Source: Eggerthella sp. YY7918
GTDB lineage: Bacteria; Actinomycetota; Coriobacteriia; Coriobacteriales; Eggerthellaceae
NCBI RefSeq assembly: GCF_000270285.1
Contig: NC_015738.1
Span: 1,488,001-1,552,000 of the forward strand
DNA: 64,000 nt
Reading direction: 5' to 3'
Part shown: piece after piece, positions 1 through 64,000 of the stretch
Numbering within the stretch: the stretch's first letter is position 1
Layout: the number at the start of each line of letters is the position of its first letter
Notes under the pieces: generated by a model
What the model saw: only the letters and a program-made list of their open reading frames with translations
The model's database searches: none
Told to the model about the DNA's origin: nothing
Made by a program: the position numbers and the translations under genes

Positions 1-253
1 CGCGGCGGAGCGAGGGCTCAAGGTAGCCCAGTGCTTTTGTGCGCGCGGCTTCGATCACTTCATCAGGATCTATGGTGCTACAACGCGTTTTGTTAAGAAT
101 GTTCTCGCGATGTTCGCTAATGGCCTCGCGGGCGCAATCTGCAAGCACCTGATGCGGCAAGAGCGCTTCTAACGCACGCAAACGCGAGGATCGGAGCACT
201 TCTTCCACCTGGGGAAGCGAGCGCAGTATGTCTTGCTGGGCCGAAGATATCAT
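1..253 (-). CDS. selA: L-seryl-tRNA(Sec) selenium transferase, N-terminal part (runs off the window)
   Basis: SelA is the PLP enzyme that converts Ser-tRNA(Sec) to Sec-tRNA(Sec) using selenophosphate. Only about 84 N-terminal residues are present. The frame is open from an ATG at 253 down to position 1, preceded on the minus strand by an AAAGG ribosome site. The visible part has the SelA N-terminal layout: an ILRSLPQVEEVL segment, then EHRENIL, NKTRC and KALGYLEPSLRR, which leads towards the domain that precedes the PLP fold. The PLP lysine lies outside the window. It is divergent from fdhD, and selD lies about 3 kb away, which supports the call. selB may follow beyond the edge but cannot be seen. 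Confidence 0.85.
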   Translation of the reverse strand, partial: MISSAQQDILRSLPQVEEVLRSSRLRALEALLPHQVLADCAREAISEHRENILNKTRCSTIDPDEVIEAARTKALGYLEPSLRR

Positions 254-464
254 GAGCAGGCCTTTCTTACATAGTCATGCATCGCACCTACCTTTTGCGA
301 TACGTTGATAGTATACCAAGGCGTACTGACCGGCGTGTTCAAAGGTGTTTTTGCTGCTGTTCCGCATACTCAATTGGCATAAATGATGGTAGTCTCCTGA
401 CGATTCTGGCATACTTGTTCAGCATTGCGATTTTGGTACGAGCGCTCGGATTTGGAGGACTTTC

Positions 465-1289
465 ATGATGCATGCGTTCGATGAGGCTGCGCGTAACGGT
501 TCGTCCTCCGAGTGCACTTCGCAGCAGAGCGAAAGCGTGCGGCGTGTTGAGGCGCTGCTCGTGAGCGAAAAGGGATGTGAGAAAACCGACGAGTCGGTCG
601 CGATTGAAGTGCACGCCGACTTTGTGGTGAACGACGTCTGGTGGGCCAGCACCGCTCTGACGCCGATCGATTTAGCCGATTGCGCATATGGCGCGTTGTT
701 TTCAGCGGGAAGCATTGTGACGCCCGAAGAGGTGGTGGCCCTTGAGGTTGCTCACCACGACAAGGGCGTGGCGGTAAAGGTCCGTCTGAACGAAGAAGCG
801 ACTGCTCGGCATATGCGTGCAATGGAACAGGGGACACAATCAAGCAAGCCCCCCTGCGCGGCGATGGGCGAAACCGAGGCTGGTCCCTTCAAACCTGAAG
901 CTATCTGGCGTATGAGCAGGTCGCTTCTTTCCAAACAGGGTATGCATCGCGCAACGGGAGCCACTCATGCTGCCGTGTTTGCGGATCGTGAGGGACAACC
1001 GCTCATCATGCGCGAGGATGTCGGGCGCCACAACGCGGTGGATAAGCTTATCGGGGCGCTGTTGCGCGCGGGTGTAGACACCGGTGAAGGTTTTGTTTAC
1101 TTGTCGAGTCGCTGCGCGCTTGAGCTTGTGACAAAATGTGCTCACGCAGGTGTGCGCGTGGTGGCGACCGTATCGGCTCCTACAACGGCCGTGCTCGACT
1201 TCGCCGCCGAACACGACGTTACGTTGTGCGCCTTTGCGCGCGATGGACGATTCACCATCTATGCGCACCCTGAACGGATTGCGCTTTAA
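465..1289 (+). CDS. fdhD: FdhD, formate dehydrogenase sulfurtransferase
   Basis: FdhD transfers sulfur from a cysteine desulfurase to the molybdenum/tungsten bis-MGD cofactor and is needed for active formate dehydrogenase. The 274-aa product has the family length and typical signatures: DVWWAST near residue 57, LFSAGSIVTPEE near 78-90, GATHAAVF and EDVGRHNAVDKLIG in the second half. The ATG at 465 follows a GGAGGA site at 6 nt; a second ATG sits at 468. It begins a run with yedF, a cysteine desulfurase and DUF3343. Oddity: the loop that normally holds a Cys-x-x-Cys pair reads CAAM, so Cys131 is present but the second cysteine appears to be Met134. No formate dehydrogenase is in the window. 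Confidence 0.85.
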   Translation: MMHAFDEAARNGSSSECTSQQSESVRRVEALLVSEKGCEKTDESVAIEVHADFVVNDVWWASTALTPIDLADCAYGALFSAGSIVTPEEVVALEVAHHDKGVAVKVRLNEEATARHMRAMEQGTQSSKPPCAAMGETEAGPFKPEAIWRMSRSLLSKQGMHRATGATHAAVFADREGQPLIMREDVGRHNAVDKLIGALLRAGVDTGEGFVYLSSRCALELVTKCAHAGVRVVATVSAPTTAVLDFAAEHDVTLCAFARDGRFTIYAHPERIAL

Positions 1290-1321
1290 AACAAGAGACA
1301 CCGCAGAAAGAAGGTCTGGAT

Positions 1322-1942
1322 ATGGAACAGATTGATGCGCGCGGGCAGGCCTGCCCTTTGCCGGTCGTACGTGCCAAAAAAGCGCTTTCCGCTATGGAGG
1401 CCGGCAAACTTGAGGTGCTGGTGGATAACGAAACCGCCGTCCATAATCTCGAAGCGCTTGCGCGTACACTCAAGTATGAGGCCGGAAGCGAACAGCGCGG
1501 AGATGAGTTTGCCGTGATTATCACGAAGGGTGCGAAGGAGAACGACGACGTATCCGTCGCGACCGGCGATCAGCCCGCCACGTCCTCTGATGAGAATGCG
1601 GCGCAGGGTGCGCAGGTGGTGGTCATATCCTCTGAATTCATGGGATCCGGGGATGACGTTTTAGGCCGTACCCTTATGAAGGCGTTCATCTTCGCCTTGA
1701 CGCAACAGGACGAACTGCCTGCTGCGGTTCTTTTGTACAATGGCGGCGTTACATGGGCCTGCGAGGGGTCCGAAGCGCTTGACGACCTGCGTGCATTGAT
1801 CGACGAAGGCGTAGAGGTGCTCAGCTGTGGCACGTGTTTGCAACACTACGGCCTGACTGATCAGCTGGCGGTGGGCGAAGCCACCAACATGTATGTGATC
1901 GTTGAGCGGCAGATGGCTGCTTCGGTGGTGGTGAGACCTTAA
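1322..1942 (+). CDS. yedF: YedF-type selenium metabolism protein (TusA domain plus DsrE-like domain)
   Basis: This protein of 206 aa joins two sulfur/selenium-handling modules. Residues 1-70 form a TusA/SirA-like domain with the CPxP signature at Cys11 (ACPLP). After a linker of about 25 residues, residues 97-206 form a DsrE/F-like domain with a Cys169-x-x-Cys172 pair (SCGTC). This architecture is that of the YedF family that co-occurs with selD, and a role as selenium or sulfur carrier is inferred from that. It lies 32 bp after fdhD and 2 bp before the cysteine desulfurase, so it is very probably co-transcribed. An AGAAGG ribosome site precedes the ATG. Confidence 0.85.
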   Translation: MEQIDARGQACPLPVVRAKKALSAMEAGKLEVLVDNETAVHNLEALARTLKYEAGSEQRGDEFAVIITKGAKENDDVSVATGDQPATSSDENAAQGAQVVVISSEFMGSGDDVLGRTLMKAFIFALTQQDELPAAVLLYNGGVTWACEGSEALDDLRALIDEGVEVLSCGTCLQHYGLTDQLAVGEATNMYVIVERQMAASVVVRP

Positions 1943-1944
1943 CA

Positions 1945-3096
1945 ATGATCTATTTCGATAACGCAGCCACCACGGCTCATAAGCCGCCTGAAGTTGCCTG
2001 TGCGGTGGCGGAAGCCATCAACGGGTTTGGCGGCGTGGGGCGCGGCGCGCACGAGGCCTCGCTGGGGGCCGGGCGTGCGGTGTTGGGTGCGCGAAGCTCC
2101 CTGGCGCGCCTGCTTGGCCTGTCCCATCCCTCGCGCGTAGTGCTGTGCTCGAATGCGACAGAGGCGCTCAATATTGCACTGAGCGGCCTCATGCGCCCTG
2201 GTGATCGAGCGGTCACCACAGCTGCCTCGCACAATTCGGTGCTGCGCCCGCTGTATCGCAAGGTGGATGAAGAAGGTTGCACGCTTGAGATAGTTCCTCT
2301 TGCTGCTGATGGGGCCCTTGATTACGATGCCTTTGCCGCAGCGCTCGAGCCTGGTACTCGCTTGGCGGCGGTCACGCATGCTTCGAATGTGACGGGGGAT
2401 GTCTACGATATAGCGCGTATCGCACGCTTATGTCACGCGAACGAAACGCTGCTTGTGGTGGATGCAGCGCAGACGGCTGGCGTTATCGACCTTGATATGG
2501 AGCGCGATGGCCTTGACGTTGTGGCGTTTACCGGCCACAAAAGTCTCTACGGGCCGCAGGGCACCGGTGGGCTTGCGGTTGTCGAAGGTGTGGACATACC
2601 TCCATTCAAAGTGGGTGGATCAGGCATACAGAGCTTCGATCGGCGTCATCCCGCACAGATGCCCGAACGTCTGGAAGCAGGAACGCTGAACGCCCACGGC
2701 ATCGCTGGCTTAGCCGCTGGTCTTGCGTTTATTGAAGAGCAAGGTGTTGAAACAATGGGGGCCGCCGTACGGAGCCTCGCAGAGCGTTTTGAGAGCGGCG
2801 TGCGAGAAATTCCCGGCGTGCAAGTGTACGGGGGAGGAGGCGACGCGGGACGCTGCGGTATCGTTGCACTTAATGTGGGGGATATCGACTCTGCGGAGGT
2901 TGGTGCTATCCTCAATGACGAATACGGCATAGCGGTGCGTGCAGGTGCCCATTGCGCTCCGCTTATGCACGAGGCGCTCGGTACGCGCGAGCAGGGTGTC
3001 GTTCGCTTTAGTTTCAGCTTCTTCAACACCCAAGACGAGGTGGACGAAGGTATTCGGGCACTCACTGAGATTGTCGCCTCACTGAAAGAGGAGTGA
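1945..3096 (+). CDS. Class V aminotransferase family cysteine desulfurase (selenium-associated subgroup)
   Basis: A PLP enzyme of 383 aa predicted to mobilise sulfur, or selenium, from cysteine or selenocysteine. It starts with YFDNAATT, the class V signature. The PLP lysine is Lys199 (FTGHKSLYGPQG), and the candidate catalytic cysteine is Cys337 in RAGAHCAP. Its position directly after yedF and before a DUF3343 gene matches the desulfurase subgroup that accompanies selD rather than the IscS/SufS housekeeping enzymes. It may supply FdhD with sulfur, SelD with selenide, or both; sequence alone does not decide this. Confidence 0.85.
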   Translation: MIYFDNAATTAHKPPEVACAVAEAINGFGGVGRGAHEASLGAGRAVLGARSSLARLLGLSHPSRVVLCSNATEALNIALSGLMRPGDRAVTTAASHNSVLRPLYRKVDEEGCTLEIVPLAADGALDYDAFAAALEPGTRLAAVTHASNVTGDVYDIARIARLCHANETLLVVDAAQTAGVIDLDMERDGLDVVAFTGHKSLYGPQGTGGLAVVEGVDIPPFKVGGSGIQSFDRRHPAQMPERLEAGTLNAHGIAGLAAGLAFIEEQGVETMGAAVRSLAERFESGVREIPGVQVYGGGGDAGRCGIVALNVGDIDSAEVGAILNDEYGIAVRAGAHCAPLMHEALGTREQGVVRFSFSFFNTQDEVDEGIRALTEIVASLKEE

Positions 3097-3101
3097 GCGC
3101 G

Positions 3102-3341
3102 ATGCGCGTAAAAACGCCCAAGTGTGTGGTCGCTTTTGCCACTACCACCGATGCGATGGCATTTGAAGCTAAAGCTGCCTCTCTTGGATTGCCCGGGCGC
3201 ATGATTCCCCTACCTTCTGCCATATCGGCTGGCTGCGGCCTGGCTTGGTGCGCTCCCATACAAGAGCGTGACGCCATTGTGCAGGCACTTGTTCAGCACC
3301 AGGTTGCGTATGAGGGGATCAGCGAGGTCGAGCTGTACTAA
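3102..3341 (+). CDS. DUF3343 putative Se/S carrier-like protein
   Basis: A 79-aa protein related to the DUF3343 family often found beside YedF and SelD. It has a short alpha/beta sequence with two cysteines in a CGLAWC motif (Cys45 and Cys50) after the PLPSAISAG segment, which could carry a persulfide or perselenide. The ATG at 3102 is chosen because AGAGGAG ends 8 nt before it. A GTG at 3093 would overlap the desulfurase stop codon but leaves no room for that site. It is the last gene of the run and converges with selD, with 16 bp between the stop codons. The carrier role is inferred from family and context. Confidence 0.75.
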   Translation: MRVKTPKCVVAFATTTDAMAFEAKAASLGLPGRMIPLPSAISAGCGLAWCAPIQERDAIVQALVQHQVAYEGISEVELY

Positions 3342-3357
3342 GGCCAACCTCGCTGAA

Positions 3358-4413
3358 TTATCGGATTGTGATGGTGCCGGACGGACCTGCGTTAACCGAT
3401 CCAATGCGCGCGGGAGCGCGTCCGGTTATGCGTTCAAACGCCAGCGCAAAAGTTTCCGCATCGCTTTTTGCAAGAGCAACCAAAAGTCCGCCGCTCGTTT
3501 GTGGGTCGCACAGCACGCCCATACGGTTTTCGAATTCTTCGTCGGCGAGTGATCCCTGGGACACAAATTCTCGAGCCCAGTCGATAAGGCCAAATGTTTT
3601 GGCGGGGCGACAGAAGTCGCAAGAGTACTGATATGCGCCTTCGAACAGGGGAAGCGCATCCCACACAAGTTCGGCCGCGCATCCGCTTGCTTCAAGCATC
3701 TCATGCAGATGCCCCGCAAGGCCAAACCCCGTCACGTCAGTTGCTGCGTGAACCGATACCTCGCGCATAGCATCGGCTCCTGCCTTGTTGAGCTCCATCA
3801 TGGATTCGATGACCGGGCGCATGCTCTCGTCATGTTCGAATCCAGCACGGAAGGCAGAATTCATCAGGCCAGATCCGATTGGCTTAGTGTAGAACAGCAC
3901 ATCGCCCGGCTGAGCGCCGCCGTTTCGTAAAAGGCGGTCGGGATGCACGGTCCCAAACACCGACAAACCGTACTTCGGTTCGTCATCTTCGATGGAATGG
4001 CCGCCTACCACAAATGCGCCCGCTTCCGTCACCTTGTCGGCGCCGCCGCGCAGCACCTCGGCCACCACATCGGTACCTAGGCTGCACGGAAACGCGAGGA
4101 TGTTGAGTGCGGTGAGGGGCTTTGCGCCCATGGCAAACACATCGGAAAGCGCATTGGCTGCCGCGATAGCTCCAAACTCATAGGGGTCGTCCACAACTGG
4201 CGTAAAAAAGTCGAGGGTGAGTACCGCAGCCATATCGTCGGAAAGGCGATAGACGGCGGCATCGTCCGAGGTGTCGAAGCCCAGCATGAGCTCGGCATTG
4301 GGTGGTGGTGCAATTTCTTTTAAGATTGTTTCGAGATCGCCCGGACCCCACTTGGCTGCTCAACCGCCTTTTTCGGTCATATGTGTCAAGCGAATGCGCT
4401 CGGTTTCGCTCAT
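3358..4413 (-). CDS. selD: Selenophosphate synthase with in-frame TGA read as selenocysteine
   Basis: SelD makes selenophosphate from selenide and ATP, the selenium donor for SelA. Ordinary gene calling would start it at 4287. The reading frame actually continues upstream through a TGA at 4362-4360 to an ATG at 4413 with an AAGAAGG site. The upstream part reads MSETERIRLTHMTEKGG-U-AAKWGPGDLE. The TGA falls exactly at the catalytic Cys position of SelD (residue 18), with Lys21 following as in the family's C-x-x-K pattern. Full length is 351 aa, normal for SelD. Downstream motifs (GFDTSDDAAVY, VGGHSIEDDEPKYGL, TDVTGFGLAGH) are intact. I could not define a SECIS hairpin with confidence. Confidence 0.9.
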
Positions 4414-4886
4414 GATGCCTTCTTTCTGTATGACAACGCTGCAAGTATATCAGTGATCGCATTGCCAGGTGGCTGCACAGCGGGGCTGTTCTCAGTGATA
4501 GGAATGCCGACAGTTCTGCGTTGCCTACCGCGGCACGGCCGCGTGGTCCCAAATCGGGGGCTGTGGCAATTTTATTGAAGGGTGTGATGTGTGCATGTTT
4601 CGTTGCTGGTCTTTTACCTGGTGTTATGCCTGTGGGAATTATATCGGCATCGCAAATGTCGCGCCCCATAGTGCCACAGCCCCCGATTCGGGGCCAACCG
4701 ATCGAGGATGGCAAACATGTGGATGATGTGTGCGTGGGTCTTTTATCCAAACGCCGAGGTATTGGTGGGGGAAGGGGTATAGACTGGATCAAGCGGCACG
4801 GTATGTCGCATGTTGTGAGCAGCGTTTTGTAAGGCAAAATGCCTGCGCTGCCAGTTTGGCCCTGCGGGGCAGGAAGTTAGGTTTGT
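4414..4886. other. 473-bp intergenic region between selD and the cold-shock gene
   Basis: No convincing gene here. Open frames on both strands (for example plus 4521-4832) lack a good ribosome site and resemble no family I know. The region holds the divergent upstream sequences of selD and csp, a 25-bp inverted repeat (listed separately), and two short direct repeats: GATGTGTGC at 4586 and 4725, and GGTCTTTTA at 4608 and 4737. Just before csp a small hairpin (CCTGC/GCAGG, about 4861-4873) lies next to its ribosome site. A long structured leader of the cold-shock mRNA is possible but not shown. Confidence 0.5.
4544..4696. repeat. 25-bp inverted repeat with 103-bp spacer
   Basis: The arms at 4544-4568 and 4672-4696 match in 23 of 25 positions. 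The inner 16 bp (ATCGGGGGCTGTGGCA and its complement) are perfect. The right arm also contains its own palindrome, CCCCGATTCGGGG (4681-4693). There is no U-run, so a simple terminator is unlikely. I see no target-site duplication, so a miniature transposon is only one option; a long-range RNA stem is another. Confidence 0.6.
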
Positions 4887-5090
4887 ATGTCTATTGGTAC
4901 AGTTAAGTGGTTCAACGCCGACAAGGGTTATGGTTTCATCTCTCAGGACGGCGGCGACGATCTGTTCGTGCACTTCAGCGAAATTCAGTCCGACGGTTTC
5001 AAGACCCTCGAAGAGAATGCTCGCGTTGAATTCACGGTAGCCGCTGGCAACAACGGCAAAGATCAGGCAACCAAGGTTCACGCCCTGTAG
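4887..5090 (+). CDS. Cold-shock domain protein, CspA family
   Basis: A 67-aa single-domain nucleic-acid chaperone. Both RNA-binding motifs are present: [12 protein letters not shown] (RNP1-like, residues 7-18) and [10 protein letters not shown] (RNP2-like). The length is standard. It is monocistronic, with a long upstream region and a strong terminator 22 bp after the stop codon. A function in RNA folding during cold or general growth is known for the family; which of these applies cannot be read from the sequence. Confidence 0.95.
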
Positions 5091-5111
5091 TTCAAAAAAA
5101 CAAGCACTTTT

Positions 5112-5138
5112 AAAACGACCCGAAAGGGTCGTTTTTTT
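5112..5138 (+). terminator. Rho-independent terminator of csp
   Basis: A 10-bp stem (AAAACGACCC / GGGTCGTTTT) with a GAAA tetraloop, followed by a run of T. Confidence 0.92.
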
Positions 5139-5363
5139 GTGCCACAAGCTCGATTATATGCTGACATATCTTTGTTCAGTAAGCTGCAAAATCAGCCGCA
5201 CGATTAGAGAGGCACCTAATCTATCCGTTATTTCTGAAAGTCGTCGTATGCAAACAGAGGTTTTTACAAATAGGTGTCAGGAATCGACCTGCTCATTCGT
5301 ATTGCAGGTGAAGCGACGTTGCTTGAGGTGCGGTAGTCGAGGTGCGAGGACGGGAGATGGGTC

Positions 5364-5855
5364 ATGGAAGAGAATCGATCGGTCGATGCGGAGGCGGATC
5401 GGCTTGTGCAGACATACGCCGACCTCATTCTGCGTCTGAGCTATACCTATCTTCACTCTACGCATGATGCTGAGGATATTTGTCAGAACGTCCTCATGAA
5501 GCTTATGGTGGGCAATCAGGCGTTCGAATCATCCGAACACGAGCGCGCATGGATTATCCGTACAACTGTGAATGCCTGTAAAGACGTGTTGAAAAGTGCA
5601 CGTAAGCGCACTTCGGTATCGCTTGAGGCGGCCGCAAACGCTTCTGCACCCGAACCTCCAGACAGCGACGTGCTCGATGCAGTGATGGAACTACCCGATA
5701 CCTATCGCGAAGCCATCTACCTGCACTATTACGAAGGATATACCGTACGCGAAATAGCATGTATGACAGGACGCAGCGAAGATGCCGTAGCGGCACACCT
5801 GAGCCGCGGGCGAGCAAAACTTCGTGTGTTGTTGGAAGGAGAGCCTGATGAATAA
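5364..5855 (+). CDS. ECF-type RNA polymerase sigma factor
   Basis: 163 aa with the two sigma regions of the sigma-70 ECF family. Region 2 is at residues 10-75 (LILRLSYTYLHSTHDAEDICQNVLMKL). Region 4 is at about 105-158 (LPDTYREAIYLHYYEGYTVREIACMTGRSEDAVAAHLSRGRAKL, a helix-turn-helix). The start is the ATG at 5364 after a GGGAG stretch. It overlaps the next gene by 8 bp, the usual sigma/anti-sigma coupling. The target promoters cannot be told from this window. Confidence 0.9.
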   Translation: MEENRSVDAEADRLVQTYADLILRLSYTYLHSTHDAEDICQNVLMKLMVGNQAFESSEHERAWIIRTTVNACKDVLKSARKRTSVSLEAAANASAPEPPDSDVLDAVMELPDTYREAIYLHYYEGYTVREIACMTGRSEDAVAAHLSRGRAKLRVLLEGEPDE

Positions 5856-6936
5856 GGAATTCGACGGGTATCGTGAAACGATGGAGAGCCTGCAGTTTTC
5901 TCCTGAGGCAAAGAAGCGCATGACGAACACTTTGGTAGAAGCGGCGAAGGCTCAACCGCAAAAGACTCTCGTGCGGGCCACACGCGGCGGTCGTCGCCCA
6001 TGGCGCATCTTTGCCGCTGCAGCCGCAGCGGCGGCACTTGTGGTGGCGATAGGTGGCGGAGCCTACGCGTCAGGGGAGCTCATGAGCGTGACGAATGTGC
6101 TGGATGATCTGTTTGGCGGCGCCCCAGCTCAGACCGAGGTCGTCGACAAGATCGGCCGTCCTATTGGCGCAAGTGCTACGTCGAATGACGTGACTATCAC
6201 TGCTGAAGCTATCATCGGTGACAAAGCGAATTATGTGATTGTGTATAGCATCGCAAAGCAAGATGGTACGGCATTTGATTTACCGGAGCCTCTTGACAAT
6301 GGTGTGCTTCCCCTTGTGTTCACGGGAGAAACAAGTAGCCATGTCGATGGCGAAAACAGCGGGGGAGGTGCGGCGTATTTCTATGATGCCGACCCCAATG
6401 ACAACGTCTTCCAATATGTTGAAGAAAAGTCGGTAGAGATGGGTGGCACGAGCCTTATAGGAAAAACGGCACGCGTGCATCTTGAAAACTTGATGTTGCA
6501 GGACGGCGACAAGTGGTACCTGTTTGCAGGAGGTTCGTGGGACTTCAAGTTCACGATCAACTATGAGGATACCTCTGTAAGCCTTTCCGCGGGGCAAACA
6601 TTTGACCTCAACGGCATGAACGCAACGGTTGATGGTGTAGATATCTCACCTATTGCTGTGACGCTTAACTACACGGTAGATGCTCCATTCGCTCTGTTAG
6701 AAGAAGAATCAGGACGCATGAGCGAACGTGCCGAGCGCGAACTTGATCGCTTTAACCCGAGTATTGCACTAAACATGAAGGACGGCACGATTCTAGATGT
6801 TTCGAACGGTTCATGGGGTGCGCAGCCGTCGGACAGCGAAACGGTTTGCTACAAGAACGTAGTACTTCCTCAGTTCGTGAACCTGGATGATGTGGCGTCC
6901 GTCACGATCGGCACCACGACAGTGCCTATGCCATAA
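5848..6936 (+). CDS. Membrane-anchored DUF4179-like protein, probable anti-sigma factor
   Basis: 362 aa with a cytoplasmic N-terminus of about 50 residues, one membrane segment at about 52-73 (Ala/Val-rich), and a large extracytoplasmic part. The layout and its position overlapping the ECF sigma gene by 8 bp match DUF4179-type proteins that act as, or with, anti-sigma factors. The short N-terminal part would be the sigma-binding segment; I see no zinc-binding anti-sigma motif in it. The ATG at 5848 is chosen over an upstream in-frame GTG at 5824 because of its GGAAGGAGA site. The signal sensed is unknown. Confidence 0.7.
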   Translation: MNKEFDGYRETMESLQFSPEAKKRMTNTLVEAAKAQPQKTLVRATRGGRRPWRIFAAAAAAAALVVAIGGGAYASGELMSVTNVLDDLFGGAPAQTEVVDKIGRPIGASATSNDVTITAEAIIGDKANYVIVYSIAKQDGTAFDLPEPLDNGVLPLVFTGETSSHVDGENSGGGAAYFYDADPNDNVFQYVEEKSVEMGGTSLIGKTARVHLENLMLQDGDKWYLFAGGSWDFKFTINYEDTSVSLSAGQTFDLNGMNATVDGVDISPIAVTLNYTVDAPFALLEEESGRMSERAERELDRFNPSIALNMKDGTILDVSNGSWGAQPSDSETVCYKNVVLPQFVNLDDVASVTIGTTTVPMP

Positions 6937-7005
6937 GCGGGGACACGTGTGGGCGAGGTGCGGATTGTGTCCCCGTATTGTACCCAAATGCCCCATATCG
7001 GCATT

Positions 7006-7047
7006 GAAAAACAGAACAGGTCACAAGCTTTTATGCCTGTGACCTGC
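7006..7047 (-). terminator. Terminator downstream of tRNA-Pro
   Basis: On the minus strand CAGGTCACA pairs with TGTGACCTG around a loop containing ATAAAAG, followed by TTCTGTTTTT. It lies 9 bp after the encoded CCA end. Confidence 0.85.
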
Positions 7048-7055
7048 TAGAATGC

Positions 7056-7132
<77 letters not shown>

Positions 7133-7179
7133 TTGTGCTGCTCTGTTTGCTTCAAGAAGCTTTTCAAACAGCGCCGACT

Positions 7180-7208
7180 ATCTTACCGGTAGCGCGGGCG
7201 CTTTGCAA
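7180..7208 (-). promoter_or_regulatory. Putative promoter of tRNA-Pro
   Basis: Minus strand TTGCAA (7208-7203), a 17-bp spacer and TAAGAT (7185-7180). The predicted start is about 40 nt upstream of the mature tRNA. The -10 box matches only 4 of 6. Confidence 0.5.
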
Positions 7209-7302
7209 GAAGCAATTTGCAACAGACTCATACTTAGTAAAACTACAACGGGTTTGACGGGAGAGAAAGGGGGGTTCAGTCGGGTCATACTTTTGTCGCA
7301 TG

Positions 7303-7331
7303 ATGACAAGAAGTAAGGGCATGCGTATACT
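7303..7331 (+). promoter_or_regulatory. Putative promoter placing the MATE transcript start at or next to its ATG
   Basis: ATGACA (7303-7308, 5 of 6 to consensus), exactly 17 bp, then TATACT (7326-7331). A start about 7-9 nt further falls on 7338-7340, the A of the MATE ATG. No ribosome site lies between, so a leaderless mRNA is predicted. Confidence 0.6.
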
Positions 7332-7339
7332 GACTAGCT

Positions 7340-8800
7340 ATGGAAAGCGAAGCCAACATACTCGAAAACGAAGATGCTGAATACGTAGCCAAGCCGCAGG
7401 CCACCAATAAGATCGACCGCATGGGCACGGAAAGCACGTTCAAGCTGTTGCTGGAGTTTTCAATTCCCGCCGTTGTCGGCGTGGTTGTGCAAATGCTCTA
7501 CAACGTCATCGATGCCGTATATGTCGGCCATGCGGTCGGTCCCGATGGGCTGGCAGCAACGACGGTGGCGAACCCCATGATGACGGCTATGGCGGCCATC
7601 GCCATGCTTGTGGGCGTGGGCGGCAATGCGCTTGCCGCTATCAAGCTGGGGGAGCGCAAAAAAGCCGTTGCCGAACGCGTGCTTGGTAACAGCCTTGTGC
7701 TGCTGTTTGCGGCGGCGGTTGTGCTGTGGATCATTTCGATTTTGGCGCTCGAACCGATTCTGCGCTATTCCGGAGCCAACGATACGGTGCTGCCGCTTGC
7801 TCTGGACTTCATGATTGTACTCATCGCGGGAAGTCCTTTGCAGTTCATTGCGTTTGGTATGAACAACTTTATCCGTACGGCGGGACATCCCAACCGTGCT
7901 TTGGGCTCTATGCTTATCGGTACGGGGGCGAACATCGTGTTCGGCTACCTGTTTATTGTCGCACTTGGTTGGGGTATGCGCGGCGCGGGTCTGGCTACCG
8001 TGTGCTCTTGGGCGCTGTCGGCAGTGTTTGTCATGCAGTTCTTCCTTAAGAAGGATTCCCCCATGCCGCTTCGTCGTCCTTCGCTGACGATTCAGACGCG
8101 CACAGCCATACGCATCTGCGCGCTCGGTGTGGCCCCCGCCATCATGCAGATGGGCTTTGCCATCTCGTCGATGATCGAAAACAACCTGCTGGTGTTTTAC
8201 GGCGCCGCTGATCCGCTGGGCACCGACGGCGCGCTTGCGGTCATGCGCGTACTTTCGGCGGTGGGTATGTTTACGTTCATGCCCGCAGTGGGCATATCGA
8301 TGGGCGCGCAGCCCATCATCGGCTACAACTACGGTGCGCACCAGTTCGACCGCATGAAGCGTACGCTCATTCAGGCCATCGGACTGGGCATTGTCATTCT
8401 CACGCCGCTGTGGGCGACGGTTGTACTTGCACCGGATATGTATGCGCACCTGTTCGGTCTGCCAGAAGAATACATGGATCAGACAGCCTGGGCGCTTATT
8501 CTGTTTCTCATGTTCATCCCTATTCTGCCCATCCAAAGCATCGGGTCGAACTACTTTAATGCCACAGGACAAGCGCTCAAGGCGAGCATTCTTACGCTTA
8601 CGCGGCAGATCCTGTTCCTTATTCCTTTACTTATCGTGTGTCCGATGGTGCTGCCCCAGGTGCTTCCGCTCACGCCTTTGCAAAGCGTGTGGTTCGCTCC
8701 GTCCATTTCCGATATCACCTCTACCGTGCTGGTATTGGCGTTCCTCGCGTTTGAGTGGCGGCGCCTAAAGAAGTTGCCGCCCACACCACACCCCAAATAG
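7340..8800 (+). CDS. MATE family multidrug/cation exporter
   Basis: 486 aa with about twelve hydrophobic segments and the MATE layout of two homologous halves. Early motifs include LEFSIPAVVGVVVQMLYNVIDAVYVGH near residues 36-62, and GNALAAIKLGERK follows. The family exports drugs or metabolites in exchange for Na+ or H+; the substrate here is unknown. The N-terminus carries about 30 hydrophilic residues. The ATG at 7340 fits the promoter placing described separately; an in-frame ATG at 7418 is an alternative if translation requires an untranslated leader. It is monocistronic. Confidence 0.9.
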   Translation: MESEANILENEDAEYVAKPQATNKIDRMGTESTFKLLLEFSIPAVVGVVVQMLYNVIDAVYVGHAVGPDGLAATTVANPMMTAMAAIAMLVGVGGNALAAIKLGERKKAVAERVLGNSLVLLFAAAVVLWIISILALEPILRYSGANDTVLPLALDFMIVLIAGSPLQFIAFGMNNFIRTAGHPNRALGSMLIGTGANIVFGYLFIVALGWGMRGAGLATVCSWALSAVFVMQFFLKKDSPMPLRRPSLTIQTRTAIRICALGVAPAIMQMGFAISSMIENNLLVFYGAADPLGTDGALAVMRVLSAVGMFTFMPAVGISMGAQPIIGYNYGAHQFDRMKRTLIQAIGLGIVILTPLWATVVLAPDMYAHLFGLPEEYMDQTAWALILFLMFIPILPIQSIGSNYFNATGQALKASILTLTRQILFLIPLLIVCPMVLPQVLPLTPLQSVWFAPSISDITSTVLVLAFLAFEWRRLKKLPPTPHPK

Positions 8801-8974
8801 CAAGCACCGTTCACCGACAGGCTGTAAACATAAAAGCCCTTTCACCGAGCAATATCTCCAACACCGCGTCTGGGGAAGCGTTGTCTTGCTTTTCTCTGAT
8901 AGAGTGCAAGCGTGGGCGACGGGCAGTCGCTCTTATTGTTCGCAAGCGTTTGTAAAGGTAAAGGGGGAAGCTAC

Positions 8975-10894
8975 GTGGCTATGCTCGGGTTTTTAATCCT
9001 TTTCCCGCTGGTTGTTGCAGGCGTGCTGCTTGTTGTGCGCAACAATCAAGCGAGAAACGTGATTGTCGGAGCCTCCGGGCTCGTCATCGGAGTGGCATCC
9101 ATATGGTTGGTGGTGTCCTATCTGGGCGCGCCGTGGATGCAGTTCGAGTTTTACTCGCCAGTGGTCGATTACGTGTGTATGGCCGTCAGCGTCCTCATCG
9201 CGGTTGCCATTCTCTACTTTGGTATCCGCTATAAGAATGTGTGGGCATGTGTGCTGGCCGTGATCCAGGTAGTGGGCTCGCTCGTTTTTGAGTTTGCCTT
9301 TGCGCATGGCATCGTTGTGACCGAAGGGTTCTATCTCGACTCGCTATCGCTGCTCATGGCGTTCATTATCGGCGTCATCGGCAGCGGCATTTGCGTGTAT
9401 GCCCTCGGCTACATGGAGGACTTCCAGGCGCACGAGCCGGAAGGCGCCAAGGATCGCCGCCCCACCTTTTTTGCTCTCATGTTCGCGTTTCTTTCGGCGA
9501 TGTTCTTTATCGTCTTTTCGAACAACATGGTGTGGCTGTTCACGGGCTGGGAAGTGACGACGGTCTGCTCGTTCTTGCTCATCGCCTACACGCGCACCGA
9601 CGAAGCGATCAAAAACGCCTTCCGTCAGATCATCATGAATTTGCTGGGCGGTATCGCGTTTCTTGCGGCGCTGTACGTTTGCGCCATTCAGTTCGGAACG
9701 CTTTCGTTCTTGGAATTTTTGCAAATCGGTATTGCGAACCCGGCAATTGTCGTGTTGCCGGTCACCGCGCTCGCGTTTGCCGGCCTGACAAAAGCGGCCC
9801 AGATGCCCTTCCATACGTGGCTCCTCGGCGCTATGGTGGCTCCGACACCCACGTCGGCCTTGCTTCATTCGTCGACGATGGTGAAGGCGGGCGTCTTCTT
9901 GCTCATCAAGCTTGCGCCCGTGATGTTGGCTTGTCCGGTTCCTGCCGTTATGGTCATCTTGGTGGGCGGTTTCACGTTCTTATTCTGCTCGTTTATGGCC
10001 ATCTCGCAGAGCAACGCCAAGCGCGTTTTGGCCTATTCGACCATCGCCAACCTAGGCCTGATCGTGGCCTGTGCGGGCGTGGGTACGCCTGAAGCAGTGT
10101 GGGCGGCGGCCTTCCTTGTGCTGTTCCATGCTATTGCGAAGTCTCTGCTGTTCCTGTGCGTCGGTACCGCCGAGCATCATATCGGCAGCCGCGACATCGA
10201 GGATATGGATCTGCTTTTCGAGCGCATGCCGCGTCTCGCCCGGTTTATGATGCTGGGCATCATGGTCATGTTCATCGCTCCGTTTGGTATGCTGATTGCC
10301 AAGTGGGCTACGCTCGTGTCGTTTGTCGACACCGGCCAGGTGGCGCTTATCGTCATCCTCGCGTTCGGTTCGGCCGCAACGTTCATGTTCTGGGCGAAAT
10401 GGCTCGGAAAGCTTTCCGGTATTGCGGCCCAGCCTGAAAACGTCGAAACGAAGGTGCACGCCAGCGAGTGGGTTGCCATCGTGATCATGGCGGTGCTTGT
10501 GATCTTGAGCTGCGTGATGCTGCCTGTTATATCGTGGTTTATCGTCGAGCCGTATGTCGCCAGCGTGTATGGTACGTTTGGCCAGGATATTTCATCGACC
10601 AACCTTTGGCTTGCGGCTATTTTGACCGTCTTCGTCGTCATCGTGCTGTTTGCGGGCCTTGGACGCAGCAAGGCGAAAAAGGTGGATGTCTACCTTGCGG
10701 GCGTCAGCCGCGACAACGCCGAGCGTACGTTCACCAACTCGCTTTCGGGCGAATCGACCGCGACCGCGCGCAATTGGTACCTTGAGGGTATGTTTGGTGA
10801 AAAGCGCATCTCGCCTGTTGGTACCGCGCTTTGTGCCGTCATCATCGTCGTCGCGTTTGCGGTGTCAGCCGTATCCGTGCCGGGATTGTTCTAG
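8975..10894 (+). CDS. echA: Ech hydrogenase subunit A (proton-pumping antiporter-like, NuoL/HyfB family)
   Basis: About 639 aa and highly hydrophobic, with 15 or more membrane segments. It has the proton-channel signatures of the NuoL/MrpA family: NMVWLFTGWEVTTVCSFLLI near residue 187 with the conserved Glu, KAAQMPFHTWLLGAMVAPTPTSALLHSSTMV near 273, and FHAIAKSLLFL. It should translocate ions in the membrane arm of the hydrogenase. GTG at 8975 is preferred: GGGGGA ends 6 nt upstream. ATG at 8981 is possible. It is the first of six tightly spaced genes in EchA-F order, which is the main reason for choosing Ech rather than Mrp or complex I. Confidence 0.88.
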   Translation: MAMLGFLILFPLVVAGVLLVVRNNQARNVIVGASGLVIGVASIWLVVSYLGAPWMQFEFYSPVVDYVCMAVSVLIAVAILYFGIRYKNVWACVLAVIQVVGSLVFEFAFAHGIVVTEGFYLDSLSLLMAFIIGVIGSGICVYALGYMEDFQAHEPEGAKDRRPTFFALMFAFLSAMFFIVFSNNMVWLFTGWEVTTVCSFLLIAYTRTDEAIKNAFRQIIMNLLGGIAFLAALYVCAIQFGTLSFLEFLQIGIANPAIVVLPVTALAFAGLTKAAQMPFHTWLLGAMVAPTPTSALLHSSTMVKAGVFLLIKLAPVMLACPVPAVMVILVGGFTFLFCSFMAISQSNAKRVLAYSTIANLGLIVACAGVGTPEAVWAAAFLVLFHAIAKSLLFLCVGTAEHHIGSRDIEDMDLLFERMPRLARFMMLGIMVMFIAPFGMLIAKWATLVSFVDTGQVALIVILAFGSAATFMFWAKWLGKLSGIAAQPENVETKVHASEWVAIVIMAVLVILSCVMLPVISWFIVEPYVASVYGTFGQDISSTNLWLAAILTVFVVIVLFAGLGRSKAKKVDVYLAGVSRDNAERTFTNSLSGESTATARNWYLEGMFGEKRISPVGTALCAVIIVVAFAVSAVSVPGLF

Positions 10895-10912
10895 GAAAGG
10901 GTGTGATCTGAC

Positions 10913-11809
10913 ATGTCGTTACTCTTTGTTCTCATCGGCACCCTCGTATTTGCCATTGTAGCGCCCGTACTCGGCTGTCTTCTGGCGGGGGTCGATCGCA
11001 TCATATCGGCACGCATGCAGGGTCGCGTGGGTCCGTCGCTTCTGCAGCCCTACTACGATGTGCGCAAGCTCATCGAAAAGGACAACGTTTCGGTCAATTC
11101 GGTCGAGGGTACCTATGTGACGCTCGCGCTTGTGTTTGCGCTCATCGCTGGCGGTATCTTCTTTTCCGGCGGCAACCTGCTCATGTGCGTGTTCGTTATC
11201 ACGTTGTCGAGCCTGTTCTTCATTGTAGCCGCGTATTCCACGCGCTCTCCCTATTCGGAGATCGGTGCGAATCGCGAAACGCTGCAGGTTATGGCCTATG
11301 AACCCATGGTGTTGTTCATGGCGGTGGCTTTCTACATGGGAACGGGCGCCATCCTTGGCATCGGCACGTTTAACACGGCGGGGGTATTCTTCCTCGATGT
11401 GCCCGTTATCACCAACATATGGCTCGCGTTTTTGGGTCTGTTGTTCGTGTTGACCATCAAGCTGCGCAAATCGCCGTTTGACCTGTCGTATTCGCATCAC
11501 GCTCATCAGGAGCTCGTCAAGGGCATCACCACCGAAATGAGCGGCAAGACGCTTGCGAAGGTCGAGATCATGCACTGGTGCGAGAACATCCTGTTCTTGG
11601 GCTGGGTGGGTCTGTTCTTCGTCTGGGGCAACCCGCTTTCGATCTTGCTGGCTGTCGTGGTTGTCTTGCTGGTGTACTTCCTTGAGATTTGGATTGACAA
11701 CAACTTTGCCCGTGTGAAGTGGCAGGCTTTGCTGCGGTCGGCATGGGCCGTGGCCTTGGTTGCAGGGTTTGTCAATATTGCGGTTCTGGCATACCTGCCG
11801 TACCTGTAA
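10913..11809 (+). CDS. echB: Ech hydrogenase subunit B (NuoH-like membrane anchor)
   Basis: 298 aa with about eight membrane helices. It is the NuoH/HycD-type subunit that links the hydrophilic arm to the membrane arm. Characteristic segments are ARMQGRVGPSLLQPYYDVRKL (residues 36-56), YSEIGANRETLQVMAYEPM and KSPFDLSYSHHAHQELVKG. The gap from echA is 18 bp and from echC 10 bp. The conserved Glu-rich loop between helices, where quinone would bind in complex I, is kept in the hydrogenase form. Confidence 0.9.
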   Translation: MSLLFVLIGTLVFAIVAPVLGCLLAGVDRIISARMQGRVGPSLLQPYYDVRKLIEKDNVSVNSVEGTYVTLALVFALIAGGIFFSGGNLLMCVFVITLSSLFFIVAAYSTRSPYSEIGANRETLQVMAYEPMVLFMAVAFYMGTGAILGIGTFNTAGVFFLDVPVITNIWLAFLGLLFVLTIKLRKSPFDLSYSHHAHQELVKGITTEMSGKTLAKVEIMHWCENILFLGWVGLFFVWGNPLSILLAVVVVLLVYFLEIWIDNNFARVKWQALLRSAWAVALVAGFVNIAVLAYLPYL

Positions 11810-11819
11810 AGGAGCTGTT

Positions 11820-12263
11820 ATGACGTATGCAACAAAATCGCCGTGGGTCATTCACTACGACGGCTCCAGCTGCAATGGCTGCGACATCGAAGTGTTGGCT
11901 GCGCTGTGCCCGGGATATGACGTCGAACGCTTCGGCATCATCAACACCGGAAACCCCAAGCACGCCGATATTTTCCTGGTAACCGGGAGCGTGAACGAGC
12001 GCAATATTTCGGTCGTGCAGGAGATTTACAACCAAATGGTGGAGCCGAAGGTGGTTATCGCATGCGGAGTCTGCGCATGCTCGGCCGGCATTTTCCACGA
12101 TTGCTACAACGTGATAGGCGGCGTTGACAAGGCCATTCCTGTTGACGTGTACGCGCCCGGCTGCGCGGTGCGCCCCGAGGCGATCATCGATGCGGTGGTG
12201 CAGGGTCTTGGCATTCTGGAAGAGAAGTCCAAGGCTCTCGCGGCGCAAAAGAAGGGAGCGTAA
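11820..12263 (+). CDS. echC: Ech hydrogenase small subunit C (proximal [4Fe-4S])
   Basis: 147 aa, NuoB-like. The likely cluster ligands are Cys18 and Cys21 (SSCNGCDIE), Cys85 within CGVCACSAG, and Cys115 (YAPGCAVRPE). It passes electrons between the ferredoxin subunit and the [NiFe] site. The ATG at 11820 follows AAAGGAGCTGTT; the frame is open further upstream but overlaps echB. One base separates its stop from the echD ATG. Confidence 0.92.
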   Translation: MTYATKSPWVIHYDGSSCNGCDIEVLAALCPGYDVERFGIINTGNPKHADIFLVTGSVNERNISVVQEIYNQMVEPKVVIACGVCACSAGIFHDCYNVIGGVDKAIPVDVYAPGCAVRPEAIIDAVVQGLGILEEKSKALAAQKKGA

Positions 12264-12264
12264 C

Positions 12265-12996
12265 ATGACGCTTGAAACGACGTTTATCCCGCTCAGTGTT
12301 GAGGGTATCTCCGCCCTTGCCGCTGAAAAGAAAGCCGAGGGATGGCGCTATGTACAGATGCTCGCCGTGAACACCGAAGAGGGGATTGACCTCATCTACT
12401 CGTTCATGAAGGACGAGCTTCTGGAGAATCATGAGATCAAGGGCATTAAGCGCGGGACTGTCATTCCCAGCATTACCGACCAGTTCCTTGAAGCGTTCGT
12501 GTTTGAAAACGAAACTCACGACCTGTTTGGCGTGAATATCGAAAACATCGCTATCGACTTCGGCGGAAACTTCTATGCTGTTGCGCAGAAGGAGCCTATG
12601 ACCATCGTTTCTCCTGAGCAACACGCGGCCCGCGAGAAGGCGAAAAAGCTTGCGGCGGCTAAGGCCGCGAAGGCTGCAAAGGCCAACGCCGCGTTTGTGG
12701 TGAGCCATCCTGATGCCAAGACAAAAGAGGATCACGGGTTCATCGCTCCTTCCGAGAACGACGATCTGGAAACGAAACTTGCGGGCGTCGACCCTGAAAA
12801 AGTCGCGCGCGTGAAAGCGGCGCTTGCTGCAAAGGCAAAGAAGGCTGCCGAACAAGCGGCTGCAGCGAAGAATGCCGAACTGGAGGAAAAGCTCGCGGGC
12901 ATGGATCCCGAAAAGGCTGCCAAGGTGCGTGCCGCTATGGAAGCGAAGGCTGCGCGCGAAGCAAAAGCGGCTGCGGCTGAAAAGGAAGGTGAGTAG
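12265..12996 (+). CDS. echD: Ech hydrogenase subunit D (NuoC-like) with long repeated Ala/Lys-rich tail
   Basis: 243 aa. Residues 1-115 are the NuoC/EchD fold, with the AFVFENETHDLFGV motif (77-90). Residues 116-243 are an extra tail rich in Ala, Lys and Glu with high helix potential. Two units of about 30 residues start at 168 and 206 and read LETKLAGVDPEKVARVKAAL and LEEKLAGMDPEKAAKVRAAM, so they are 38 residues apart and clearly duplicated. A shorter Ala/Lys run is at 121-142. Canonical EchD ends near the core. The tail may form a coiled coil or bind a partner; no function is known to me. The ATG at 12265 has a GAAGGGAG site. Confidence 0.85.
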   Translation: MTLETTFIPLSVEGISALAAEKKAEGWRYVQMLAVNTEEGIDLIYSFMKDELLENHEIKGIKRGTVIPSITDQFLEAFVFENETHDLFGVNIENIAIDFGGNFYAVAQKEPMTIVSPEQHAAREKAKKLAAAKAAKAAKANAAFVVSHPDAKTKEDHGFIAPSENDDLETKLAGVDPEKVARVKAALAAKAKKAAEQAAAAKNAELEEKLAGMDPEKAAKVRAAMEAKAAREAKAAAAEKEGE

Positions 12997-12997
12997 C

Positions 12998-14086
12998 ATG
13001 GGAAAGGCGACCGTTATCCCGTTCGGCCCCCAGCACCCGGTGCTGCCTGAGCCGCTGCATCTCGACCTGGTGGTCGAGGATGAGACCGTTATCGAGGCGA
13101 TTCCTCAGATCGGCTTCATTCATCGTGGCCTTGAGAAGCTCGTTGAAACGCGCGACTACAATCAGTTTATCTACGTTGCCGAACGTATTTGCGGCATCTG
13201 CGCATTCGGGCATTCCATGGGCTACGCCGAAACGGTGGAGAAGCTCATGGGCGTTGAGATACCTGAACGAGCGGAGTATCTGCGCGTTATTTGGCATGAG
13301 TTGTCGCGTATTCATTCCCATGTGTTGTGGATGGGTCTTGCCGCCGATGCCTTTGGCTTCGAAAGTCTGTTCATGCACTGCTGGCGTTTGCGCGAACGCG
13401 TGCTCGACATTTTTGAAAAGACCACGGGCGGCCGCGTTATTTTCAGTGTCGTAAAGGTGGGCGGCGTGGTGCGCGATATCGACGATGCTATGTTTGCCGA
13501 GATGAAACGCACGCTTGAAGGCATCAAGGATGACTATCGTCAAATTTGCAACGCATTCTTGAAGGATAGCTCGGTCAAGAACCGTACCGTCGGCGTGGGC
13601 TACATCAGCCCCGAAGATGCCTTTGCGCTCAGCATGGTCGGTCCCTTTGCGCGTGCTTCCAACGTGAGCAATGATGCGCGCAGCCTGGGCAACGGCGGTT
13701 ACGGCAAGCTTTCCGACTTCCAGCCCGTGCTCGACACGCAGGGCGACTGCTACGCTCGCGTGAAGGTGCGCGCGCTTGAGGTGTTGCAATCCATCGACAT
13801 CATTGAGGAAATGATTGCAAAAATTCCTGCAGGCGACATTGCGGTAGACGTAAAAGGTTCGCCGAGCGCCGGCGCTGAGGCTGCAAACCTTGTTGAGCAG
13901 CCACGTGGCGAATGCTATTACTATGCGCGAGGAAATGGATCGAAGTATCTGGAACGTATGCGTATGCGCACGCCTACCTCGCAAAACCTTGCTGGAATGA
14001 CCTCGGCGTTGGCAGGGTGCGATCTGGCAGACGTCAACATGATCGTGCTCACCATCGACCCCTGCATCAGCTGCACGGAAAGGTAG
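12998..14086 (+). CDS. echE: Ech hydrogenase large subunit E ([NiFe] active site)
   Basis: 362 aa, NuoD-like. Both nickel-binding motifs are intact: RICGIC at residues 63-68 (Cys65, Cys68) with His72, and DPCISC at 354-359 (Cys356, Cys359). This marks it as a true hydrogenase rather than complex I. The chain ends TER just after the second motif, so there is no C-terminal extension for a maturation protease to remove, as is usual for EchE. The ATG at 12998 has GAAGG upstream and lies one base after the echD stop. Confidence 0.94.
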   Translation: MGKATVIPFGPQHPVLPEPLHLDLVVEDETVIEAIPQIGFIHRGLEKLVETRDYNQFIYVAERICGICAFGHSMGYAETVEKLMGVEIPERAEYLRVIWHELSRIHSHVLWMGLAADAFGFESLFMHCWRLRERVLDIFEKTTGGRVIFSVVKVGGVVRDIDDAMFAEMKRTLEGIKDDYRQICNAFLKDSSVKNRTVGVGYISPEDAFALSMVGPFARASNVSNDARSLGNGGYGKLSDFQPVLDTQGDCYARVKVRALEVLQSIDIIEEMIAKIPAGDIAVDVKGSPSAGAEAANLVEQPRGECYYYARGNGSKYLERMRMRTPTSQNLAGMTSALAGCDLADVNMIVLTIDPCISCTER

Positions 14087-14092
14087 GCAGAC

Positions 14093-14476
14093 ATGGGTGG
14101 ATTTAAACTGGGAAAGATGACGTTCGGGTCAATGTTCAAAAAGCCCGAAACCATTCTCTATCCCGTTGTTACCAAAGAAATGCCCGCAGGGCTTAAGGGT
14201 CATATCGTCAACGACGTCGATCTTTGTATTCTGTGCGGTATCTGCCAGAAGCGCTGTCCCACGGGAGCGCTTCACGTAGACAAGCCTGCGCGTACCTGGA
14301 GTATCGATCGCTTCCGGTGCGTGCAGTGTGGCAGCTGCGTGCGCGAGTGTCCCAAGGATAGTCTTGCTATGGAGCCAACCTATACCCCTCCTGCTACGCA
14401 TAAACACATCGATACGTTCGATGTGCCCGAAGCCCCAAAACGTGAAAAAGCCGTTAAGGCGGCAGATGAGGCCTAA
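14093..14476 (+). CDS. echF: Ech hydrogenase ferredoxin-like subunit F (two [4Fe-4S])
   Basis: 127 aa with two cluster motifs, Cys45-x2-Cys48-x2-Cys51-x3-Cys55 and Cys76-x2-Cys79-x2-Cys82-x3-Cys86. It is the electron entry from soluble ferredoxin. The C-terminal 35 residues are charged. It is the last gene of the operon and is followed by a hairpin at 14518-14547. It completes the set of six subunits. Confidence 0.92.
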   Translation: MGGFKLGKMTFGSMFKKPETILYPVVTKEMPAGLKGHIVNDVDLCILCGICQKRCPTGALHVDKPARTWSIDRFRCVQCGSCVRECPKDSLAMEPTYTPPATHKHIDTFDVPEAPKREKAVKAADEA

Positions 14477-14517
14477 GAGCGGGGGAAACCTGTTAGAATA
14501 ACTTGTTGGTTCAAACG

Positions 14518-14547
14518 AACCGGGCTCGCGTTGAGCGGCCCGGTTTT
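14518..14547 (+). terminator. Likely terminator of the ech operon
   Basis: AACCGGGC / GCCCGGTT 8-bp stem with a 12-nt loop, then TTTT shared with the stem end. The T-run is short, so read-through into the next gene is possible. Confidence 0.55.
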
Positions 14548-14574
14548 GCATTGCATGACGACAGGAAAGGTTCC

Positions 14575-15237
14575 ATGACAAAGCCAGACGAAACCACATC
14601 AGGCGATACCGAGCAAGTAATCGATAAAGTGCTCACGGTGCCGAATGTGATCTCGGCCATTCGGTTGTGTCTTGTTCCCATATTCCTTGTGCTGCTCATG
14701 CAGGGACATGATCTTGTGGCAACGCTTTTGTTCGCGCTTGCTGCTGGCACCGATTGGGTGGACGGCCAAATAGCGCGTCGTACCCATGCGGTATCGCGTG
14801 TGGGACAGCTTCTTGATCCTGCGGTGGACCGCATCCTCATGATTGCGGGAGTGGCGGGACTGTTTATGGTAGGTCGATTGCCGCTGTGGATTATCGTCGT
14901 CGTTTTGGTTCGCGACCTGCTTTTGTTGTTGGGCGGAGCTTATTTTCTCAAACGCTATCAAATTCGCGTTCCAGTGATCTACCTCGGCAAGGTTGCGACA
15001 ACCTTTCTGTTTGTCGGGTTTGCAGGACTGTTGCTGAATTGGCCGCTTATACCAGGACTTGGCATTGTCGATGTGACGTGGCTTCCGGGGCTTAGCGCCG
15101 CCGCATGCTCGTGGGGAATATGGTTTGTCTACGGGGGACTTGTTCTTGCGCTTATCACGACGGTGTACTACTGCGCAAACGCCCTTTCGCAGGCACGGAG
15201 CGCCAAGCATCGGGCAACAGAGGGCGAAGAGGGTTGA
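14575..15237 (+). CDS. CDP-alcohol phosphatidyltransferase, PgsA-like (first of two)
   Basis: 220 aa with the CDP-alcohol phosphotransferase signature D-x2-DG-x2-AR-x9-G-x3-D-x3-D (DWVDGQIARR near residue 60, GQLLDPAVDR). It has about five membrane helices. It joins a CDP-diacylglycerol to an alcohol, probably glycerol-3-phosphate, in phospholipid synthesis. A second PgsA domain occurs in the window fused to CinA, so this copy may have another acceptor such as a different polyol. The ATG at 14575 follows AGGAAAGG. Confidence 0.82.
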   Translation: MTKPDETTSGDTEQVIDKVLTVPNVISAIRLCLVPIFLVLLMQGHDLVATLLFALAAGTDWVDGQIARRTHAVSRVGQLLDPAVDRILMIAGVAGLFMVGRLPLWIIVVVLVRDLLLLLGGAYFLKRYQIRVPVIYLGKVATTFLFVGFAGLLLNWPLIPGLGIVDVTWLPGLSAAACSWGIWFVYGGLVLALITTVYYCANALSQARSAKHRATEGEEG

Positions 15238-15240
15238 TGC

Positions 15241-17487
15241 GTGAGCGATCGAAGACCGAAAGATCGAACTACGATGCCCGGCGCAAGGCCGTCTGTCTCG
15301 CGCCCGACATCTGCGCGCCCAGCACAACCGAAAAAGCGTACGGCTTCTGCGGGACGACATCAGGTTGCCGCTCCTGCACGACAAAGCACGCGTCGTAGTG
15401 GAAGAAATTCAGGTTCTTCGCACGGCAATACGGGCCGGTCTTACGGCAGCCCGACGGTATGGACCAAGGATACTCCGCAGCGTACAGGCTTTTTGGGAAC
15501 GCTCGGGCGTCTTGTACGTGCCCTTGGACGCGGACTTCTTCATAGTGTTGCACTCATTGGCCGAGGGTTGGCGTTTCTTGGTCGTGCGCTCTTTGCGCTT
15601 ATTCGAAAGAGCCGCATTGCCCTTGTACTTACCCTTGTTGTCGCTGTCGGCCTTGTTGGCGGGCTTGTTGATTTCGGTTTGAATGCAAACAAAGCCTATC
15701 CTGGAGTGCATGTGGGGGATATCGACGCTTCCGGTAAGACGACTGACGAGATAGCAACGCTCATAGAACAGACCTATGGTCCCCGCCTTGCGCAGGGGAC
15801 GGTGACGGTGTATGCCAACGAAGAGGCCGCTGCGGCGGGCCAGCAAGATCAATCCGTTCCGACAGAACTCAATGCCGAACAACAGACGGCCGAAGAAGAG
15901 CGGGCGAATCGCACCTCGTGGACCGTCGACGCTCTCGCTTTGGGCGCGACGCTTCCCGCCTCTGAGTTAGCCGATAAGGCGTTAGCGGTTGGACGCGAGG
16001 AAGGGGGCCTTCCTGCGCGCTTGTCCGCCTTGTTCGGTGGGTGGAATGTCGAGGTAGCTTTGCGCTATGGTGCTCATGAGCTGGAGGAATTGGCGAGCAC
16101 TATCGATGAGGCCATTGGTAATGTGCGCGTCGACTTCGGTTTTACTGTGGACAATGGCGTTGCTACGGTGACCGAGGGACATGACGGGGAAATGCTCAAT
16201 CGCGAGACGTTCGCCCACGAAATCGACCGCGCCTTTCTATCAAATCCCGATGGTAAAGGCTCTTTTGTCGCCCGTGTCGAACATGCGCCCATTCGCATAG
16301 ATGCCGATATGGCACAAGCCACCTGCGACGATGTTAATAGTGCCCTTGCAGGTGGCGCGCGGTTTGTCAGCAACGGTGCAAGGTGGGATGTGGATCCTTC
16401 CCAGCTTGGTTCTTGGGTTGCTTCTCGGGTGGAGGAACGCGAGGGCGCTTTTGCTCTGGTTGCATACATCGATGAAACGAAAGCGAAGCCGGCGATCGTT
16501 TCGTTCGCAAAGGTACACAACGACGGGGTCTCCCATAAAGTGTCCTTCACGACTAAAGAAAATGGTGAAGTGCTCGTTCATACCCAAGGTGCGGGCGAGT
16601 TGCCGCGCGCTTCGGAGACCACCGCCGCTCTGAACGAAGCGCTTTTTGGCCCTGACGGGAAGGCGTCGCGTACGCGTGGCGGAGCACTCGATGCAAGTCC
16701 TGTCGAAGTCGAGGTATTCATGGGACAGGTACCCGAAACGCTTTCTTTTGACGAAGCCCTGAACCTCGGAGTTATCGAAGCGTTCTCCTCGTACACGACT
16801 TCATTTTCCACCGGTTCTGGCTCCGAGAACCGAAACCATAACATCGCGCTCGTTTCAGAACTGCTTTCCGATTCCATCGTAGAGCCGGATGGTTCCTGGT
16901 CGTTTAATGACACGGCGGGAGAGTGCAGCGCCGAAACGGGCTTTCTTGATGCGGGGTCCATCGTCGACGGCGAATACACCAGCGAAGAGGGCGGCGGCAT
17001 CTGCCAGGTGGCAACCACCGTCTTTAATGCGGTGTATGATTCGGGACTGCCCATAACGACACGCCACAACCACTCTCTTTATATCGCCACGTATCCTGCT
17101 GGCCGCGATGCGGCGGTCAGTTGGCCCGATCTTGACCTCGTATGGAAAAACGACACCGAAAGCGCGATTTTGGTGCGCTTGACATGTGAGGAATCCTCGG
17201 TAACCGCTACACTGTATGGAGTCGGTCCTGACTACCGGGTGAGCACTCAAGTGGGCGAGTGGGAAGAGGGCGAGAAGTACACGACAAAAACCGAGCGCGA
17301 CGATAAGCTTGCGCCCGGGACGAGTTATGTTAAGACGCGCGGCACTGATGGAAGTAAGATTTCGATCGTTCGCACGGTGACAGATGCTTTAGGTACGGTC
17401 TTGCATGAGGATCTGTTTGCTTCTCAGTATGATCCCATTAACGAGGTTGTTGTTGCCGGTCCCGATACGGGTGATTCGCAGGGTTAG
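15241..17487 (+). CDS. VanW family protein with long basic N-terminus
   Basis: 748 aa. Residues 1-115 are Pro/Ser/Arg-rich and cytoplasmic, one membrane helix lies at about 124-146, and the rest is outside. The extracellular part contains two repeated peptidoglycan-binding-4-like stretches. It ends in a VanW domain at about 525-655, with EEGGGICQVATTVFNAV, RHNHSLYIATYPAGRDAAV and an ILVRLTCEESSV end. VanW proteins accompany some vancomycin-resistance clusters but are mostly ordinary cell-wall proteins of unknown role. The start is a GTG 3 bp after the preceding stop. No van ligase genes are nearby. Confidence 0.82.
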   Translation: MSDRRPKDRTTMPGARPSVSRPTSARPAQPKKRTASAGRHQVAAPARQSTRRSGRNSGSSHGNTGRSYGSPTVWTKDTPQRTGFLGTLGRLVRALGRGLLHSVALIGRGLAFLGRALFALIRKSRIALVLTLVVAVGLVGGLVDFGLNANKAYPGVHVGDIDASGKTTDEIATLIEQTYGPRLAQGTVTVYANEEAAAAGQQDQSVPTELNAEQQTAEEERANRTSWTVDALALGATLPASELADKALAVGREEGGLPARLSALFGGWNVEVALRYGAHELEELASTIDEAIGNVRVDFGFTVDNGVATVTEGHDGEMLNRETFAHEIDRAFLSNPDGKGSFVARVEHAPIRIDADMAQATCDDVNSALAGGARFVSNGARWDVDPSQLGSWVASRVEEREGAFALVAYIDETKAKPAIVSFAKVHNDGVSHKVSFTTKENGEVLVHTQGAGELPRASETTAALNEALFGPDGKASRTRGGALDASPVEVEVFMGQVPETLSFDEALNLGVIEAFSSYTTSFSTGSGSENRNHNIALVSELLSDSIVEPDGSWSFNDTAGECSAETGFLDAGSIVDGEYTSEEGGGICQVATTVFNAVYDSGLPITTRHNHSLYIATYPAGRDAAVSWPDLDLVWKNDTESAILVRLTCEESSVTATLYGVGPDYRVSTQVGEWEEGEKYTTKTERDDKLAPGTSYVKTRGTDGSKISIVRTVTDALGTVLHEDLFASQYDPINEVVVAGPDTGDSQG

Positions 17488-17567
17488 TGGGAAGCGTCTT
17501 TGACGTCACGGTGTTGGACAGAAGTGTCCGTGTGGTGCGGGCTTCGCAAAAGGAAAGGGTAATTCAG

Positions 17568-18878
17568 GTGTATTATCAGCCAGAAATCGAAACTATGCCG
17601 GTGGAGCAGCTGCGCGAGCTGCAGCTTGAACGGATGAAAAAGACCGTTCAGCATGCGTATGACAACGTGGCGTTTTATCAGCAATCATTCAAGAATGCCG
17701 GCGTTGAGCCGGGCGACTTGAAAACGCTCGAAGACCTTACACGCTTTCCGTTTGTTGTGAAGCAGGATATGCGCGATGCGTATCCCTATGGCCTTTTCGC
17801 TGTGCCGCAAAAGGATGTCGCACGTATTCACGCCTCTTCCGGTACGACGGGCCAAGCTACCGTGGTGGGACACACGGCCAACGACCTTGCGAACTGGGGC
17901 GACTGCTTCGCGCGCGGGATTTACATGGTGGGCGGCAGCCCGGAATCGACTATCCAGGTGTCGTATGGCTACGGCCTGTTCACCGGCGGTTTGGGCGCGC
18001 ATGCTGGCGGCGAAGCGGTGGGATGCTCGGTCATTCCTACGTCGTCGGGCAACACAAAGCGTCAGATTCAAATGATGAAGGATCTCGGCACTGATATTCT
18101 GGCCTGCACGCCTTCCTATGCGCTGCTTATTGCCGATACCGCCATTGAGATGGGTTACGACCCGGCGCGTGACTTCAAGATTTCAGGCGTCATCCTGGGT
18201 GCGGAGCCTGCGAGCGAAAATATGCGTCAGGAAATACGCGAAAAGCTGGGCGTTCAGTACTGCGACGTGTATGGTCTCTCGGAGGTAATGGGACCCGGCG
18301 TTGCAATGGAGTGCGCTGCTTCCCATGGCCTGCATGTGGCGGAGGATCAGTTCTGGCCCGAGATCGTGGATCCCGATACGCTTGAACCGGTGCCTGACGG
18401 CACGTACGGCGAGCTTGTGTTCACCACGCTTGTACGCGAGTGCTGTCCGCTCGTGCGCTATCGCACGCGCGACATCACGCGCATTATTGATGAAGAGTGC
18501 AGCTGCGGGCGCACGCACCGCAAGATCGATCGCATTGTGGGCCGCTCTGACGACATGCTCATTCTGCGCGGCGTTAACGTGTTCCCCTCGCAGATCGAAC
18601 AGGTTATTACCGAATTCCCCGAAATTGCACCGCAGTATCAGATCATCCTCACGACAAAAGGTCCGCTTGATCGCGTTGAGCTGAATGTGGAGACGGTTCC
18701 CGACTTCCCGTTTGACGAGATTCGCAAGCTTGAGGATCTTAAGCGTCGTCTTGCGGCCGAACTCAAGAGCAACCTACAGATTGCAGTTGACATCAAGATT
18801 GTCGAACCGAAGACCATCGAGCGTAGCGAAGGTAAGGCCAAGCGCATTATCGACCTGAGAGAAGGGAGTCGCGCATGA
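17568..18878 (+). CDS. paaK: Phenylacetate-CoA ligase family AMP-forming enzyme (copy 1)
   Basis: 436 aa in the adenylate-forming superfamily. The AMP-binding loop is ASSGTTGQATVVGHT near residue 88. The YGLSEVMGPGVAMEC segment, the RYRTRD motif and GRSDDMLILRGVNVFPSQIE follow. It activates aryl acetates such as phenylacetate or indoleacetate to CoA thioesters, or runs in reverse. GTG at 17568 is chosen because AGGAAAGGG precedes it at 8 nt and the product then starts MYYQPEIETM, as PaaK proteins do; the open frame extends to 17487. It overlaps the ACT gene by 4 bp, and the same pair occurs again at 23.6-25.5 kb. Confidence 0.88.
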   Translation: MYYQPEIETMPVEQLRELQLERMKKTVQHAYDNVAFYQQSFKNAGVEPGDLKTLEDLTRFPFVVKQDMRDAYPYGLFAVPQKDVARIHASSGTTGQATVVGHTANDLANWGDCFARGIYMVGGSPESTIQVSYGYGLFTGGLGAHAGGEAVGCSVIPTSSGNTKRQIQMMKDLGTDILACTPSYALLIADTAIEMGYDPARDFKISGVILGAEPASENMRQEIREKLGVQYCDVYGLSEVMGPGVAMECAASHGLHVAEDQFWPEIVDPDTLEPVPDGTYGELVFTTLVRECCPLVRYRTRDITRIIDEECSCGRTHRKIDRIVGRSDDMLILRGVNVFPSQIEQVITEFPEIAPQYQIILTTKGPLDRVELNVETVPDFPFDEIRKLEDLKRRLAAELKSNLQIAVDIKIVEPKTIERSEGKAKRIIDLREGSRA

Positions 18879-19303
18879 TTTCGCAGCTGACCGTATTTTT
18901 GGAGAATGAGAAGGGCCGCCTTGCGGCAGCCTGCCGCACGGTGTCGGATGCCGGCATCAATATGCATGCGCTCAATCTGGCGGACACGGCGGATTTCGGC
19001 GTGGCGCGCTTGCTGGTCGATACGCCCGATGCGGCGGCAAAGGCACTTCAAGCGGCGGGATATCGCGCAACGGTTACGCCTGTTTTGGCCGTGCGTGTTC
19101 CCAACGTGCCTGGCGGATTGGCGACGCTTCTTGAGTTTTTAGACGAGCAGGATGTCAACATCGAATATGGCTACTGCTTCTCTGTCAACGAAGAGATCGC
19201 CATTGATGTTTTGAAAATAGCAGGTGATAGCAGTATTGAGCAGAAGCTTGCCGAAGCGGGTTTCAAACCCGTTCAGCCAGAGGAAATCTATCATCTTGGA
19301 TAG
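18875..19303 (+). CDS. Double ACT-domain protein (copy 1)
   Basis: 142 aa made of two ACT domains (residues 1-70 and 71-142; ENEKGRLAAACRTVSDAGINMHAL and VPGGLATLLEFLDEQDVNIEY are the ligand-binding loops). Such stand-alone proteins bind amino acids and usually regulate a neighbouring enzyme. Its ATG overlaps the paaK stop, so the two products are probably made together. Aromatic amino acids are the likely ligands, by context only. Confidence 0.85.
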   Translation: MISQLTVFLENEKGRLAAACRTVSDAGINMHALNLADTADFGVARLLVDTPDAAAKALQAAGYRATVTPVLAVRVPNVPGGLATLLEFLDEQDVNIEYGYCFSVNEEIAIDVLKIAGDSSIEQKLAEAGFKPVQPEEIYHLG

Positions 19304-20675
19304 TGTACGGTTACAGCAACAGGCACGGCTTAAGCGCGTTTTCGCGCTTGCGGTTGCGCTGTGCTTGAGCATAGCGCTCATGCCGGCATCGGCGTTTGCC
19401 GATGTGCGCAAGGCAGACGTGGTGCTTGGCCAGACCGTTGATGCACGCGGTTTGTCCATCGCGCAATGCCCCAGCATCGATGCTGAATATGCACAAGTAA
19501 TGGGGGCAGATGGGACGGTGTATTTCGAGCGAAACGCGACAAATCCCACCCAGATTGCCTCCATTACCAAGATTATGACGGCGGTGGTGGTGCTTGATGC
19601 CGTCGCAAACGGCAGCATAGCTCTTGACACCAGCGTTGAAGTAAGTGCAGCGGCCGCGCAGGTAGGGGAATCGTCGGCTGGCCTTCAGGAGGGCGACACG
19701 ATGACGCTTGAGGCGGCGCTTAAGGCGCTGCTGGTGCCGTCCGGCAACGATGCCGCAGTTGCTCTGGCGGAAAAGGTAGCAGGGAGCGAAGAAGCGTTTG
19801 TCGGCATGATGAATGATAAAGCTGCGGAGTTGGGTTGCGTCGACAGCCTGTTTGCCAACCCTCATGGACTCGATGACGACGGGTTTGAAGGCGATCATCA
19901 CAGCTGTGCGGCCGACGTCGCCAAGATTGTGCAGTATGCCATGCTCAACGACACCTTCCGCACGTCTGTGGGGGGCGGCGATACGACCATTCCCGTGACG
20001 CGCGCCGATGGTACCAAGGCTGACATTCTTCTTGAGTCGACCGATGGTTTTTTGGACATCTATGAGTACGCCATTGGTGTCAAGACGGGCTACACTGACT
20101 TGGCGGGTTATTCGTTTGCAGGAGCCGCCAACAAAGAAGGCGATGAACTGTATGCCATCGTTATCCACTCAACATCCGAAGCTCAGCGCTTTGAAGATGC
20201 TAAGACGCTCTGTGAGTGGGTGTATGAGCATAAGATGATGTATCAGCTGGCCAATAGCCCAGAAACCACCACGACGACCATCGATGGGCAAAGTGTCCAG
20301 GCGCCCGTTGTGGCCGAGGTGGCCCATAGCGGATGGATTGACAAGACGGTGAAAGCCACGTTGTCTGATCCGACCGCCGCCGTTGAGATATTCGACCTCA
20401 ACGGCAACGTGAGCCAGTCGCTTGAATTTGATACCCTGTCTAGCACCGTGCACGTGGGTGATAAGGTGGGTACTATCACGTTTAAGCAGCGTAATGCCGT
20501 CATCGCAACACAGGATTTGATTGCATGCGAAGAAGTGGCCGCGCCCGACTTCTTCGAAGGCGTGGGTATCTGGTGGGATCGTCTGTTCAGAGGATTCTCC
20601 GGCCAGCCGCAGACCGCTCAATCTATAACCCTGAATGAGACTCCGCTTGTTGTCGATAAGACGGCTGCCGCCTAA
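19296..20675 (+). CDS. D-alanyl-D-alanine carboxypeptidase (DacF/PBP5-type)
   Basis: About 459 aa. The signal peptide spans about residues 1-35 (basic RLKR, hydrophobic core, ASAFA cleavage region). The S11 peptidase motifs are all present: SITK (nucleophile Ser), SGN, and KTG (VKTGYT). After about residue 300 a beta-rich domain is followed by a C-terminal stretch without a clear anchor helix. It trims the terminal D-Ala from peptidoglycan stem peptides. The start is uncertain: TTG at 19296, overlapping the ACT stop and 11 nt after AGGA, is preferred. An ATG at 19224 would overlap the ACT gene deeply. Confidence 0.85.
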   Translation: MDSVRLQQQARLKRVFALAVALCLSIALMPASAFADVRKADVVLGQTVDARGLSIAQCPSIDAEYAQVMGADGTVYFERNATNPTQIASITKIMTAVVVLDAVANGSIALDTSVEVSAAAAQVGESSAGLQEGDTMTLEAALKALLVPSGNDAAVALAEKVAGSEEAFVGMMNDKAAELGCVDSLFANPHGLDDDGFEGDHHSCAADVAKIVQYAMLNDTFRTSVGGGDTTIPVTRADGTKADILLESTDGFLDIYEYAIGVKTGYTDLAGYSFAGAANKEGDELYAIVIHSTSEAQRFEDAKTLCEWVYEHKMMYQLANSPETTTTTIDGQSVQAPVVAEVAHSGWIDKTVKATLSDPTAAVEIFDLNGNVSQSLEFDTLSSTVHVGDKVGTITFKQRNAVIATQDLIACEEVAAPDFFEGVGIWWDRLFRGFSGQPQTAQSITLNETPLVVDKTAAA

Positions 20676-20697
20676 GGCGCCCAAGAGAGGATAGATC

Positions 20698-21138
20698 ATG
20701 AGTACTGTATGCCCTGTTTGCAACAATCCGGTAGATCCGAGCGAGAGTGCCTGCCCCCAATGCGGGTTCAAGCTGCTTGGCTCTACGCAGCAGTTCAAAC
20801 CCGTTCTTCTGAACGACGAGGCCATACCTCAAGAGGCAAAGCCGGTGCAGACAGCCACCTTGCGGGTCGTTCGCGGTCCGCAAACGGGCATCGCGTTTCA
20901 GCTTGAGGGAACTTCGCTGGTCATTGGGCGTAGTCCTCAATGCGACATCTTCCTCAACGACATGACGGTTTCGCGCACCCATGCAAAGCTTGAAGCGGTT
21001 GACGGGGGTTTTGTCATTCGGGACGAGAATTCCTTTAATGGCGTGTGGGTGAACAATGACAGCGTGAGCGAAAAGCGCCTTGTGCCGGGCGATGTTATTC
21101 AGATTGGCGCCTTTTTGCTGCTGTACCAAGAAGGCTAG
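20698..21138 (+). CDS. FHA-domain protein with N-terminal zinc ribbon
   Basis: 146 aa. A zinc ribbon at the N-terminus has Cys5-x2-Cys8 and Cys19-x2-Cys22 (CPVCNN and CPQCG). After a linker, an FHA domain spans about 55-145 with the phosphothreonine-binding signatures LVIGRSPQCDI, VSRTHAKLE and NGVWVN. It should recognise a phosphorylated partner of a Ser/Thr kinase, not seen in the window. The short gap after the carboxypeptidase (22 bp) suggests one transcript and a cell-wall context. Confidence 0.85.
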   Translation: MSTVCPVCNNPVDPSESACPQCGFKLLGSTQQFKPVLLNDEAIPQEAKPVQTATLRVVRGPQTGIAFQLEGTSLVIGRSPQCDIFLNDMTVSRTHAKLEAVDGGFVIRDENSFNGVWVNNDSVSEKRLVPGDVIQIGAFLLLYQEG

Positions 21139-21186
21139 GCTTTGAAAGCACCTGCATGACGCACTAACGTGCAGGTTATCGGCTGC

Positions 21187-21254
21187 CAAAGCACGCCGCT
21201 CGGGACGGGAGAGGTTCTTTGACCCGGATTCGACGGCGTGCTTTGCCGTATAAT
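21187..21254 (+). promoter_or_regulatory. Inverted repeat and -10 box upstream of iorA
   Basis: CAAAGCACGCCG (21187-21198) is repeated inverted and perfectly at 21234-21245 (CGGCGTGCTTTG), with 35 bp between. A consensus TATAAT lies right after it at 21249-21254. TTGACC at 21219 is 24 bp away, too far for a normal -35, which fits an activated promoter. The right arm would overlap the -10 spacer, so a repressor or RNA stem is also possible. Confidence 0.5.
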
Positions 21255-21285
21255 CCCTGTGGTGATGTAACGAGAGGAATCGCAC

Positions 21286-23040
21286 ATGGAATTACTGTCA
21301 GGCAACGAAGCCATCGCTCGGGGAGCATGGGAAGCTGGAGCGCGCATTGGCGTGGCCTATCCGGGAACGCCCTCTACCGAAACACTTGAAGCGTTTGGGA
21401 AGATGGACGATGTCTACGCCGAGTGGTGTGTAAACGAAAAAGTGGCTGTTGAAGTGGGCGTGGGCGCATCGGCTGCCGGCGCTCGCGTGCTGTCCACGAT
21501 GAAGCATGTGGGCGTAAATGTGGCGGCCGATCCGCTGTTCACGGCCGCCTATACCGGCGTGGGCGGCGGTTTTGTAGTGCTGGCGGCCGACGACCCGGGT
21601 ATGTATTCGTCGCAAAACGAGCAGGACTCTCATTGGTATGCCCGTGCGGCGCATATTCCCATGCTTGATCCTGCCGATTCTGCCGAAGCGCTTCGCTTTA
21701 CGCGCGAAGCTTTTGAACTGTCTGAGCGCTTCGACGTGCCGGTGTTTATTCGCTCCACTGTGCGCGTGTCACATACCAAAACCCCTGTTGAGCCGGGGCC
21801 GCGCGTCGACGTACCGCTGAAGCCCTACGAAAGCGATCCGGCGAAATGGGTCATGATGCCGGCATTTGCAAAGCCGCGACGTACGGTGCAACTCAAGCGC
21901 ATCGACACCTTGCGTGCTTGGGCCGAAGAGTGTCCCTACAATCGGATAGAGCGTCGGGGAAGCGACATTGGCGTGGTGTGCGCAGGTGCAGTGTATCAGC
22001 ATGTGGTAGAGGCATTGCCGGAGGCGAGCGTATTCAAGCTGGGGTGCACCTGGCCGCTGCCTGCACAGGCACTGCGTGAGTTTGCCGCCAGCGTAAAAAC
22101 GCTTTACGTCGTAGAGGAAGCCTCCGAATACCTGACCGAGGGTGTACGCGGCCTCGGTATTGAGGTGGCCGCTTTTCCGAGCATGTTGCCGCGTGAAGGC
22201 GAGCTGACACCGGGGTTGATACGTGCGGCGTTCGGCCTAGAGGCGCCGGCCCACGCCCCCGCGCCCGAGGGACTGCCGGGGCGGCCGCCGGCACTGTGTG
22301 CGGGGTGTCCTCATCGTTTGGTGTTCAAGGAACTTGCGCGCATGAAAGCTGTCGTTACGGGCGACATTGGGTGCTATACCCTCGGCGCTTTGCCTCCGCT
22401 TTCGGCTATGGACACCACTATCGACATGGGAGCTTCTGTGTCGATGTCGCACGGTTTCGAGCTTGCTTGGGCGGGCACGGAACATCGTCCGGTGGTGGGC
22501 GTTATCGGCGACTCGACGTTTGCACATTCAGGGCTTTCGGCGCTCATCTCCACAGTGTACAACAAGGGCGGCGGCACCATCTGTGTGCTTGATAATCGCA
22601 CAACGGCCATGACCGGCCGCCAGGGCAACCCCTTTAACGGAGAAACGCTTCAGAAGCGTCCTTCGCGCGAGCTTGACCTTGAGGGCGTCCTTCGCGCGAT
22701 TGGTGTAGAGGATGTGCGTACCATCGATCCGAACGACGCGAAGGCGGTACGTCGCGCGCTCAAAGAAGCGGTGGCGAACCCGGAGCTTTCGGTGCTGGTG
22801 TTCCGCAGCCCGTGCGTGCTTATCGATCGTATTCGCAAGCCTTCCTATAGTGTGACGGAGGCATGTACTGCATGCGGCATTTGCTCTACGCTTGGATGTC
22901 CTGCCATCGCGAAGGATCCGGCGAATAACCACGCGCTCATCGATCCTGCTCAGTGCATCGGCTGCGGTCAGTGCGAGCAGTATTGTGCCTGGGATGCGAT
23001 TGTGCAGCCAGCTCCGACGAAAGGAGGTTCCCATGAGTAA
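21286..23040 (+). CDS. iorA: Indolepyruvate:ferredoxin oxidoreductase, alpha subunit
   Basis: 584 aa. The thiamine-diphosphate enzyme decarboxylates aryl pyruvates (from Trp, Phe, Tyr) to aryl-acetyl-CoA with reduction of ferredoxin. N-terminal segment: GNEAIARGAWEAGARIGVAYPGTPSTE, the pyrimidine-binding half. Middle: the TPP-binding GDIGCYTLG and GVIGDSTFAHSG segments. C-terminus (from about residue 525): two [4Fe-4S] motifs, CTACGICSTLGC and CIGCGQCEQYC. It overlaps iorB by 8 bp. Its reduced ferredoxin could feed the Ech hydrogenase encoded upstream; that link is inference. Confidence 0.93.
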   Translation: MELLSGNEAIARGAWEAGARIGVAYPGTPSTETLEAFGKMDDVYAEWCVNEKVAVEVGVGASAAGARVLSTMKHVGVNVAADPLFTAAYTGVGGGFVVLAADDPGMYSSQNEQDSHWYARAAHIPMLDPADSAEALRFTREAFELSERFDVPVFIRSTVRVSHTKTPVEPGPRVDVPLKPYESDPAKWVMMPAFAKPRRTVQLKRIDTLRAWAEECPYNRIERRGSDIGVVCAGAVYQHVVEALPEASVFKLGCTWPLPAQALREFAASVKTLYVVEEASEYLTEGVRGLGIEVAAFPSMLPREGELTPGLIRAAFGLEAPAHAPAPEGLPGRPPALCAGCPHRLVFKELARMKAVVTGDIGCYTLGALPPLSAMDTTIDMGASVSMSHGFELAWAGTEHRPVVGVIGDSTFAHSGLSALISTVYNKGGGTICVLDNRTTAMTGRQGNPFNGETLQKRPSRELDLEGVLRAIGVEDVRTIDPNDAKAVRRALKEAVANPELSVLVFRSPCVLIDRIRKPSYSVTEACTACGICSTLGCPAIAKDPANNHALIDPAQCIGCGQCEQYCAWDAIVQPAPTKGGSHE

Positions 23041-23644
23041 CGCGACGACGGTACTTTTGTGCGGTGTTGGCGGCCAGGGCACCATCCTTGCCGCCGACCT
23101 CTTGGCTCATGCGGCGCTTGAATCGGACTACGACGTGAAGGTGTCGGAAATTCACGGCATGTCGCAGCGAGGCGGTGCCGTGACCACCGTAGTGCGCTTT
23201 GGTCAAGAGCCTGTCAGCTCTATGGTGAGCGACCCCGGCTGCGCCGATTGCGTGGTGTCGTTTGAGACAACCGAGGCTCTTCGTAACCTCGCAAATGTGC
23301 GCGAGGGCGGCTATCTGCTGGTAGCCGATGAGTCTATCCAGCCACTGCCCGTGCTTATCGGGCGTGCTTCTATGCCTGAACAGGTTCATGAAACGCTGAC
23401 AGCAGCCGGGGCGACGCTCATTCCTGCAGGCGACATTGCGGCGCAGGTGGGCAGCCCGAAGTCGGTCAATGTGGTGCTGTTGGGCGCGCTTGCCACGCGG
23501 CTCGATTTTTCGCAAGAAGCATGGGAGCGCGTGATCGCACGTCGCGTACCGCCCAAAACGGTCGAGGCGAATCTTGCGGCATTTCGCGCAGGGCTTGCGT
23601 TCGCCCGTGATGCGGCCGCAGCTCACAATGGGGAAGGGGCGTAA
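23033..23644 (+). CDS. iorB: Indolepyruvate:ferredoxin oxidoreductase, beta subunit
   Basis: 203 aa, the gamma/beta-type subunit with GVGGQGTILAADLLA at the N-terminus and SEIHGMSQRGGAVTTVVRFG, both hallmark segments of 2-oxoacid:ferredoxin oxidoreductases. The ATG at 23033 follows AAAGGAGG and overlaps the iorA stop. Directly followed (5 bp) by an ACT gene. Confidence 0.93.
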   Translation: MSNATTVLLCGVGGQGTILAADLLAHAALESDYDVKVSEIHGMSQRGGAVTTVVRFGQEPVSSMVSDPGCADCVVSFETTEALRNLANVREGGYLLVADESIQPLPVLIGRASMPEQVHETLTAAGATLIPAGDIAAQVGSPKSVNVVLLGALATRLDFSQEAWERVIARRVPPKTVEANLAAFRAGLAFARDAAAAHNGEGA

Positions 23645-23649
23645 AGCGT

Positions 23650-24087
23650 ATGAGCGTACAGCAAATCAGCGTCTTTCTGGAAAGCCGTCCTGGCCATTTG
23701 CGGCGCGTTCTTGATGCGTTTGTGGAAGCTGAGGTAAGCGTGCGCGGCTATAGCGCTTCCGATACCGGCGACTACGGCATTGTGCGCTTCGTCGTGGACG
23801 ATCCCTCACGGGCTCTGCAGGTGCTCGAAAACATGGGGGCGGCGGCCACGATTACCGAGGTGCTCTGTCTGCGTCTTGATGACAAGCCCGGCGAACTGGC
23901 GCGTGTTATGGGAATCATGGCCGATTGCGGCATCAACGTGATCTACAGCTACTCTCTTATTTCCACGTTTATCGTGCTTTCGGTAAAAGATTTGGCACGT
24001 GCCGAGAAATTGTTGACGAATGAGCCCGTGGAGCTGGTGAGCCAAGATGATCTTCCCGGCCCGCTGTCGCCTGCTGAAGGCTGGTGA
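23650..24087 (+). CDS. Double ACT-domain protein (copy 2)
   Basis: 145 aa with two ACT domains (ESRPGHLRRVLDAFVEAEVSVRGYS near residue 11 and KPGELARVMGIMADCGINVIYSYS near 79). It is the counterpart of the ACT protein after the first paaK, but here it precedes the ligase. The stop overlaps the paaK start (GTGA). Probably senses an aromatic amino acid or its product; inferred from place only. Confidence 0.85.
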   Translation: MSVQQISVFLESRPGHLRRVLDAFVEAEVSVRGYSASDTGDYGIVRFVVDDPSRALQVLENMGAAATITEVLCLRLDDKPGELARVMGIMADCGINVIYSYSLISTFIVLSVKDLARAEKLLTNEPVELVSQDDLPGPLSPAEGW

Positions 24088-25457
24088 GGAGCGTGGCTGA
24101 TATAACGGTAAAGGGCGCTGCGCTCGCGGCCGCAGCGGCAGGAGATTTCTCTGATCTGCCTATTCACAATCCAGCCATCGAGTGCGCCTCGCGAGAAGAC
24201 ATTCGTGCTATCCAGCTTGCAAAGCTTATCGACCAGGTGGCATGGACCTACGAGCGCGTTGATTGGTATCGCGCACGCATGAACGAGCAGGGTGTGACGC
24301 CTGCCGACATACGCACGCTTGATGACGTGCGTAAACTTCCGTTCACGGATAAATCTGTGTTACGCGATACGTTTCCCTATGGTCTGTTCGCCGTACCGCT
24401 TGACGAAGTGGTCGAGCTGCACGCTTCGTCGGGTACCACCGGCAAACCCATCGTGGTGGGGTATAACCGAAGCGACATGGATATGTGGGCCGACTGCATC
24501 ATGCGCCTTGTGCAGATGGCGGGTGTCGTGCCAGGTGACCGCGCGCAGATGGCCTTTGGATATGGCATGTTCACAGGCGGCTTTGGCTTGCATTACGGCT
24601 TGCAGAAGCTTGGCTGCATGATGATTCCCGCCGGTTCAGGCAACACCGAACGGCACATTCAGATGATCGAAGACTACGGAACCACCGTGCTTGTGGCTAC
24701 ACCCTCCTACGCACTGCATGTGTGCGAGGTGGGGGAGCAGATGGGCTTTGACTGGGCGGCTTCGACGTTGCGCGTGGGCCTGTTCGGTGGAGAACCGTGT
24801 CCGCCGGGCCTAAAAGCCGAGATCGAGCAGCGTATGCATATTGTATGCACCGATAACTACGGCCTGACCGAGGTCATGGGTCCGGGCGTGTCGGGCGAAT
24901 GTCTTGCATCGCGCGATATGCAGCACATTGCCGAGGATCATTTTTTGTGGGAGGTTGTCGATCCTGAAACCGGTGAAGCGGTGGGAGAGGGCGAAGAAGG
25001 CGAATTGGTACTCACTCCGCTTGGTAAGCAGGCCATTCCGGTGCTGCGTTATCGCACGCACGATCTGACACGCGTGATAACTGAACCGTGTGAGTGCGGT
25101 CGTACCACTGCGCGCATGCAGAAGGTGCGTTCGCGCTCCGACGACATGCTTATCATTCGCGGTACGAACGTATTCCCGTCGCAGGTGGAGGATGTGCTGG
25201 CGGGCATTGAAGGCGTTACGCCGCACTATCGCATTGTCGTGGAAAGCGTGGGCGGTCTTGATCGTATGACCGTACATGTCGAACTCAAGCCCGAGGCATT
25301 CAGCGATTCGTTTGAACAGATGGAGGCCCTGCGCCGCTCCATCGAAGAGCGCCTGAAGGGCGTGTTGCTTGTGGGTGTCAAGGTGCGCCTCGTTGAACCG
25401 GGCGGCATAGAACGCACCACCGGCAAAGCCAAACACGTCGAGGACCTGCGTAAGTAA
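24084..25457 (+). CDS. paaK: Phenylacetate-CoA ligase family AMP-forming enzyme (copy 2)
   Basis: 457 aa, clearly paralogous to copy 1 (HASSGTTGKPIVVGY, YGLTEVMGPGVSGECLASR, RYRTHDLTR, SRSDDMLIIRGTNVFPSQVED). It carries about 20 extra N-terminal residues. Starts considered are GTG at 24084 (overlapping the ACT stop, chosen for coupling) and GTG at 24093. It sits at the end of iorA-iorB-ACT-paaK, a grouping that fits fermentation of aromatic amino acids: aryl pyruvate to aryl-acetyl-CoA to free acid, or the reverse. The direction is not readable from sequence. Confidence 0.88.
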   Translation: MRSVADITVKGAALAAAAAGDFSDLPIHNPAIECASREDIRAIQLAKLIDQVAWTYERVDWYRARMNEQGVTPADIRTLDDVRKLPFTDKSVLRDTFPYGLFAVPLDEVVELHASSGTTGKPIVVGYNRSDMDMWADCIMRLVQMAGVVPGDRAQMAFGYGMFTGGFGLHYGLQKLGCMMIPAGSGNTERHIQMIEDYGTTVLVATPSYALHVCEVGEQMGFDWAASTLRVGLFGGEPCPPGLKAEIEQRMHIVCTDNYGLTEVMGPGVSGECLASRDMQHIAEDHFLWEVVDPETGEAVGEGEEGELVLTPLGKQAIPVLRYRTHDLTRVITEPCECGRTTARMQKVRSRSDDMLIIRGTNVFPSQVEDVLAGIEGVTPHYRIVVESVGGLDRMTVHVELKPEAFSDSFEQMEALRRSIEERLKGVLLVGVKVRLVEPGGIERTTGKAKHVEDLRK

Positions 25458-25481
25458 CGGTCGCTGTCAACAGGGGAGAGG

Positions 25482-25589
25482 GGAGCCGGAGGGGGCATCC
25501 CGTGCTCAAACAGTCCTGAGCTCGCACGAACGCCCCGCAGGGGCGTTCGGCTCGTGCGGAACTGCGCTCGGGATACCCCCTCCGGCTCC
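25482..25589. repeat. 108-bp imperfect palindrome between paaK and gluQ
   Basis: Outer arms of 21 bp at 25482-25502 and 25569-25589 match at 20 of 21 positions (GGAGCCGGAGGGGG and its complement at the outer ends). Inside is a second perfect hairpin, GAACGCCCC-GCA-GGGGCGTTC (25528-25548), flanked by GCACGA / TCGTGC. The whole can fold as one long stem. There is no U-run, so it is not a standard terminator. It may be a repeat element or mRNA-stabilising or rho-blocking structure. Confidence 0.75.
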
Positions 25590-25643
25590 TTCTCCTTGCA
25601 AGAACTATTAACCTGCATACCTAACAAACGGAAACCGTCGCAT

Positions 25644-26618
25644 ATGGAACAGCAACCTTCATCCTCTTTTCCCACTCCTATCGTTGGTCGGTTTGCGCCG
25701 TCTCCGACGGGGAGGATGCATGCGGGCAATGTGTTTGCGGCGCTGATGGCGTGGTTGGTGGCGAAGTCTCAGGGCGGACGCATCGTGCTGCGCATTGAGG
25801 ATCTTGATCGCGAGCGCTCAAAGCCAGAATACATCGATGCGCTGCTGCATGATTTTGAAGCACTGGGACTCACCTGGGACGTGGGTCCCTACTTTCAGCA
25901 TGATCGCCAGGAGGCGTACCGAGCCGCCTTTGAACAGCTGCGAGAGCGTGATCTTGTCTACCCGTGTTTTTGTACGCGGGCCGATCTTCACGCCGCGTCG
26001 GCGCCGCACCGGGGTGAAAAGCCGGTGTATCCTGGCACATGTCGTGCGCTCACCAACAAGGAGCGTTCCATCCGTGCGCAGAACCGCACTCCAGCTCAGC
26101 GGCTTGTTGTGCCTGACGAAGTGGTGTCGTTCGTTGACCAAATACAGGGTCCCTATGAACAAAATCTCGCATATGAGTGCGGTGATTTTCTGGTGCAGCG
26201 CTCAGACGGGGCTTTTGCCTACCAGCTTGCCGTCGTGGTGGACGATGCGGAGCAGGGTGTGAACTCGGTGGTGCGAGGTGTGGATCTGCTGTGCTCTACG
26301 CCGCAGCAGATATATCTCCAGCGCCTTCTCGGCCTTTCGCAGCCCGCCTATGCGCACATCCCGCTTCTTGTGGCAGAAAAAGATCGCCGTCTTTCCAAAC
26401 GCGATAAGGATGCGTCTCTCGATGCGATGCTTGCGCGTTTCAAAACGCCCGAAGGGATTATCGGACACCTTGCGGGTTTGACGGGTCTTGCGTCCACCTG
26501 TGATCCTATAACACCTGAACAGCTGCTCGATACGTTTGATCTTACGCGCTTATCGAGCATATTCGAAGATCTTATTCAAATCAGCTGGCAGGAGGGCTAC
26601 TCCGTCTTAGGCGAATAG
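25644..26618 (+). CDS. gluQ: Glutamyl-Q tRNA(Asp) synthetase-like protein
   Basis: 324 aa. It resembles a truncated glutamyl-tRNA synthetase. The class I motif is RFAPSPTGRMHAGN near residue 16. LRIEDLDRER and a KLSKRDK-like loop (RRLSKRDKD near 248) follow. The anticodon-binding half is missing, and Cys residues of a zinc site are near 103-130 (CFCTRADL, YPGTC). The family glutamylates queuosine-34 of tRNA(Asp). ATG at 25644 is chosen by homology; the upstream part of the frame runs through the palindrome. It overlaps the next, opposite gene by 12 bp. Confidence 0.88.
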   Translation: MEQQPSSSFPTPIVGRFAPSPTGRMHAGNVFAALMAWLVAKSQGGRIVLRIEDLDRERSKPEYIDALLHDFEALGLTWDVGPYFQHDRQEAYRAAFEQLRERDLVYPCFCTRADLHAASAPHRGEKPVYPGTCRALTNKERSIRAQNRTPAQRLVVPDEVVSFVDQIQGPYEQNLAYECGDFLVQRSDGAFAYQLAVVVDDAEQGVNSVVRGVDLLCSTPQQIYLQRLLGLSQPAYAHIPLLVAEKDRRLSKRDKDASLDAMLARFKTPEGIIGHLAGLTGLASTCDPITPEQLLDTFDLTRLSSIFEDLIQISWQEGYSVLGE

Positions 26619-27044
26619 TATCGAAACTGCCGTCATAAGAATACAGCTCGCCAGAAGCAGAAGGAAAAGGCGCAGACGACCCGTCTTAAAGCGACTGGCA
26701 TAGTTGTCCTTTTTCCATCCGGCAAACAGCGTCCATAACAGACAACCGCAGAAGGCTAAAAGCGAGATATTGTTGAGAACAGTTGCAATCTGCACGAACA
26801 GGGTCATGCCGGTGAGCTTGCCCATCTCGTAGGCCATGAGGGTTGCCACAATCGCAAAACACGTCACCATGACCCATGCCGCATGTTGAGCCGCCTTTGT
26901 CGTTCCTTCAGGAAAGAAGGTTCCTTTTTTGGTAATCTCCGGCTTGGCGATAAGCTCAAGCCAACGTCCTTTGTAGAGCTGAAGCGCCAAAGCTCCAAAC
27001 ACAACGAGCAGCACCGTTCCTAGAATAAAACGGGCAATCTCCAT
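26607..27044 (-). CDS. Small integral membrane protein of unknown function
   Basis: 145 aa with four predicted membrane helices (about residues 5-22, 55-72, 78-104, 122-144). No family motif recognised. The start is the ATG at 27044 with GAGAGG upstream. The 3' ends of this gene and gluQ overlap by 12 bp. It is preceded by a 150-bp gap with a TATACT box on the minus strand near 27119-27114 and a short AAAGC/GCTTT palindrome, so it may have its own promoter. Confidence 0.65.
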   Translation of the reverse strand: MEIARFILGTVLLVVFGALALQLYKGRWLELIAKPEITKKGTFFPEGTTKAAQHAAWVMVTCFAIVATLMAYEMGKLTGMTLFVQIATVLNNISLLAFCGCLLWTLFAGWKKDNYASRFKTGRLRLFLLLLASCILMTAVSILFA

Positions 27045-27194
27045 GGTACCTCTCCTTATTCTGACGCATCGATGCGGCCCCGAGTGAAAATCTGAACCGT
27101 ATGTGCACCAGTATAAAGCACTGCGCTTTGCTCTGCGAGATCACGCGTATGATCGCAGGGTCATATGATCATAAGCCCGTCTAATGTGAACCCC

Positions 27195-27893
27195 CTAGAA
27201 ACCAGGAGGTAAAATACCGATATTCATGTCGTAAACCAGATTTACTGCCCCAAGCCCGTTGTACAAAAGGAACGTTCCAGCAAACATGACTGCAACATAC
27301 AGCGCCGGCTCGCCGAGTCCGGGAAGTATCGCACTGGGGCTGAATGATGCGCTAGAAGAAACACGCGCGGTGCGCGTTGGCATACCCGATCCGCTTGACA
27401 GGATAAACCTCACAAGCTTGAAGAGAGCAAAGCCTATAAGGGCGCCTAAGGTGTTCATGATGAGATCGTCGATATCGGTTGAGCGGTTATTCAACAGCTG
27501 GCTCAGTTCAATAACAAGAGAGAAGGTAAACGCAAATCCTGTTGTCGACAATGCTCGTGCGGCACGCGGCCATATAAGCGGGAGCATAAACCCCAGGGGT
27601 ACGAACATGAGGGCATTCAGTATTGCGCTCGCGCCTATACCTTCCGAGAAGGGGATGAGGTTGACATGTAACATGGGCGCGTAGCCGGCAACACTACGCA
27701 CAATATCGTATATCGTGCCTGTTCCGGTGATGTATATCACGCAATAGATGTAGAGCGCAAACAGTATCGTGGGAAGCAGACGGCTTGCCGTGCGCATTGT
27801 ACGTCGGGCGTATACATGAACCACCACATACGCCACCAAAAAGGGAAGAAAGGCAGCGGCGAATCCATAGGCCAGTATGACCCACTCAAGCAT
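27195..27893 (-). CDS. VanZ family membrane protein
   Basis: 232 aa. VanZ-like domain: LHVNLIPFSEG, LNALMFVPLGFMLPLI, ELSQLLNNRSTDIDDLIMNTLGALIG, which is the conserved core, followed by a last helix near the C-terminus. VanZ proteins give low-level teicoplanin or lipoglycopeptide resistance in some bacteria by an unclear mechanism. ATG 27893 is chosen because of AAGGGGG at 6 nt; the frame is open to 27959. Two MerR-type operators and a matching promoter lie upstream (28025-28107), so it is probably controlled by the MerR protein encoded at 36.6-37.0 kb. Confidence 0.82.
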   Translation of the reverse strand: MLEWVILAYGFAAAFLPFLVAYVVVHVYARRTMRTASRLLPTILFALYIYCVIYITGTGTIYDIVRSVAGYAPMLHVNLIPFSEGIGASAILNALMFVPLGFMLPLIWPRAARALSTTGFAFTFSLVIELSQLLNNRSTDIDDLIMNTLGALIGFALFKLVRFILSSGSGMPTRTARVSSSASFSPSAILPGLGEPALYVAVMFAGTFLLYNGLGAVNLVYDMNIGILPPGF

Positions 27894-28024
27894 AGATACC
27901 CCCTTCTGTATTCGGTCGTCCGGCTCATTGTATCGACGAACTGAGGGCGCTTTGACCACTCTGGCTCTTCTTAAGGTCCCCTTAAGAGCTTTGTTTCTCT
28001 TGCTTTAGATTTTCCGTATGCACC

Positions 28025-28053
28025 AGAATATGAATTAGAGTTACTCTAATCAA
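28025..28053 (-). promoter_or_regulatory. vanZ promoter with MerR-type dyad in the spacer
   Basis: Minus strand TTGATT (28053-28048), 17-bp spacer, TATTCT (28030-28025). The palindrome TTAGAGTAACTCTAA (28035-28049) fills the spacer, the place where MerR-family activators bind. An identical 15-mer palindrome is 58 bp further upstream. Confidence 0.65.
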
Positions 28054-28092
28054 TAGCGTGCAGTACACGCACTGCCATTCAGAGAAGAGGTG

Positions 28093-28107
28093 TTAGAGTT
28101 ACTCTAA
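28093..28107. promoter_or_regulatory. Second MerR-type operator upstream of vanZ
   Basis: The same 15-bp palindrome, TTAGAGTTACTCTAA, starts 2 bp beyond the menA stop codon. It matches the operators in front of merR at 37011-37064. Confidence 0.6.
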
Positions 28108-28109
28108 TG

Positions 28110-29069
28110 CTAGAGGGTTAGCGTTATGCTGCTGGCGAAGATGGCGGCAGCATAGAATGCGCCGAGGGCAATATTCACGCCGCAGATCTGCGCCATGGCG
28201 CCAATGCGCGAGGCGGGAACAAGCGGGTTTCCAAGCAACGCCTTCAAGAGCGGCAAGCATCCCAACAGCATAAACACCACAACGATCAATCCGTTAGTGA
28301 AGAAGACGCCCACCAAAATGACGATGGACACAAGCCACGCGTACACACATCCATGGTAAAGCGTGTGCGCCCGCTTACGGCCGAGCAAGGTGGGAAGCGT
28401 TCGTCGGCCTACAGCAACATCTTTTTCAATGTCGCAGGTATTGTTTGTCATCATGATGAGGCCAACGCCAATGATGGTGGGCACCGCCCAGAGGAGCGCC
28501 CGTAAATCAAACACGCCCGTAAGCGCCTGATAGCAGGCGAGGGGAATGAGCCCTCCCATCACAAACCCGCTGACCACCTCACCGATAGGCAGATAGGAAA
28601 TGGGTGTTTTCCCGGCCGAGTACAGCACGACGATAAGGGCACCCACCACGCCGAGGGCAAGGGGAATCCACCCAGCCATCCAAATGACGTACACGCCCAG
28701 CGCAAAGGCCGCAACCAAAAAGCCGATAGCTAGTCCAAGCGCCGCATGCGGGTTTACGTTGTTGTATACAAGAACAGCGTCGCTTTCTTCCACATTGTCG
28801 TCAGCCGAATCGGCACCCTTTACGTAGTCGTAGTAATCGTTAAACGTATTTACGGCCGATTGCATGAGTATGCAGATGGCCAACAGGACGCACGTCATGA
28901 CGATTGAAACTGAAGGTGCCGTAACTGCCGCGGCGGCGCTGGCAATGAGCACCGGAAAGATTGCAGCCGGCCACGTATGGGGAGCGGCTAACTGAAGGGC
29001 CATACGTGCGGTCAGACGCGCAAAAGAAGGTGCGTCCTGCGTGTTTTCGGCCTCCAGAACCTCATTCAT
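28110..29069 (-). CDS. menA: 1,4-dihydroxy-2-naphthoate polyprenyltransferase
   Basis: 319 aa UbiA-superfamily prenyltransferase with about nine membrane helices. Two Asp-rich motifs bind the Mg-prenyl diphosphate: NDYYDYVKGAD near residue 77 and DIEKDVAVGRRT near 213. The HTWPAAIFPVLIA start and the second motif point to MenA rather than UbiA or a chlorophyll synthase. It makes demethylmenaquinone. It overlaps the preceding DUF2974 gene by 4 bp, and a possible DHNA-CoA thioesterase lies divergent behind that. Confidence 0.87.
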   Translation of the reverse strand: MNEVLEAENTQDAPSFARLTARMALQLAAPHTWPAAIFPVLIASAAAAVTAPSVSIVMTCVLLAICILMQSAVNTFNDYYDYVKGADSADDNVEESDAVLVYNNVNPHAALGLAIGFLVAAFALGVYVIWMAGWIPLALGVVGALIVVLYSAGKTPISYLPIGEVVSGFVMGGLIPLACYQALTGVFDLRALLWAVPTIIGVGLIMMTNNTCDIEKDVAVGRRTLPTLLGRKRAHTLYHGCVYAWLVSIVILVGVFFTNGLIVVVFMLLGCLPLLKALLGNPLVPASRIGAMAQICGVNIALGAFYAAAIFASSITLTL

Positions 29070-30262
29070 TGCTTCTGTCCTTTCCGGCTGTATGCTTCGC
29101 GCTTACGTGGAAGCCATGTAGGGGGAGCTGGCTTAAAGCGGCGCAACGTCTCATTCTTTAAAATGCCGCCGAGCGAGCCGAGCGTCTGCCAAATGAAGCT
29201 CTTTGTTTCTGTATCAAGCTTCGTTCCTGTTCCTAAAACCTGTCGCGTATTCGAAAAGAGCTTCTCTTGAAACTCCGCCCAGCTATTTGCTTCGGTGGAT
29301 GCCAGCAGCTCGTAGATGGTGTCGATGAAGCGCTCCCGTTCCTCGGGCGTTTTGCTGCGCAGCCACGCATCAAGCGCCTCGTCGAAAAAGACCGCCGAAG
29401 GATTGAGCGCCTCCTGGTATACGAAATCGGATCCTTCTGTTTGCCAGGTGAACGGTTCATGTTGAAACACTGACATCGCCGACGATTGCACCACGCGATA
29501 GTCCGGTCGTCGTTCAAGTATCATGCCAAATGCGGACGATTCTGGCACGGTTTTATGCAACAGGGTGCAAAAGCGCTCATCGCTCATGCGTGGCGACGGG
29601 TCTTCCAAGAAAGAGGGACCATCGTGATTGAACACGCCTTTTATTCGGCAAAACACCTCTTCATCGGTGGTAAGTGCGGCATATTCGGCAAGGTTGCCAC
29701 CCTTAGAGTGCCCGCCTAGTATAAGGGGACACTGGCAGGCAGATGCTACCCCCGAAACATAGGCCGCCGCGGCGCGCTGTGAGGGAATGACCTCTTTGAA
29801 GCACAGATTGAAGTCTTCCTTCCAGCCGGCAAAGCTGCCGTCTGTCCCGCGAAATGCCAGGTAGGCGTATTCTCCTTCGGCGGCAGGGAAGAAGAGCGTC
29901 ACTGCTGAAAACTGCTTTTCCACCGCATCGGAATGCTCGTTGGTGTAAAAAGCCACTTCAACGTTGCGCAGACGGCGACTTGCTTGCACGGCGCGGAAAA
30001 AATCTTCGGTATCGCGCGCATCCTCGAGCCAGCAGCGCTGCGAAAGCGTTTCCCACGAGCTGAGTGACACCACGTCATGCAAGAGTACGCGAGCAGCGCC
30101 CGATGCATCCAGCGGGGCCTGTGTTCCCGGAAGGGCAGAGGAGGCGGCATCTTCGTAATTTAAATAGGCAAGCGATGCGAATACCAAGGAATCGACGGGG
30201 TTAAACGGTGATTCCGCGAAAGTTCGCTGCTCTTCAACTATGTAAGCTACGATGTTTCTCAT
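29066..30262 (-). CDS. DUF2974 (Mbeg1-like) alpha/beta-hydrolase family protein
   Basis: 398 aa. The nucleophile elbow reads GGHSKGGNLAEYAAL (Ser in GHSKG), preceded by YAYLAFRGTDGSFAGWKEDF. The family looks like a lipase-type hydrolase, but its substrate is unknown. The N-terminus SLVFASLAYLNYED is typical. No signal peptide. It is the first gene of a two-gene unit with menA and divergent from the thioesterase (41 bp to its ATG). Confidence 0.78.
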   Translation of the reverse strand: MRNIVAYIVEEQRTFAESPFNPVDSLVFASLAYLNYEDAASSALPGTQAPLDASGAARVLLHDVVSLSSWETLSQRCWLEDARDTEDFFRAVQASRRLRNVEVAFYTNEHSDAVEKQFSAVTLFFPAAEGEYAYLAFRGTDGSFAGWKEDFNLCFKEVIPSQRAAAAYVSGVASACQCPLILGGHSKGGNLAEYAALTTDEEVFCRIKGVFNHDGPSFLEDPSPRMSDERFCTLLHKTVPESSAFGMILERRPDYRVVQSSAMSVFQHEPFTWQTEGSDFVYQEALNPSAVFFDEALDAWLRSKTPEERERFIDTIYELLASTEANSWAEFQEKLFSNTRQVLGTGTKLDTETKSFIWQTLGSLGGILKNETLRRFKPAPPTWLPRKREAYSRKGQKQ

Positions 30263-30303
30263 ACAACCATTGTAGCCGATTGCGAAGGACGGTCACTGAA
30301 GCC

Positions 30304-30789
30304 ATGCGGGTTTGCACGCCAATTACCATACGCTATGCTGAAACGGACATGATGGGCATTGTGTATCACGCGAACTATCTGCTGTATTTTGAAGACGCGC
30401 GTACCGCATTTCTGGAAGCTATCGGATTTCCTTACGATCGAATTGAGCAGGCGGGCTATGTATCACCCGTGGTCAACTTCACGGTGAACTACGGCGAACC
30501 GTTGCATTATGGCGATGTGGCGGTGGTGCGTACGCGTATCGTGTCATCGCGCCCCACCAAGACGATATATGCCTACGAGGTGTTCAAGCAGGGGCAAGAT
30601 CTCGAAACGGAAAAGCCGTGCTGCACGGGCGAAAGCACTCACTGTCTTGTCGATGCAACCACGTTTAAGCCGGTCAGTCTTAAACGTGTGATGCCAGAAT
30701 TATACGCGCGCTACGCGGAAGTACTTGAACCGGAAAATGCCATCGCAGGTACTAAGAAATCCGCACAGGCCTCTGAGACTGCATCGTAG
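30304..30789 (+). CDS. Hotdog-fold acyl-CoA thioesterase (YbgC/4-HBT type)
   Basis: 161 aa. The catalytic segment YAETDMMGIVYHANYLLYFEDAR (Asp15 in the TDMMG loop) is the 4-hydroxybenzoyl-CoA thioesterase signature. The start ATG at 30304 is chosen on alignment; the ribosome site is weak (GAAGG 12-16 nt upstream). Because it lies next to menA, the missing DHNA-CoA thioesterase step of menaquinone synthesis is a fair guess; a general YbgC role is the alternative. It is followed after 11 bp by a PAP2 gene. Confidence 0.8.
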   Translation: MRVCTPITIRYAETDMMGIVYHANYLLYFEDARTAFLEAIGFPYDRIEQAGYVSPVVNFTVNYGEPLHYGDVAVVRTRIVSSRPTKTIYAYEVFKQGQDLETEKPCCTGESTHCLVDATTFKPVSLKRVMPELYARYAEVLEPENAIAGTKKSAQASETAS

Positions 30790-30800
30790 CAGGTGAGCTT

Positions 30801-31346
30801 GTGGATCAGGCCATTCTCGATAGCATACAGGCACAGCTCCGCTCGCCTTTTCTAGATGTGTTCATGACGTTCGTCACGCACCTGGGTGATTTTGCGCTCA
30901 TATGGTTTGCGATTGCCCTTATTCTTATTGCGCAACCGCGATATCGCCTTTACGGCGTGGCGGTGATTGTGGCCGTCATTGCGACGGCGCTCATCGGCAT
31001 GTTCGTATTAAAACCCCTGTTCGGACGCGTTCGTCCCTTCATTGCACACGATTTCATGGGGCTTCTCATCCCGCCACCTTCGGGTACGTCGTTTCCGTCG
31101 AATCATTCCATGGTGTCATTCGCGGCTGCCGCGGCGATATGTTGCTTGCCGAAGGGTAGCCGCGCGGTAACCGCCGTAAAGGCAGGTTCGGTGGTTTGCG
31201 CTATGCTGATCGCCTTTTCACGCATCTACCTGTATGTTCATTATCCCACCGACATTATTGGAGGCGCAATTATCGGCATCGCTCTTGGTATTGCGTCAGT
31301 GTGGGCGGTCAAGCGACTCTGGCCGCCGAAGAAACACGTCACCTAA
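30801..31346 (+). CDS. PAP2-family membrane phosphatase
   Basis: 181 aa with about five membrane helices. All three phosphatase motifs are present: KPLFGRVRP (residues 72-80), PSNHS (about 96-100, the catalytic His) and SRIYLYVHYPTDIIGG (about 134-149). Likely acts on undecaprenyl pyrophosphate or another lipid phosphate. The start is a GTG at 30801, close behind the thioesterase. Confidence 0.85.
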   Translation: MDQAILDSIQAQLRSPFLDVFMTFVTHLGDFALIWFAIALILIAQPRYRLYGVAVIVAVIATALIGMFVLKPLFGRVRPFIAHDFMGLLIPPPSGTSFPSNHSMVSFAAAAAICCLPKGSRAVTAVKAGSVVCAMLIAFSRIYLYVHYPTDIIGGAIIGIALGIASVWAVKRLWPPKKHVT

Positions 31347-31424
31347 CTGTTTTCGCTCTTTGCGTTCGCTCAGCAAGTACCGCAAAGGCACAGGACGCTG
31401 AATGGGCAACAAAGTGTGTGACAC

Positions 31425-32276
31425 TTACGATGCAGCGCGCGTTTTTGTTGAGGAGCGCGTCTTTTTCGTTGAAGCGCGGCGCGGGGGCTTCTTGTCATCG
31501 TCTGAACTATGCGTTTCGCCTTCGCGTTCTTTAAGGCTCGCGGCCAGGGCATCCATAAGATTGATAATGTTGGAAGGTTGCTGCGCAGGTTGCTCGACGG
31601 TCGTTTCTTTGCCGGCAATTTTATTTTGGATAAGCTCCATGACCCGTTCCTGATAGGTATTGCGAAAACGTGCCGGGTCGAAGGGTGCCGTCATGCTTTC
31701 AATGAGCTTTTTGGCCATCGAAAGTTCTTCGTCGGCTACCGCGGGGTGCTGCAAGGTTTTGGGAACATCCTTCACTTCGCTTTGGTAATGAAGCGTCATC
31801 ATAACAAGGTCGCCCTCGTGAGGGATAAGAGCGATCGGCGTTTCTGAATTGCCTATCACGGTGGTGCCGATGGCTATCTTGCCTTCTTCGGCCATAGCCC
31901 GATGGAGGAGTTCAAGGGCCTTTTCGCCGCCGGATTGCGCCACCACTTGATAAGGCTTTTCAAAATAGAGCGGCGGTACTTCTGACAGATCTGAAAATTG
32001 AACGATTTTAACGGAGCGATCCGCCTCCGTTTTAAGCGAGTCAAGTTCATCGTCGCTGATCACAACATACTTGCCCTTTTCGTATTGATAGCCCTTCACG
32101 ATGTCGTCGGGTCCCAATTCGCGCTTGCAATCAGGACACGTTTTGACATAGCGGACGCGTTTCATGCTGTCTTTAGCAAGTTGATTGAAACGTACCGCAT
32201 CGTCTTGTGTTGCGGTGTAGAGTTCGACGGGGATATAGACGAGGCCGAATGCAATGGCGCCTTTTCTGGCTGGCAT
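31425..32276 (-). CDS. ku: Bacterial Ku DNA-end-binding protein
   Basis: 283 aa. It opens with ARKGAIAFGLVYIPVELYTA, the Ku N-terminus, and has the CPDCKRELGPDDIVKGY zinc-like segment (only the CPDC pair) and the ring-forming middle part. The tail from about residue 245 is rich in Lys, Ser and Thr, as in other bacterial Ku proteins that bind DNA by the C-terminus. Ku recruits LigD for non-homologous end joining; no ligD is in the window. ATG 32276 with AGTAGG is preferred to a TTG at 32294. Confidence 0.9.
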   Translation of the reverse strand: MPARKGAIAFGLVYIPVELYTATQDDAVRFNQLAKDSMKRVRYVKTCPDCKRELGPDDIVKGYQYEKGKYVVISDDELDSLKTEADRSVKIVQFSDLSEVPPLYFEKPYQVVAQSGGEKALELLHRAMAEEGKIAIGTTVIGNSETPIALIPHEGDLVMMTLHYQSEVKDVPKTLQHPAVADEELSMAKKLIESMTAPFDPARFRNTYQERVMELIQNKIAGKETTVEQPAQQPSNIINLMDALAASLKEREGETHSSDDDKKPPRRASTKKTRSSTKTRAAS

Positions 32277-32300
32277 ACACGCACCTACTTTCAAACAGAA

Positions 32301-32322
32301 AGAGCCGGCATTCGCCGGCTCT
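32301..32322 (-). terminator. Hairpin terminator between the small ORF and ku
   Basis: AGAGCCGGC / GCCGGCTCT, 9-bp perfect stem with a 4-nt loop. On the minus strand it is followed by TTCTGTTTG, a moderate U-rich tail. Confidence 0.65.
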
Positions 32323-32341
32323 CAGGTACTTGTTTGATCAT

Positions 32342-32416
32342 TTACGCGAGACGCCTCACAAGAGCGGCACACGCACATGCGCCCACAAAACATACGAGGG
32401 AAATCACGTAGCCCAT
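32342..32416 (-). CDS. 24-residue hydrophobic small protein
   Basis: ATG at 32416 follows AAAGGAGG at 5 nt, one of the best ribosome sites in the window. The product, MGYVISLVCFVGACACAA plus LVRRLA, is a single membrane-spanning stretch with a positive end. A terminator follows 20 bp after the stop. I know no family; a small regulatory or toxin-like membrane peptide is possible. The frame is open upstream but offers no better start. Confidence 0.55.
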   Translation of the reverse strand: MGYVISLVCFVGACACAALVRRLA

Positions 32417-32534
32417 GATTCCTCCTTTGAGCGATTCCGAGAGGGCTTGCTGATACCCTAACGTATCGCCATGGGCTGTGCGAGCTGCCTGCTCAGGCGT
32501 TACCGCATTGTCCCCGTACTGTAGGGCGATGGCA

Positions 32535-33101
32535 TTAGTTTTTGAACATCGCGTCGGCAAGTGCTTTCTGGGCATCAGCCGTCGGCATCCACGTTTTGTC
32601 CTGAAGTTCAAAGGTAAGGGCGAGGGGCTCGGTCTCCTGAACGGATACACCTGCAAGCGTATCCATAACGACCTGCCCGTACTTCATATTGATTTCCTCT
32701 TGGCTCAAATCAACAATACTTTCATCTTCGGCAAGAGCTGTAGCCGCTTCGGTCAGGGCCGCTTCATACTCGGTAAAGCTTTTGCAGGTAAGCACGACGG
32801 TAGCCGTTGCTTCTTGGCCATCGACAGTCACATCGTCAATACGATAATCAAAACCATTCAGATAGCTGGTAACAAACTCTTTTGGATCAATGCCGTAGTT
32901 TTCAAAGCCTGCAGCCCCCACTTCAAGGGCCATCTGATCAATGGTTTCGGTATCAAGATTCTTTATCTTGTCGAGTTCGTCGGTAACCCCCTGGCGAACG
33001 ATCTCTTCATCACTGGGACCACATCCCACAAGTGCAACAGCGCCGAGGGTCAAAAGAGCAGCGGCTAGAAATGTCGCAATGATCCTTTTAGGTGTTGACA
33101 T
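32535..33101 (-). CDS. Lipoprotein of unknown function
   Basis: About 188 aa. The signal peptide ends in a lipobox (ALVGC, acylated Cys near residue 27). The mature part is acidic, with a DUF5105-like look: helices followed by a beta-rich DYRIDDVTVDGQEATATVVL segment and a C-terminal FELQDKTWMPT. ATG 33101 is preferred (GAGAGGAT upstream); an ATG at 33110 is close. The 5' gap to the tetR-type gene is small, but they need not be co-transcribed. Substrate or role unknown. Confidence 0.72.
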   Translation of the reverse strand: MSTPKRIIATFLAAALLTLGAVALVGCGPSDEEIVRQGVTDELDKIKNLDTETIDQMALEVGAAGFENYGIDPKEFVTSYLNGFDYRIDDVTVDGQEATATVVLTCKSFTEYEAALTEAATALAEDESIVDLSQEEINMKYGQVVMDTLAGVSVQETEPLALTFELQDKTWMPTADAQKALADAMFKN

Positions 33102-33207
33102 ACTTCTCATCCTCTCATCAAATTTTTCCGTGTGATAAGAATACGGTATTCAGAAGCTTCCGTCTATTGATTTGAACGGGCTTGATTGAGCGTGAGCAGG
33201 CAACGAG

Positions 33208-33882
33208 CTAGCGCCTTTTGACGGCTGGCTGCGCAAAATATCTGTTGAGGTCACGCTCCATAGCGGTGTGCGCGTAATTCCAATGCAGCACGTCTTCTGC
33301 CGACATACGCTCGTTTTTACGACAAATGAATTGATAGAGCCGCTCCATGATCGCCGTGGTGTGATAGTCGGCCAAAAAATCAATGTGATCTTGGGGAATA
33401 ATCTTTCCATGTGCGAGAATCAGGGCATCTTCCCGTATGGCGGGAATGAACAGCTTTCGCATATATTCAAGCAGGCTGCGATACTCAACTTTATCGTTTT
33501 GTATTTGGAAAATATTTGCATAGTAGGCGCTATGACTTTCAAAATGACCTGCTGAAGCCTCGAAATAAGGACCCTGCGCCAAGCCGCCCTTATCGTCAAA
33601 GATACGAACATAGAAGGGCCAGTCTGCGTACTTATCACCAAGACTCGGATGAGGTTTAACAGGGGTGTCATCAGGAAACTTGGTCAGTACGACGTCTCGA
33701 AGCGCATCGCGATAAATCCAAATGATAAGGTCGTCAATATCGTCAAAGTAACGGTAGAATGTTTTTCTTTCGCATCCTACACGTGTTGTCAGGTCAACGA
33801 CGCTGACGCGCTTGCGGCCTGATTCCTCAACAAGGGCCATAAACGTATCAGCAAAGATCTTCCTCATATTTTTGCGACCCAT
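33208..33882 (-). CDS. TetR/AcrR family transcriptional regulator
   Basis: 224 aa. The N-terminal helix-turn-helix is at residues 8-52 (FADTFMALVEESG, VSVVDLTTRVGCERKTFYRYFDDIDDLI). The C-terminal 170 residues are an unrecognised ligand domain (PFYVRIFDDKGG, WNYAHTAMERDLNRYF). It is divergent from the FAD-dependent oxidoreductase at 34155 with 272 bp between, so that gene is the most likely target. Confidence 0.82.
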   Translation of the reverse strand: MGRKNMRKIFADTFMALVEESGRKRVSVVDLTTRVGCERKTFYRYFDDIDDLIIWIYRDALRDVVLTKFPDDTPVKPHPSLGDKYADWPFYVRIFDDKGGLAQGPYFEASAGHFESHSAYYANIFQIQNDKVEYRSLLEYMRKLFIPAIREDALILAHGKIIPQDHIDFLADYHTTAIMERLYQFICRKNERMSAEDVLHWNYAHTAMERDLNRYFAQPAVKRR

Positions 33883-34154
33883 GTTTTCAATCCTTCTCTT
33901 CTTCTGATAAACAGCGGAAAAGAAATGCTAGAAACCCCAACGGTACCTTTAAACGGTTGAACGGCCCCATCTCATTGTACCCGGATGTGATCACCGGATT
34001 ACTCCAGCTCGCAACCCACTTTGTTCAAAGTGGGGGTTGAGAAATGCCGAGAGACACGAAAAGGGGAGAGTGGGAGCGCTCAGGTACACGTACGCTGCGT
34101 AGACTGGCAGTACCTCGAGGGCAGTGTAATGAACCATGAGCATAAGGAGGAGCT
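33883..34154. promoter_or_regulatory. Divergent regulatory region, tetR-type gene / FAD oxidoreductase
   Basis: Holds two candidate operators: GTGATCAC (33986-33993) inside CCGGAT-N7-CCGGAT direct repeats, and a hairpin or dyad at 34012-34039 (CAACCC-ACTTTG-TT-CAAAGT-GGGGGTTG). No near-consensus promoter was found. AAGGAGGAG precedes the ATG at 34155. Confidence 0.4.
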
Positions 34155-35741
34155 ATGGCTGGAGGAACGTACGATTTCATAGTACTTGGTGGCGGGCATA
34201 ACGGACTTATCTCAACTATCTATTTGTCGAAGGCCGGATTCAAGGTGGCCTGCCTCGAAGCTCTCGATGAGTTTGGCGGTGGTACCCGATCGGGCGAAAT
34301 CGCCCCTGGTTATATTGCTGATCTAGGCGGCATGGTACATTGCAATATTGCCAAGTCTCCTATCGTTACGAACGACGAACTTGAACTATTCTCGAAGTAC
34401 GGCATGGAATACACGTACACCGACTCTATGTTCTGCTCTATTTTCCCTGATGAAAGCAATCTTGTTATCGATCGTGACATGGACAAGTTCTGCAACAACA
34501 TCGCTAAATTCTCCGAACACGATGCTGAAGCGTATCGCGACTTCTATGAGTACATCAAGAAGATGGCTGGTGCCGCGCATATGGGATCATCTGGATCGTG
34601 TCCTCCCTATGGCAGCATGATCAACACGTTGAGCATGAGCACAGAAGGACTAGAATTCCTGCGTGTGTTGAACTCTTCGGCACAAGAAGTGGTGGAGGAG
34701 TGGTTTGAATCAGAGGAGATGCGTGTCACACTGACTCGTTGGGCTACCGAAATGATGATCGACCCGCGTCAGATCGGCACGTCTTCGATTCTGTTCTTCG
34801 CGGCTGATCTGTTTGCCGACAGCTACCGCGGAGCCCCGTTCCCGACGGGAGGCAGCGTAAACTTTGTGAACGCCATTAAGCGTGCGGCCGAAGCAGCCGG
34901 TGCTGATCTGTTCAACAATGCCTGGGTTACCGAGTTTATTGTCGAAGGTGGGGAAGTAAAGGGTTGCCGCACCAAGGCAGGAGACGAATTCCGGTGCACA
35001 AACGCTATTGTGAGCACCATGAACGTCAAGGATGTGTTCGATATTCTGGGCGACGATGCTCCGCGTGAGGATTCACACTATGTGAAGCTGTTTAAGCAGT
35101 CAGATTTCCGCGCGCTGAACCAGTCATTCGCTTTGGATACCGTTCCCATCTTTAAGACTGGCGACGATGTCATGGAGACCTTCTGCATCGAATTTGCACC
35201 CTACGAGAACGAGTATTTGCGGACGTTCAGCAACTACAAGCTGGGCGATTTTAATCCGACGTTGCCGCTGATTACCATTCCGTCGCTCCATGATCCATCG
35301 CGTTGTCCCGAAGGCCACAGTGTCGTTAACGTGTATAGTTACTGCCCGTGGGATCTCTACGGTGATTGGCACAACTGGCTTGATCCCGAGAAGAGCGACG
35401 ACTGTAAAGAACAGGTATGGGAGTTCTTCAAGAGTCGCTGCACGAATATTACCGACGATAACATCATCGCACGCTGGGGCAAGAACCCGGTCGAGTATGA
35501 GGAGTGGAACCCGGCGTTCCGTACGGGCGACATCAGCTTGAGTGGTTTGCAGCCCAGTCAGATGTATGACTTCCGACCGATTCCGGGTAAGGGCCATTTA
35601 TATCATGGCGACATTGAGAATCTGTACTTTGTCGGAGCTTGTAGCCATCCTGGTCCGTCAATTGCTGGCAACGCACGTGCGGGCATCATGAAGGTGCTTG
35701 AGGACTATGGCATTGATTTCAAGGATGTCATCCACAAGTAG
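34155..35741 (+). CDS. FAD-dependent oxidoreductase of the phytoene desaturase/amine oxidase type
   Basis: 528 aa. The dinucleotide-binding motif is GGGHNGL at residues 12-18, with the acidic end LEALDEFGGGTRSGE after it. A second cofactor contact lies at the C-terminus, NLYFVGACSHPGPSIAGNARAG. This is the PYROXD2/CrtI-like layout, but no carotenoid genes are nearby. Substrate unknown. It has no signal sequence. It appears monocistronic with a terminator at 35840 and is opposite a TetR-type regulator that probably controls it. Confidence 0.83.
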   Translation: MAGGTYDFIVLGGGHNGLISTIYLSKAGFKVACLEALDEFGGGTRSGEIAPGYIADLGGMVHCNIAKSPIVTNDELELFSKYGMEYTYTDSMFCSIFPDESNLVIDRDMDKFCNNIAKFSEHDAEAYRDFYEYIKKMAGAAHMGSSGSCPPYGSMINTLSMSTEGLEFLRVLNSSAQEVVEEWFESEEMRVTLTRWATEMMIDPRQIGTSSILFFAADLFADSYRGAPFPTGGSVNFVNAIKRAAEAAGADLFNNAWVTEFIVEGGEVKGCRTKAGDEFRCTNAIVSTMNVKDVFDILGDDAPREDSHYVKLFKQSDFRALNQSFALDTVPIFKTGDDVMETFCIEFAPYENEYLRTFSNYKLGDFNPTLPLITIPSLHDPSRCPEGHSVVNVYSYCPWDLYGDWHNWLDPEKSDDCKEQVWEFFKSRCTNITDDNIIARWGKNPVEYEEWNPAFRTGDISLSGLQPSQMYDFRPIPGKGHLYHGDIENLYFVGACSHPGPSIAGNARAGIMKVLEDYGIDFKDVIHK

Positions 35742-35839
35742 GGCACTATCTTGATGACAGCAATTTCGGTAATTCTGTGTTAGGTTTACATAACATATAT
35801 TATCAATAAAATATGTTATAGCTTGGATAGAAATGAGAT

Positions 35840-35872
35840 GCAGCACTGTTCGGGTTTGAACAGTGCTGCTTT
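35840..35872 (+). terminator. Terminator after the FAD oxidoreductase gene
   Basis: GCAGCACTGTTC / GAACAGTGCTGC, 12-bp perfect stem, 6-nt loop, then TTT. A second AT-rich dyad (ATAACATAT / ATATGTTAT, 35790-35819) lies before it. Confidence 0.85.
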
Positions 35873-35886
35873 GTTGATATGGCTTT

Positions 35887-36408
35887 TTAGCCCCACGTTG
35901 AGTTTGTTTCAGGTGCTAGATTCTGGCCACCTGACAACATGCTGCCGTAATCTCCGCTTTCAACTGCTTGCATAAATGTTGGTAAAAGATACAGCACGAT
36001 AATTACGTTAAGAACAACTGCTACGCTGCATATAACAAGCGCAAAGGTAGCCGGTCGTTTCATGCGTGCCGCTGCGGCTGCAATATCGGAATGCTTCTCG
36101 GAAAGCATCCTGAGCTTTCTGAATCCTATATAGGCTGCAACAACGCCAACAATGCTGATGAGCGTGCTCATAAGAATGAGTGAAATGGGACCGGCAATAC
36201 TTGCGGCCAAAATAAAATTCTGCGCAGAGCGTAACTCTCGTGCGTCATTAGCATTTGGCGATGGCGGCGGAAAGCCTGACGGGGTTTCAGGTTTTTGCGG
36301 CTCGTCAGACAGTTGCATACCGGTTTCCTTGGATTCATGGTCAGTAAAACCGGCATTTTGAGGCACGGGAGGCGGCTCAGGTGGTCTATGTTTGTTATCC
36401 GTCATCAT
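35887..36408 (-). CDS. Membrane protein with proline-rich N-terminus, unknown
   Basis: 173 aa. Residues 1-60 are hydrophilic and rich in Pro (PPEPPPVPQ, PPPSPNAND). Two membrane helices at about 63-93 and 117-142 flank a basic loop (RKLRMLSEKHSD). The C-terminal 30 residues are polar. The layout resembles DUF4190-type small proteins, but I am not sure. No operon partner is evident; the merR gene lies upstream on the same strand with 157 bp between. Confidence 0.65.
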   Translation of the reverse strand: MMTDNKHRPPEPPPVPQNAGFTDHESKETGMQLSDEPQKPETPSGFPPPSPNANDARELRSAQNFILAASIAGPISLILMSTLISIVGVVAAYIGFRKLRMLSEKHSDIAAAAARMKRPATFALVICSVAVVLNVIIVLYLLPTFMQAVESGDYGSMLSGGQNLAPETNSTWG

Positions 36409-36565
36409 TTTTCCTTGTTAACTCAAAAACTCGTCTCTGAACTGGTGTTTTATAAACGAAGCTCTGAGAGCCGTTCTAAGGCCCTATCTTGTCCTTCCAC
36501 GACTCCTAACTCATTGAAAATGAGGTTTTAAGGATCGCTACAAGCAATAACTATATCATGGTGAC

Positions 36566-36982
36566 CTATTTGCTATCGATTTCCGTTGACAATTCCACAC
36601 CGGAAGCATGAAGCCGCTTGAGGCTTTCCTCAAGCTCCGCTAACTGATACTCAAGCACCGTCTCTTGCGCCTTCACAATATCCAGTCGCTCTTTGCGCGT
36701 TGCCTCGCCACGCTTCTGCAGCTTCACATAGTATTGAATACCCTCAATGGAAAGACCGCTTTTGCGTAGCGCTTCAACAAAGTGAAGCTGAGCTATATCG
36801 GCATCTGAAAAAGAACGAATACCGCGGCGGTCGCGAGCAAGTTCTGGTAAAAAGCCGCATTTATCGTAATAGCGTATGGTGAATGCAGATATGCCCGTCG
36901 TGTCAACGACTTCGGCAATGCCATACTGAGGTGCATTGGAAATTGTCCTACCATGTTCGCCACCCCAAGAATTGTCTATCAT
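36566..36982 (-). CDS. MerR family transcriptional regulator
   Basis: 138 aa. A winged helix-turn-helix spans about residues 20-90 (YGIAEVVDTTGISAFTIRYYDKCGFLP, RSFSDADIAQLHFVEALRKSGLSIEGI), followed by a short dimerisation coiled coil to the C-terminus. There is no effector domain and no cysteine cluster, so it is of the small NmlR/AdhR-like kind. ATG 36982 has GAGGAG upstream. Three exact 18-bp repeats containing a TTAGAGT dyad lie upstream of it, so it probably regulates itself. The same dyad in front of vanZ suggests a second target. Confidence 0.87.
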   Translation of the reverse strand: MIDNSWGGEHGRTISNAPQYGIAEVVDTTGISAFTIRYYDKCGFLPELARDRRGIRSFSDADIAQLHFVEALRKSGLSIEGIQYYVKLQKRGEATRKERLDIVKAQETVLEYQLAELEESLKRLHASGVELSTEIDSK

Positions 36983-37010
36983 CTGCGAACTCCTCAGTCT
37001 CCCCTTGTGT

Positions 37011-37064
37011 TAGAGTAACTCTAACACATAGAGTAACTCTAACACATAGAGTAACTCTAACACA
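37011..37064 (-). promoter_or_regulatory. Triple operator upstream of merR
   Basis: Three exact tandem copies of an 18-bp unit (TAGAGTAACTCTAACACA) at 37011, 37029 and 37047. Each holds the odd palindrome TAGAGT-A-ACTCTA. The unit spacing of 18 bp places sites about 1.7 turns apart. The 3' end of dut is 89 bp further. Confidence 0.75.
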
Positions 37065-37152
37065 ACCTCAAGTCGAGCGTAGTTCCGGACAGACAAATCG
37101 AACCGAAGACAATCTATTCAATTCATGTGGCGGATCCTTTTACAGCTGAGGC

Positions 37153-37593
37153 CTATACGCCGCTGCTTCCGAATCCGCCCGCTCCCCTCTCTGTTTCGGG
37201 AAGGTCTTCGCATACCTGAAGGGTAACAGGCGGTGTTTGCATGACAACGAGCTGAGCGATGCGATCACCTCGTTTGATTTCAAAGGATTCATGGGGGTCG
37301 AGATTGATTAAAACAGCCTTAATCTCTCCGCGATAACCGCTGTCGATAAGCCCCGGCGCATTAACAAGCGAGATGCCGTGCTTTGCTGCAAGCCCGCTAC
37401 GCGGCAAAACGAAACCGGCATACCCTTGCGGAAGTGCAATTGAAATACCGCACGGTACTAAAGCACGCTCAAAAGGATGAAGAACCAGGTTGGATGCAGA
37501 CCGTAAGTCCACGCCCGCATCGCCTTCGTAAGCGTAAGCAGGAACAGGAATATCTGCATGAAGCGATTTTAGGGGGACTACCACCTGTCCCAT
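37153..37593 (-). CDS. dut: Deoxyuridine 5'-triphosphate nucleotidohydrolase
   Basis: 146 aa dUTPase that hydrolyses dUTP to dUMP. The motifs are present: AGVDLRSA (1), PRSGLAAKHG (2), NAPGLIDSGYRGEI (3, catalytic Asp), GDRIAQLVV (4) and RGAGGFGSSG (5, the C-terminal lid). It starts one base after nrdR stops, so the two are co-transcribed. Confidence 0.95.
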   Translation of the reverse strand: MGQVVVPLKSLHADIPVPAYAYEGDAGVDLRSASNLVLHPFERALVPCGISIALPQGYAGFVLPRSGLAAKHGISLVNAPGLIDSGYRGEIKAVLINLDPHESFEIKRGDRIAQLVVMQTPPVTLQVCEDLPETERGAGGFGSSGV

Positions 37594-37594
37594 A

Positions 37595-38041
37595 TCAGTT
37601 CATCCCTTCAAGTGCGGCTGCGAATTCTTCAACGTTTTGAAAGTCTTTATAGACACTTGCAAAGCGCACATAGGCAACATCATCAAGTTTAGCAAGCCTT
37701 ACGAGTGCCATATCGCCAAGATCCTTCGAGCCAATCTCATTGCGTGACGTATTGCGAAGCTCTGTCTCGATACTGTCAATGAGGCTTGAAAGCTGCTCGG
37801 GAGAAATGGGGCGTTTTGCACAGGCGATAAGAAGTCCTCGCATGAGCTTTTGTCGATCATAGGCCTCAGAGGAGCCATCAGACTTAATGATGATAAGGGG
37901 GTTGTCGCCAAGGCGCTCGTAGGTTGTAAAACGATGACCGCAGGCAAGACATTCGCGACGACGACGGATGGCGGCTCCATCCTCCGAGGGACGAGAATCG
38001 ACAACCTTTGATTCCAAGTGACTACAAGATGGACAGCGCAT
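37595..38041 (-). CDS. nrdR: Ribonucleotide reductase repressor NrdR
   Basis: 148 aa. The N-terminal zinc ribbon has CPSC and CLACGHRF (four Cys at residues 3, 6, 31 and 34); the ATP-cone domain follows at about 48-138. NrdR represses ribonucleotide reductase genes depending on ATP/dATP. ATG at 38041 has AAAGGAG at 5 nt; the frame is open to 38104. A good NrdR box lies 34 bp upstream of its start, so it is probably autoregulated, and pairing it with dut puts dNTP control in one transcript. Confidence 0.95.
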   Translation of the reverse strand: MRCPSCSHLESKVVDSRPSEDGAAIRRRRECLACGHRFTTYERLGDNPLIIIKSDGSSEAYDRQKLMRGLLIACAKRPISPEQLSSLIDSIETELRNTSRNEIGSKDLGDMALVRLAKLDDVAYVRFASVYKDFQNVEEFAAALEGMN

Positions 38042-38074
38042 AGCACTCCTTTGTCGGATGGAGCATACGCTATC

Positions 38075-38090
38075 ATACAATATATTGTGG
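38075..38090. promoter_or_regulatory. NrdR box upstream of nrdR
   Basis: ATACAATATATTGTGG agrees at 14 of 16 positions with the NrdR box (ACACWATATATWGTGT, from memory). A weaker AT-rich dyad (CTCTAAATATATTGAG, 38139-38154) is centred about 63 bp away, near six helical turns, and could be the partner box. Confidence 0.65.
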
Positions 38091-38150
38091 TACAAGAGAC
38101 TCATCTAAAGATTCACCCACAACTCATCGTGGTAGATACTCTAAATATAT

Positions 38151-38182
38151 TGAGCGCCTCTCGGGTGGACGGGAGGCGCTCA
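38151..38182 (-). terminator. Terminator of the lexA-divergent small gene
   Basis: TGAGCGCCTC / GAGGCGCTCA, 10-bp perfect stem with a 12-nt loop. On the minus strand ATATATTTAGA follows, a weak U-tail. Confidence 0.6.
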
Positions 38183-38254
38183 CGCAGCCACAGAAACGCA
38201 GCATCTGTGGGTAAGGAATGGGTAAGAAACATACGTACTGAAGCGCAGACAATC

Positions 38255-38596
38255 CTATAGCGAGAAAAAGAGACTAGCAAAAGCGAGAGCTGTCAGAATA
38301 GAGCCACCTAAAACAGCTTGCCAGCGTTGCATGTGGCCAAATGCTATACCCTTCGAATCGCCTTCGCGCAAAGACGATACCATTTCACTTTGGAGAGCGC
38401 GGTTTTCAAGAGCCTGGAAAGTCGTATATATCGACGTTTGTCTTCCCGTTTTGAACGACGGTGCACCATTAAAGTCATCTTGGTGCTCACAACCGGGAAA
38501 CGCGATGATGGTAGCCATCTGAGAGTTGGGTTTCATCGCTTCAAGCTTGAGAGCCGAAGTTCCCTCAACAGGGTATTTTGCTGCAATTTTTTTCAT
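38255..38596 (-). CDS. LexA-controlled small membrane protein, candidate SOS cell-division inhibitor
   Basis: 113 aa with no family recognised. Residues 1-90 are soluble (one Cys, at 36), and a single hydrophobic helix at about 93-112 ends the chain. ATG 38596 has GGAGG at 7 nt; the open frame extends further but the extra part overlaps the promoter. It is divergent from lexA. Its promoter is near consensus (TTGACA-17-TATTAT) with one LexA box in the spacer and one at the start site, so strict SOS control is expected. The place and size recall yneA of Bacillus and chiZ of Mycobacterium, but no LysM domain is present. Function as a division block is inference. Confidence 0.75.
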   Translation of the reverse strand: MKKIAAKYPVEGTSALKLEAMKPNSQMATIIAFPGCEHQDDFNGAPSFKTGRQTSIYTTFQALENRALQSEMVSSLREGDSKGIAFGHMQRWQAVLGGSILTALAFASLFFSL

Positions 38597-38620
38597 TTTA
38601 TGCCCTCCTGCTCTTGCGTA

Positions 38621-38632
38621 GAACCTTTGTTC
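38621..38632. promoter_or_regulatory. LexA box 1
   Basis: GAACCTTTGTTC, a perfect GAAC-N4-GTTC dyad. It covers the predicted start of the divergent small gene. Confidence 0.85.
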
Positions 38633-38638
38633 GCGTAT

Positions 38639-38667
38639 ATAATAGAACGAACAAAGGTTCATGTCAA
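38639..38667 (-). promoter_or_regulatory. Promoter of the SOS small membrane protein gene
   Basis: Minus strand TTGACA (38667-38662), exactly 17 bp, TATTAT (38644-38639). The spacer holds LexA box 2. The overlapping TATAAT on the plus strand (38638-38643) may serve lexA with TTGCGT at 38614. Confidence 0.8.
38649..38660. promoter_or_regulatory. LexA box 2
   Basis: GAACAAAGGTTC, GAAC-N4-GTTC, centred in the spacer of the minus-strand promoter. Confidence 0.85.
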
Positions 38668-38676
38668 CACTTTTTC

Positions 38677-38688
38677 AAACATTTGTTC
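38677..38688. promoter_or_regulatory. LexA box 3
   Basis: AAACATTTGTTC; its complement (C)GAACAAATGTTT closely resembles the recA box CGAACACATGTTTG. It lies between the lexA start region and its ATG. Confidence 0.75.
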
Positions 38689-38718
38689 GCGGTAGGTTGG
38701 ACGACGAAAGGATACATC

Positions 38719-39357
38719 ATGGCCGAGAAAGTAACCAAGCGCCAACAAGCGGTGCTCGATTGCATTGAGGAATGCATCAAAGAAAAGGGCTATGGTCCTA
38801 CGGTTCGTGAGGTCTGCCAAAGTCTCGGCCTTTCCTCCCCTTCCACCGTTCATGTGCATTTGAAAGCGCTGGAGGACAAAGGTCTTATTAAACGAGACCC
38901 TCTTAAATCGCGCTCGATTGCTCTTACCTATCCGCTTGACGACACGACGTCCGCCTCAAATGTTATACGTCCCTCATTCAGCAAGGTGGTTGATGTTCCG
39001 CTCGTGGGTAACGTAGCGGCAGGGTCCCCGATTCTTGCTGAAGAAAACATCACCGACACCATCTCGCTTCCCACTGACATTGTGGGAGATGCACCGTCGT
39101 TTCTTCTGTCTGTTCGTGGTGAGAGCATGATTGAAGCAGGCATCAACGATGGCGACTACGTTGTCGTGAAGGAGCAGCCTGTTGCCAACAACGGAGATAT
39201 CGTAGTGGCTATCATTGACGATGGCGCTACCGTTAAGCGCTTTTATAAAGAACAGGACCACATTCGTCTGCAACCCGAAAACTCGACCATGGCTCCTATT
39301 CTTACGACCGACTGCGCCATTGCCGGTAAAGTGGTCGCGGTATTCCGGAGGCTGTAA
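38719..39357 (+). CDS. lexA: SOS repressor LexA
   Basis: 212 aa. The N-terminal winged helix spans residues 1-70 (YGPTVREVCQSLGLSSPSTVHVHL). The C-terminal S24 peptidase domain has the self-cleavage site Ala101-Gly102 (GNVAAGSP) and the dyad Ser136 (RGESM) and Lys173 (TVKRFY). RecA filaments trigger cleavage. ATG 38719 has GAAAGG upstream. Three LexA boxes upstream mean self-control. Confidence 0.96.
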   Translation: MAEKVTKRQQAVLDCIEECIKEKGYGPTVREVCQSLGLSSPSTVHVHLKALEDKGLIKRDPLKSRSIALTYPLDDTTSASNVIRPSFSKVVDVPLVGNVAAGSPILAEENITDTISLPTDIVGDAPSFLLSVRGESMIEAGINDGDYVVVKEQPVANNGDIVVAIIDDGATVKRFYKEQDHIRLQPENSTMAPILTTDCAIAGKVVAVFRRL

Positions 39358-39404
39358 CTCCTGAAAGAAGCACTTGTTTTTGCTTGTAGAATAGAACGCG
39401 TACC

Positions 39405-39440
39405 GAGGGCCCACATGAGTAGATGTGGGCCCTCTTTTTA
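39405..39440. terminator. Terminator between lexA and hflX
   Basis: GAGGGCCCACAT / ATGTGGGCCCTC, 12-bp perfect stem, 6-nt loop, then TTTTTA on the plus strand. The hflX stop codon lies within its tail. Confidence 0.92.
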
Positions 39441-40766
39441 CTCAGCTTCGTGTTCGGATTCCACCAAAAACGGGCGAAAGAGGCCCGCATAGGAGGCTCC
39501 GGCGAGCATAACAATATGGGTACCCGCCTCTTCGTGCGACTCGGAAAGAATATGACAGCGTTCATGTGCGATCGAAACCAGGTCCCCGCGGTCATAGGGG
39601 ATGAGCACATCGAGATGCGCATCATGTGCCGAGGCCACACGTGCAATGTGCTCAACAAGAATCGGTATTCCCTCCCCTGTTGCAGCGGAGACGAATTGCG
39701 CCTGAGTGTGGCGAGCGCGCAAAGCATTGCGATGTTCTTCATCAAGCAAATCGCACTTGTTAAAAACCAGCACACGTTTAATCTTCTGAGCCTCTATCTG
39801 GCCCAAGATGTCATCGACAGCAGCAATCTGTTCCTCGTACTCGTCAGATGATGCATCGACAATATGAAGAATAAGATCGGCGCCGGTAATCTCATCCAGA
39901 GTGGATTTGAATGCTTCAACAAGTGTGGTGGGTAGCTTCTGAATAAAGCCAACCGTATCGGTAAGGGTAATCTCGCGGCCCTCGGGCAGCTCGAATTTGC
40001 GCGTGGTTGAATCGAGGGTGGCGAACAGTTTGTCGTAGGCCAATACTTCGGCATTCGTTAGTCGGTTGAGCAGACTTGACTTGCCCGCATTCGTATAGCC
40101 AGCCAGCGCTACCTTGAACATGCCGCTCTCGTAGCGACTTTCGCGCTGAAGCGCACGCACCGCAGCAAGATGCTTGAGTTCGCGCTTAATGGAGGTAATG
40201 CGCTTGCGCACCATACGACGGTCGACCTCCAGCTGGCTCTCTCCTTCACCGAAGCGCGATCCCACGCCGCCACCCATACGGTTGGATGCAAGGTGAGCCC
40301 ACATACCACGCAAGCGCGGCAGCAGATACTCGTTTTGAGCAAGGCGCACTTGCAGACGGCCTTCTTTGCTTGTGGCATGAAGTGCAAAAATATCAAGGAT
40401 AAGAGCAGTGCGATCGATGATCTTCACGTCTTTGCCAACAATCTTCTCAAGGTTAGCCTGTTGCGAAGGAGTGAGTTCATCGTCGAAGACCACCAGATCA
40501 GCCGCATTGGCTCGTGCAAGCGCTGCAACCTCTTCGGCCTTACCGGTGCCAACGAAAGTTTTGGGGTTCGGAGCTTCGAGCCTTTGTGAGGTAGTGGCAA
40601 CCACATCGGCGCCTGCGGTATCCACCAGACGCTCAAGTTCGGCAAGAGACGAAGCAAGCGGCCACGTGGTGCCAGGACGATCGACGCCGACAAGAACAGC
40701 TCGCTCGCGACGCTGCTCAGCCACTGTGGTCATGCCACGCGTAATAACGGATTCGAATTCGGACAT
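39438..40766 (-). CDS. hflX: Ribosome-associated GTPase HflX
   Basis: 442 aa. The HflX N-terminal domain (TSQRLEAPNPKTFVGTGKAEE, FDDELTPSQQANLEKIVG) and coiled-coil linker precede the GTPase: G1 GYTNAGKSS, G3 DTVGFIQKLP, G4 NKCDLL. It splits or rescues stalled ribosomes. It forms a run with miaA/miaB, although 178 bp separate it from miaA. ATG 40766 has GGAAGGA at 8 nt. Confidence 0.95.
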   Translation of the reverse strand: MSEFESVITRGMTTVAEQRRERAVLVGVDRPGTTWPLASSLAELERLVDTAGADVVATTSQRLEAPNPKTFVGTGKAEEVAALARANAADLVVFDDELTPSQQANLEKIVGKDVKIIDRTALILDIFALHATSKEGRLQVRLAQNEYLLPRLRGMWAHLASNRMGGGVGSRFGEGESQLEVDRRMVRKRITSIKRELKHLAAVRALQRESRYESGMFKVALAGYTNAGKSSLLNRLTNAEVLAYDKLFATLDSTTRKFELPEGREITLTDTVGFIQKLPTTLVEAFKSTLDEITGADLILHIVDASSDEYEEQIAAVDDILGQIEAQKIKRVLVFNKCDLLDEEHRNALRARHTQAQFVSAATGEGIPILVEHIARVASAHDAHLDVLIPYDRGDLVSIAHERCHILSESHEEAGTHIVMLAGASYAGLFRPFLVESEHEAE

Positions 40767-40944
40767 AGGGTAATCCTTCCCAAAAAATGACGAAACGTAT
40801 GTTGTGAGAAATGATTACCGCGGCTGCATGAATGCTCCTGTCCGATCATAAAGTAGTAAAACGCATGAAACTAATGCTTATCATAGCATAGTGTCATCGC
40901 CTGCCATAAACCGCGTGTAAACGCGTCGAGCGCGTTGAGAGAGC

Positions 40945-41895
40945 TTAGCTTCTGAGCGTTGCAAGCGCTGTTTCAACAAGCGCGTCGGTGTTGCCCGAAT
41001 TGGCGTCGATCCATCTGATGCGGGCATCTTTGCGAAACCAGGTACGTTGGCGCTTGGCATAGCGATGCGTAGCAACTTTGATACGCTCCACCGCCTCGTC
41101 GTGCGAGATGGCTCCATTCAGTGCCTCAACAATCTCCTTATAGCCGATGGCCTGGGGTGCCGTAACCCCTTCACGAAACCCTTGGGCAAGCAGTCCCCGC
41201 ACCTCGTCGACAAGCCCCATCTCCACCATGGTATCTACCCGCGCATCAATGCGTGCACGCAGCAGAGTGGGGTCCACAGCCAATCCTATGAATACAGCCG
41301 GCACCACTTGGGGTATCGATGCAAGCTTTGCGCGCTGTTCAGCATAGGACAGGCCGTCTTCCAGAAGTTCAAAAGCTCGTACAACGCGTTTTACATCTGC
41401 GATTGGAATAATACGTGCACTGGCAGGGTCGCGTTCCTCAAGCAGCCGCCAGAGCACTTCGGCTCCCTGGTCCTCGGCAACGCGAAGATAACGCTCACGT
41501 ACAGGATTGTTTACCTGCTCGCCCTTAGGAAAGTCGTAGCCGTCAATGGCGGCACGCACATAAAACCCCGTTCCTCCGCAGAGCACGCTGCGAAGCCCCC
41601 GTGCGTCGATATCAAGGAAGCAATTGCGAGCATAGTCCTGATAAAGGGCTGCTGAAAAGGGCTCGCCAGGGTCCACAAGATCGAGACCATGATGCGGTAC
41701 AAGGCGCTCAACTGCAGGTAGTTTTCCGGTACCGATATCCATTCCGCGGTATATCTGCATGGAATCGGCGCTTATCACTTCGCCACCAAGTGTAAGAGCA
41801 AGCTTCTGGGCGAGATCGGTCTTGCCGGAAGCGGTCGGCCCAACTACGCCTATAACGGGCGCGCGCAGAACGAGAGAGGCGCTCTCAGCGGTCAT
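40945..41895 (-). CDS. miaA: tRNA dimethylallyltransferase
   Basis: 316 aa. The P-loop is GPTASGKTDLA (residues 18-28); SADSMQIYRGMDIGTGK and LCGGTGFYVRAAIDG follow. It adds dimethylallyl to A37 of tRNAs reading UNN codons, the substrate for MiaB. It overlaps the miaB stop by 11 bp, so the two are coupled. Confidence 0.95.
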   Translation of the reverse strand: MTAESASLVLRAPVIGVVGPTASGKTDLAQKLALTLGGEVISADSMQIYRGMDIGTGKLPAVERLVPHHGLDLVDPGEPFSAALYQDYARNCFLDIDARGLRSVLCGGTGFYVRAAIDGYDFPKGEQVNNPVRERYLRVAEDQGAEVLWRLLEERDPASARIIPIADVKRVVRAFELLEDGLSYAEQRAKLASIPQVVPAVFIGLAVDPTLLRARIDARVDTMVEMGLVDEVRGLLAQGFREGVTAPQAIGYKEIVEALNGAISHDEAVERIKVATHRYAKRQRTWFRKDARIRWIDANSGNTDALVETALATLRS

Positions 41896-43246
41896 TCACA
41901 ACCTCACCGGCGAGATACCATGTTTTCGCTTCATTGATACGAACGGGTACGATGGTGCCAGCGAGCTCGCTAGCGGTCTTCCCCACCGGAACGGGCGCAT
42001 GTACGGTCTGATTTTTCGGACTCTTGCCCGCGAGCAGCCCCGCATCACGCTTGGATGCGCCTTCTACAAGCACCTCGACAATCGCACCCACATCGGCTTG
42101 ATTTGCCTCGAAAGCGCGCGCTTGCACAAGATCAACAAGGCGGTCGAATCGTTCTTGAATGGTTTCGCGTGGCGTGGTGTCTTCCATGGAAGCAGCCGGC
42201 GTTCCTTCGCGCTTTGAATAGATAAAGGTGAACACCTGATGGTAGCCAACTTCATCCACAAGGCGATACGTGTTCTCGAAATCCTTTGCCGTTTCGCCAG
42301 GAAACCCAACAATGATGTCGGTGGACAAGGCAATGTCAGGTACGACATCGCGCAGCTTCCGCACAAGCTCAAGGTAATGCGCACGCGTATAGCGTCGATT
42401 CATGGCCGCGAGTACCGCGTCAGAGCCTGACTGCACGGGCAGGTGCAGGGCCGGCATAAGTGAGCGCAATGTGGCGAATTTGCCAATAACTTCGTCGGTA
42501 AGGTCCTTTGGGTGGCTCGTTGCGAACCGCAAACGTTCGATACCTGTGCCATCAAGCGCATCGAGCACCTGGGCAAACCGGGGCGCACCATAGAGATCAC
42601 GTCCGTATGAGTTCACATTCTGACCGAGCAGGGTGATTTCTTTAACCCCGGCGGCAACATAGCGTTCAGCTTCGGCAACAATATCTTCAAGCGGCCGCGA
42701 CTTTTCTCGGCCCCGGACATAGGGCACGATGCAGTACGAACAAAAGTTATTGCAGCCAATAGTGATAGGGAGCCATGCGGCCCAGTCGTGTTCGCGCGAT
42801 GTCGGCAATTCGGTGGGAAACGATGATGCCGCATCGAGCACTTCAACATGGTGCCCGCCTTCTTCAATGGCGGCCATAACAAGATGCGGCAAAGAGCCCA
42901 AATTATGAGTGCCGAATACCACATCAAGGTGATCGAGTTCTTTGGTAAGCTTTTCTCCGTCGCGCTGTCCGATGCATCCTCCCACAGCAACAATGCGCTT
43001 ACGAAGAGGCGAATCTGTGCGGAGCGGCACGTTTTTGAGGGAGGCGACCTGACCATACAGGCGGGTATCGGCAGCTTCGCGTACGCAGCACGTCATAAAC
43101 GCCACAATGTCGGCTTCTTCGATGGTATCAACCTGAAGGGCACCAAGTCCCTCAAACATTCCCGCGATACGCTCGGAGTCATGCTTGTTCATCTGACATC
43201 CGAACGTGCGGATGCAAAAGGTAAGGTTCGTAAAGCTACTCTGCAT
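41885..43246 (-). CDS. miaB: tRNA-2-methylthio-N6-dimethylallyladenosine synthase
   Basis: 453 aa radical-SAM methylthiotransferase. The N-terminal UPF0004 domain has its three cluster cysteines (RTFGCQMNKHDSE, MTCCVRE, GGCIGQ). The radical SAM motif is CNNFCSYC near residue 162; a TRAM domain ends the protein. No good ribosome site precedes the ATG at 43246, but it is only 8 bp after the spoVS stop, so coupling is likely. Confidence 0.95.
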   Translation of the reverse strand: MQSSFTNLTFCIRTFGCQMNKHDSERIAGMFEGLGALQVDTIEEADIVAFMTCCVREAADTRLYGQVASLKNVPLRTDSPLRKRIVAVGGCIGQRDGEKLTKELDHLDVVFGTHNLGSLPHLVMAAIEEGGHHVEVLDAASSFPTELPTSREHDWAAWLPITIGCNNFCSYCIVPYVRGREKSRPLEDIVAEAERYVAAGVKEITLLGQNVNSYGRDLYGAPRFAQVLDALDGTGIERLRFATSHPKDLTDEVIGKFATLRSLMPALHLPVQSGSDAVLAAMNRRYTRAHYLELVRKLRDVVPDIALSTDIIVGFPGETAKDFENTYRLVDEVGYHQVFTFIYSKREGTPAASMEDTTPRETIQERFDRLVDLVQARAFEANQADVGAIVEVLVEGASKRDAGLLAGKSPKNQTVHAPVPVGKTASELAGTIVPVRINEAKTWYLAGEVVNDR

Positions 43247-43254
43247 AATTCAAC

Positions 43255-43599
43255 TTAGTGAAGAGCAGTCGAGGGGTTTGTATCGTCAACAAACGGTGCA
43301 GTACCGCGAATATAGTGCGGTTCAACCGTAAAGCGGATAGCGGTGCGGTATTCGCCATCGATGACGATGTCGGCAAAAGAAGGAACGCAGGCGATTTCGA
43401 TACCTATAGGGGAAAGAAATCCACGAGAAATGGCGATGGCTTTAACAGCTTGATTTACTGCACCGGCACCAACTGCCTGCATTTCGACGCTGACGCCGTC
43501 TTTTATCATGCCGGCGATTGCTCCTGCAACCGATGCCGGCGACGACTTCGATGATACTTTTAAGCAGCCTGCTTCCGGCTTGTGATCCGATGTGAGCAT
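43255..43599 (-). CDS. spoVS: SpoVS-related protein
   Basis: 114 aa with the SpoVS core (LKVSSKSSPASVAGAIAG, GAGAVNQAVKAIAISRGFL, PSFADIVIDGEYRTAIRFTVEP). SpoVS acts in sporulation stage V in Bacillus but is also found in non-spore-formers, where its role is unclear; an Alba-like nucleic-acid fold is known. It has a 10-residue N-terminal and a short C-terminal extension compared with the Bacillus protein. It lies directly before miaB. Confidence 0.9.
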   Translation of the reverse strand: MLTSDHKPEAGCLKVSSKSSPASVAGAIAGMIKDGVSVEMQAVGAGAVNQAVKAIAISRGFLSPIGIEIACVPSFADIVIDGEYRTAIRFTVEPHYIRGTAPFVDDTNPSTALH

Positions 43600-43791
43600 G
43601 CATATCCTTTTTCGTATAGTCCATTACGTGTACGTTTGTCTCATGCAATATGCTAAACACTCGTCGTACTCTGTTCACGTGATCGTTATTCTACCCATTC
43701 ACCTTATGGTACGCAACCAGCGGATTTACAAAACGGCCAAGAGTGCGCAGAACGCGCATGTATCAGGTAAACAAATGCGGCTAAAAACGCG

Positions 43792-44898
43792 TTACCGCTG
43801 CTTTACAACAGGAATTTTTACGCGAACGGTATCCTTGTCAACGCGGACATCCACCTCGACGTCGGCCTGAAGATAGTAGGCATCAGCTAGATCATCGAAA
43901 GCGGCCCGTACCTTTTGCGAGAATGCTTCAATATCTTCAGGAGCAATACGTAGGCCTCGTGCATCACCTGTCATTGTTCGAGGGGTTCGTACAGAAACAT
44001 TCTCTCGTGACGGTTTCGCCGTATCCTCCCCTAACGCCTCGATACGCACACGATCGAGAAGAGGCGCCAACGGCGCGATTTCGCCATCCATAATACGACG
44101 TGCGGAACGTTCGGAGAGTAAAAGCCCCAGCGCCTCTGCCTGTTCGGCGAATGAAGCAGGATCGGAGGCTATTGCAAGTCGCTTGCAGACAGCAAGCTCT
44201 GTGGGATCGGTGCAAAACGCACGCATGGCGGAGGTGAGCGACGAGAGGCCAAACGCATAGAGCGTCGCTGCTATGTCAGTTGCAGATCCGAGGTATACCG
44301 TGCAGCTGTGACGCGCCTCAAGCGCGAATTCGCAGGCCGTACGAAGAATATTCTTCGGCCCGCGCACTGCGATGCTTCCCGATTCGGTGCGTTCAAACAC
44401 CGGGAAACTTGACTGGTCGACTTTCTCTCCCAATCGATCGAGGTTCGTTTCAACCAGAAAAGCCGATCCTTTGCCTGCGTCGGAGGTGACGATGCAGGCG
44501 GTTTCGGCGTTGACCGCAATGGAGTACAGCGCCATGCCGCGACCGTGGACACCCCATTTATCCATATGCATACTATCGAGCTTCGATGTGACGCGGGGTT
44601 CAAAAATACGCTCGTGCATGCTGGGAGGAACGCCGTCTCCGTCGTCGATCATAACGAGCCGCCGGCATTGGCCCTCACGAGTTACCGCAAGAAAAATGCT
44701 GTTCGCATGCGCGTCGCGCGCGTTACGCAGCATTTCGATAACGATGTCTTCCGTAGAGCGGACATCATGCGCCGCCTGGCGGCGTTCAGCTTCGGCGCTC
44801 CGTAAACGGACGAAGCCATCCCCGAGGTCAGCTTCAACCCGGAGATGGCTATCGCCACATACATCTTCTATGAAGCGCTCAAGCGCCTCGTCAGCCAT
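43792..44898 (-). CDS. GHKL ATPase domain protein of unknown role
   Basis: 368 aa. The HSP90/MutL/HisK-type ATP site is clear: N-box EMLRNARDAHA (residues 54-64), G1 DDGDGVP, G2 WGVHGRGMALYSIA. The middle part is unrecognised (a possible transducer). The end is a charged beta-rich DVEVDVRVDKDTVRVKIPV segment. There is no dimerisation/phosphoacceptor His box, so it is not a sensor kinase. It sits 12 bp after rny and 192 bp before spoVS; an association with RNase Y or SpoVS is guesswork from position. Confidence 0.75.
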   Translation of the reverse strand: MADEALERFIEDVCGDSHLRVEADLGDGFVRLRSAEAERRQAAHDVRSTEDIVIEMLRNARDAHANSIFLAVTREGQCRRLVMIDDGDGVPPSMHERIFEPRVTSKLDSMHMDKWGVHGRGMALYSIAVNAETACIVTSDAGKGSAFLVETNLDRLGEKVDQSSFPVFERTESGSIAVRGPKNILRTACEFALEARHSCTVYLGSATDIAATLYAFGLSSLTSAMRAFCTDPTELAVCKRLAIASDPASFAEQAEALGLLLSERSARRIMDGEIAPLAPLLDRVRIEALGEDTAKPSRENVSVRTPRTMTGDARGLRIAPEDIEAFSQKVRAAFDDLADAYYLQADVEVDVRVDKDTVRVKIPVVKQR

Positions 44899-44910
44899 AT
44901 AAGCGTCATC

Positions 44911-46443
44911 CTACTTCGCAATACCGACAGCACGGCTTTCGCGGATGACAACCACTTTTACCTGGCCAGGATATTGCATCTCGTTTTCGATGCGTTGCGC
45001 AATATCGTGCGCAAGCACCGTCGTGGTCGCTTCATCCACCGACTCGGGTTCCACCATGACGCGAACTTCGCGACCGGCCTGGATAGCATAGGTACGCTCC
45101 ACACCCTTGTAGGAATTTGCAATCTCTTCAAGCTTCTCAAGACGCTTGATGTAAGCATCGAGTGTCTCTTTGCGTGCGCCGGGGCGCGCGGCAGAAATGG
45201 CATCGGCCGCTTGAACGAGAACATCAAGCACGCTGTTGGGCTCGACATCGTTGTGATGCGCCTCAATAGAGTGAACGATATCGGGCTTTTCGCCAAAACG
45301 TCGCGCCAAATCGGCACCAATAACCGCATGACTGCCCTCGACCTCATGGTCGACTGCTTTGCCGAGGTCATGCAGAAGGCCGGCACGTTTGGCGGGAATG
45401 GGATCAAGCCCCAACTCAGAAGCCATAACGCCGGTCAGATAGGCTACTTCAAGCGAATGATTCAGCACGTTTTGACCATACGAAGTACGGTAGCGCAACC
45501 GTCCAAGCGTACGAACGAGCTCAGGATGCAAGTCATGAATACCGGTATCAAACGCTGCCTGCTCGCCCGCTTCCTGGACGCGCTGGTTCACGAACGCTTC
45601 GGCCTTCCCGAACATCTCCTCGATGCGCGCCGGATGAATGCGCCCGTCCGCAACGAGATTCTCCATCGTTACACGCCCAATTTCGCGGCGCACCGGGTCG
45701 AAGCACGAAATGGTAACGCATTCCGGCGTGTCGTCGATAATGAGATTCGTTCCCGTCAACTGCTCGAAGGAGCGAATATTGCGCCCTTCGCGACCGATGA
45801 TGCGACCTTTCAGATCATCGGAGGGGATATGGATAGCCGACACGGTTGTTTCAGCCGAATGGTCGGCCGCCACGCGCTGGATGGCCAAGCTCAAAATCGA
45901 GCGAGCCTTCTTGTCAGCCTCCGCCTTCGTACGCGCCTCGGCATCGCGGATGATAGCCGCTTGTTCATGTACGACTTCTTCTTTGAGCGTGTCGAGCAAC
46001 TCCGTTTTTGCCTCTTCAGGCGTCATACCCGCAACGCGCTCGAGGCGACGGGCAACCTCTTGTTCCGCTTCACTTAAATCATGCGCACGTCGTTCAAGCT
46101 GTCCTTGCATAGACGAGATCTGATTCTCGCGTGCATCAAGCGACTCAACACGTCGATCAAGCGATTCTTCACGTTGCGAGAGACGATTTTCAGCTGCACG
46201 AACCTCGTGCATGCGCTCCTTGTTTTCGGCTTGAGCTTCCTGTTTCAGTTTCAGCGCTTCATCTTTTGCTTCGACAATCGCCTCGCGACGCAGCGTTTCA
46301 GCTTGCCGCTTGGCATCGGCGACTACCGATTCTGCCTCTTGCGCCGCCCGTTTGGTGGACGCATTGACGAGGAATCGAGCAATGACGAAGCCGAGAACGA
46401 TGCCAACAATCAGCCCGATGACGAGCCATGCTACTTCAGGCAT
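44911..46443 (-). CDS. rny: Ribonuclease Y
   Basis: 510 aa membrane-bound endoribonuclease. N-terminal helix at about residues 4-24, a long Glu/Arg-rich coiled coil to about 190, a KH domain ([19 protein letters not shown]) and an HD domain ([18 protein letters not shown]). ATG 46443 has AAAGGGGGAG upstream and gives the usual N-terminal anchor; the frame stays open to 46599. A hairpin with a U-run lies in its leader (46502-46522). Confidence 0.95.
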
Positions 46444-46743
46444 ACGCTCCCCCTTTCGTTTCGCATTCCAATAGTTAGTTGTTTTCAAAAAGCGTAGGCA
46501 TAAAAAATCCCGGAAAACCGGGCATGAGAAAACGAGCGCGCGACACACAGGTATCGTATGAACTTTTTCTATAAGAAGTGTCGCAACGGACACGTTCACT
46601 CAAGCTATATCACATGATAGAGCTTGTGGTTGAATTGTAAAAGCCCTGACAAGAAATAATCTAAAAATGGTAGATGAGGTTAACTTGCGCTGAGCTTTCC
46701 CGCGTCGTGATCGGTGTCGATGGCGAGCCGTTTCGACCCGATT
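46444..46743 (-). promoter_or_regulatory. rny leader with hairpins, recX-rny gap
   Basis: 300 bp without a credible gene. Minus strand order: a 26-nt dyad CAAGCT-C-TATCA / TGATA-T-AGCTTG (46626-46601), then GTGTC/GACAC hairpin (46593-46578), a TATAGA box near 46573-46568, and the terminator at 46522-46502, 58 bp before the rny ATG. Either the end of the recA-recX transcript or an attenuator. Confidence 0.45.
46502..46522 (-). terminator. Terminator in front of rny
   Basis: Minus strand CCCGG-TTTT-CCGGG followed by A and TTTTTT. It would end the recA-recX transcript or stop transcription in the rny leader. Confidence 0.8.
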
Positions 46744-47355
46744 TTATTCTCGCGAAGATTGAGCCTCGGCCCACAGACGCGCTGCGGTGGAGGCGATATC
46801 GGAGCCAAAACCTTTTCGGATAAGACGTCGATACGCCGCATCCCGGCGATTCTTAGCCCGTGGCGGTTTGCGTTCGAGTACCGCAAGCGCACGATCGACT
46901 TCGTGTGAACTGCCTTCCTCAGACTCTTCAAAGGCGCCTACCTCATCGACCGTGATGTTAAGACCCGCCAGTTCGGCAGCAATCCCCTGTCGCCCGCGCC
47001 CTTGAGCAAGACGACTCCTTACCAACACATCGGCAAATCGCAGATCATCAATGAGTCCGCACGCAAGGGCACGTGACAGCGCAGCTTCTGTCGCCGCTTC
47101 TGAAAAGCCCTCGCGTATGAGGCGACGGGAAAGCTCAGCGCTTGCCTGTTCACGTACGCAGGCAAGTCGCTCGATTTTACGAAAGGCACGTTCGGCCTCG
47201 TCGTTATCGCACAACGATTCCTGTACACCCGTATTCTCCGATACCGATGAGACGGCTGGTTGCTCTGAAGCGCCCGATGTAGGTGCGGTGTTCCCTTCTA
47301 TCGCCGCAATCTGGGAACGCAAACGCGCCCGTAGCGCCTCGGCATCATCCGACAT
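46744..47355 (-). CDS. recX: RecA regulatory protein RecX
   Basis: 203 aa. The RecX core covers about residues 55-200 with three helical repeats (AFRKIERLACVREQASAELSRRLIREGFSEAATEAAL, DDLRFADVLVRSRLAQGRGRQGIAAEL, PRAKNRRDAAYRRLIRKGFG). An acidic, Ser-rich stretch precedes it. RecX limits RecA filament growth. Its ATG at 47355 lies 2 bp after the recA stop, so it is co-transcribed. Confidence 0.88.
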   Translation of the reverse strand: MSDDAEALRARLRSQIAAIEGNTAPTSGASEQPAVSSVSENTGVQESLCDNDEAERAFRKIERLACVREQASAELSRRLIREGFSEAATEAALSRALACGLIDDLRFADVLVRSRLAQGRGRQGIAAELAGLNITVDEVGAFEESEEGSSHEVDRALAVLERKPPRAKNRRDAAYRRLIRKGFGSDIASTAARLWAEAQSSRE

Positions 47356-47357
47356 GG

Positions 47358-48416
47358 TTACTTCTTCTTTGTAGGCTTCGCAACGGGTGACATCGCATCA
47401 GCTTCCTCTGTCGTACGCGAAATAAGAGGAATTTCAAACGCTTCACGCACCTTTGCCTCAAGCTCGTCGCGCAGATCGGGGTTTTCTTTGAGCGTCTGTT
47501 TGGCAGCCTCGCGTCCCTGGCCGAGGCGCTCTTCGCCGTAGGTATACCAAGCACCGCTCTTCTTGGCGACACCGCACTCCACGGCCATGTCGACGATGCA
47601 TCCTTCGCGCGAAATGCCCTCGCCGTACATAAGATCGAACTCGGCTTGACGAAACGGCGGCGCAACCTTGTTTTTGACGACCTTGGCACGCACGCGGTTG
47701 CCGACAATTTCACCGTTTTGCTTGATGGAGTCAATACGGCGAATATCGATACGTACGCTTGAGAAGAATTTGAGAGCGCGACCGCCCGTGGTGGTTTCAG
47801 GGTTGCCGAACATAACGCCGATCTTCTCGCGCAGCTGGTTGATGAAGATACAGGTCGTATTCGATTTGGAAAGCGATCCGGCCAGTTTACGAAGCGCTTG
47901 TGACATCAATCGTGCCTGCAGACCCACCGTAGTGTCGCCAATTTCGCCCTCTATTTCAGCACGGGGCACAAGCGCTGCAACCGAGTCGATAACGACTGCG
48001 TCGATAGCACCGCTGCGCACCAGCATATCGCAGATTTCAAGCGCCTGCTCGCCGGTGTCGGGCTGAGAGATAAGCACTTCGTCGATATCGACGCCCAGAC
48101 GGGCGGCATACACAGGATCAAGCGCATGCTCGGCGTCGATGAATGCGACAATGCCGCCCATAGCTTGCGCTTCGGCGATGATCTGAAGGGCGAGCGTCGT
48201 TTTGCCGCTGGATTCAGGGCCGTATATCTCTACAATACGTCCCCGCGGAACTCCGCCGATACCAAGCGCCGCATCAAGAGGCAGCGCACCTGTTGGTATT
48301 ACCCCTATGTTGAGATCCTGACCGCCTTCACCGAACTTCATGATGGAACCCTTGCCAAACTTGGTCTCAATCTGTTCGGTTGTCAGCTTGAGCATCTTCG
48401 TCTTCTCGTCGTTCAT
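47358..48416 (-). CDS. recA: Recombinase RecA
   Basis: 352 aa. Walker A is [13 protein letters not shown] near residue 65; [17 protein letters not shown] holds Walker B; the L2 region and [12 protein letters not shown] are intact. It starts with the ATG at 48416. The C-terminus ends in a Lys-rich tail. The promoter has a LexA box (48477-48490). Confidence 0.98.
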
Positions 48417-48470
48417 GCGCTTCCTTCTCTTTCCAGCCCGCCTACAAGGGCATTATAATCGCCGGTATCC

Positions 48471-48498
48471 ATTATACGAACACATGTTTGTTAGTCAA
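48471..48498 (-). promoter_or_regulatory. recA promoter with LexA box
   Basis: Minus strand TTGACT (48498-48493), 16 bp, TATAAT (48476-48471). The spacer is almost filled by the LexA dyad CGAACACATGTTTG (48477-48490 on plus). Confidence 0.85.
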
Positions 48499-48692
48499 GC
48501 TTTTTCGCAAAACGCGCCCGTACTTTGAGTATAACGTCCCCATCTAGCCGATATATGACAGGAATCCAGCCAAAACCTATCCAAAATCCAGCGTGGTTCT
48601 AGCAGAAAACTTGCACGTTTCCAGCACATTTCCAGCGTCGCCCAAGGGGCGCACTTTCCCGCGCTCTTTCCGCGAGCCCCTTCGCCACCGTT

Positions 48693-49859
48693 CTAGTGAT
48701 CGGCCACCATCGTCTCATGCAGACGCTCAAGGGCAGCGCGCACGGTGAGAAGACGTACCTGTTCACGAGTGCCGGAAAAATGATAGCAACGGGCATCGGC
48801 ATGCGTCGCATCGGCGCAACCAACCCATACCGTGCCCACCGGTTTGTCGGGCTCTGCCCCACCAGGGCCAGCGATGCCTGTTACCGCAACGGCGACGTCG
48901 CACCCCAATCGAGTACGCGCACCTTCCGCCATAGCGCATGCCGTTTCCTCGCTCACCACACCAACGCGTGCGATGGTGTCGGCATCCACGTCCAGCACGT
49001 CACGTTTCACCTCAGCCGCATAACTCACAATGCCGCCACGTACCACATCGGAGCTGCCGGGTATGTCGGTGAGCGTTGCAGCAATGAGTCCACCGGTAAG
49101 ACTCTCGGCCGTTCCGACCGAGCAGCCAGCCACACGCGCCGCTTCAAGCACCCGCGTAGCCAGCTCATCAAGCTCCTCGGGAATCTCGGCAGCCACATCG
49201 GGTGAAGCCGGACGGCCGAATCCGATGAGGTGGCGCGCCTTCGCAATGTAGTCGAGCATGCTTACAATGGTGAGCACGAGCGCGACGATCATGACTCCCC
49301 AGCTCAGTACCCAGAGCCAATCGGAAAACGCCACACTTATGCTGCCCACCATGTAGGATTCTTTCACGCAGAACAACACGATGGCAACCATCTGGAACAC
49401 GGTTTTGAACTTTCCGTACCAGCTGGCTGCAATAACGACTCCTTCGCTGGCCGCCACCATACGCACGCCTGACACGATGAACTCGCGCGCGAGAATGACG
49501 AGCACCACCCAGCTTGGCAGCGCGCCCAGCTCGACAAGCGCCAAAAGTGCGGCCGCTACAAGAATCTTATCAGCAAGCGGATCCATAAACTTGCCGAAAT
49601 CCGTTACCTCGCCGCGGCTGCGCGCCAAGTAGCCGTCGAGCCAGTCGGTGCACGAGATGAGAATGAAGATGCCGGCCGCAATAAGGCTTTTTGAGTCATC
49701 GGCTATTTGCGGCAGTCCGAACCACTGCGGCCAGGGACTCAGAAGCGCCACCACAAACACTGGCACAAGACAAATGCGCACAAGCGTAACAATATTTGCG
49801 GGTGTCCACAGCTTGTCGGCCGGCGTAGGCTTCACCTGGGATACGCGCTTCGGGGCCAT
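48693..49859 (-). CDS. Fused PgsA (phosphatidylglycerophosphate synthase) and CinA C-terminal domain
   Basis: About 388 aa in one frame. Residues 1-210 form a PgsA domain (CDP-alcohol motif DWLDGYLARSRG and GKFMDPLADK) with about six helices. A linker of about 20 residues leads to a CinA/PncC amidohydrolase domain at 229-388 (TAESLTGGLIAATLTDIPGSS, GIVSYAAEVKRDVL, VTGIAGPGG). In Bacillus pgsA and cinA are neighbouring separate genes before recA; here they are joined. ATG 49859 is chosen since GGGGAG is 8 nt before it; a GTG at 49868 overlaps the rimO stop. The CinA C-terminal part would convert NMN to nicotinate mononucleotide. Confidence 0.88.
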   Translation of the reverse strand: MAPKRVSQVKPTPADKLWTPANIVTLVRICLVPVFVVALLSPWPQWFGLPQIADDSKSLIAAGIFILISCTDWLDGYLARSRGEVTDFGKFMDPLADKILVAAALLALVELGALPSWVVLVILAREFIVSGVRMVAASEGVVIAASWYGKFKTVFQMVAIVLFCVKESYMVGSISVAFSDWLWVLSWGVMIVALVLTIVSMLDYIAKARHLIGFGRPASPDVAAEIPEELDELATRVLEAARVAGCSVGTAESLTGGLIAATLTDIPGSSDVVRGGIVSYAAEVKRDVLDVDADTIARVGVVSEETACAMAEGARTRLGCDVAVAVTGIAGPGGAEPDKPVGTVWVGCADATHADARCYHFSGTREQVRLLTVRAALERLHETMVADH

Positions 49860-49864
49860 GGCGC

Positions 49865-51181
49865 TCACTCCCCTTCCATCTCGTAGAGCAGCGTGTCAAC
49901 AATGCGTACACGCACCATCTCGCCCGGCTCGCCCGAAGGAAGGTAGGTGACGCCGTCCACTTCAGGCGCCTGGCACATCGCACGGCCGTAGAGCTGACCG
50001 TCTTCTTCCGCACCTTCCACAAGCACGTCCATCTCACGCCCAATACGTGCAGCAATGCGGGGCGCACTCACGGTATCTGCGAGGTCGCGCACGCGCTGCG
50101 CGCGGTCGGCCTTCTCGTCATCGTCAACCTGATCAGGCAGTTCGGCAGCACGCGTACCGTCCTCTCGTGAATACGGAAACACGCCCACATAGTCGAATAG
50201 GCCCTCTTCCACAAAGTCGCACAGCTCTTCGAACTGCTCTTCCGTCTCGCCGGGAAAGCCCGCAATAAGCGTGGTGCGAAGCGTCGCGTCGGGGACCCGT
50301 GCATGAATACGCTCAATCAGAGCCTCGAATTCAGCACGCGATCCCGTGCGATTCATGGCGCGCAGGATGGTAGCGTCTATGTGTTGCAACGGAATATCAA
50401 AGTAGGAACACACGTTGGGATGTGTGGCAACGGCATCAAGGTAGGCGTCGGTCACGCCTTCAGGCTGCAGATACATGATGCGGAACCACGTGTCAGAAAA
50501 CTCCTCTGCCAGCGCTGCGACAAGGTGCGCAAGGGACAAGGGCTCTTCAAAATCGGTACCCCATCGACCAGTGTCCTGCGCAATGAGCACAATCTCTCCC
50601 ACGCCGGCAGCCACATGCGCCGCCACCTCGGCGCGAATATTTTTAAACGGGAAGCTGTGGTAACGACCGCGGATGTAGGGAATGGTGCAATAGGAGCAGA
50701 AGCGATCGCAGCCATCAGATATCTTCACGTAAGCAAACGAGTTCGTCAAAGATTCCTCGACGACCACGGCTTCTTCCTCACTCTTTAAAAGAAGGGGTAC
50801 CTCAAGCGCCTCGGCAAGCACCTGCGCGATATCGTCTTCGCGGCTGCAGGGTACAAACGCACGGGCTTCGATAAGCTCCTCAGCCAGATCGTCGCCGTAA
50901 CGGGCCGGCATGCAGCCTGCCACCACAAGCGGTGCCCCTGCTGCCACATTGGGCAAGTCGGCCGCATCGAACACAGCTTCCAGACTCTCTTCAGTGGCAC
51001 TCTGAATAAAGGAGCAGGTGTTTACCACCACCGCATCGGCACATGCAGGATCGTCAACAAGCGTAAAACCCGCCTGGACAAGGCGCGTCTTCATGTGCGC
51101 GGTATCCACTTCATTTTTGGCGCAGCCGAGCGTGATGAAGGCCACAGCGGGCGTATGCGCGCCCTCGAAGTTCTCTGTCAT
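49865..51181 (-). CDS. rimO: Ribosomal protein uS12 methylthiotransferase
   Basis: 438 aa, MiaB-like radical SAM enzyme. The N-terminal cluster cysteines are in ITLGCAKNEVDT, NTCSFI and AGCMPARYG; the radical SAM motif is CDRFCSYC near residue 157; the TRAM domain ends the chain. The RimO subgroup is indicated by LGCAKN, SDGCDRFCSYCTIP and IPLQHID. It is close to yajQ (12 bp) and the pgsA-cinA gene (5 bp). Confidence 0.94.
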   Translation of the reverse strand: MTENFEGAHTPAVAFITLGCAKNEVDTAHMKTRLVQAGFTLVDDPACADAVVVNTCSFIQSATEESLEAVFDAADLPNVAAGAPLVVAGCMPARYGDDLAEELIEARAFVPCSREDDIAQVLAEALEVPLLLKSEEEAVVVEESLTNSFAYVKISDGCDRFCSYCTIPYIRGRYHSFPFKNIRAEVAAHVAAGVGEIVLIAQDTGRWGTDFEEPLSLAHLVAALAEEFSDTWFRIMYLQPEGVTDAYLDAVATHPNVCSYFDIPLQHIDATILRAMNRTGSRAEFEALIERIHARVPDATLRTTLIAGFPGETEEQFEELCDFVEEGLFDYVGVFPYSREDGTRAAELPDQVDDDEKADRAQRVRDLADTVSAPRIAARIGREMDVLVEGAEEDGQLYGRAMCQAPEVDGVTYLPSGEPGEMVRVRIVDTLLYEMEGE

Positions 51182-51193
51182 GCGCGGTGTATC

Positions 51194-51691
51194 CTAGCGG
51201 TAGTTGACGTACTGGAGCGGTTGACCGTAATCCTGCTCCTTAAGAAAAGCGATGACGTCCTGCAACGTGTCGCGCGAGGCGGAGCTTACACGCAGCTTAT
51301 CGCCCTCGATCTGCACCTTTACCTTAAGTTTTGTCCCCTTAATGTCCTTGTTGATACGGCTGGCGGTATCTTTATCAATGCCTTCTACAATGTTTGCCGT
51401 CTGACGTACGCTCTGGCCGGCTGCCGGCTGCGGTTCGCCCCACTTCACCGCAGTAAGATCGATGCCGCGGCGAATAAGTTTAGAGCCAATGACATCAATT
51501 ACCTGCTTCGCGACAAAATCGGCTGGGGCCGACACGGTGATGGTCTTTCCCGCCTTATCAAGCGTAATCTCAGCTCCCGAATCCTTTAAATCGTAGCGCT
51601 GCGAAAGCTCTTTTTTCGCCTGCTGAAAAGCGTTGTCGACCTCTTGCATATCCACAGTGGACACAACGTCGAAACTTGATTCTTTTGCCAT
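51194..51691 (-). CDS. YajQ family nucleotide-binding protein
   Basis: 165 aa with the two-domain YajQ fold (SFDVVSTVDMQEVDNAFQQAKKELSQRYDLKDSG at the start; GTKLKVKVQIEGDKLRVSSASRD in the second half). Members bind cyclic di-GMP in Xanthomonas and have other nucleic-acid roles elsewhere. ATG 51691 has GGAAAGGAA upstream. First gene of the yajQ-rimO-pgsA/cinA run. Confidence 0.9.
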   Translation of the reverse strand: MAKESSFDVVSTVDMQEVDNAFQQAKKELSQRYDLKDSGAEITLDKAGKTITVSAPADFVAKQVIDVIGSKLIRRGIDLTAVKWGEPQPAAGQSVRQTANIVEGIDKDTASRINKDIKGTKLKVKVQIEGDKLRVSSASRDTLQDVIAFLKEQDYGQPLQYVNYR

Positions 51692-51803
51692 GAACTATTC
51701 CTTTCCCCTTTTAAGCGCAAAGCTGCTCTTTTGTCTGTTTTAAATCATGATACCGCATTTCAGCATTGAGTTAACGCGATTGCAGGCGAGTTCCATAGAG
51801 CGT

Positions 51804-51839
51804 AAAAACAAAGCGCCCGAACGTCATTCAGGCGCTTTG
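51804..51839 (-). terminator. Terminator after rodZ-like gene
   Basis: Minus strand CAAAGCGCC / GGCGCTTTG, 9-bp stem with a 13-nt loop and TTTTTACG after it. Confidence 0.85.
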
Positions 51840-51858
51840 CAACCCACGTTTTGACAAC

Positions 51859-52965
51859 CTATGCCGCCGGCGTGTCACCCGCATCTGTCGTGCTGGGCGT
51901 CGTATTATTGGCAGCATCGGCGGTATTGGCGCTGCTATTTGCGGCGGCGTTTGGATGGTCGGCCTTCCACTGGTCAAGAACAGCCGTGAAGTCAACCGTA
52001 CACAACGGCATGCCGTCTTCGGTCGTTTGATCGAATTCGATGGCCTCGCCGTTCACCGTAACGGTGAAACCATCAGTCGCCCACGTGGCAAGGCTCCAGG
52101 TACCCGTTACCTCGACCGTCTCCTCTACAGGACCGGTAAGCATCTGCTCGGTTTCTTCACCATCCTTGGTGATAACAACGTAGGCCTCTTTGCCGCTTGC
52201 CAGCTCATACACCACTTTCGCACTTGTGGGAGCCACTTCGACCGGCGCCGGCTGCTGGGTGTCGTCGGTATCTCCGTCCTGCTTTGTCGTGTCGGTCAAG
52301 CCCGAAATGGGTACGTTGGGCACCTCTTCCTGCGCGGAATCGCGACAGCTGAACACCGAAACCAGTATGACCACAAGCAGCACCAAGACCACTACTCCCG
52401 CGATAATAAACGGAAGCTTTGAGCGCACGACGCTTGTCGATTTGGGACCGGCATAGAAGTTTGTATACTGCGCATTGGGAAGCGCCGTGTGACGACTGGG
52501 ATGCGTTTGATTGCCGGAATACAGACGCGGCTCTTCACCGCTGCGCGTGCGATAGTCGCGCCGGTCGTCGTAGAGCGTGCGCCCGAGCGCATTCTGTCGC
52601 GGCTCATGAGCCTCAGGCGCCGGAGCGTGCGATCGCTGCCGCTCCCCTCGTGCTTCGCGAGAAGAGCCTCCCATGTCGAAGCCAGTAGGACGCTGGACCT
52701 GGCTGCGCGCACGTCCCACCTGATAGGCGTATGCTTCGTCCAAATACATACGCGTCATTTCGGTGGGATTAAGACCGACAAGGCGCGCGTAGGCATTCAC
52801 CATGTTGCGCGTGTAGCCGCGCGGTGGCATGCTTGCAAAGTCAGAAGATTCTATTGCACGTAAGATGTCGGGTCGAATGCGTAAACGACGGGCCGCTGAG
52901 GCCAGGTCGTAGCCTTTGCGCTCACGCGCCTCTCTTAATACGGTACCGAATGTCACCGGGGCCAC
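51859..52965 (-). CDS. RodZ-like helix-turn-helix membrane protein
   Basis: About 368 aa. N-terminal Xre/RodZ helix-turn-helix (LREARERKGYDLASAARRLRIRPDILRAIES, residues 8-42). A long polar, Arg- and Gln-rich linker to about 205, a membrane helix at about 207-230, then an extracellular DUF4115-like domain (TSAKVVYELASGKEAYVVITKDG) and an Ala/Thr-rich tail. RodZ helps MreB-based cell shape; no mreB is in the window. GTG 52965 is preferred because AGAAGGA stands 7 nt before it; the frame is open to 53004, overlapping ftsK. Confidence 0.85.
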   Translation of the reverse strand: MAPVTFGTVLREARERKGYDLASAARRLRIRPDILRAIESSDFASMPPRGYTRNMVNAYARLVGLNPTEMTRMYLDEAYAYQVGRARSQVQRPTGFDMGGSSREARGERQRSHAPAPEAHEPRQNALGRTLYDDRRDYRTRSGEEPRLYSGNQTHPSRHTALPNAQYTNFYAGPKSTSVVRSKLPFIIAGVVVLVLLVVILVSVFSCRDSAQEEVPNVPISGLTDTTKQDGDTDDTQQPAPVEVAPTSAKVVYELASGKEAYVVITKDGEETEQMLTGPVEETVEVTGTWSLATWATDGFTVTVNGEAIEFDQTTEDGMPLCTVDFTAVLDQWKADHPNAAANSSANTADAANNTTPSTTDAGDTPAA

Positions 52966-52969
52966 CTCG

Positions 52970-55468
52970 TCATCCTTCTGAGTCTGTCGCGTCACTGGCC
53001 TCAAAGGCCTTGAGCGTCTCTAGCTCCATGGCATCAACAAGTACCTCCCGCGGCTTGCTGCCGTTCGGCGGTCCTACGACGCCCTTTTCTTCTAGCATAT
53101 CCATTATACGCCCAGCTCGCGAATAACCTACCTTCAAACGCCGCTGGATATTCGAGGTTGAACCAAGACCGCTTGACACCACGATATCGGCCGCTTCCCA
53201 AATAAGAGGATCGTCGTCCGACGAACTGCCGCCCGAGCCATCGGGCTGCGAAGCGCCCAGCGTAATGAGGTTGGTCGAAAGAATTTCCGAATGATATTCA
53301 GGCTCGCCCTGCTCTTTGAGCATGGATACCACGGCGTTGATCTCATCTTCCGAAACGTAGCAACCCTGAATGCGGTGAGGCTTGGCATATTCGGGTTTGG
53401 ACAACAGCAAGTCGCCCAAACCGATGAGGTTTTCGGCACCCGGTGTATCAAGCACCACACGGCTGTCGATGCCGCTTGCCACATTAAAGGCGATACGGTT
53501 GGTAATATTCGCCTTAATGAGACCGGTGACCACATTCGTAGACGGACGCTGCGTGGCAACAATCAGGTGAATGCCGGCAGCGCGCGCAAGCTGTGCGATG
53601 CGGCTGATAGAAAACTCCACTTCCTTACCCACATTCATCATGAGGTCGGCAAGCTCGTCGATGATGATGACGATATAGGGAAGTTCGATGGCACTTTCGT
53701 CTTCAAGCTGTCCCGACTGCACCTTAGCGTTGTATTGCCCGATATTGCGAGCACCCACCTTCGAGAACACCTTCAAGCGCCGTTCCATCTCGGCGACGCC
53801 CCACGAAAGCGCACTTGCCGCTTCGCGCGGCTCGGTAACAACCGGCACATACAGATGCGGAATGCCATTGTAGGGCGTAAACTCAACGCGCTTCGGATCG
53901 ATCATGATGAAGCGCACTTCGGACGGCGTCGCGCGCATAAGAATGGACATGATCATGGCGTTGACCGAAACCGACTTGCCGGAACCGGTGGTACCGCCGA
54001 TAAGCAAGTGGGGCATCTTCGCTAAGTCGGAAATGATAGAACGACCTTCGACGTCCTTGCCGATGGCAATCTGAAGCGGTCCCGCGGGCGCATCTTTGAT
54101 GACATCGCCCAGAAGCACGGTTTGACGTGTGCGGTTGGGCACCTCAATGCCGACGTAGTTCGTTCCCGGAATAGGCGCAAAAATGCGTACACCCGGAGCA
54201 GCCAGAGCAAGCGCAATGTCGTCTTCAAGTGCCGTGATGCGGCTTACGCGCACGCCGGCGGGCAGATCGACCTTAAAGAGCGTCACCGTAGGGCCAGCGA
54301 CCCATCCCACCACTTCGGCCATAATATTGAAGTCCTCGAGCGTTTCCTGCAGACACGCCGCCGTTTCTTTCAGCTCGGACTCCGATGCCTGATCCTTCTT
54401 TGAGCTGCGCGAGGTGGAAAGCAAGCTCATGGGCGGCAGCTCGAAGCCCTCTGCAGGGCGCGGCGTGGAAAGCGGTGTGGAACTTGCGGTATCCTTTGCG
54501 GCGCTCTTGGACGTAGTAAGCGCATCGCCCTGGTCGCTCTCGTGCTTGCGACCGAGCTTGCGCGTAAGGGCCTGAGTCTCGCCCGACGGTTCAGATCCGC
54601 TCGACAGGCGACCTTCGATGACCTGCGTCGAAAGCGGTGCAGAAGCACGGCGCGGTTTGGAATGACGTGCGGAATTGCGCTCGCCACGCGGCAACGCGCG
54701 CGTTGCTTCGGCTCCTGCTGCATCACCCATTACAGGAACGATGGGAACCTTCGCGCCGCCACGATGCACGCGTGCAAACGGAGGCGCCGGCAACACGTCG
54801 TCCTCGGCACTTTCGTTATGCGCCGCACGTGCGTCCTGCACCCTCTCAATGAGCTTGGAAAGTGAGAAGCCAATAATCACAAAGCCTGCCAGAATCACGC
54901 CAATCATGATGACGCAGGAAACCACCTGGCCAAACAAGGTGATACCTACCCACGCAAGACCTGCTCCCACGTAACCTCCGCGCGCAACAAGCTCACGTTC
55001 GTCAAAGAGCGTCGATACCGTGTCGGACTGCGAGATGGGAGTAAACAAAGAGAACAGCGCCAGCGCGGCGATGAATATCATTATAAGGCCTACGGTTACC
55101 CGCACCGGCACCCGTTCGCGCTCGAAGCGGATGAGGAAACTTGCGCCTATGATAAGCAGCAAAAACGGCAAAATATAGGCGCCGAGGCCGAGTATGAGAT
55201 GAAGCCACGTTGAAACAAACGAGGTGATGAGGGCATTGGTGGGAAGGCACACCACCACGAACAGAGCGATGGCGAGGACGGCAAACGTCACGCCAGTGAT
55301 ATCGCGTCGCGTACGCTCGTCAAAGATGCGGGGTTTTTCGTCTCGCCCCGAAGAAGTGGACTTCTTTCCTTGCTTTTTTGCAGACGAAGACGCGCCGCTC
55401 TTCTGTTTTGCTCCAGAAGACGGCCGCGCCTTCGCTTTATTACGTGCGGATGCTGATTGACGAGCCAC
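52970..55468 (-). CDS. ftsK: DNA translocase FtsK/SpoIIIE
   Basis: 832 aa. An Ala/Lys/Ser-rich N-terminus of about 45 residues, then four membrane helices at about 57-200, a variable linker, and the motor domain from about 370. Walker A is GGTTGSGKSVSVNAM near 494; Walker B is YIVIIIDELADLMM. The C-terminal gamma winged helix (SSGLGSTSNIQRRLKVGYSRAGRIMDMLEEKG) recognises KOPS-type sites. It moves chromosome ends at division. Confidence 0.95.
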   Translation of the reverse strand: MARQSASARNKAKARPSSGAKQKSGASSSAKKQGKKSTSSGRDEKPRIFDERTRRDITGVTFAVLAIALFVVVCLPTNALITSFVSTWLHLILGLGAYILPFLLLIIGASFLIRFERERVPVRVTVGLIMIFIAALALFSLFTPISQSDTVSTLFDERELVARGGYVGAGLAWVGITLFGQVVSCVIMIGVILAGFVIIGFSLSKLIERVQDARAAHNESAEDDVLPAPPFARVHRGGAKVPIVPVMGDAAGAEATRALPRGERNSARHSKPRRASAPLSTQVIEGRLSSGSEPSGETQALTRKLGRKHESDQGDALTTSKSAAKDTASSTPLSTPRPAEGFELPPMSLLSTSRSSKKDQASESELKETAACLQETLEDFNIMAEVVGWVAGPTVTLFKVDLPAGVRVSRITALEDDIALALAAPGVRIFAPIPGTNYVGIEVPNRTRQTVLLGDVIKDAPAGPLQIAIGKDVEGRSIISDLAKMPHLLIGGTTGSGKSVSVNAMIMSILMRATPSEVRFIMIDPKRVEFTPYNGIPHLYVPVVTEPREAASALSWGVAEMERRLKVFSKVGARNIGQYNAKVQSGQLEDESAIELPYIVIIIDELADLMMNVGKEVEFSISRIAQLARAAGIHLIVATQRPSTNVVTGLIKANITNRIAFNVASGIDSRVVLDTPGAENLIGLGDLLLSKPEYAKPHRIQGCYVSEDEINAVVSMLKEQGEPEYHSEILSTNLITLGASQPDGSGGSSSDDDPLIWEAADIVVSSGLGSTSNIQRRLKVGYSRAGRIMDMLEEKGVVGPPNGSKPREVLVDAMELETLKAFEASDATDSEG

Positions 55469-55564
55469 ACCCTACTCCTTTTGCTGCGTTTAATCTACGT
55501 TTCATGATGAAGCTCTGGTATCGGACATTTCGGCTTCATCGAGTGGTTTTGCAGCTATTATAGC

Positions 55565-57463
55565 CTAAACTTCCAGCAAGTTCACAATTACCATGGGGCG
55601 TGTCTTGGTGCGTTCCCAAAGCAACGATAACAACGCATCGCGCGCTGCTTTTTTGAGCGCTTTGGTATCGGCGCCTTTTCCGAGAGCGCGTTCAAGAGCA
55701 TTGCGTACTGCCGTTTGTGCTTCCTTGGCTAAGAAGTCGTCGTCGCCGCCGGCGATGCCGCGCATCTCAACCTGAACGGTTCCCGCAAGACCCTTTCGCT
55801 TGGTGGACACCGCACAGGCAATGGCGGCAAAACCCTGTCCCGCAAGGGCGCTGCGCTCGTCAAGAACGCCTTGAGACGTATCGCCTACCGACAAGCCGTC
55901 CACAAAGACGATACCGCTTTGTACGGTTTCGCCGCGCTCCACACCCCGCGCCGTTAGCGTAAGCGATTCGCCGTTTTCGCAGATGAATATATTCTCCGTC
56001 GGCACGCCGGTCGCTTCGGCCAGTTTGGCATGGGCGCGCAGATGCGTCGCTTCGCCATGCACCGGCATAAATGCCTTCGGCTGAACGATAGACAGCACAA
56101 GCTTCAGTTCCTCCGCACCAGCGTGGCCGGACACGTGCACACGCGCACGGCTCTTGTCGTACACGTCGGCGCCGATTTTCGCGAGCGAGTTGATGACGCG
56201 CGTGACCGCCTTTTCGTTTCCTGGCACCGGTGTGGCCGATACGATGACCGTATCCCCCTGATCGAGGTCGATGGTTTTATGCTCGCCGTTGGCAATGCGT
56301 GCAAGCGCCGAAAGCGGCTCACCCTGACTGCCGGTGCACATGATAACAACCTGATCGGACGGAATGCCTTTCAGGTCGTAGGCATCGAGAATATCGGTAT
56401 CGCTGATATCGAGATAACCGAGGCGGCGCGCGATGTCGGTATTTTGGATCATCGAGCGACCCGTCACCACCACCTTGCGGCCATTGGCCACCGCCGCGTC
56501 GCAAATCTGCTGCATACGGTGAATGTGGCTTGCAAACGACGCAATAATGACACGGCCTTTTGCCTGAGCAATGATCTTGTTCAGCTCGGTGCCTACCGTC
56601 GCCTCGCTTGGCGTGAAGTTGGGATTTTGCGCATTGGTGGAGTCGCTCATCATGAGATCGACCCCTATCGTGCTGAATTTCGACAGCGCGCCAAAGTCGG
56701 TCGTCACCCCATCGATAGGCGTCTGATCAAGCTTGAAGTCGCCTGTGTGCAGTACGTTTCCGGCAGGACTCTGAAAGAAGACCCCTACCGCACCCGGGAT
56801 GGAGTGATTCACGGCGAAGAACTCTGCCGTGAAGCATCCCAGTTTAATCTGGTCGCCGGGCTTGATTTCGATCAGCTTGGCGTTTTTGATGCGATGCTCG
56901 GCAAACTTGCCTTCGATAAGGCCAAGTGTGAGCTTGGTTCCGTAGATGGGCACGTTGCGGTCAAGGTCCTTCAGCAGATACGGCAAGGTGCCCGTATGGT
57001 CTTCGTGACCGTGCGTGATGATAATGCCGCGCAATTTGTCGGCATGTTCAAGCACATAGGTATAATCCGGCAAAATGAGGTCAACGCCAGGATGATTGTC
57101 GTCGGGAAACATAAGACCCGCATCATCGAGGATCATGTCATCTTTGCATTCAAATACCGTCATGTTCTTGCCGATGGCATCCAAGCCGCCAAGTGGAATG
57201 ATCTTGAGCTCGGCATTCGCATCTTTTTGAGGAGAGGCGAAGTTGCGACGCGCCTGCTGATTGCCCTGTCGTGCGCGTTCGCCTCCAGCCTGCCCCGCTT
57301 TTGTCAGCTGAGGGCGTTGATGCTCGAGCTTTACATGCTTGTACGAACGCGTTTTGTTGGCACCGTCGTTAGTACCAGAGTTGGCGTTGCGAGAAGACCT
57401 GTTAGAACGACCTCCCTCGCGCACCGAAGTTTCGCGCTGCGAGCGCGGATTCTTTTCTTGCAT
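55565..57463 (-). CDS. rnj: Ribonuclease J
   Basis: 632 aa with a basic Arg/Asn/Ser-rich N-terminal extension of about 85 residues, then the metallo-beta-lactamase/beta-CASP core. Motifs: IITHGHEDHTGTLPYLL, LHTGDFKLDQTP, VHVSGHAGAEELKLVLS and PVHGEATHLRAHA. RNase J degrades RNA 5' to 3' and internally. The length of the N-terminal tail is unusual against Bacillus RNase J but common in actinobacteria. It lies between ftsK and dapA as rnjB does in Bacillus. Confidence 0.95.
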   Translation of the reverse strand: MQEKNPRSQRETSVREGGRSNRSSRNANSGTNDGANKTRSYKHVKLEHQRPQLTKAGQAGGERARQGNQQARRNFASPQKDANAELKIIPLGGLDAIGKNMTVFECKDDMILDDAGLMFPDDNHPGVDLILPDYTYVLEHADKLRGIIITHGHEDHTGTLPYLLKDLDRNVPIYGTKLTLGLIEGKFAEHRIKNAKLIEIKPGDQIKLGCFTAEFFAVNHSIPGAVGVFFQSPAGNVLHTGDFKLDQTPIDGVTTDFGALSKFSTIGVDLMMSDSTNAQNPNFTPSEATVGTELNKIIAQAKGRVIIASFASHIHRMQQICDAAVANGRKVVVTGRSMIQNTDIARRLGYLDISDTDILDAYDLKGIPSDQVVIMCTGSQGEPLSALARIANGEHKTIDLDQGDTVIVSATPVPGNEKAVTRVINSLAKIGADVYDKSRARVHVSGHAGAEELKLVLSIVQPKAFMPVHGEATHLRAHAKLAEATGVPTENIFICENGESLTLTARGVERGETVQSGIVFVDGLSVGDTSQGVLDERSALAGQGFAAIACAVSTKRKGLAGTVQVEMRGIAGGDDDFLAKEAQTAVRNALERALGKGADTKALKKAARDALLSLLWERTKTRPMVIVNLLEV

Positions 57464-57526
57464 ATACTTCCTTTTCTCAGACGAAAGGACGCCTCCTTCG
57501 ACGCCCTCTCGATTTCGTTCATGCTC

Positions 57527-58423
57527 TTATGCTTCCAATACGCCTGTTTCGCGCATGATCTGTGCCAGGCGCTCCGACTGCTCGGGCGTGGCATCCACCA
57601 GCGGCAGTCGCACCCCGCCCACGGGAAAGCCCAAAAGCTTGAGAGCTTCCTTCACCAGGATGGGGTTCGATGTTTCAAACAAGCCTTTCATAAGCGGCAT
57701 CAGGCGTTCGTTGGCAGCCATCGCCGCTTCCCAATCGCCCGCCGCACACAGGTCTACGATTTCCTTCATACGCTCAGGAGCCACATTGCCGATCGTTGAA
57801 ATGACGCCCGCGCCTCCCAGCTTCATGATGTCAAGCGTGACGGCATCGTCGCCGGAATAGACAACAAATCCTTCAGGGGCGCCGTCGACGATGGTTTTCA
57901 CCTGGTCCATATCGCCTGAAGCTTCCTTGACCGCCACGATGTTGTCGCACTCGTGCGCCAAACGCAGGGTGGTTTCGGCTTGCATGTTTACCACGCAACG
58001 ACCCGGAATGTTATACAGGATGATAGGCAGCTCAACCGCCTGAGCAATGGTGCGAAAATGCTGATACATACCCTCTTGCGGCGGCTTGTTGTAATACGGC
58101 ACCACGCACATGAAGCCGTCGACGCCAAGGGGTGCCACATCGCGCGCAAACTGAACCGTGTCGGCCGTGCAGTTGTCGCCCACATTGGCAATAACGGGCA
58201 CGCGTTTGTCTACCGCTTCAACGACCGCACGAAACAGATCGATCTTCTGCGGATAAAACACGGTAGGGCTTTCGCCCGTTGTGCCGTTGATGATAAGCGA
58301 ATCGCTTCCACCCTCGACTAGGCGGACGGCAAGCGCCTGTGCCTTAGCAAGATCAAGTTCGCGATTCTCGTCGAAAGGAGTGACCATAGCCGGAATCATG
58401 CGGCCGAAACGTGGCTGCGACAT
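57527..58423 (-). CDS. dapA: 4-hydroxy-tetrahydrodipicolinate synthase
   Basis: 298 aa TIM-barrel lyase in the lysine/diaminopimelate pathway. Catalytic residues visible: INGTTGESPT loop, Tyr in LYNIPGRCVVNM, and the Schiff-base Lys in IVAVKEASGDMDQ. It joins pyruvate and aspartate semialdehyde. It lies 90 bp after dapB in the same direction. Confidence 0.96.
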   Translation of the reverse strand: MSQPRFGRMIPAMVTPFDENRELDLAKAQALAVRLVEGGSDSLIINGTTGESPTVFYPQKIDLFRAVVEAVDKRVPVIANVGDNCTADTVQFARDVAPLGVDGFMCVVPYYNKPPQEGMYQHFRTIAQAVELPIILYNIPGRCVVNMQAETTLRLAHECDNIVAVKEASGDMDQVKTIVDGAPEGFVVYSGDDAVTLDIMKLGGAGVISTIGNVAPERMKEIVDLCAAGDWEAAMAANERLMPLMKGLFETSNPILVKEALKLLGFPVGGVRLPLVDATPEQSERLAQIMRETGVLEA

Positions 58424-58513
58424 GTTCTACACCTCTTCTTCCATTCGCGCGAGATATTCGCGTATGTATCGAACAATCGTACTCATAGGGATATTATGAC
58501 ACGGCCCATGGTA

Positions 58514-59287
58514 TCACGCCATGAAGTTCTCCAAACCTACAATCAGTCCAGAGCACTCCCCCACACGGCGAATGCCAAGCAAAACACCCGGCATGTACGA
58601 AGTGCGATCCCAGCTGTCGTGGCGAATGGTGAGCGTTTGCCCCAGCGAACCGAAAATAACTTCTTGGCTGGCCACATATCCCATCGTGCGCACCGCATGT
58701 ACCGGCACTCCATCCACAAGCGCGCCGCGCGCACCTTCTGCGCCTGCAATCTCAGTTTCCTTGCCGGGCGCTTCGCTTACGCGAGAGCCACGAGCCTCCG
58801 CGATAATCTGCGCGGTACGTACCGCCGTGCCTGAAGGAGCGTCTTTTTTGTTGCAATGGTGAAACTCGATGACTTCAGCCTCAGGGAAATACGGAGCTGC
58901 GGCCTTCGCAAACTCCATCATGAGTACCGCACCCGTCGTGAAGTTGGGTGCGTAAAACAGGCAGGTTCCCTCGGGTGCGAGCGCCGCAAGTTCTTCAAGC
59001 GTTTCGTTGGAAAGACCCGTTGTTCCCACCACGCAGTCAACACCGGCAGGAAGTGCAACGCGAAGATTGTCGGCGACAACGTTGGGCTGCGTGAAGTCCA
59101 CAAGTACGTCGAAGTTCGCGTGTGCGAGTGCGTCGGCTACGCTTACATACACGGGAAAACCCTCTGTGTTTCCCTGCGCATGCGGATCGATGCCGCAAGA
59201 CAGCTGTAGGTCCTCGGCAGCCGAAACCGCTTCGACCACAGCTTGCCCCATACGACCTGCACAACCAGAAATTGCAACGTTAATCAT
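58514..59287 (-). CDS. dapB: 4-hydroxy-tetrahydrodipicolinate reductase
   Basis: 257 aa. N-terminal NAD(P) motif GCAGRMGQAV; catalytic EFHHCNKKDAPSGTA; GTTGLSNETLEEL. It makes tetrahydrodipicolinate, the step after DapA. ATG 59287 has TAGGAGG at 6 nt. Just after the pnp terminator, so it likely has its own promoter. Confidence 0.96.
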   Translation of the reverse strand: MINVAISGCAGRMGQAVVEAVSAAEDLQLSCGIDPHAQGNTEGFPVYVSVADALAHANFDVLVDFTQPNVVADNLRVALPAGVDCVVGTTGLSNETLEELAALAPEGTCLFYAPNFTTGAVLMMEFAKAAAPYFPEAEVIEFHHCNKKDAPSGTAVRTAQIIAEARGSRVSEAPGKETEIAGAEGARGALVDGVPVHAVRTMGYVASQEVIFGSLGQTLTIRHDSWDRTSYMPGVLLGIRRVGECSGLIVGLENFMA

Positions 59288-59297
59288 GGAAGCCTCC

Positions 59298-59330
59298 TAA
59301 AAAAGACCCGGCGACCAAGCGGCCGCCGGG
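59298..59330 (-). terminator. Terminator of pnp
   Basis: Minus strand CCCGGCG / CGCCGGG with a 10-nt loop, followed by TCTTTTTT. Confidence 0.88.
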
Positions 59331-59342
59331 ATAATCAACCTA

Positions 59343-61589
59343 TTAGCCTTCGTGACGGCGACGAGGGGTGCGACCGTTGCCATTGCCGCCTCGACCTTCG
59401 CGGCTGCTACGACCCGGACGGTTGTCGCGCCCGCCATTACCATGATCGTGAGAGCGGTCGTGGCCAGTGCCGCTGGCAGGCAAACCCGCCGGCGCATCCG
59501 GCTTGTCCAGACGATCGAGCGAAATCTTGCCCGAATTCAGATCGACCTCAAGCACCTTCACCTTGATGATATCGCCAAGGTTGAGTACGTCCTCCACCTT
59601 GCCCACACGGCCATTGGCCACGCGGCTGATGTGAAGCAGACCGTCCTTGCCCGGCGTCAACTTCACGAACGCACCGAAGTCTTTGATGCCTACCACTTCT
59701 CCGTCAAACTCTTCGCCCACCTCGGGTTCCTTCACAATACCCAAGATCATGGCCTTGGCGGCATCGCCTGCAGGGCCTTCGATGGCCGCAATATGAATAG
59801 TGCCGTCCTCTTGGATGTCGATGTGCGCGCCCGTTTCCTCCTGGATACCGCGCACCACCTTGCCGCCGCTTCCGATAACATCGCGAATCTTATCGACAGG
59901 AATATGGATGGTTTCGATACGCGGCGCGTACTGCGAAAGCTCCTCACGAGGTGCGTCGATGGTCTCAAGCATAGCAGCCAGAATATGAGCACGGCCCTCG
60001 CTTGCCTGTTTGAGCGCACGAGCCAGAATCTCAACCGAAAGACCGCGCGCCTTGTTGTCCATCTGAAGCGCGGTGATACCCTTTTCAGTGCCGCAGACCT
60101 TGAAGTCCATGTCGCCCAAGAAGTCTTCAAGACCCTGGATATCGGAGAGAATGACCACGTCGTCACCCTCTTTGATCAGGCCCATGGCAATGCCGGATAC
60201 CGGCGCTTTGATGGGCACGCCCGCATCCATAAGGGCAAGGGTGCTGCCGCAGGTAGATGCCATGGACGACGAGCCGTTGGACTCAAGCACCTCAGACACC
60301 ACGCGGATGGCGTAGGGGAATTCGTCTTCGCTCGGCAGCACCGGAATAAGGGCACGCTCAGCCAGTGCGCCGTGGCCGATCTCGCGGCGCTTCGGAGCAC
60401 CCATGCGGCCGGTCTCGCCCGTGCAGTACGGCGGGAAGTTGTACTGGTGCATGTAGCGCTTGCCTTCGGCCGGGTCGATGGTGTCAAGACGCTGCCATTC
60501 GTTGAGCATGCCCAGCGTGCAGATGGAAAGCGCCTGCGTCTGACCGCGCTGGAACAGGCCCGAGCCGTGTACGCGAGGCAGATAGCCTGGCACAATATAG
60601 AGCGGACGGATCTCGTCGGGGCGACGGCCGTCGGCGCGCTCGCCCGTCTCGATAACCATGGCGCGCATGGCCTTCTTCTCAAGCTTCTTGAGCTCAGCGG
60701 CGATATCGCCCTTCCATGCAGCACGCTCTTCGTCAGAGAACTGCTCGTCTTTGATGCGCGTCTTCAGCTCTTCGACCTTTGCCATACGCGCCTGCTTGTC
60801 AGCGTCGCGCAGGGCAGCGGCCATCTCGCCTTCAAATGCGGCCACGCGCTCAGCGATGGCCGGATCGGCCACGTGAACAGGCCACTCAACCGTCTGGATG
60901 TTGCAACGGTCAAGGAAGCGCTGCTGCGCTTCGCAGAACAGACCGATGGCCTCCTGGCCAAACGACATAGCGGCGAGCATATCTTCTTCGGAGATTTCAT
61001 CCGCGCCCGCTTCGACCATGCTGATGTAGTCAGCCGTGCCGGCGATAGTCAACTCCAAGTCAGAGTTTTCCGATTCTTCAAACGTGGGGTTGACGATGAA
61101 TTCGCCCGTTTCCACGTTACGGCCAATACGCACGCAGGCTGCCGGGCCGTCAAACGGCGCCGAACCCAGCATGAGCGCGGCCGATGCACCCATAACACAA
61201 ATGGTGTCAGGCGGATTGACGCTATCTACCACCAGCGTCGTGCACACAATATGCACCTCGCGCTTGAACCCGTCCACAAAACCGGGACGAATAGGACGGT
61301 CCACCATGCGAGCCGTCAGCGTACCCTTGTCGGAAGGACGCGCTTCGCGCTTGAGGTACCCGCCGGGAATGCGGCCGACCGCATACATCTTCTCGATGAA
61401 GTCGACCGTAAGGGGGAAGAAGTCGTAATCCTTCTCCTCCTTTGAGATGACGGCGGTGACCAACACCGTCGTGTCGCCCTGCGTAACGACCACCGATCCG
61501 GTGGCCTGCTTGGCGAGTTCGCCAGTCTCCAAACGGTACTGCTTTCCGTACAGTTCGAAGGTTTCGACGATTTTCTCCATGTTCTTCAT
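59343..61589 (-). CDS. pnp: Polyribonucleotide nucleotidyltransferase
   Basis: 748 aa PNPase. Two RNase PH domains ([23 protein letters not shown] early; [26 protein letters not shown] in the second), a KH domain ([20 protein letters not shown]) and an S1 domain ([28 protein letters not shown]). The last 40 residues are Gly/Arg/Asn/His-rich. It degrades RNA 3' to 5'. A 6-bp hairpin in the leader (61604-61627), 14 nt before the ATG, may be an autoregulatory element. Confidence 0.97.
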   Translation of the reverse strand: [748 protein letters not shown]

Positions 61590-61703
61590 TTCTTTCTCTT
61601 CACCTTAGCCGCCCTAGTGCCGCTAAGCTTCTTCGGAAATGAGGTACTAACCGTTCCCCCATCTCCACGAGCGGATGTGCCCTTGCACAACCGACCGCGT
61701 ATA

Positions 61704-61725
61704 CAAAAGCCCGCGAAAGCGGGCT
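61704..61725 (-). terminator. Terminator of rpsO
   Basis: Minus strand AGCCCGC-TTTC-GCGGGCT followed by TTTGT. It lies 7 bp after the rpsO stop. Confidence 0.8.
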
Positions 61726-61732
61726 CTCGTTG

Positions 61733-62020
61733 CTAGATGTTGTCGCGAATACCGAGCTTCTTGATAAGTTCGCGATACTCGTTGATGTCGCGGTTCTTGA
61801 TGTACTTCAGAAGGCCGCGGCGCTTACCGATGAGCATCATGAGGCCTCGGCGTGTGTGGTTGTCCTTCTTGTGCACCTTCAGATGCTCGGTCAGGTTGCG
61901 AATGCGCTCTGAGAGGATTGCGACCTGCACCTCGGGGCTGCCGGAGTCGCCTTCGCCCTTGCCGAACTCCTTGATGAGTTCCTCGGTACGCTCTTTGCTG
62001 ATGCTGAGTTTGCTTGCCAT
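61733..62020 (-). CDS. rpsO: 30S ribosomal protein uS15
   Basis: 95 aa with the S15 core ([45 protein letters not shown]). Slightly longer than the usual 89, by N-terminal residues. ATG 62020 has AAAGGTGG at 6 nt. It precedes pnp, as in most bacteria, with a terminator between. Confidence 0.97.
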
Positions 62021-62193
62021 ACGATTCCACCTTTCCTGCGGTTTATCACCGCGCTTGGCACAACCGCACACGACGGTTATGCGCTTTCGTGCTTCCTGCT
62101 GAGTGAACATACGGTGGTCGTATGCAGACCAAGCGGGAAGTGCCTGCGTTTTCGCAGCCCGCCTATTGTACGCGAACAGGTATGCCCCGACAA
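62021..62193 (-). promoter_or_regulatory. rpsO promoter and structured leader
   Basis: Minus strand TTGTCG (62193-62188), 17 bp, TACAAT (62170-62165). The leader of about 138 nt holds three hairpins: CATACG/CGTATG (62124-62108), AACCG/CGGTT (62078-62062) and GCGGT/ACCGC (62052-62038), the last next to the ribosome site. S15 autoregulates through such leaders in many bacteria; the fold here is a candidate only. Confidence 0.55.
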
Positions 62194-62256
62194 GCACGCT
62201 TTACCCCACGTCACAGCTTGCCCACAAAGCTTACCGGTAAGATTGCCTTCCCTCCT

Positions 62257-63402
62257 TTATACGCGGGGGCCTTGGGGAATCCAAATGGTGAAGGACGTGA
62301 CCCCAGCATCGCTGGCAACGTAGATATCGCCGCCGTGGGCGCGGGTGATCTCGCGGGCGATGGCAAGACCCAGCCCCGACCCGCCCGAGGCGGAGCTGCG
62401 CGCCTCTTCGGCACGGAAAAACTTCTCGAACATGCGCTCAAGATGCTGGGGGCTGATTTCGCGCCCTTTATCGGTAACGGTCAATTCCCACCACACGAAG
62501 CCATCGTTTGAGAGGACAAGGCCTGTGTGCACGATCACCTCGGTGTCGGGGTCGGCGTAGGCCACGGCGTTCTTTATAACATTGTTGAGCACGCGCGCCA
62601 CGCGTCCCCCATCTGCAAACACCTCAAAGGTTTCCGGTCCGTCAAATACCAGACGAAGGTTGCGGCTGATGCTAAGCGGGTAGAATTCTTCAATGACCTG
62701 GTTTACGAACAGCGACGCGTCGAAACGAGACCGCTCGATGGGTATGGTCGTCAGGTTGTAGCGTGTGATTTCAAAGAATTCGTCGAGCAGTTCCTCTAAG
62801 CGATAAGCCTTTTCAAGCGTGATATTGGTGTAGCGCGCACGCACTTCGGTCGGCAGGTCGGGCGATTCGTCCAATAAGGTCAGATAGCCGATGATGGACG
62901 TGAGCGGAGTCTTAATATCGTGAGCAAGGTAAGCCACCAGCTCGTTTTTGCGCTCTTCGGCAGCCTTTGCCGCACGTTCGGTGCGCTCGGCTTCCGCCTT
63001 GATGTCGTTGAGCGCCACCGCCGTGGGCGCCAGTTCGTTGGGCAGTATAATGGGACCCTCGCGCTTGGCTAGAATATCGCTTACCGAATCAAGCAGCTTA
63101 TCGAAATACGAGAGTCCTCGATTGATGCCGGCGCGAATCATCAGAACGACGCCGGCAACAAAACCACAGGCGGCAAGGATGATAAGGAGCCTCATGATGA
63201 CGGTATGGGCCTCATAATTAGACCCGAAGATCATGTAGATGACGTTCCACAGTACATCGCCGAGCACATATATACCGCCTGCGACAATAAGCACGTAGAA
63301 GACCATAAACACGATGACGTTCACGATAGTGCGTCTCAAAATGGCATTTGAAAGCCGGCGTGTTTGGTCTGTTTTCGCCTGTTCGAACAGCGTTGCTTCC
63401 AT
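62257..63402 (-). CDS. VanS-like sensor histidine kinase
   Basis: 381 aa. Two membrane helices at about 24-48 and 68-90 with a short outside loop, no clear HAMP, then the H-box ELVAYLAHDIKTPLTS (His161), the N-box (RVARVLNNVIKNAVAYADP) and the G-boxes (TDKGREISPQ, GGSGLGLAI). The dimerisation domain closely resembles VanS of glycopeptide-resistance clusters (TPLTSIIGYLTLLDESPDL), but no vanHAX genes are in the window. The outside sensor loop is short. It starts 10 bp after its partner regulator. Confidence 0.87.
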   Translation of the reverse strand: MEATLFEQAKTDQTRRLSNAILRRTIVNVIVFMVFYVLIVAGGIYVLGDVLWNVIYMIFGSNYEAHTVIMRLLIILAACGFVAGVVLMIRAGINRGLSYFDKLLDSVSDILAKREGPIILPNELAPTAVALNDIKAEAERTERAAKAAEERKNELVAYLAHDIKTPLTSIIGYLTLLDESPDLPTEVRARYTNITLEKAYRLEELLDEFFEITRYNLTTIPIERSRFDASLFVNQVIEEFYPLSISRNLRLVFDGPETFEVFADGGRVARVLNNVIKNAVAYADPDTEVIVHTGLVLSNDGFVWWELTVTDKGREISPQHLERMFEKFFRAEEARSSASGGSGLGLAIAREITRAHGGDIYVASDAGVTSFTIWIPQGPRV

Positions 63403-63412
63403 GGCAGATCTC

Positions 63413-64000
63413 CTAGCCTAGTTTATATCCCACGCCCCACACCGTCTCGATGAACTCTTGAGACGAGTCGATGGCGGCAAGTTTTTTACGCACATGTCGA
63501 ATGTGCACCATGATCGTGTTGTTGCTTTGAGCGTTGGCCGGCTCGCCCCACGCCTCTTCAAAGAGCTCGGGCGAAGCCACAGGGTGTCCCTGTGCCCGCA
63601 TGAGGCAGGCAAGCAGGGAAAACTCTTTGGGAGTGAGCGAAATCGGCTCGCTATGAAGCGTGACCGTGTGGGCCTGCTCGTCGAGAACGATGCCGTTCGC
63701 TTCAAGAAGGGGTCGTTGGTGCGCGGTGACAGGCTGTGCCGTTCGCCGTAAGCGGGCTCGTACACGCGCCACCAACTCGCGCGGTTTAAAGGGTTTGACC
63801 ACATAGTCGTCGGCGCCCAACTCGAATCCGACCACCTTGTCGATCTCTCCGTCTTTTGCCGTGAGAAAAATAATGGGGGTGGTGCTTGTGCGGCGAATTT
63901 CACGACAACAGGTAAACCCATCGAGCCCGGGCATCATGATATCTAATACAACCAAATCAAACGATTCCTGCTCACATGCCGCGAGAAGATCAGACCCTGC
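63413..64000 (-). CDS. VanR-like OmpR-family response regulator (N-terminus outside window)
   Basis: The frame is open to the window edge, so the first residues are missing. The phospho-acceptor is in VVLDIMMPG; FLTAKDGEID and GADDYVVKPFKP (the conserved Lys) complete the receiver. A C-terminal winged helix (ISLTPKEFSLLACLMRAQGHPV, NTIMVHIRHVRKKL, TVWGVGYKLG) binds DNA. It pairs with the VanS-like kinase. Confidence 0.9.
   Translation of the reverse strand, partial: AGSDLLAACEQESFDLVVLDIMMPGLDGFTCCREIRRTSTTPIIFLTAKDGEIDKVVGFELGADDYVVKPFKPRELVARVRARLRRTAQPVTAHQRPLLEANGIVLDEQAHTVTLHSEPISLTPKEFSLLACLMRAQGHPVASPELFEEAWGEPANAQSNNTIMVHIRHVRKKLAAIDSSQEFIETVWGVGYKLG

Follow-up and report, generated by a model that had tools for sequence, protein, structure and literature searches.

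A 113-aa protein encoded opposite lexA in Eggerthella sp. YY7918, here called X, is probably (at a rough probability of 0.7) the Eggerthellaceae version of the SOS division suppressors of YneA/ChiZ type, one in which the LysM domain has been lost while a cytoplasmic motif block and one membrane helix have been kept. Its single helix, the LexA boxes in front of it, its conservation opposite lexA and the lack of a LysM domain make X a good candidate for an SOS division inhibitor. X would also be a candidate for an SOS checkpoint protein in a bacterial family that is common in the gut; in the literature on SOS in Eggerthella, Coriobacteriia and Adlercreutzia, as far as titles and abstract openings go, no SOS checkpoint protein was found. 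The gene lies in a window of 64,000 nt (the whole stretch of DNA that was analysed), where a preliminary description had marked the range 38255-38719, that is, the gene plus its promoter region. The features of the locus are as follows.

38255..38596, minus strand: X, gene of the 113-aa protein, stop codon included (open reading frame with ribosome-binding site, conserved in the family)
38603..38609, minus strand: ribosome-binding site of X, AGGAGGG (from the sequence)
38489..38572, minus strand: predicted cytoplasmic block of X, codons 9-36, EGTSAL ... IIAFP in the window (conserved; common to sister-family LysM proteins)
38318..38392, minus strand: juxtamembrane block of X around G83, codons 69-93 (low entropy)
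38258..38314, minus strand: membrane helix of X, codons 95-113, at the extreme C-terminus (predicted from hydropathy; position kept in relatives)
38719..39357, plus strand: lexA, ATG at 38719 (Pfam LexA_DNA_bind and Peptidase_S24)
37595..38041, minus strand: nrdR, the next gene after X (Pfam NrdR Zn ribbon and ATP-cone)
37153..37593, minus strand: dut, dUTPase (Pfam dUTPase)

X and lexA are divergent. Translation of X is taken to start at the ATG at 38596; a 135-aa version starting at 38662 was rejected because the start of the 113-aa version has a strong ribosome-binding site and the relatives begin there too. Hydropathy predicts one membrane helix, the last 19 residues (95-113) being the most hydrophobic 19-residue segment of the protein, which bears out the C-terminal helix of the preliminary description; in 38/38 relatives of X, 0-5 residues lie beyond the helix segment. 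The layout common to the family is an N-terminal block (G12, A15-L16, I30, F33-P34), a variable linker, the block around G83, and the helix. Conservation of G12, A15, L16, I30, F33 and P34 is 0.90-1.00 among 30 members, and mean entropy is 2.06 bits over the juxtamembrane codons 69-93 versus 2.90 bits over the linker codons 37-68. X has no match among Pfam, NCBIfam and PHROGs models; neither NF010723 (YneA) nor any other NCBIfam family matches it at E up to 1, and 0/40 members match LysM or another Pfam family, so that the absence of a LysM domain, claimed before, stands. Further along the minus strand, near-perfect tandem copies of GAGTAACTCTAACACATA (37010-37064) are found immediately upstream of a MerR-like gene (36566-36982, minus strand) and are possibly its operators.

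The region between X and lexA holds the following elements.

38662..38667, minus strand: putative -35 hexamer of X, TTGACA (consensus match only)
38639..38644, minus strand: putative -10 hexamer of X, TATTAT (consensus match only)
38649..38660: perfect LexA box GAACAAAGGTTC, filling the -35/-10 spacer of X (sequence; spacing kept in relatives)
38621..38632: perfect LexA box GAACCTTTGTTC, just past the -10 of X (sequence; spacing kept in relatives)
38677..38688: third box AAACATTTGTTC, imperfect, 28 bp on the lexA side of the GAACAAAGGTTC box (sequence; similar third box in many relatives)

The promoter-like site, with 17 nt between its hexamers and 11/12 consensus matches, is the only one in 38100-38800; shuffled sequence averages 0.8 such sites, the X promoter alone is not beyond chance, and the argument is therefore carried by the LexA boxes. 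The two perfect boxes, which together with the promoter had been reported correctly, are 28 bp apart. Perfect GAACNNNNGTTC sites number 42 in the 3.12 Mb of the genome (139 for a reversed control pattern), and the two at X are the only ones within the window. At 67/73 related family loci two boxes with at most one mismatch each lie 22-30 bp apart, and at 52/73 two perfect boxes lie exactly 28 bp apart. The same window contains recA (HMM match 47442-48407, minus strand); upstream of it an imperfect box, AAACATGTGTTC (48478-48489), is placed between TTGACT and TATAAT, a promoter design as in X, and is consistent with the GAACNNNNGTTC-type motif being a LexA site in this genome.

X is a feature of its family, the Eggerthellaceae (f1 in our numbering, including Gordonibacter, Slackia, Hugonella and Adlercreutzia). 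A search with the single sequence matches 40/138 family genomes, a 27-row profile matches 69/396 genomes across the class (of which 67 belong to the window's family and the remaining 2 to different families of the same order), and a 40-row profile finds matches in 92/138 family genomes (good-quality ones: 65/92). In all 92 matching genomes the match is divergent from lexA and at most 500 bp away, with a median of 122 bp; the conservation opposite lexA for which the preliminary description had proposed looking is therefore there. Extra profile matches in G062 and G134 are away from lexA, weak, and interrupted by internal stops. The idea that X is a spurious reading frame was rejected on the strength of this constant position and of dN/dS values of 0.11-0.66 in ten gene pairs, two of which have dS near saturation. 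Of the matches in a sample of 396 genomes from the phylum, 11 fell in the window's family; two others, weak and outside it (one at E 1.8e-4 with an internal stop, the other at 4e-4), were taken as chance. In one draft genome (G030:C1:13029-13358) the matched frame is interrupted by a single stop, which may reflect decay of the gene or an error in the draft. A lexA match is present in 129/138 family genomes, and these are made up of the 92 with a profile match, 7 with further X-type reading frames found by reading (G026, G041, G042, G043, G044, G102, G104), 11 with a micro reading frame, 16 with no convincing membrane reading frame opposite lexA, and 3 that are cut off or were not fetched (L217 ends at a contig end; G083 and G111 have a partial lexA).

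What occupies the same place outside the family bears on the origin of X. The lexA regions of 73 genomes of the class (L058-L130) were examined. In the sister families f2 and f3, probably Atopobiaceae and Coriobacteriaceae, the gene opposite lexA, again followed by nrdR and dut, encodes a helix-plus-LysM protein of the YneA/ChiZ type, composed of a cytoplasmic N-terminus, a helix and an extracellular LysM domain; 70-78 residues follow the helix in 15/16 assigned proteins and Pfam LysM is matched by 13/16. The lexA region of L074, also from the sister families, has no such gene. In L072 (1992-2285, minus strand; family f2) the protein opposite lexA has 98 aa, ends at the helix and is devoid of LysM; this would be a second, separate LysM loss. 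In the deeper families 68-93 residues follow the helix in 30/30 assigned proteins and Pfam LysM is matched by 26/30; 13 of the 43 deeper loci (L086-L128) were given no protein, as no helix reading frame was found or the start was unclear (L086, L087, L090, L099-L103, L109, L112, L122, L123, L125). By eye, the Collinsella aerofaciens and Olsenella loci show the same helix-plus-LysM architecture. For the four LysM proteins tested (one from f2, two from f3, one deeper) the best NCBIfam model was YneA, their scores of 44.7-58.9 bits staying below its cut-off of 60.

X and the f2/f3 proteins have in common an N-terminal motif, G-[NSTA]-x-A-[LMI] followed by a short hydrophobic stretch, which occurs within the first 30 residues in 34/38 f1, 13/16 f2/f3 and 1/30 deeper proteins (shuffled means 0.33, 0.17 and 0.22, respectively). 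Alignment of the f1 and f2/f3 N-termini by hhalign (excluding L088, whose N-terminus is too short) scored 23.3, with a maximum of 11.8 in 200 column shuffles; against the deeper set f1 scored 0.27. Because the hhalign probability for f1 against f2/f3 is only 22 percent, the claim of a shared motif is founded on the shuffle control; as the motif is seen in only 1/30 of the deeper LysM proteins, shared ancestry with these is argued from locus and architecture only. LysM-less Slackia proteins bridge both styles, the second half of their motif being like that of the sister families (GTSALKMEDPQARFTVLRG in L139; GSSALKYNSKRPVLEVIPGG in L259), and the motif is present in one of the two X-like proteins, L129 and L130, from other families of the order. 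The history of the locus was followed on a LexA+NrdR tree covering 83 rows, of which 71 include NrdR (quick search with SH-aLRT as the sole support measure). The near-duplicate rows L010, L013, L021, L022 and L028 had been dropped beforehand, and the labels of four rows, set from profile matches, held on later reading. Among the rows having the gene, LysM presence or absence needs 2 changes, and LysM loss would be the economical history of X.

From the motif counts, the hhalign scores against shuffles, the neighbours and the tree, it looks as though X and the LysM proteins encoded at this locus elsewhere in the order have a common ancestor. X could instead be an unrelated protein which came to occupy the position opposite lexA and blocks division in a way of its own; the lack of LysM and of any Pfam, NCBIfam or PHROGs match would suit such an origin, as would the shortness of the shared motif and the 22 percent, but the motif is common to the LysM proteins of the same locus beyond what shuffles give, the Slackia proteins are intermediate, and the neighbours nrdR and dut are the same, which makes an unrelated origin unlikely. 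The preliminary description had considered X a possible independent solution to the task, a suggestion that is not supported in view of the YneA/ChiZ-type LysM proteins which sister families have at this locus, the common N-terminal motif and a tree favouring LysM loss. Still counting against X as a LysM-less YneA/ChiZ-type suppressor are that it matches no YneA or LysM model, the low hhalign probability, and the rarity of the motif in the deeper LysM proteins.

Within the family the gene seems to shrink further, to 75-79 aa, to 33-34 aa and to 23 aa, and then to be lost. This emerged from 33 further lexA regions of the family (32 genomes without a profile match, plus G058, which has a partial match). 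Forms with motif and helix, most of the linker gone, have 75 aa in genus g24 (two genomes) and 79 aa in genus g16 (one genome); genus g32 has a 33-34-aa peptide in three genomes (in L235 the finder's start lies upstream, and the matching start gives 34 aa). In genus g2, which contains Adlercreutzia muris, a 23-aa reading frame (e.g., MARYEFPIAFALSTIASFVIFFA) is found in 8/8 readable loci at a distance of 118-122 nt from the lexA match; it is preceded by a ribosome-binding site and has both LexA boxes in front. Its alignment is gap-free in 8/8, the variable columns at codon positions 1, 2 and 3 numbering 12, 5 and 20; after its stop, 60/60 columns vary or are gapped. Comparison of the helices links them step by step: out of 2000 shuffles, as good a similarity was reached by 0 for g32-g16, 2 for g32-g24, 3 for g2-g16, 26 for g2-g32, 33 for long X-g24 and 44 for long X-g32, while direct likeness is unsupported between long X and the g2 peptide (414/2000) and between g2 and g24 (340/2000). 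On the LexA+NrdR tree one clade of 15 rows (support 95) unites 7 micro rows, 4/5 short rows, 3/7 gene-less rows and 1 long row, with the micro rows as two groups inside it (2 changes).

The apparent shrinkage of some relatives to a membrane peptide of 23 residues points to the helix as the acting part. TisB is a membrane-active peptide, induced in the SOS response, that reduces the membrane potential and brings about dormancy. That X and its short relatives are SOS-induced peptides of this kind rather than divisome inhibitors is quite improbable: the 23- and 33-34-aa relatives are indeed single hydrophobic segments, but the long X carries a conserved cytoplasmic block, and its locus and motif recur in helix-plus-LysM proteins, for which the best curated model is that of a division suppressor.

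As for the 16 loci with no convincing membrane reading frame, they include L222 and L240, where weakly hydrophobic reading frames of 26 aa (GTG start) and 22 aa (TTG start), respectively, were not accepted. Their existence among the 129 means that X is dispensable, which weighs against its being the SOS division suppressor of the family. At a number of loci without X (L061, L219-L221, L228, L229, L231, L232, L241 and others) one or two LexA boxes persist; because the boxes remain and nrdR is the first recognised gene behind them in several such loci, nrdR may be under direct SOS control there. Together with the neighbours nrdR and dut in the window, this last arrangement might be read as X serving nucleotide supply or its regulation with NrdR and the dUTPase during SOS, with no direct role in division. 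Such a role has little to recommend it, as the same neighbours are found beside the sister-family LysM proteins, for which YneA is the best curated model.

The most likely function of X is that of an SOS-induced division inhibitor whose helix would act on the septal wall-synthesis complex (FtsW/FtsI). DNA damage would cause LexA to cleave itself, whereby the two boxes would be freed and the X promoter would fire; X would then insert with its N-terminus inside and the helix at its extreme C-terminus, the helix would bind the septal wall-synthesis complex, most likely FtsW/FtsI, and septation would wait for repair. Turnover of YneA and SosA acts on their extracellular part; because X lacks such a part, its cytoplasmic block may be suggested to serve in divisome contact or in turnover. 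Since X retains the part reported sufficient in ChiZ, a helix-acting divisome inhibitor, with the cytoplasmic block aiding binding or turnover, is favoured by analogy.

Reports on how small SOS membrane proteins stop division differ. The helix of Bacillus YneA binds TM7 of FtsW and its LysM domain blocks septal wall synthesis, the helix alone not being inhibitory in B. subtilis and LysM being essential (PMC13396833), which speaks against a LysM-less X acting as a division suppressor; by contrast, the ChiZ N-terminus plus helix is reported to suffice for filamentation (PMC7355643). At the locus described here, nature appears to have cut down one gene in steps under a single promoter and the same LexA boxes, leading from LysM plus helix plus motif to helix plus motif (most Eggerthellaceae, including the window), to 75-79 aa, and to the 33-34- and 23-aa helix peptides (the genus of Adlercreutzia muris and its kin); this series could separate the roles of LysM, cytoplasmic part and helix without engineering. 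A tentative proposal, at somewhat less than even odds, is that in this lineage the membrane helix alone does the inhibiting. Were it true, few SOS division inhibitors would be as small as the 23-aa form, and the LysM domain that Bacillus YneA needs would here be a dispensable add-on.

The gene order in Mycobacterium is lexA-chiZ-nrdR. ChiZ (Rv2719c) resembles X in its cytoplasmic N-terminus and helix, but has LysM after the helix. YneA of Bacillus subtilis (NF010723) has a single helix, is divergent from lexA and has LexA boxes, as has X, and the YneA-like LysM proteins opposite lexA in Coriobacteriia have the N-terminal motif of X as well; X differs from YneA in being without LysM and in having, by prediction, nothing outside the membrane after the helix, whereas YneA needs its LysM to block division (PMC13396833). 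The same paper also places ChiZ, SosA and SidA on FtsW, in low-confidence models. SosA (Staphylococcus aureus) and DivS (Corynebacterium glutamicum) are SOS-induced division inhibitors near lexA which lack LysM, as does X (PMC6851548, PMC3989709); there, however, the helix is followed by an extracellular C-terminus, essential in SosA, whereas X stops with the helix and carries a conserved stretch on the cytoplasmic side. LysM-less inhibitors adjacent to lexA are already known from SosA and DivS, but among the papers and passages searched none describes a form that ends at the helix, carries a conserved cytoplasmic motif and has relatives as short as 23 aa. The short relatives of X finally recall SidA of Caulobacter crescentus, an SOS-induced protein of 29 aa which acts on FtsW (PMC4211646): likened by description, SidA and the 23- and 33-34-aa peptides are very small membrane proteins of similar size from different lineages, and size, LexA boxes and hydrophobicity of the peptides fit SidA-like micro inhibitors.
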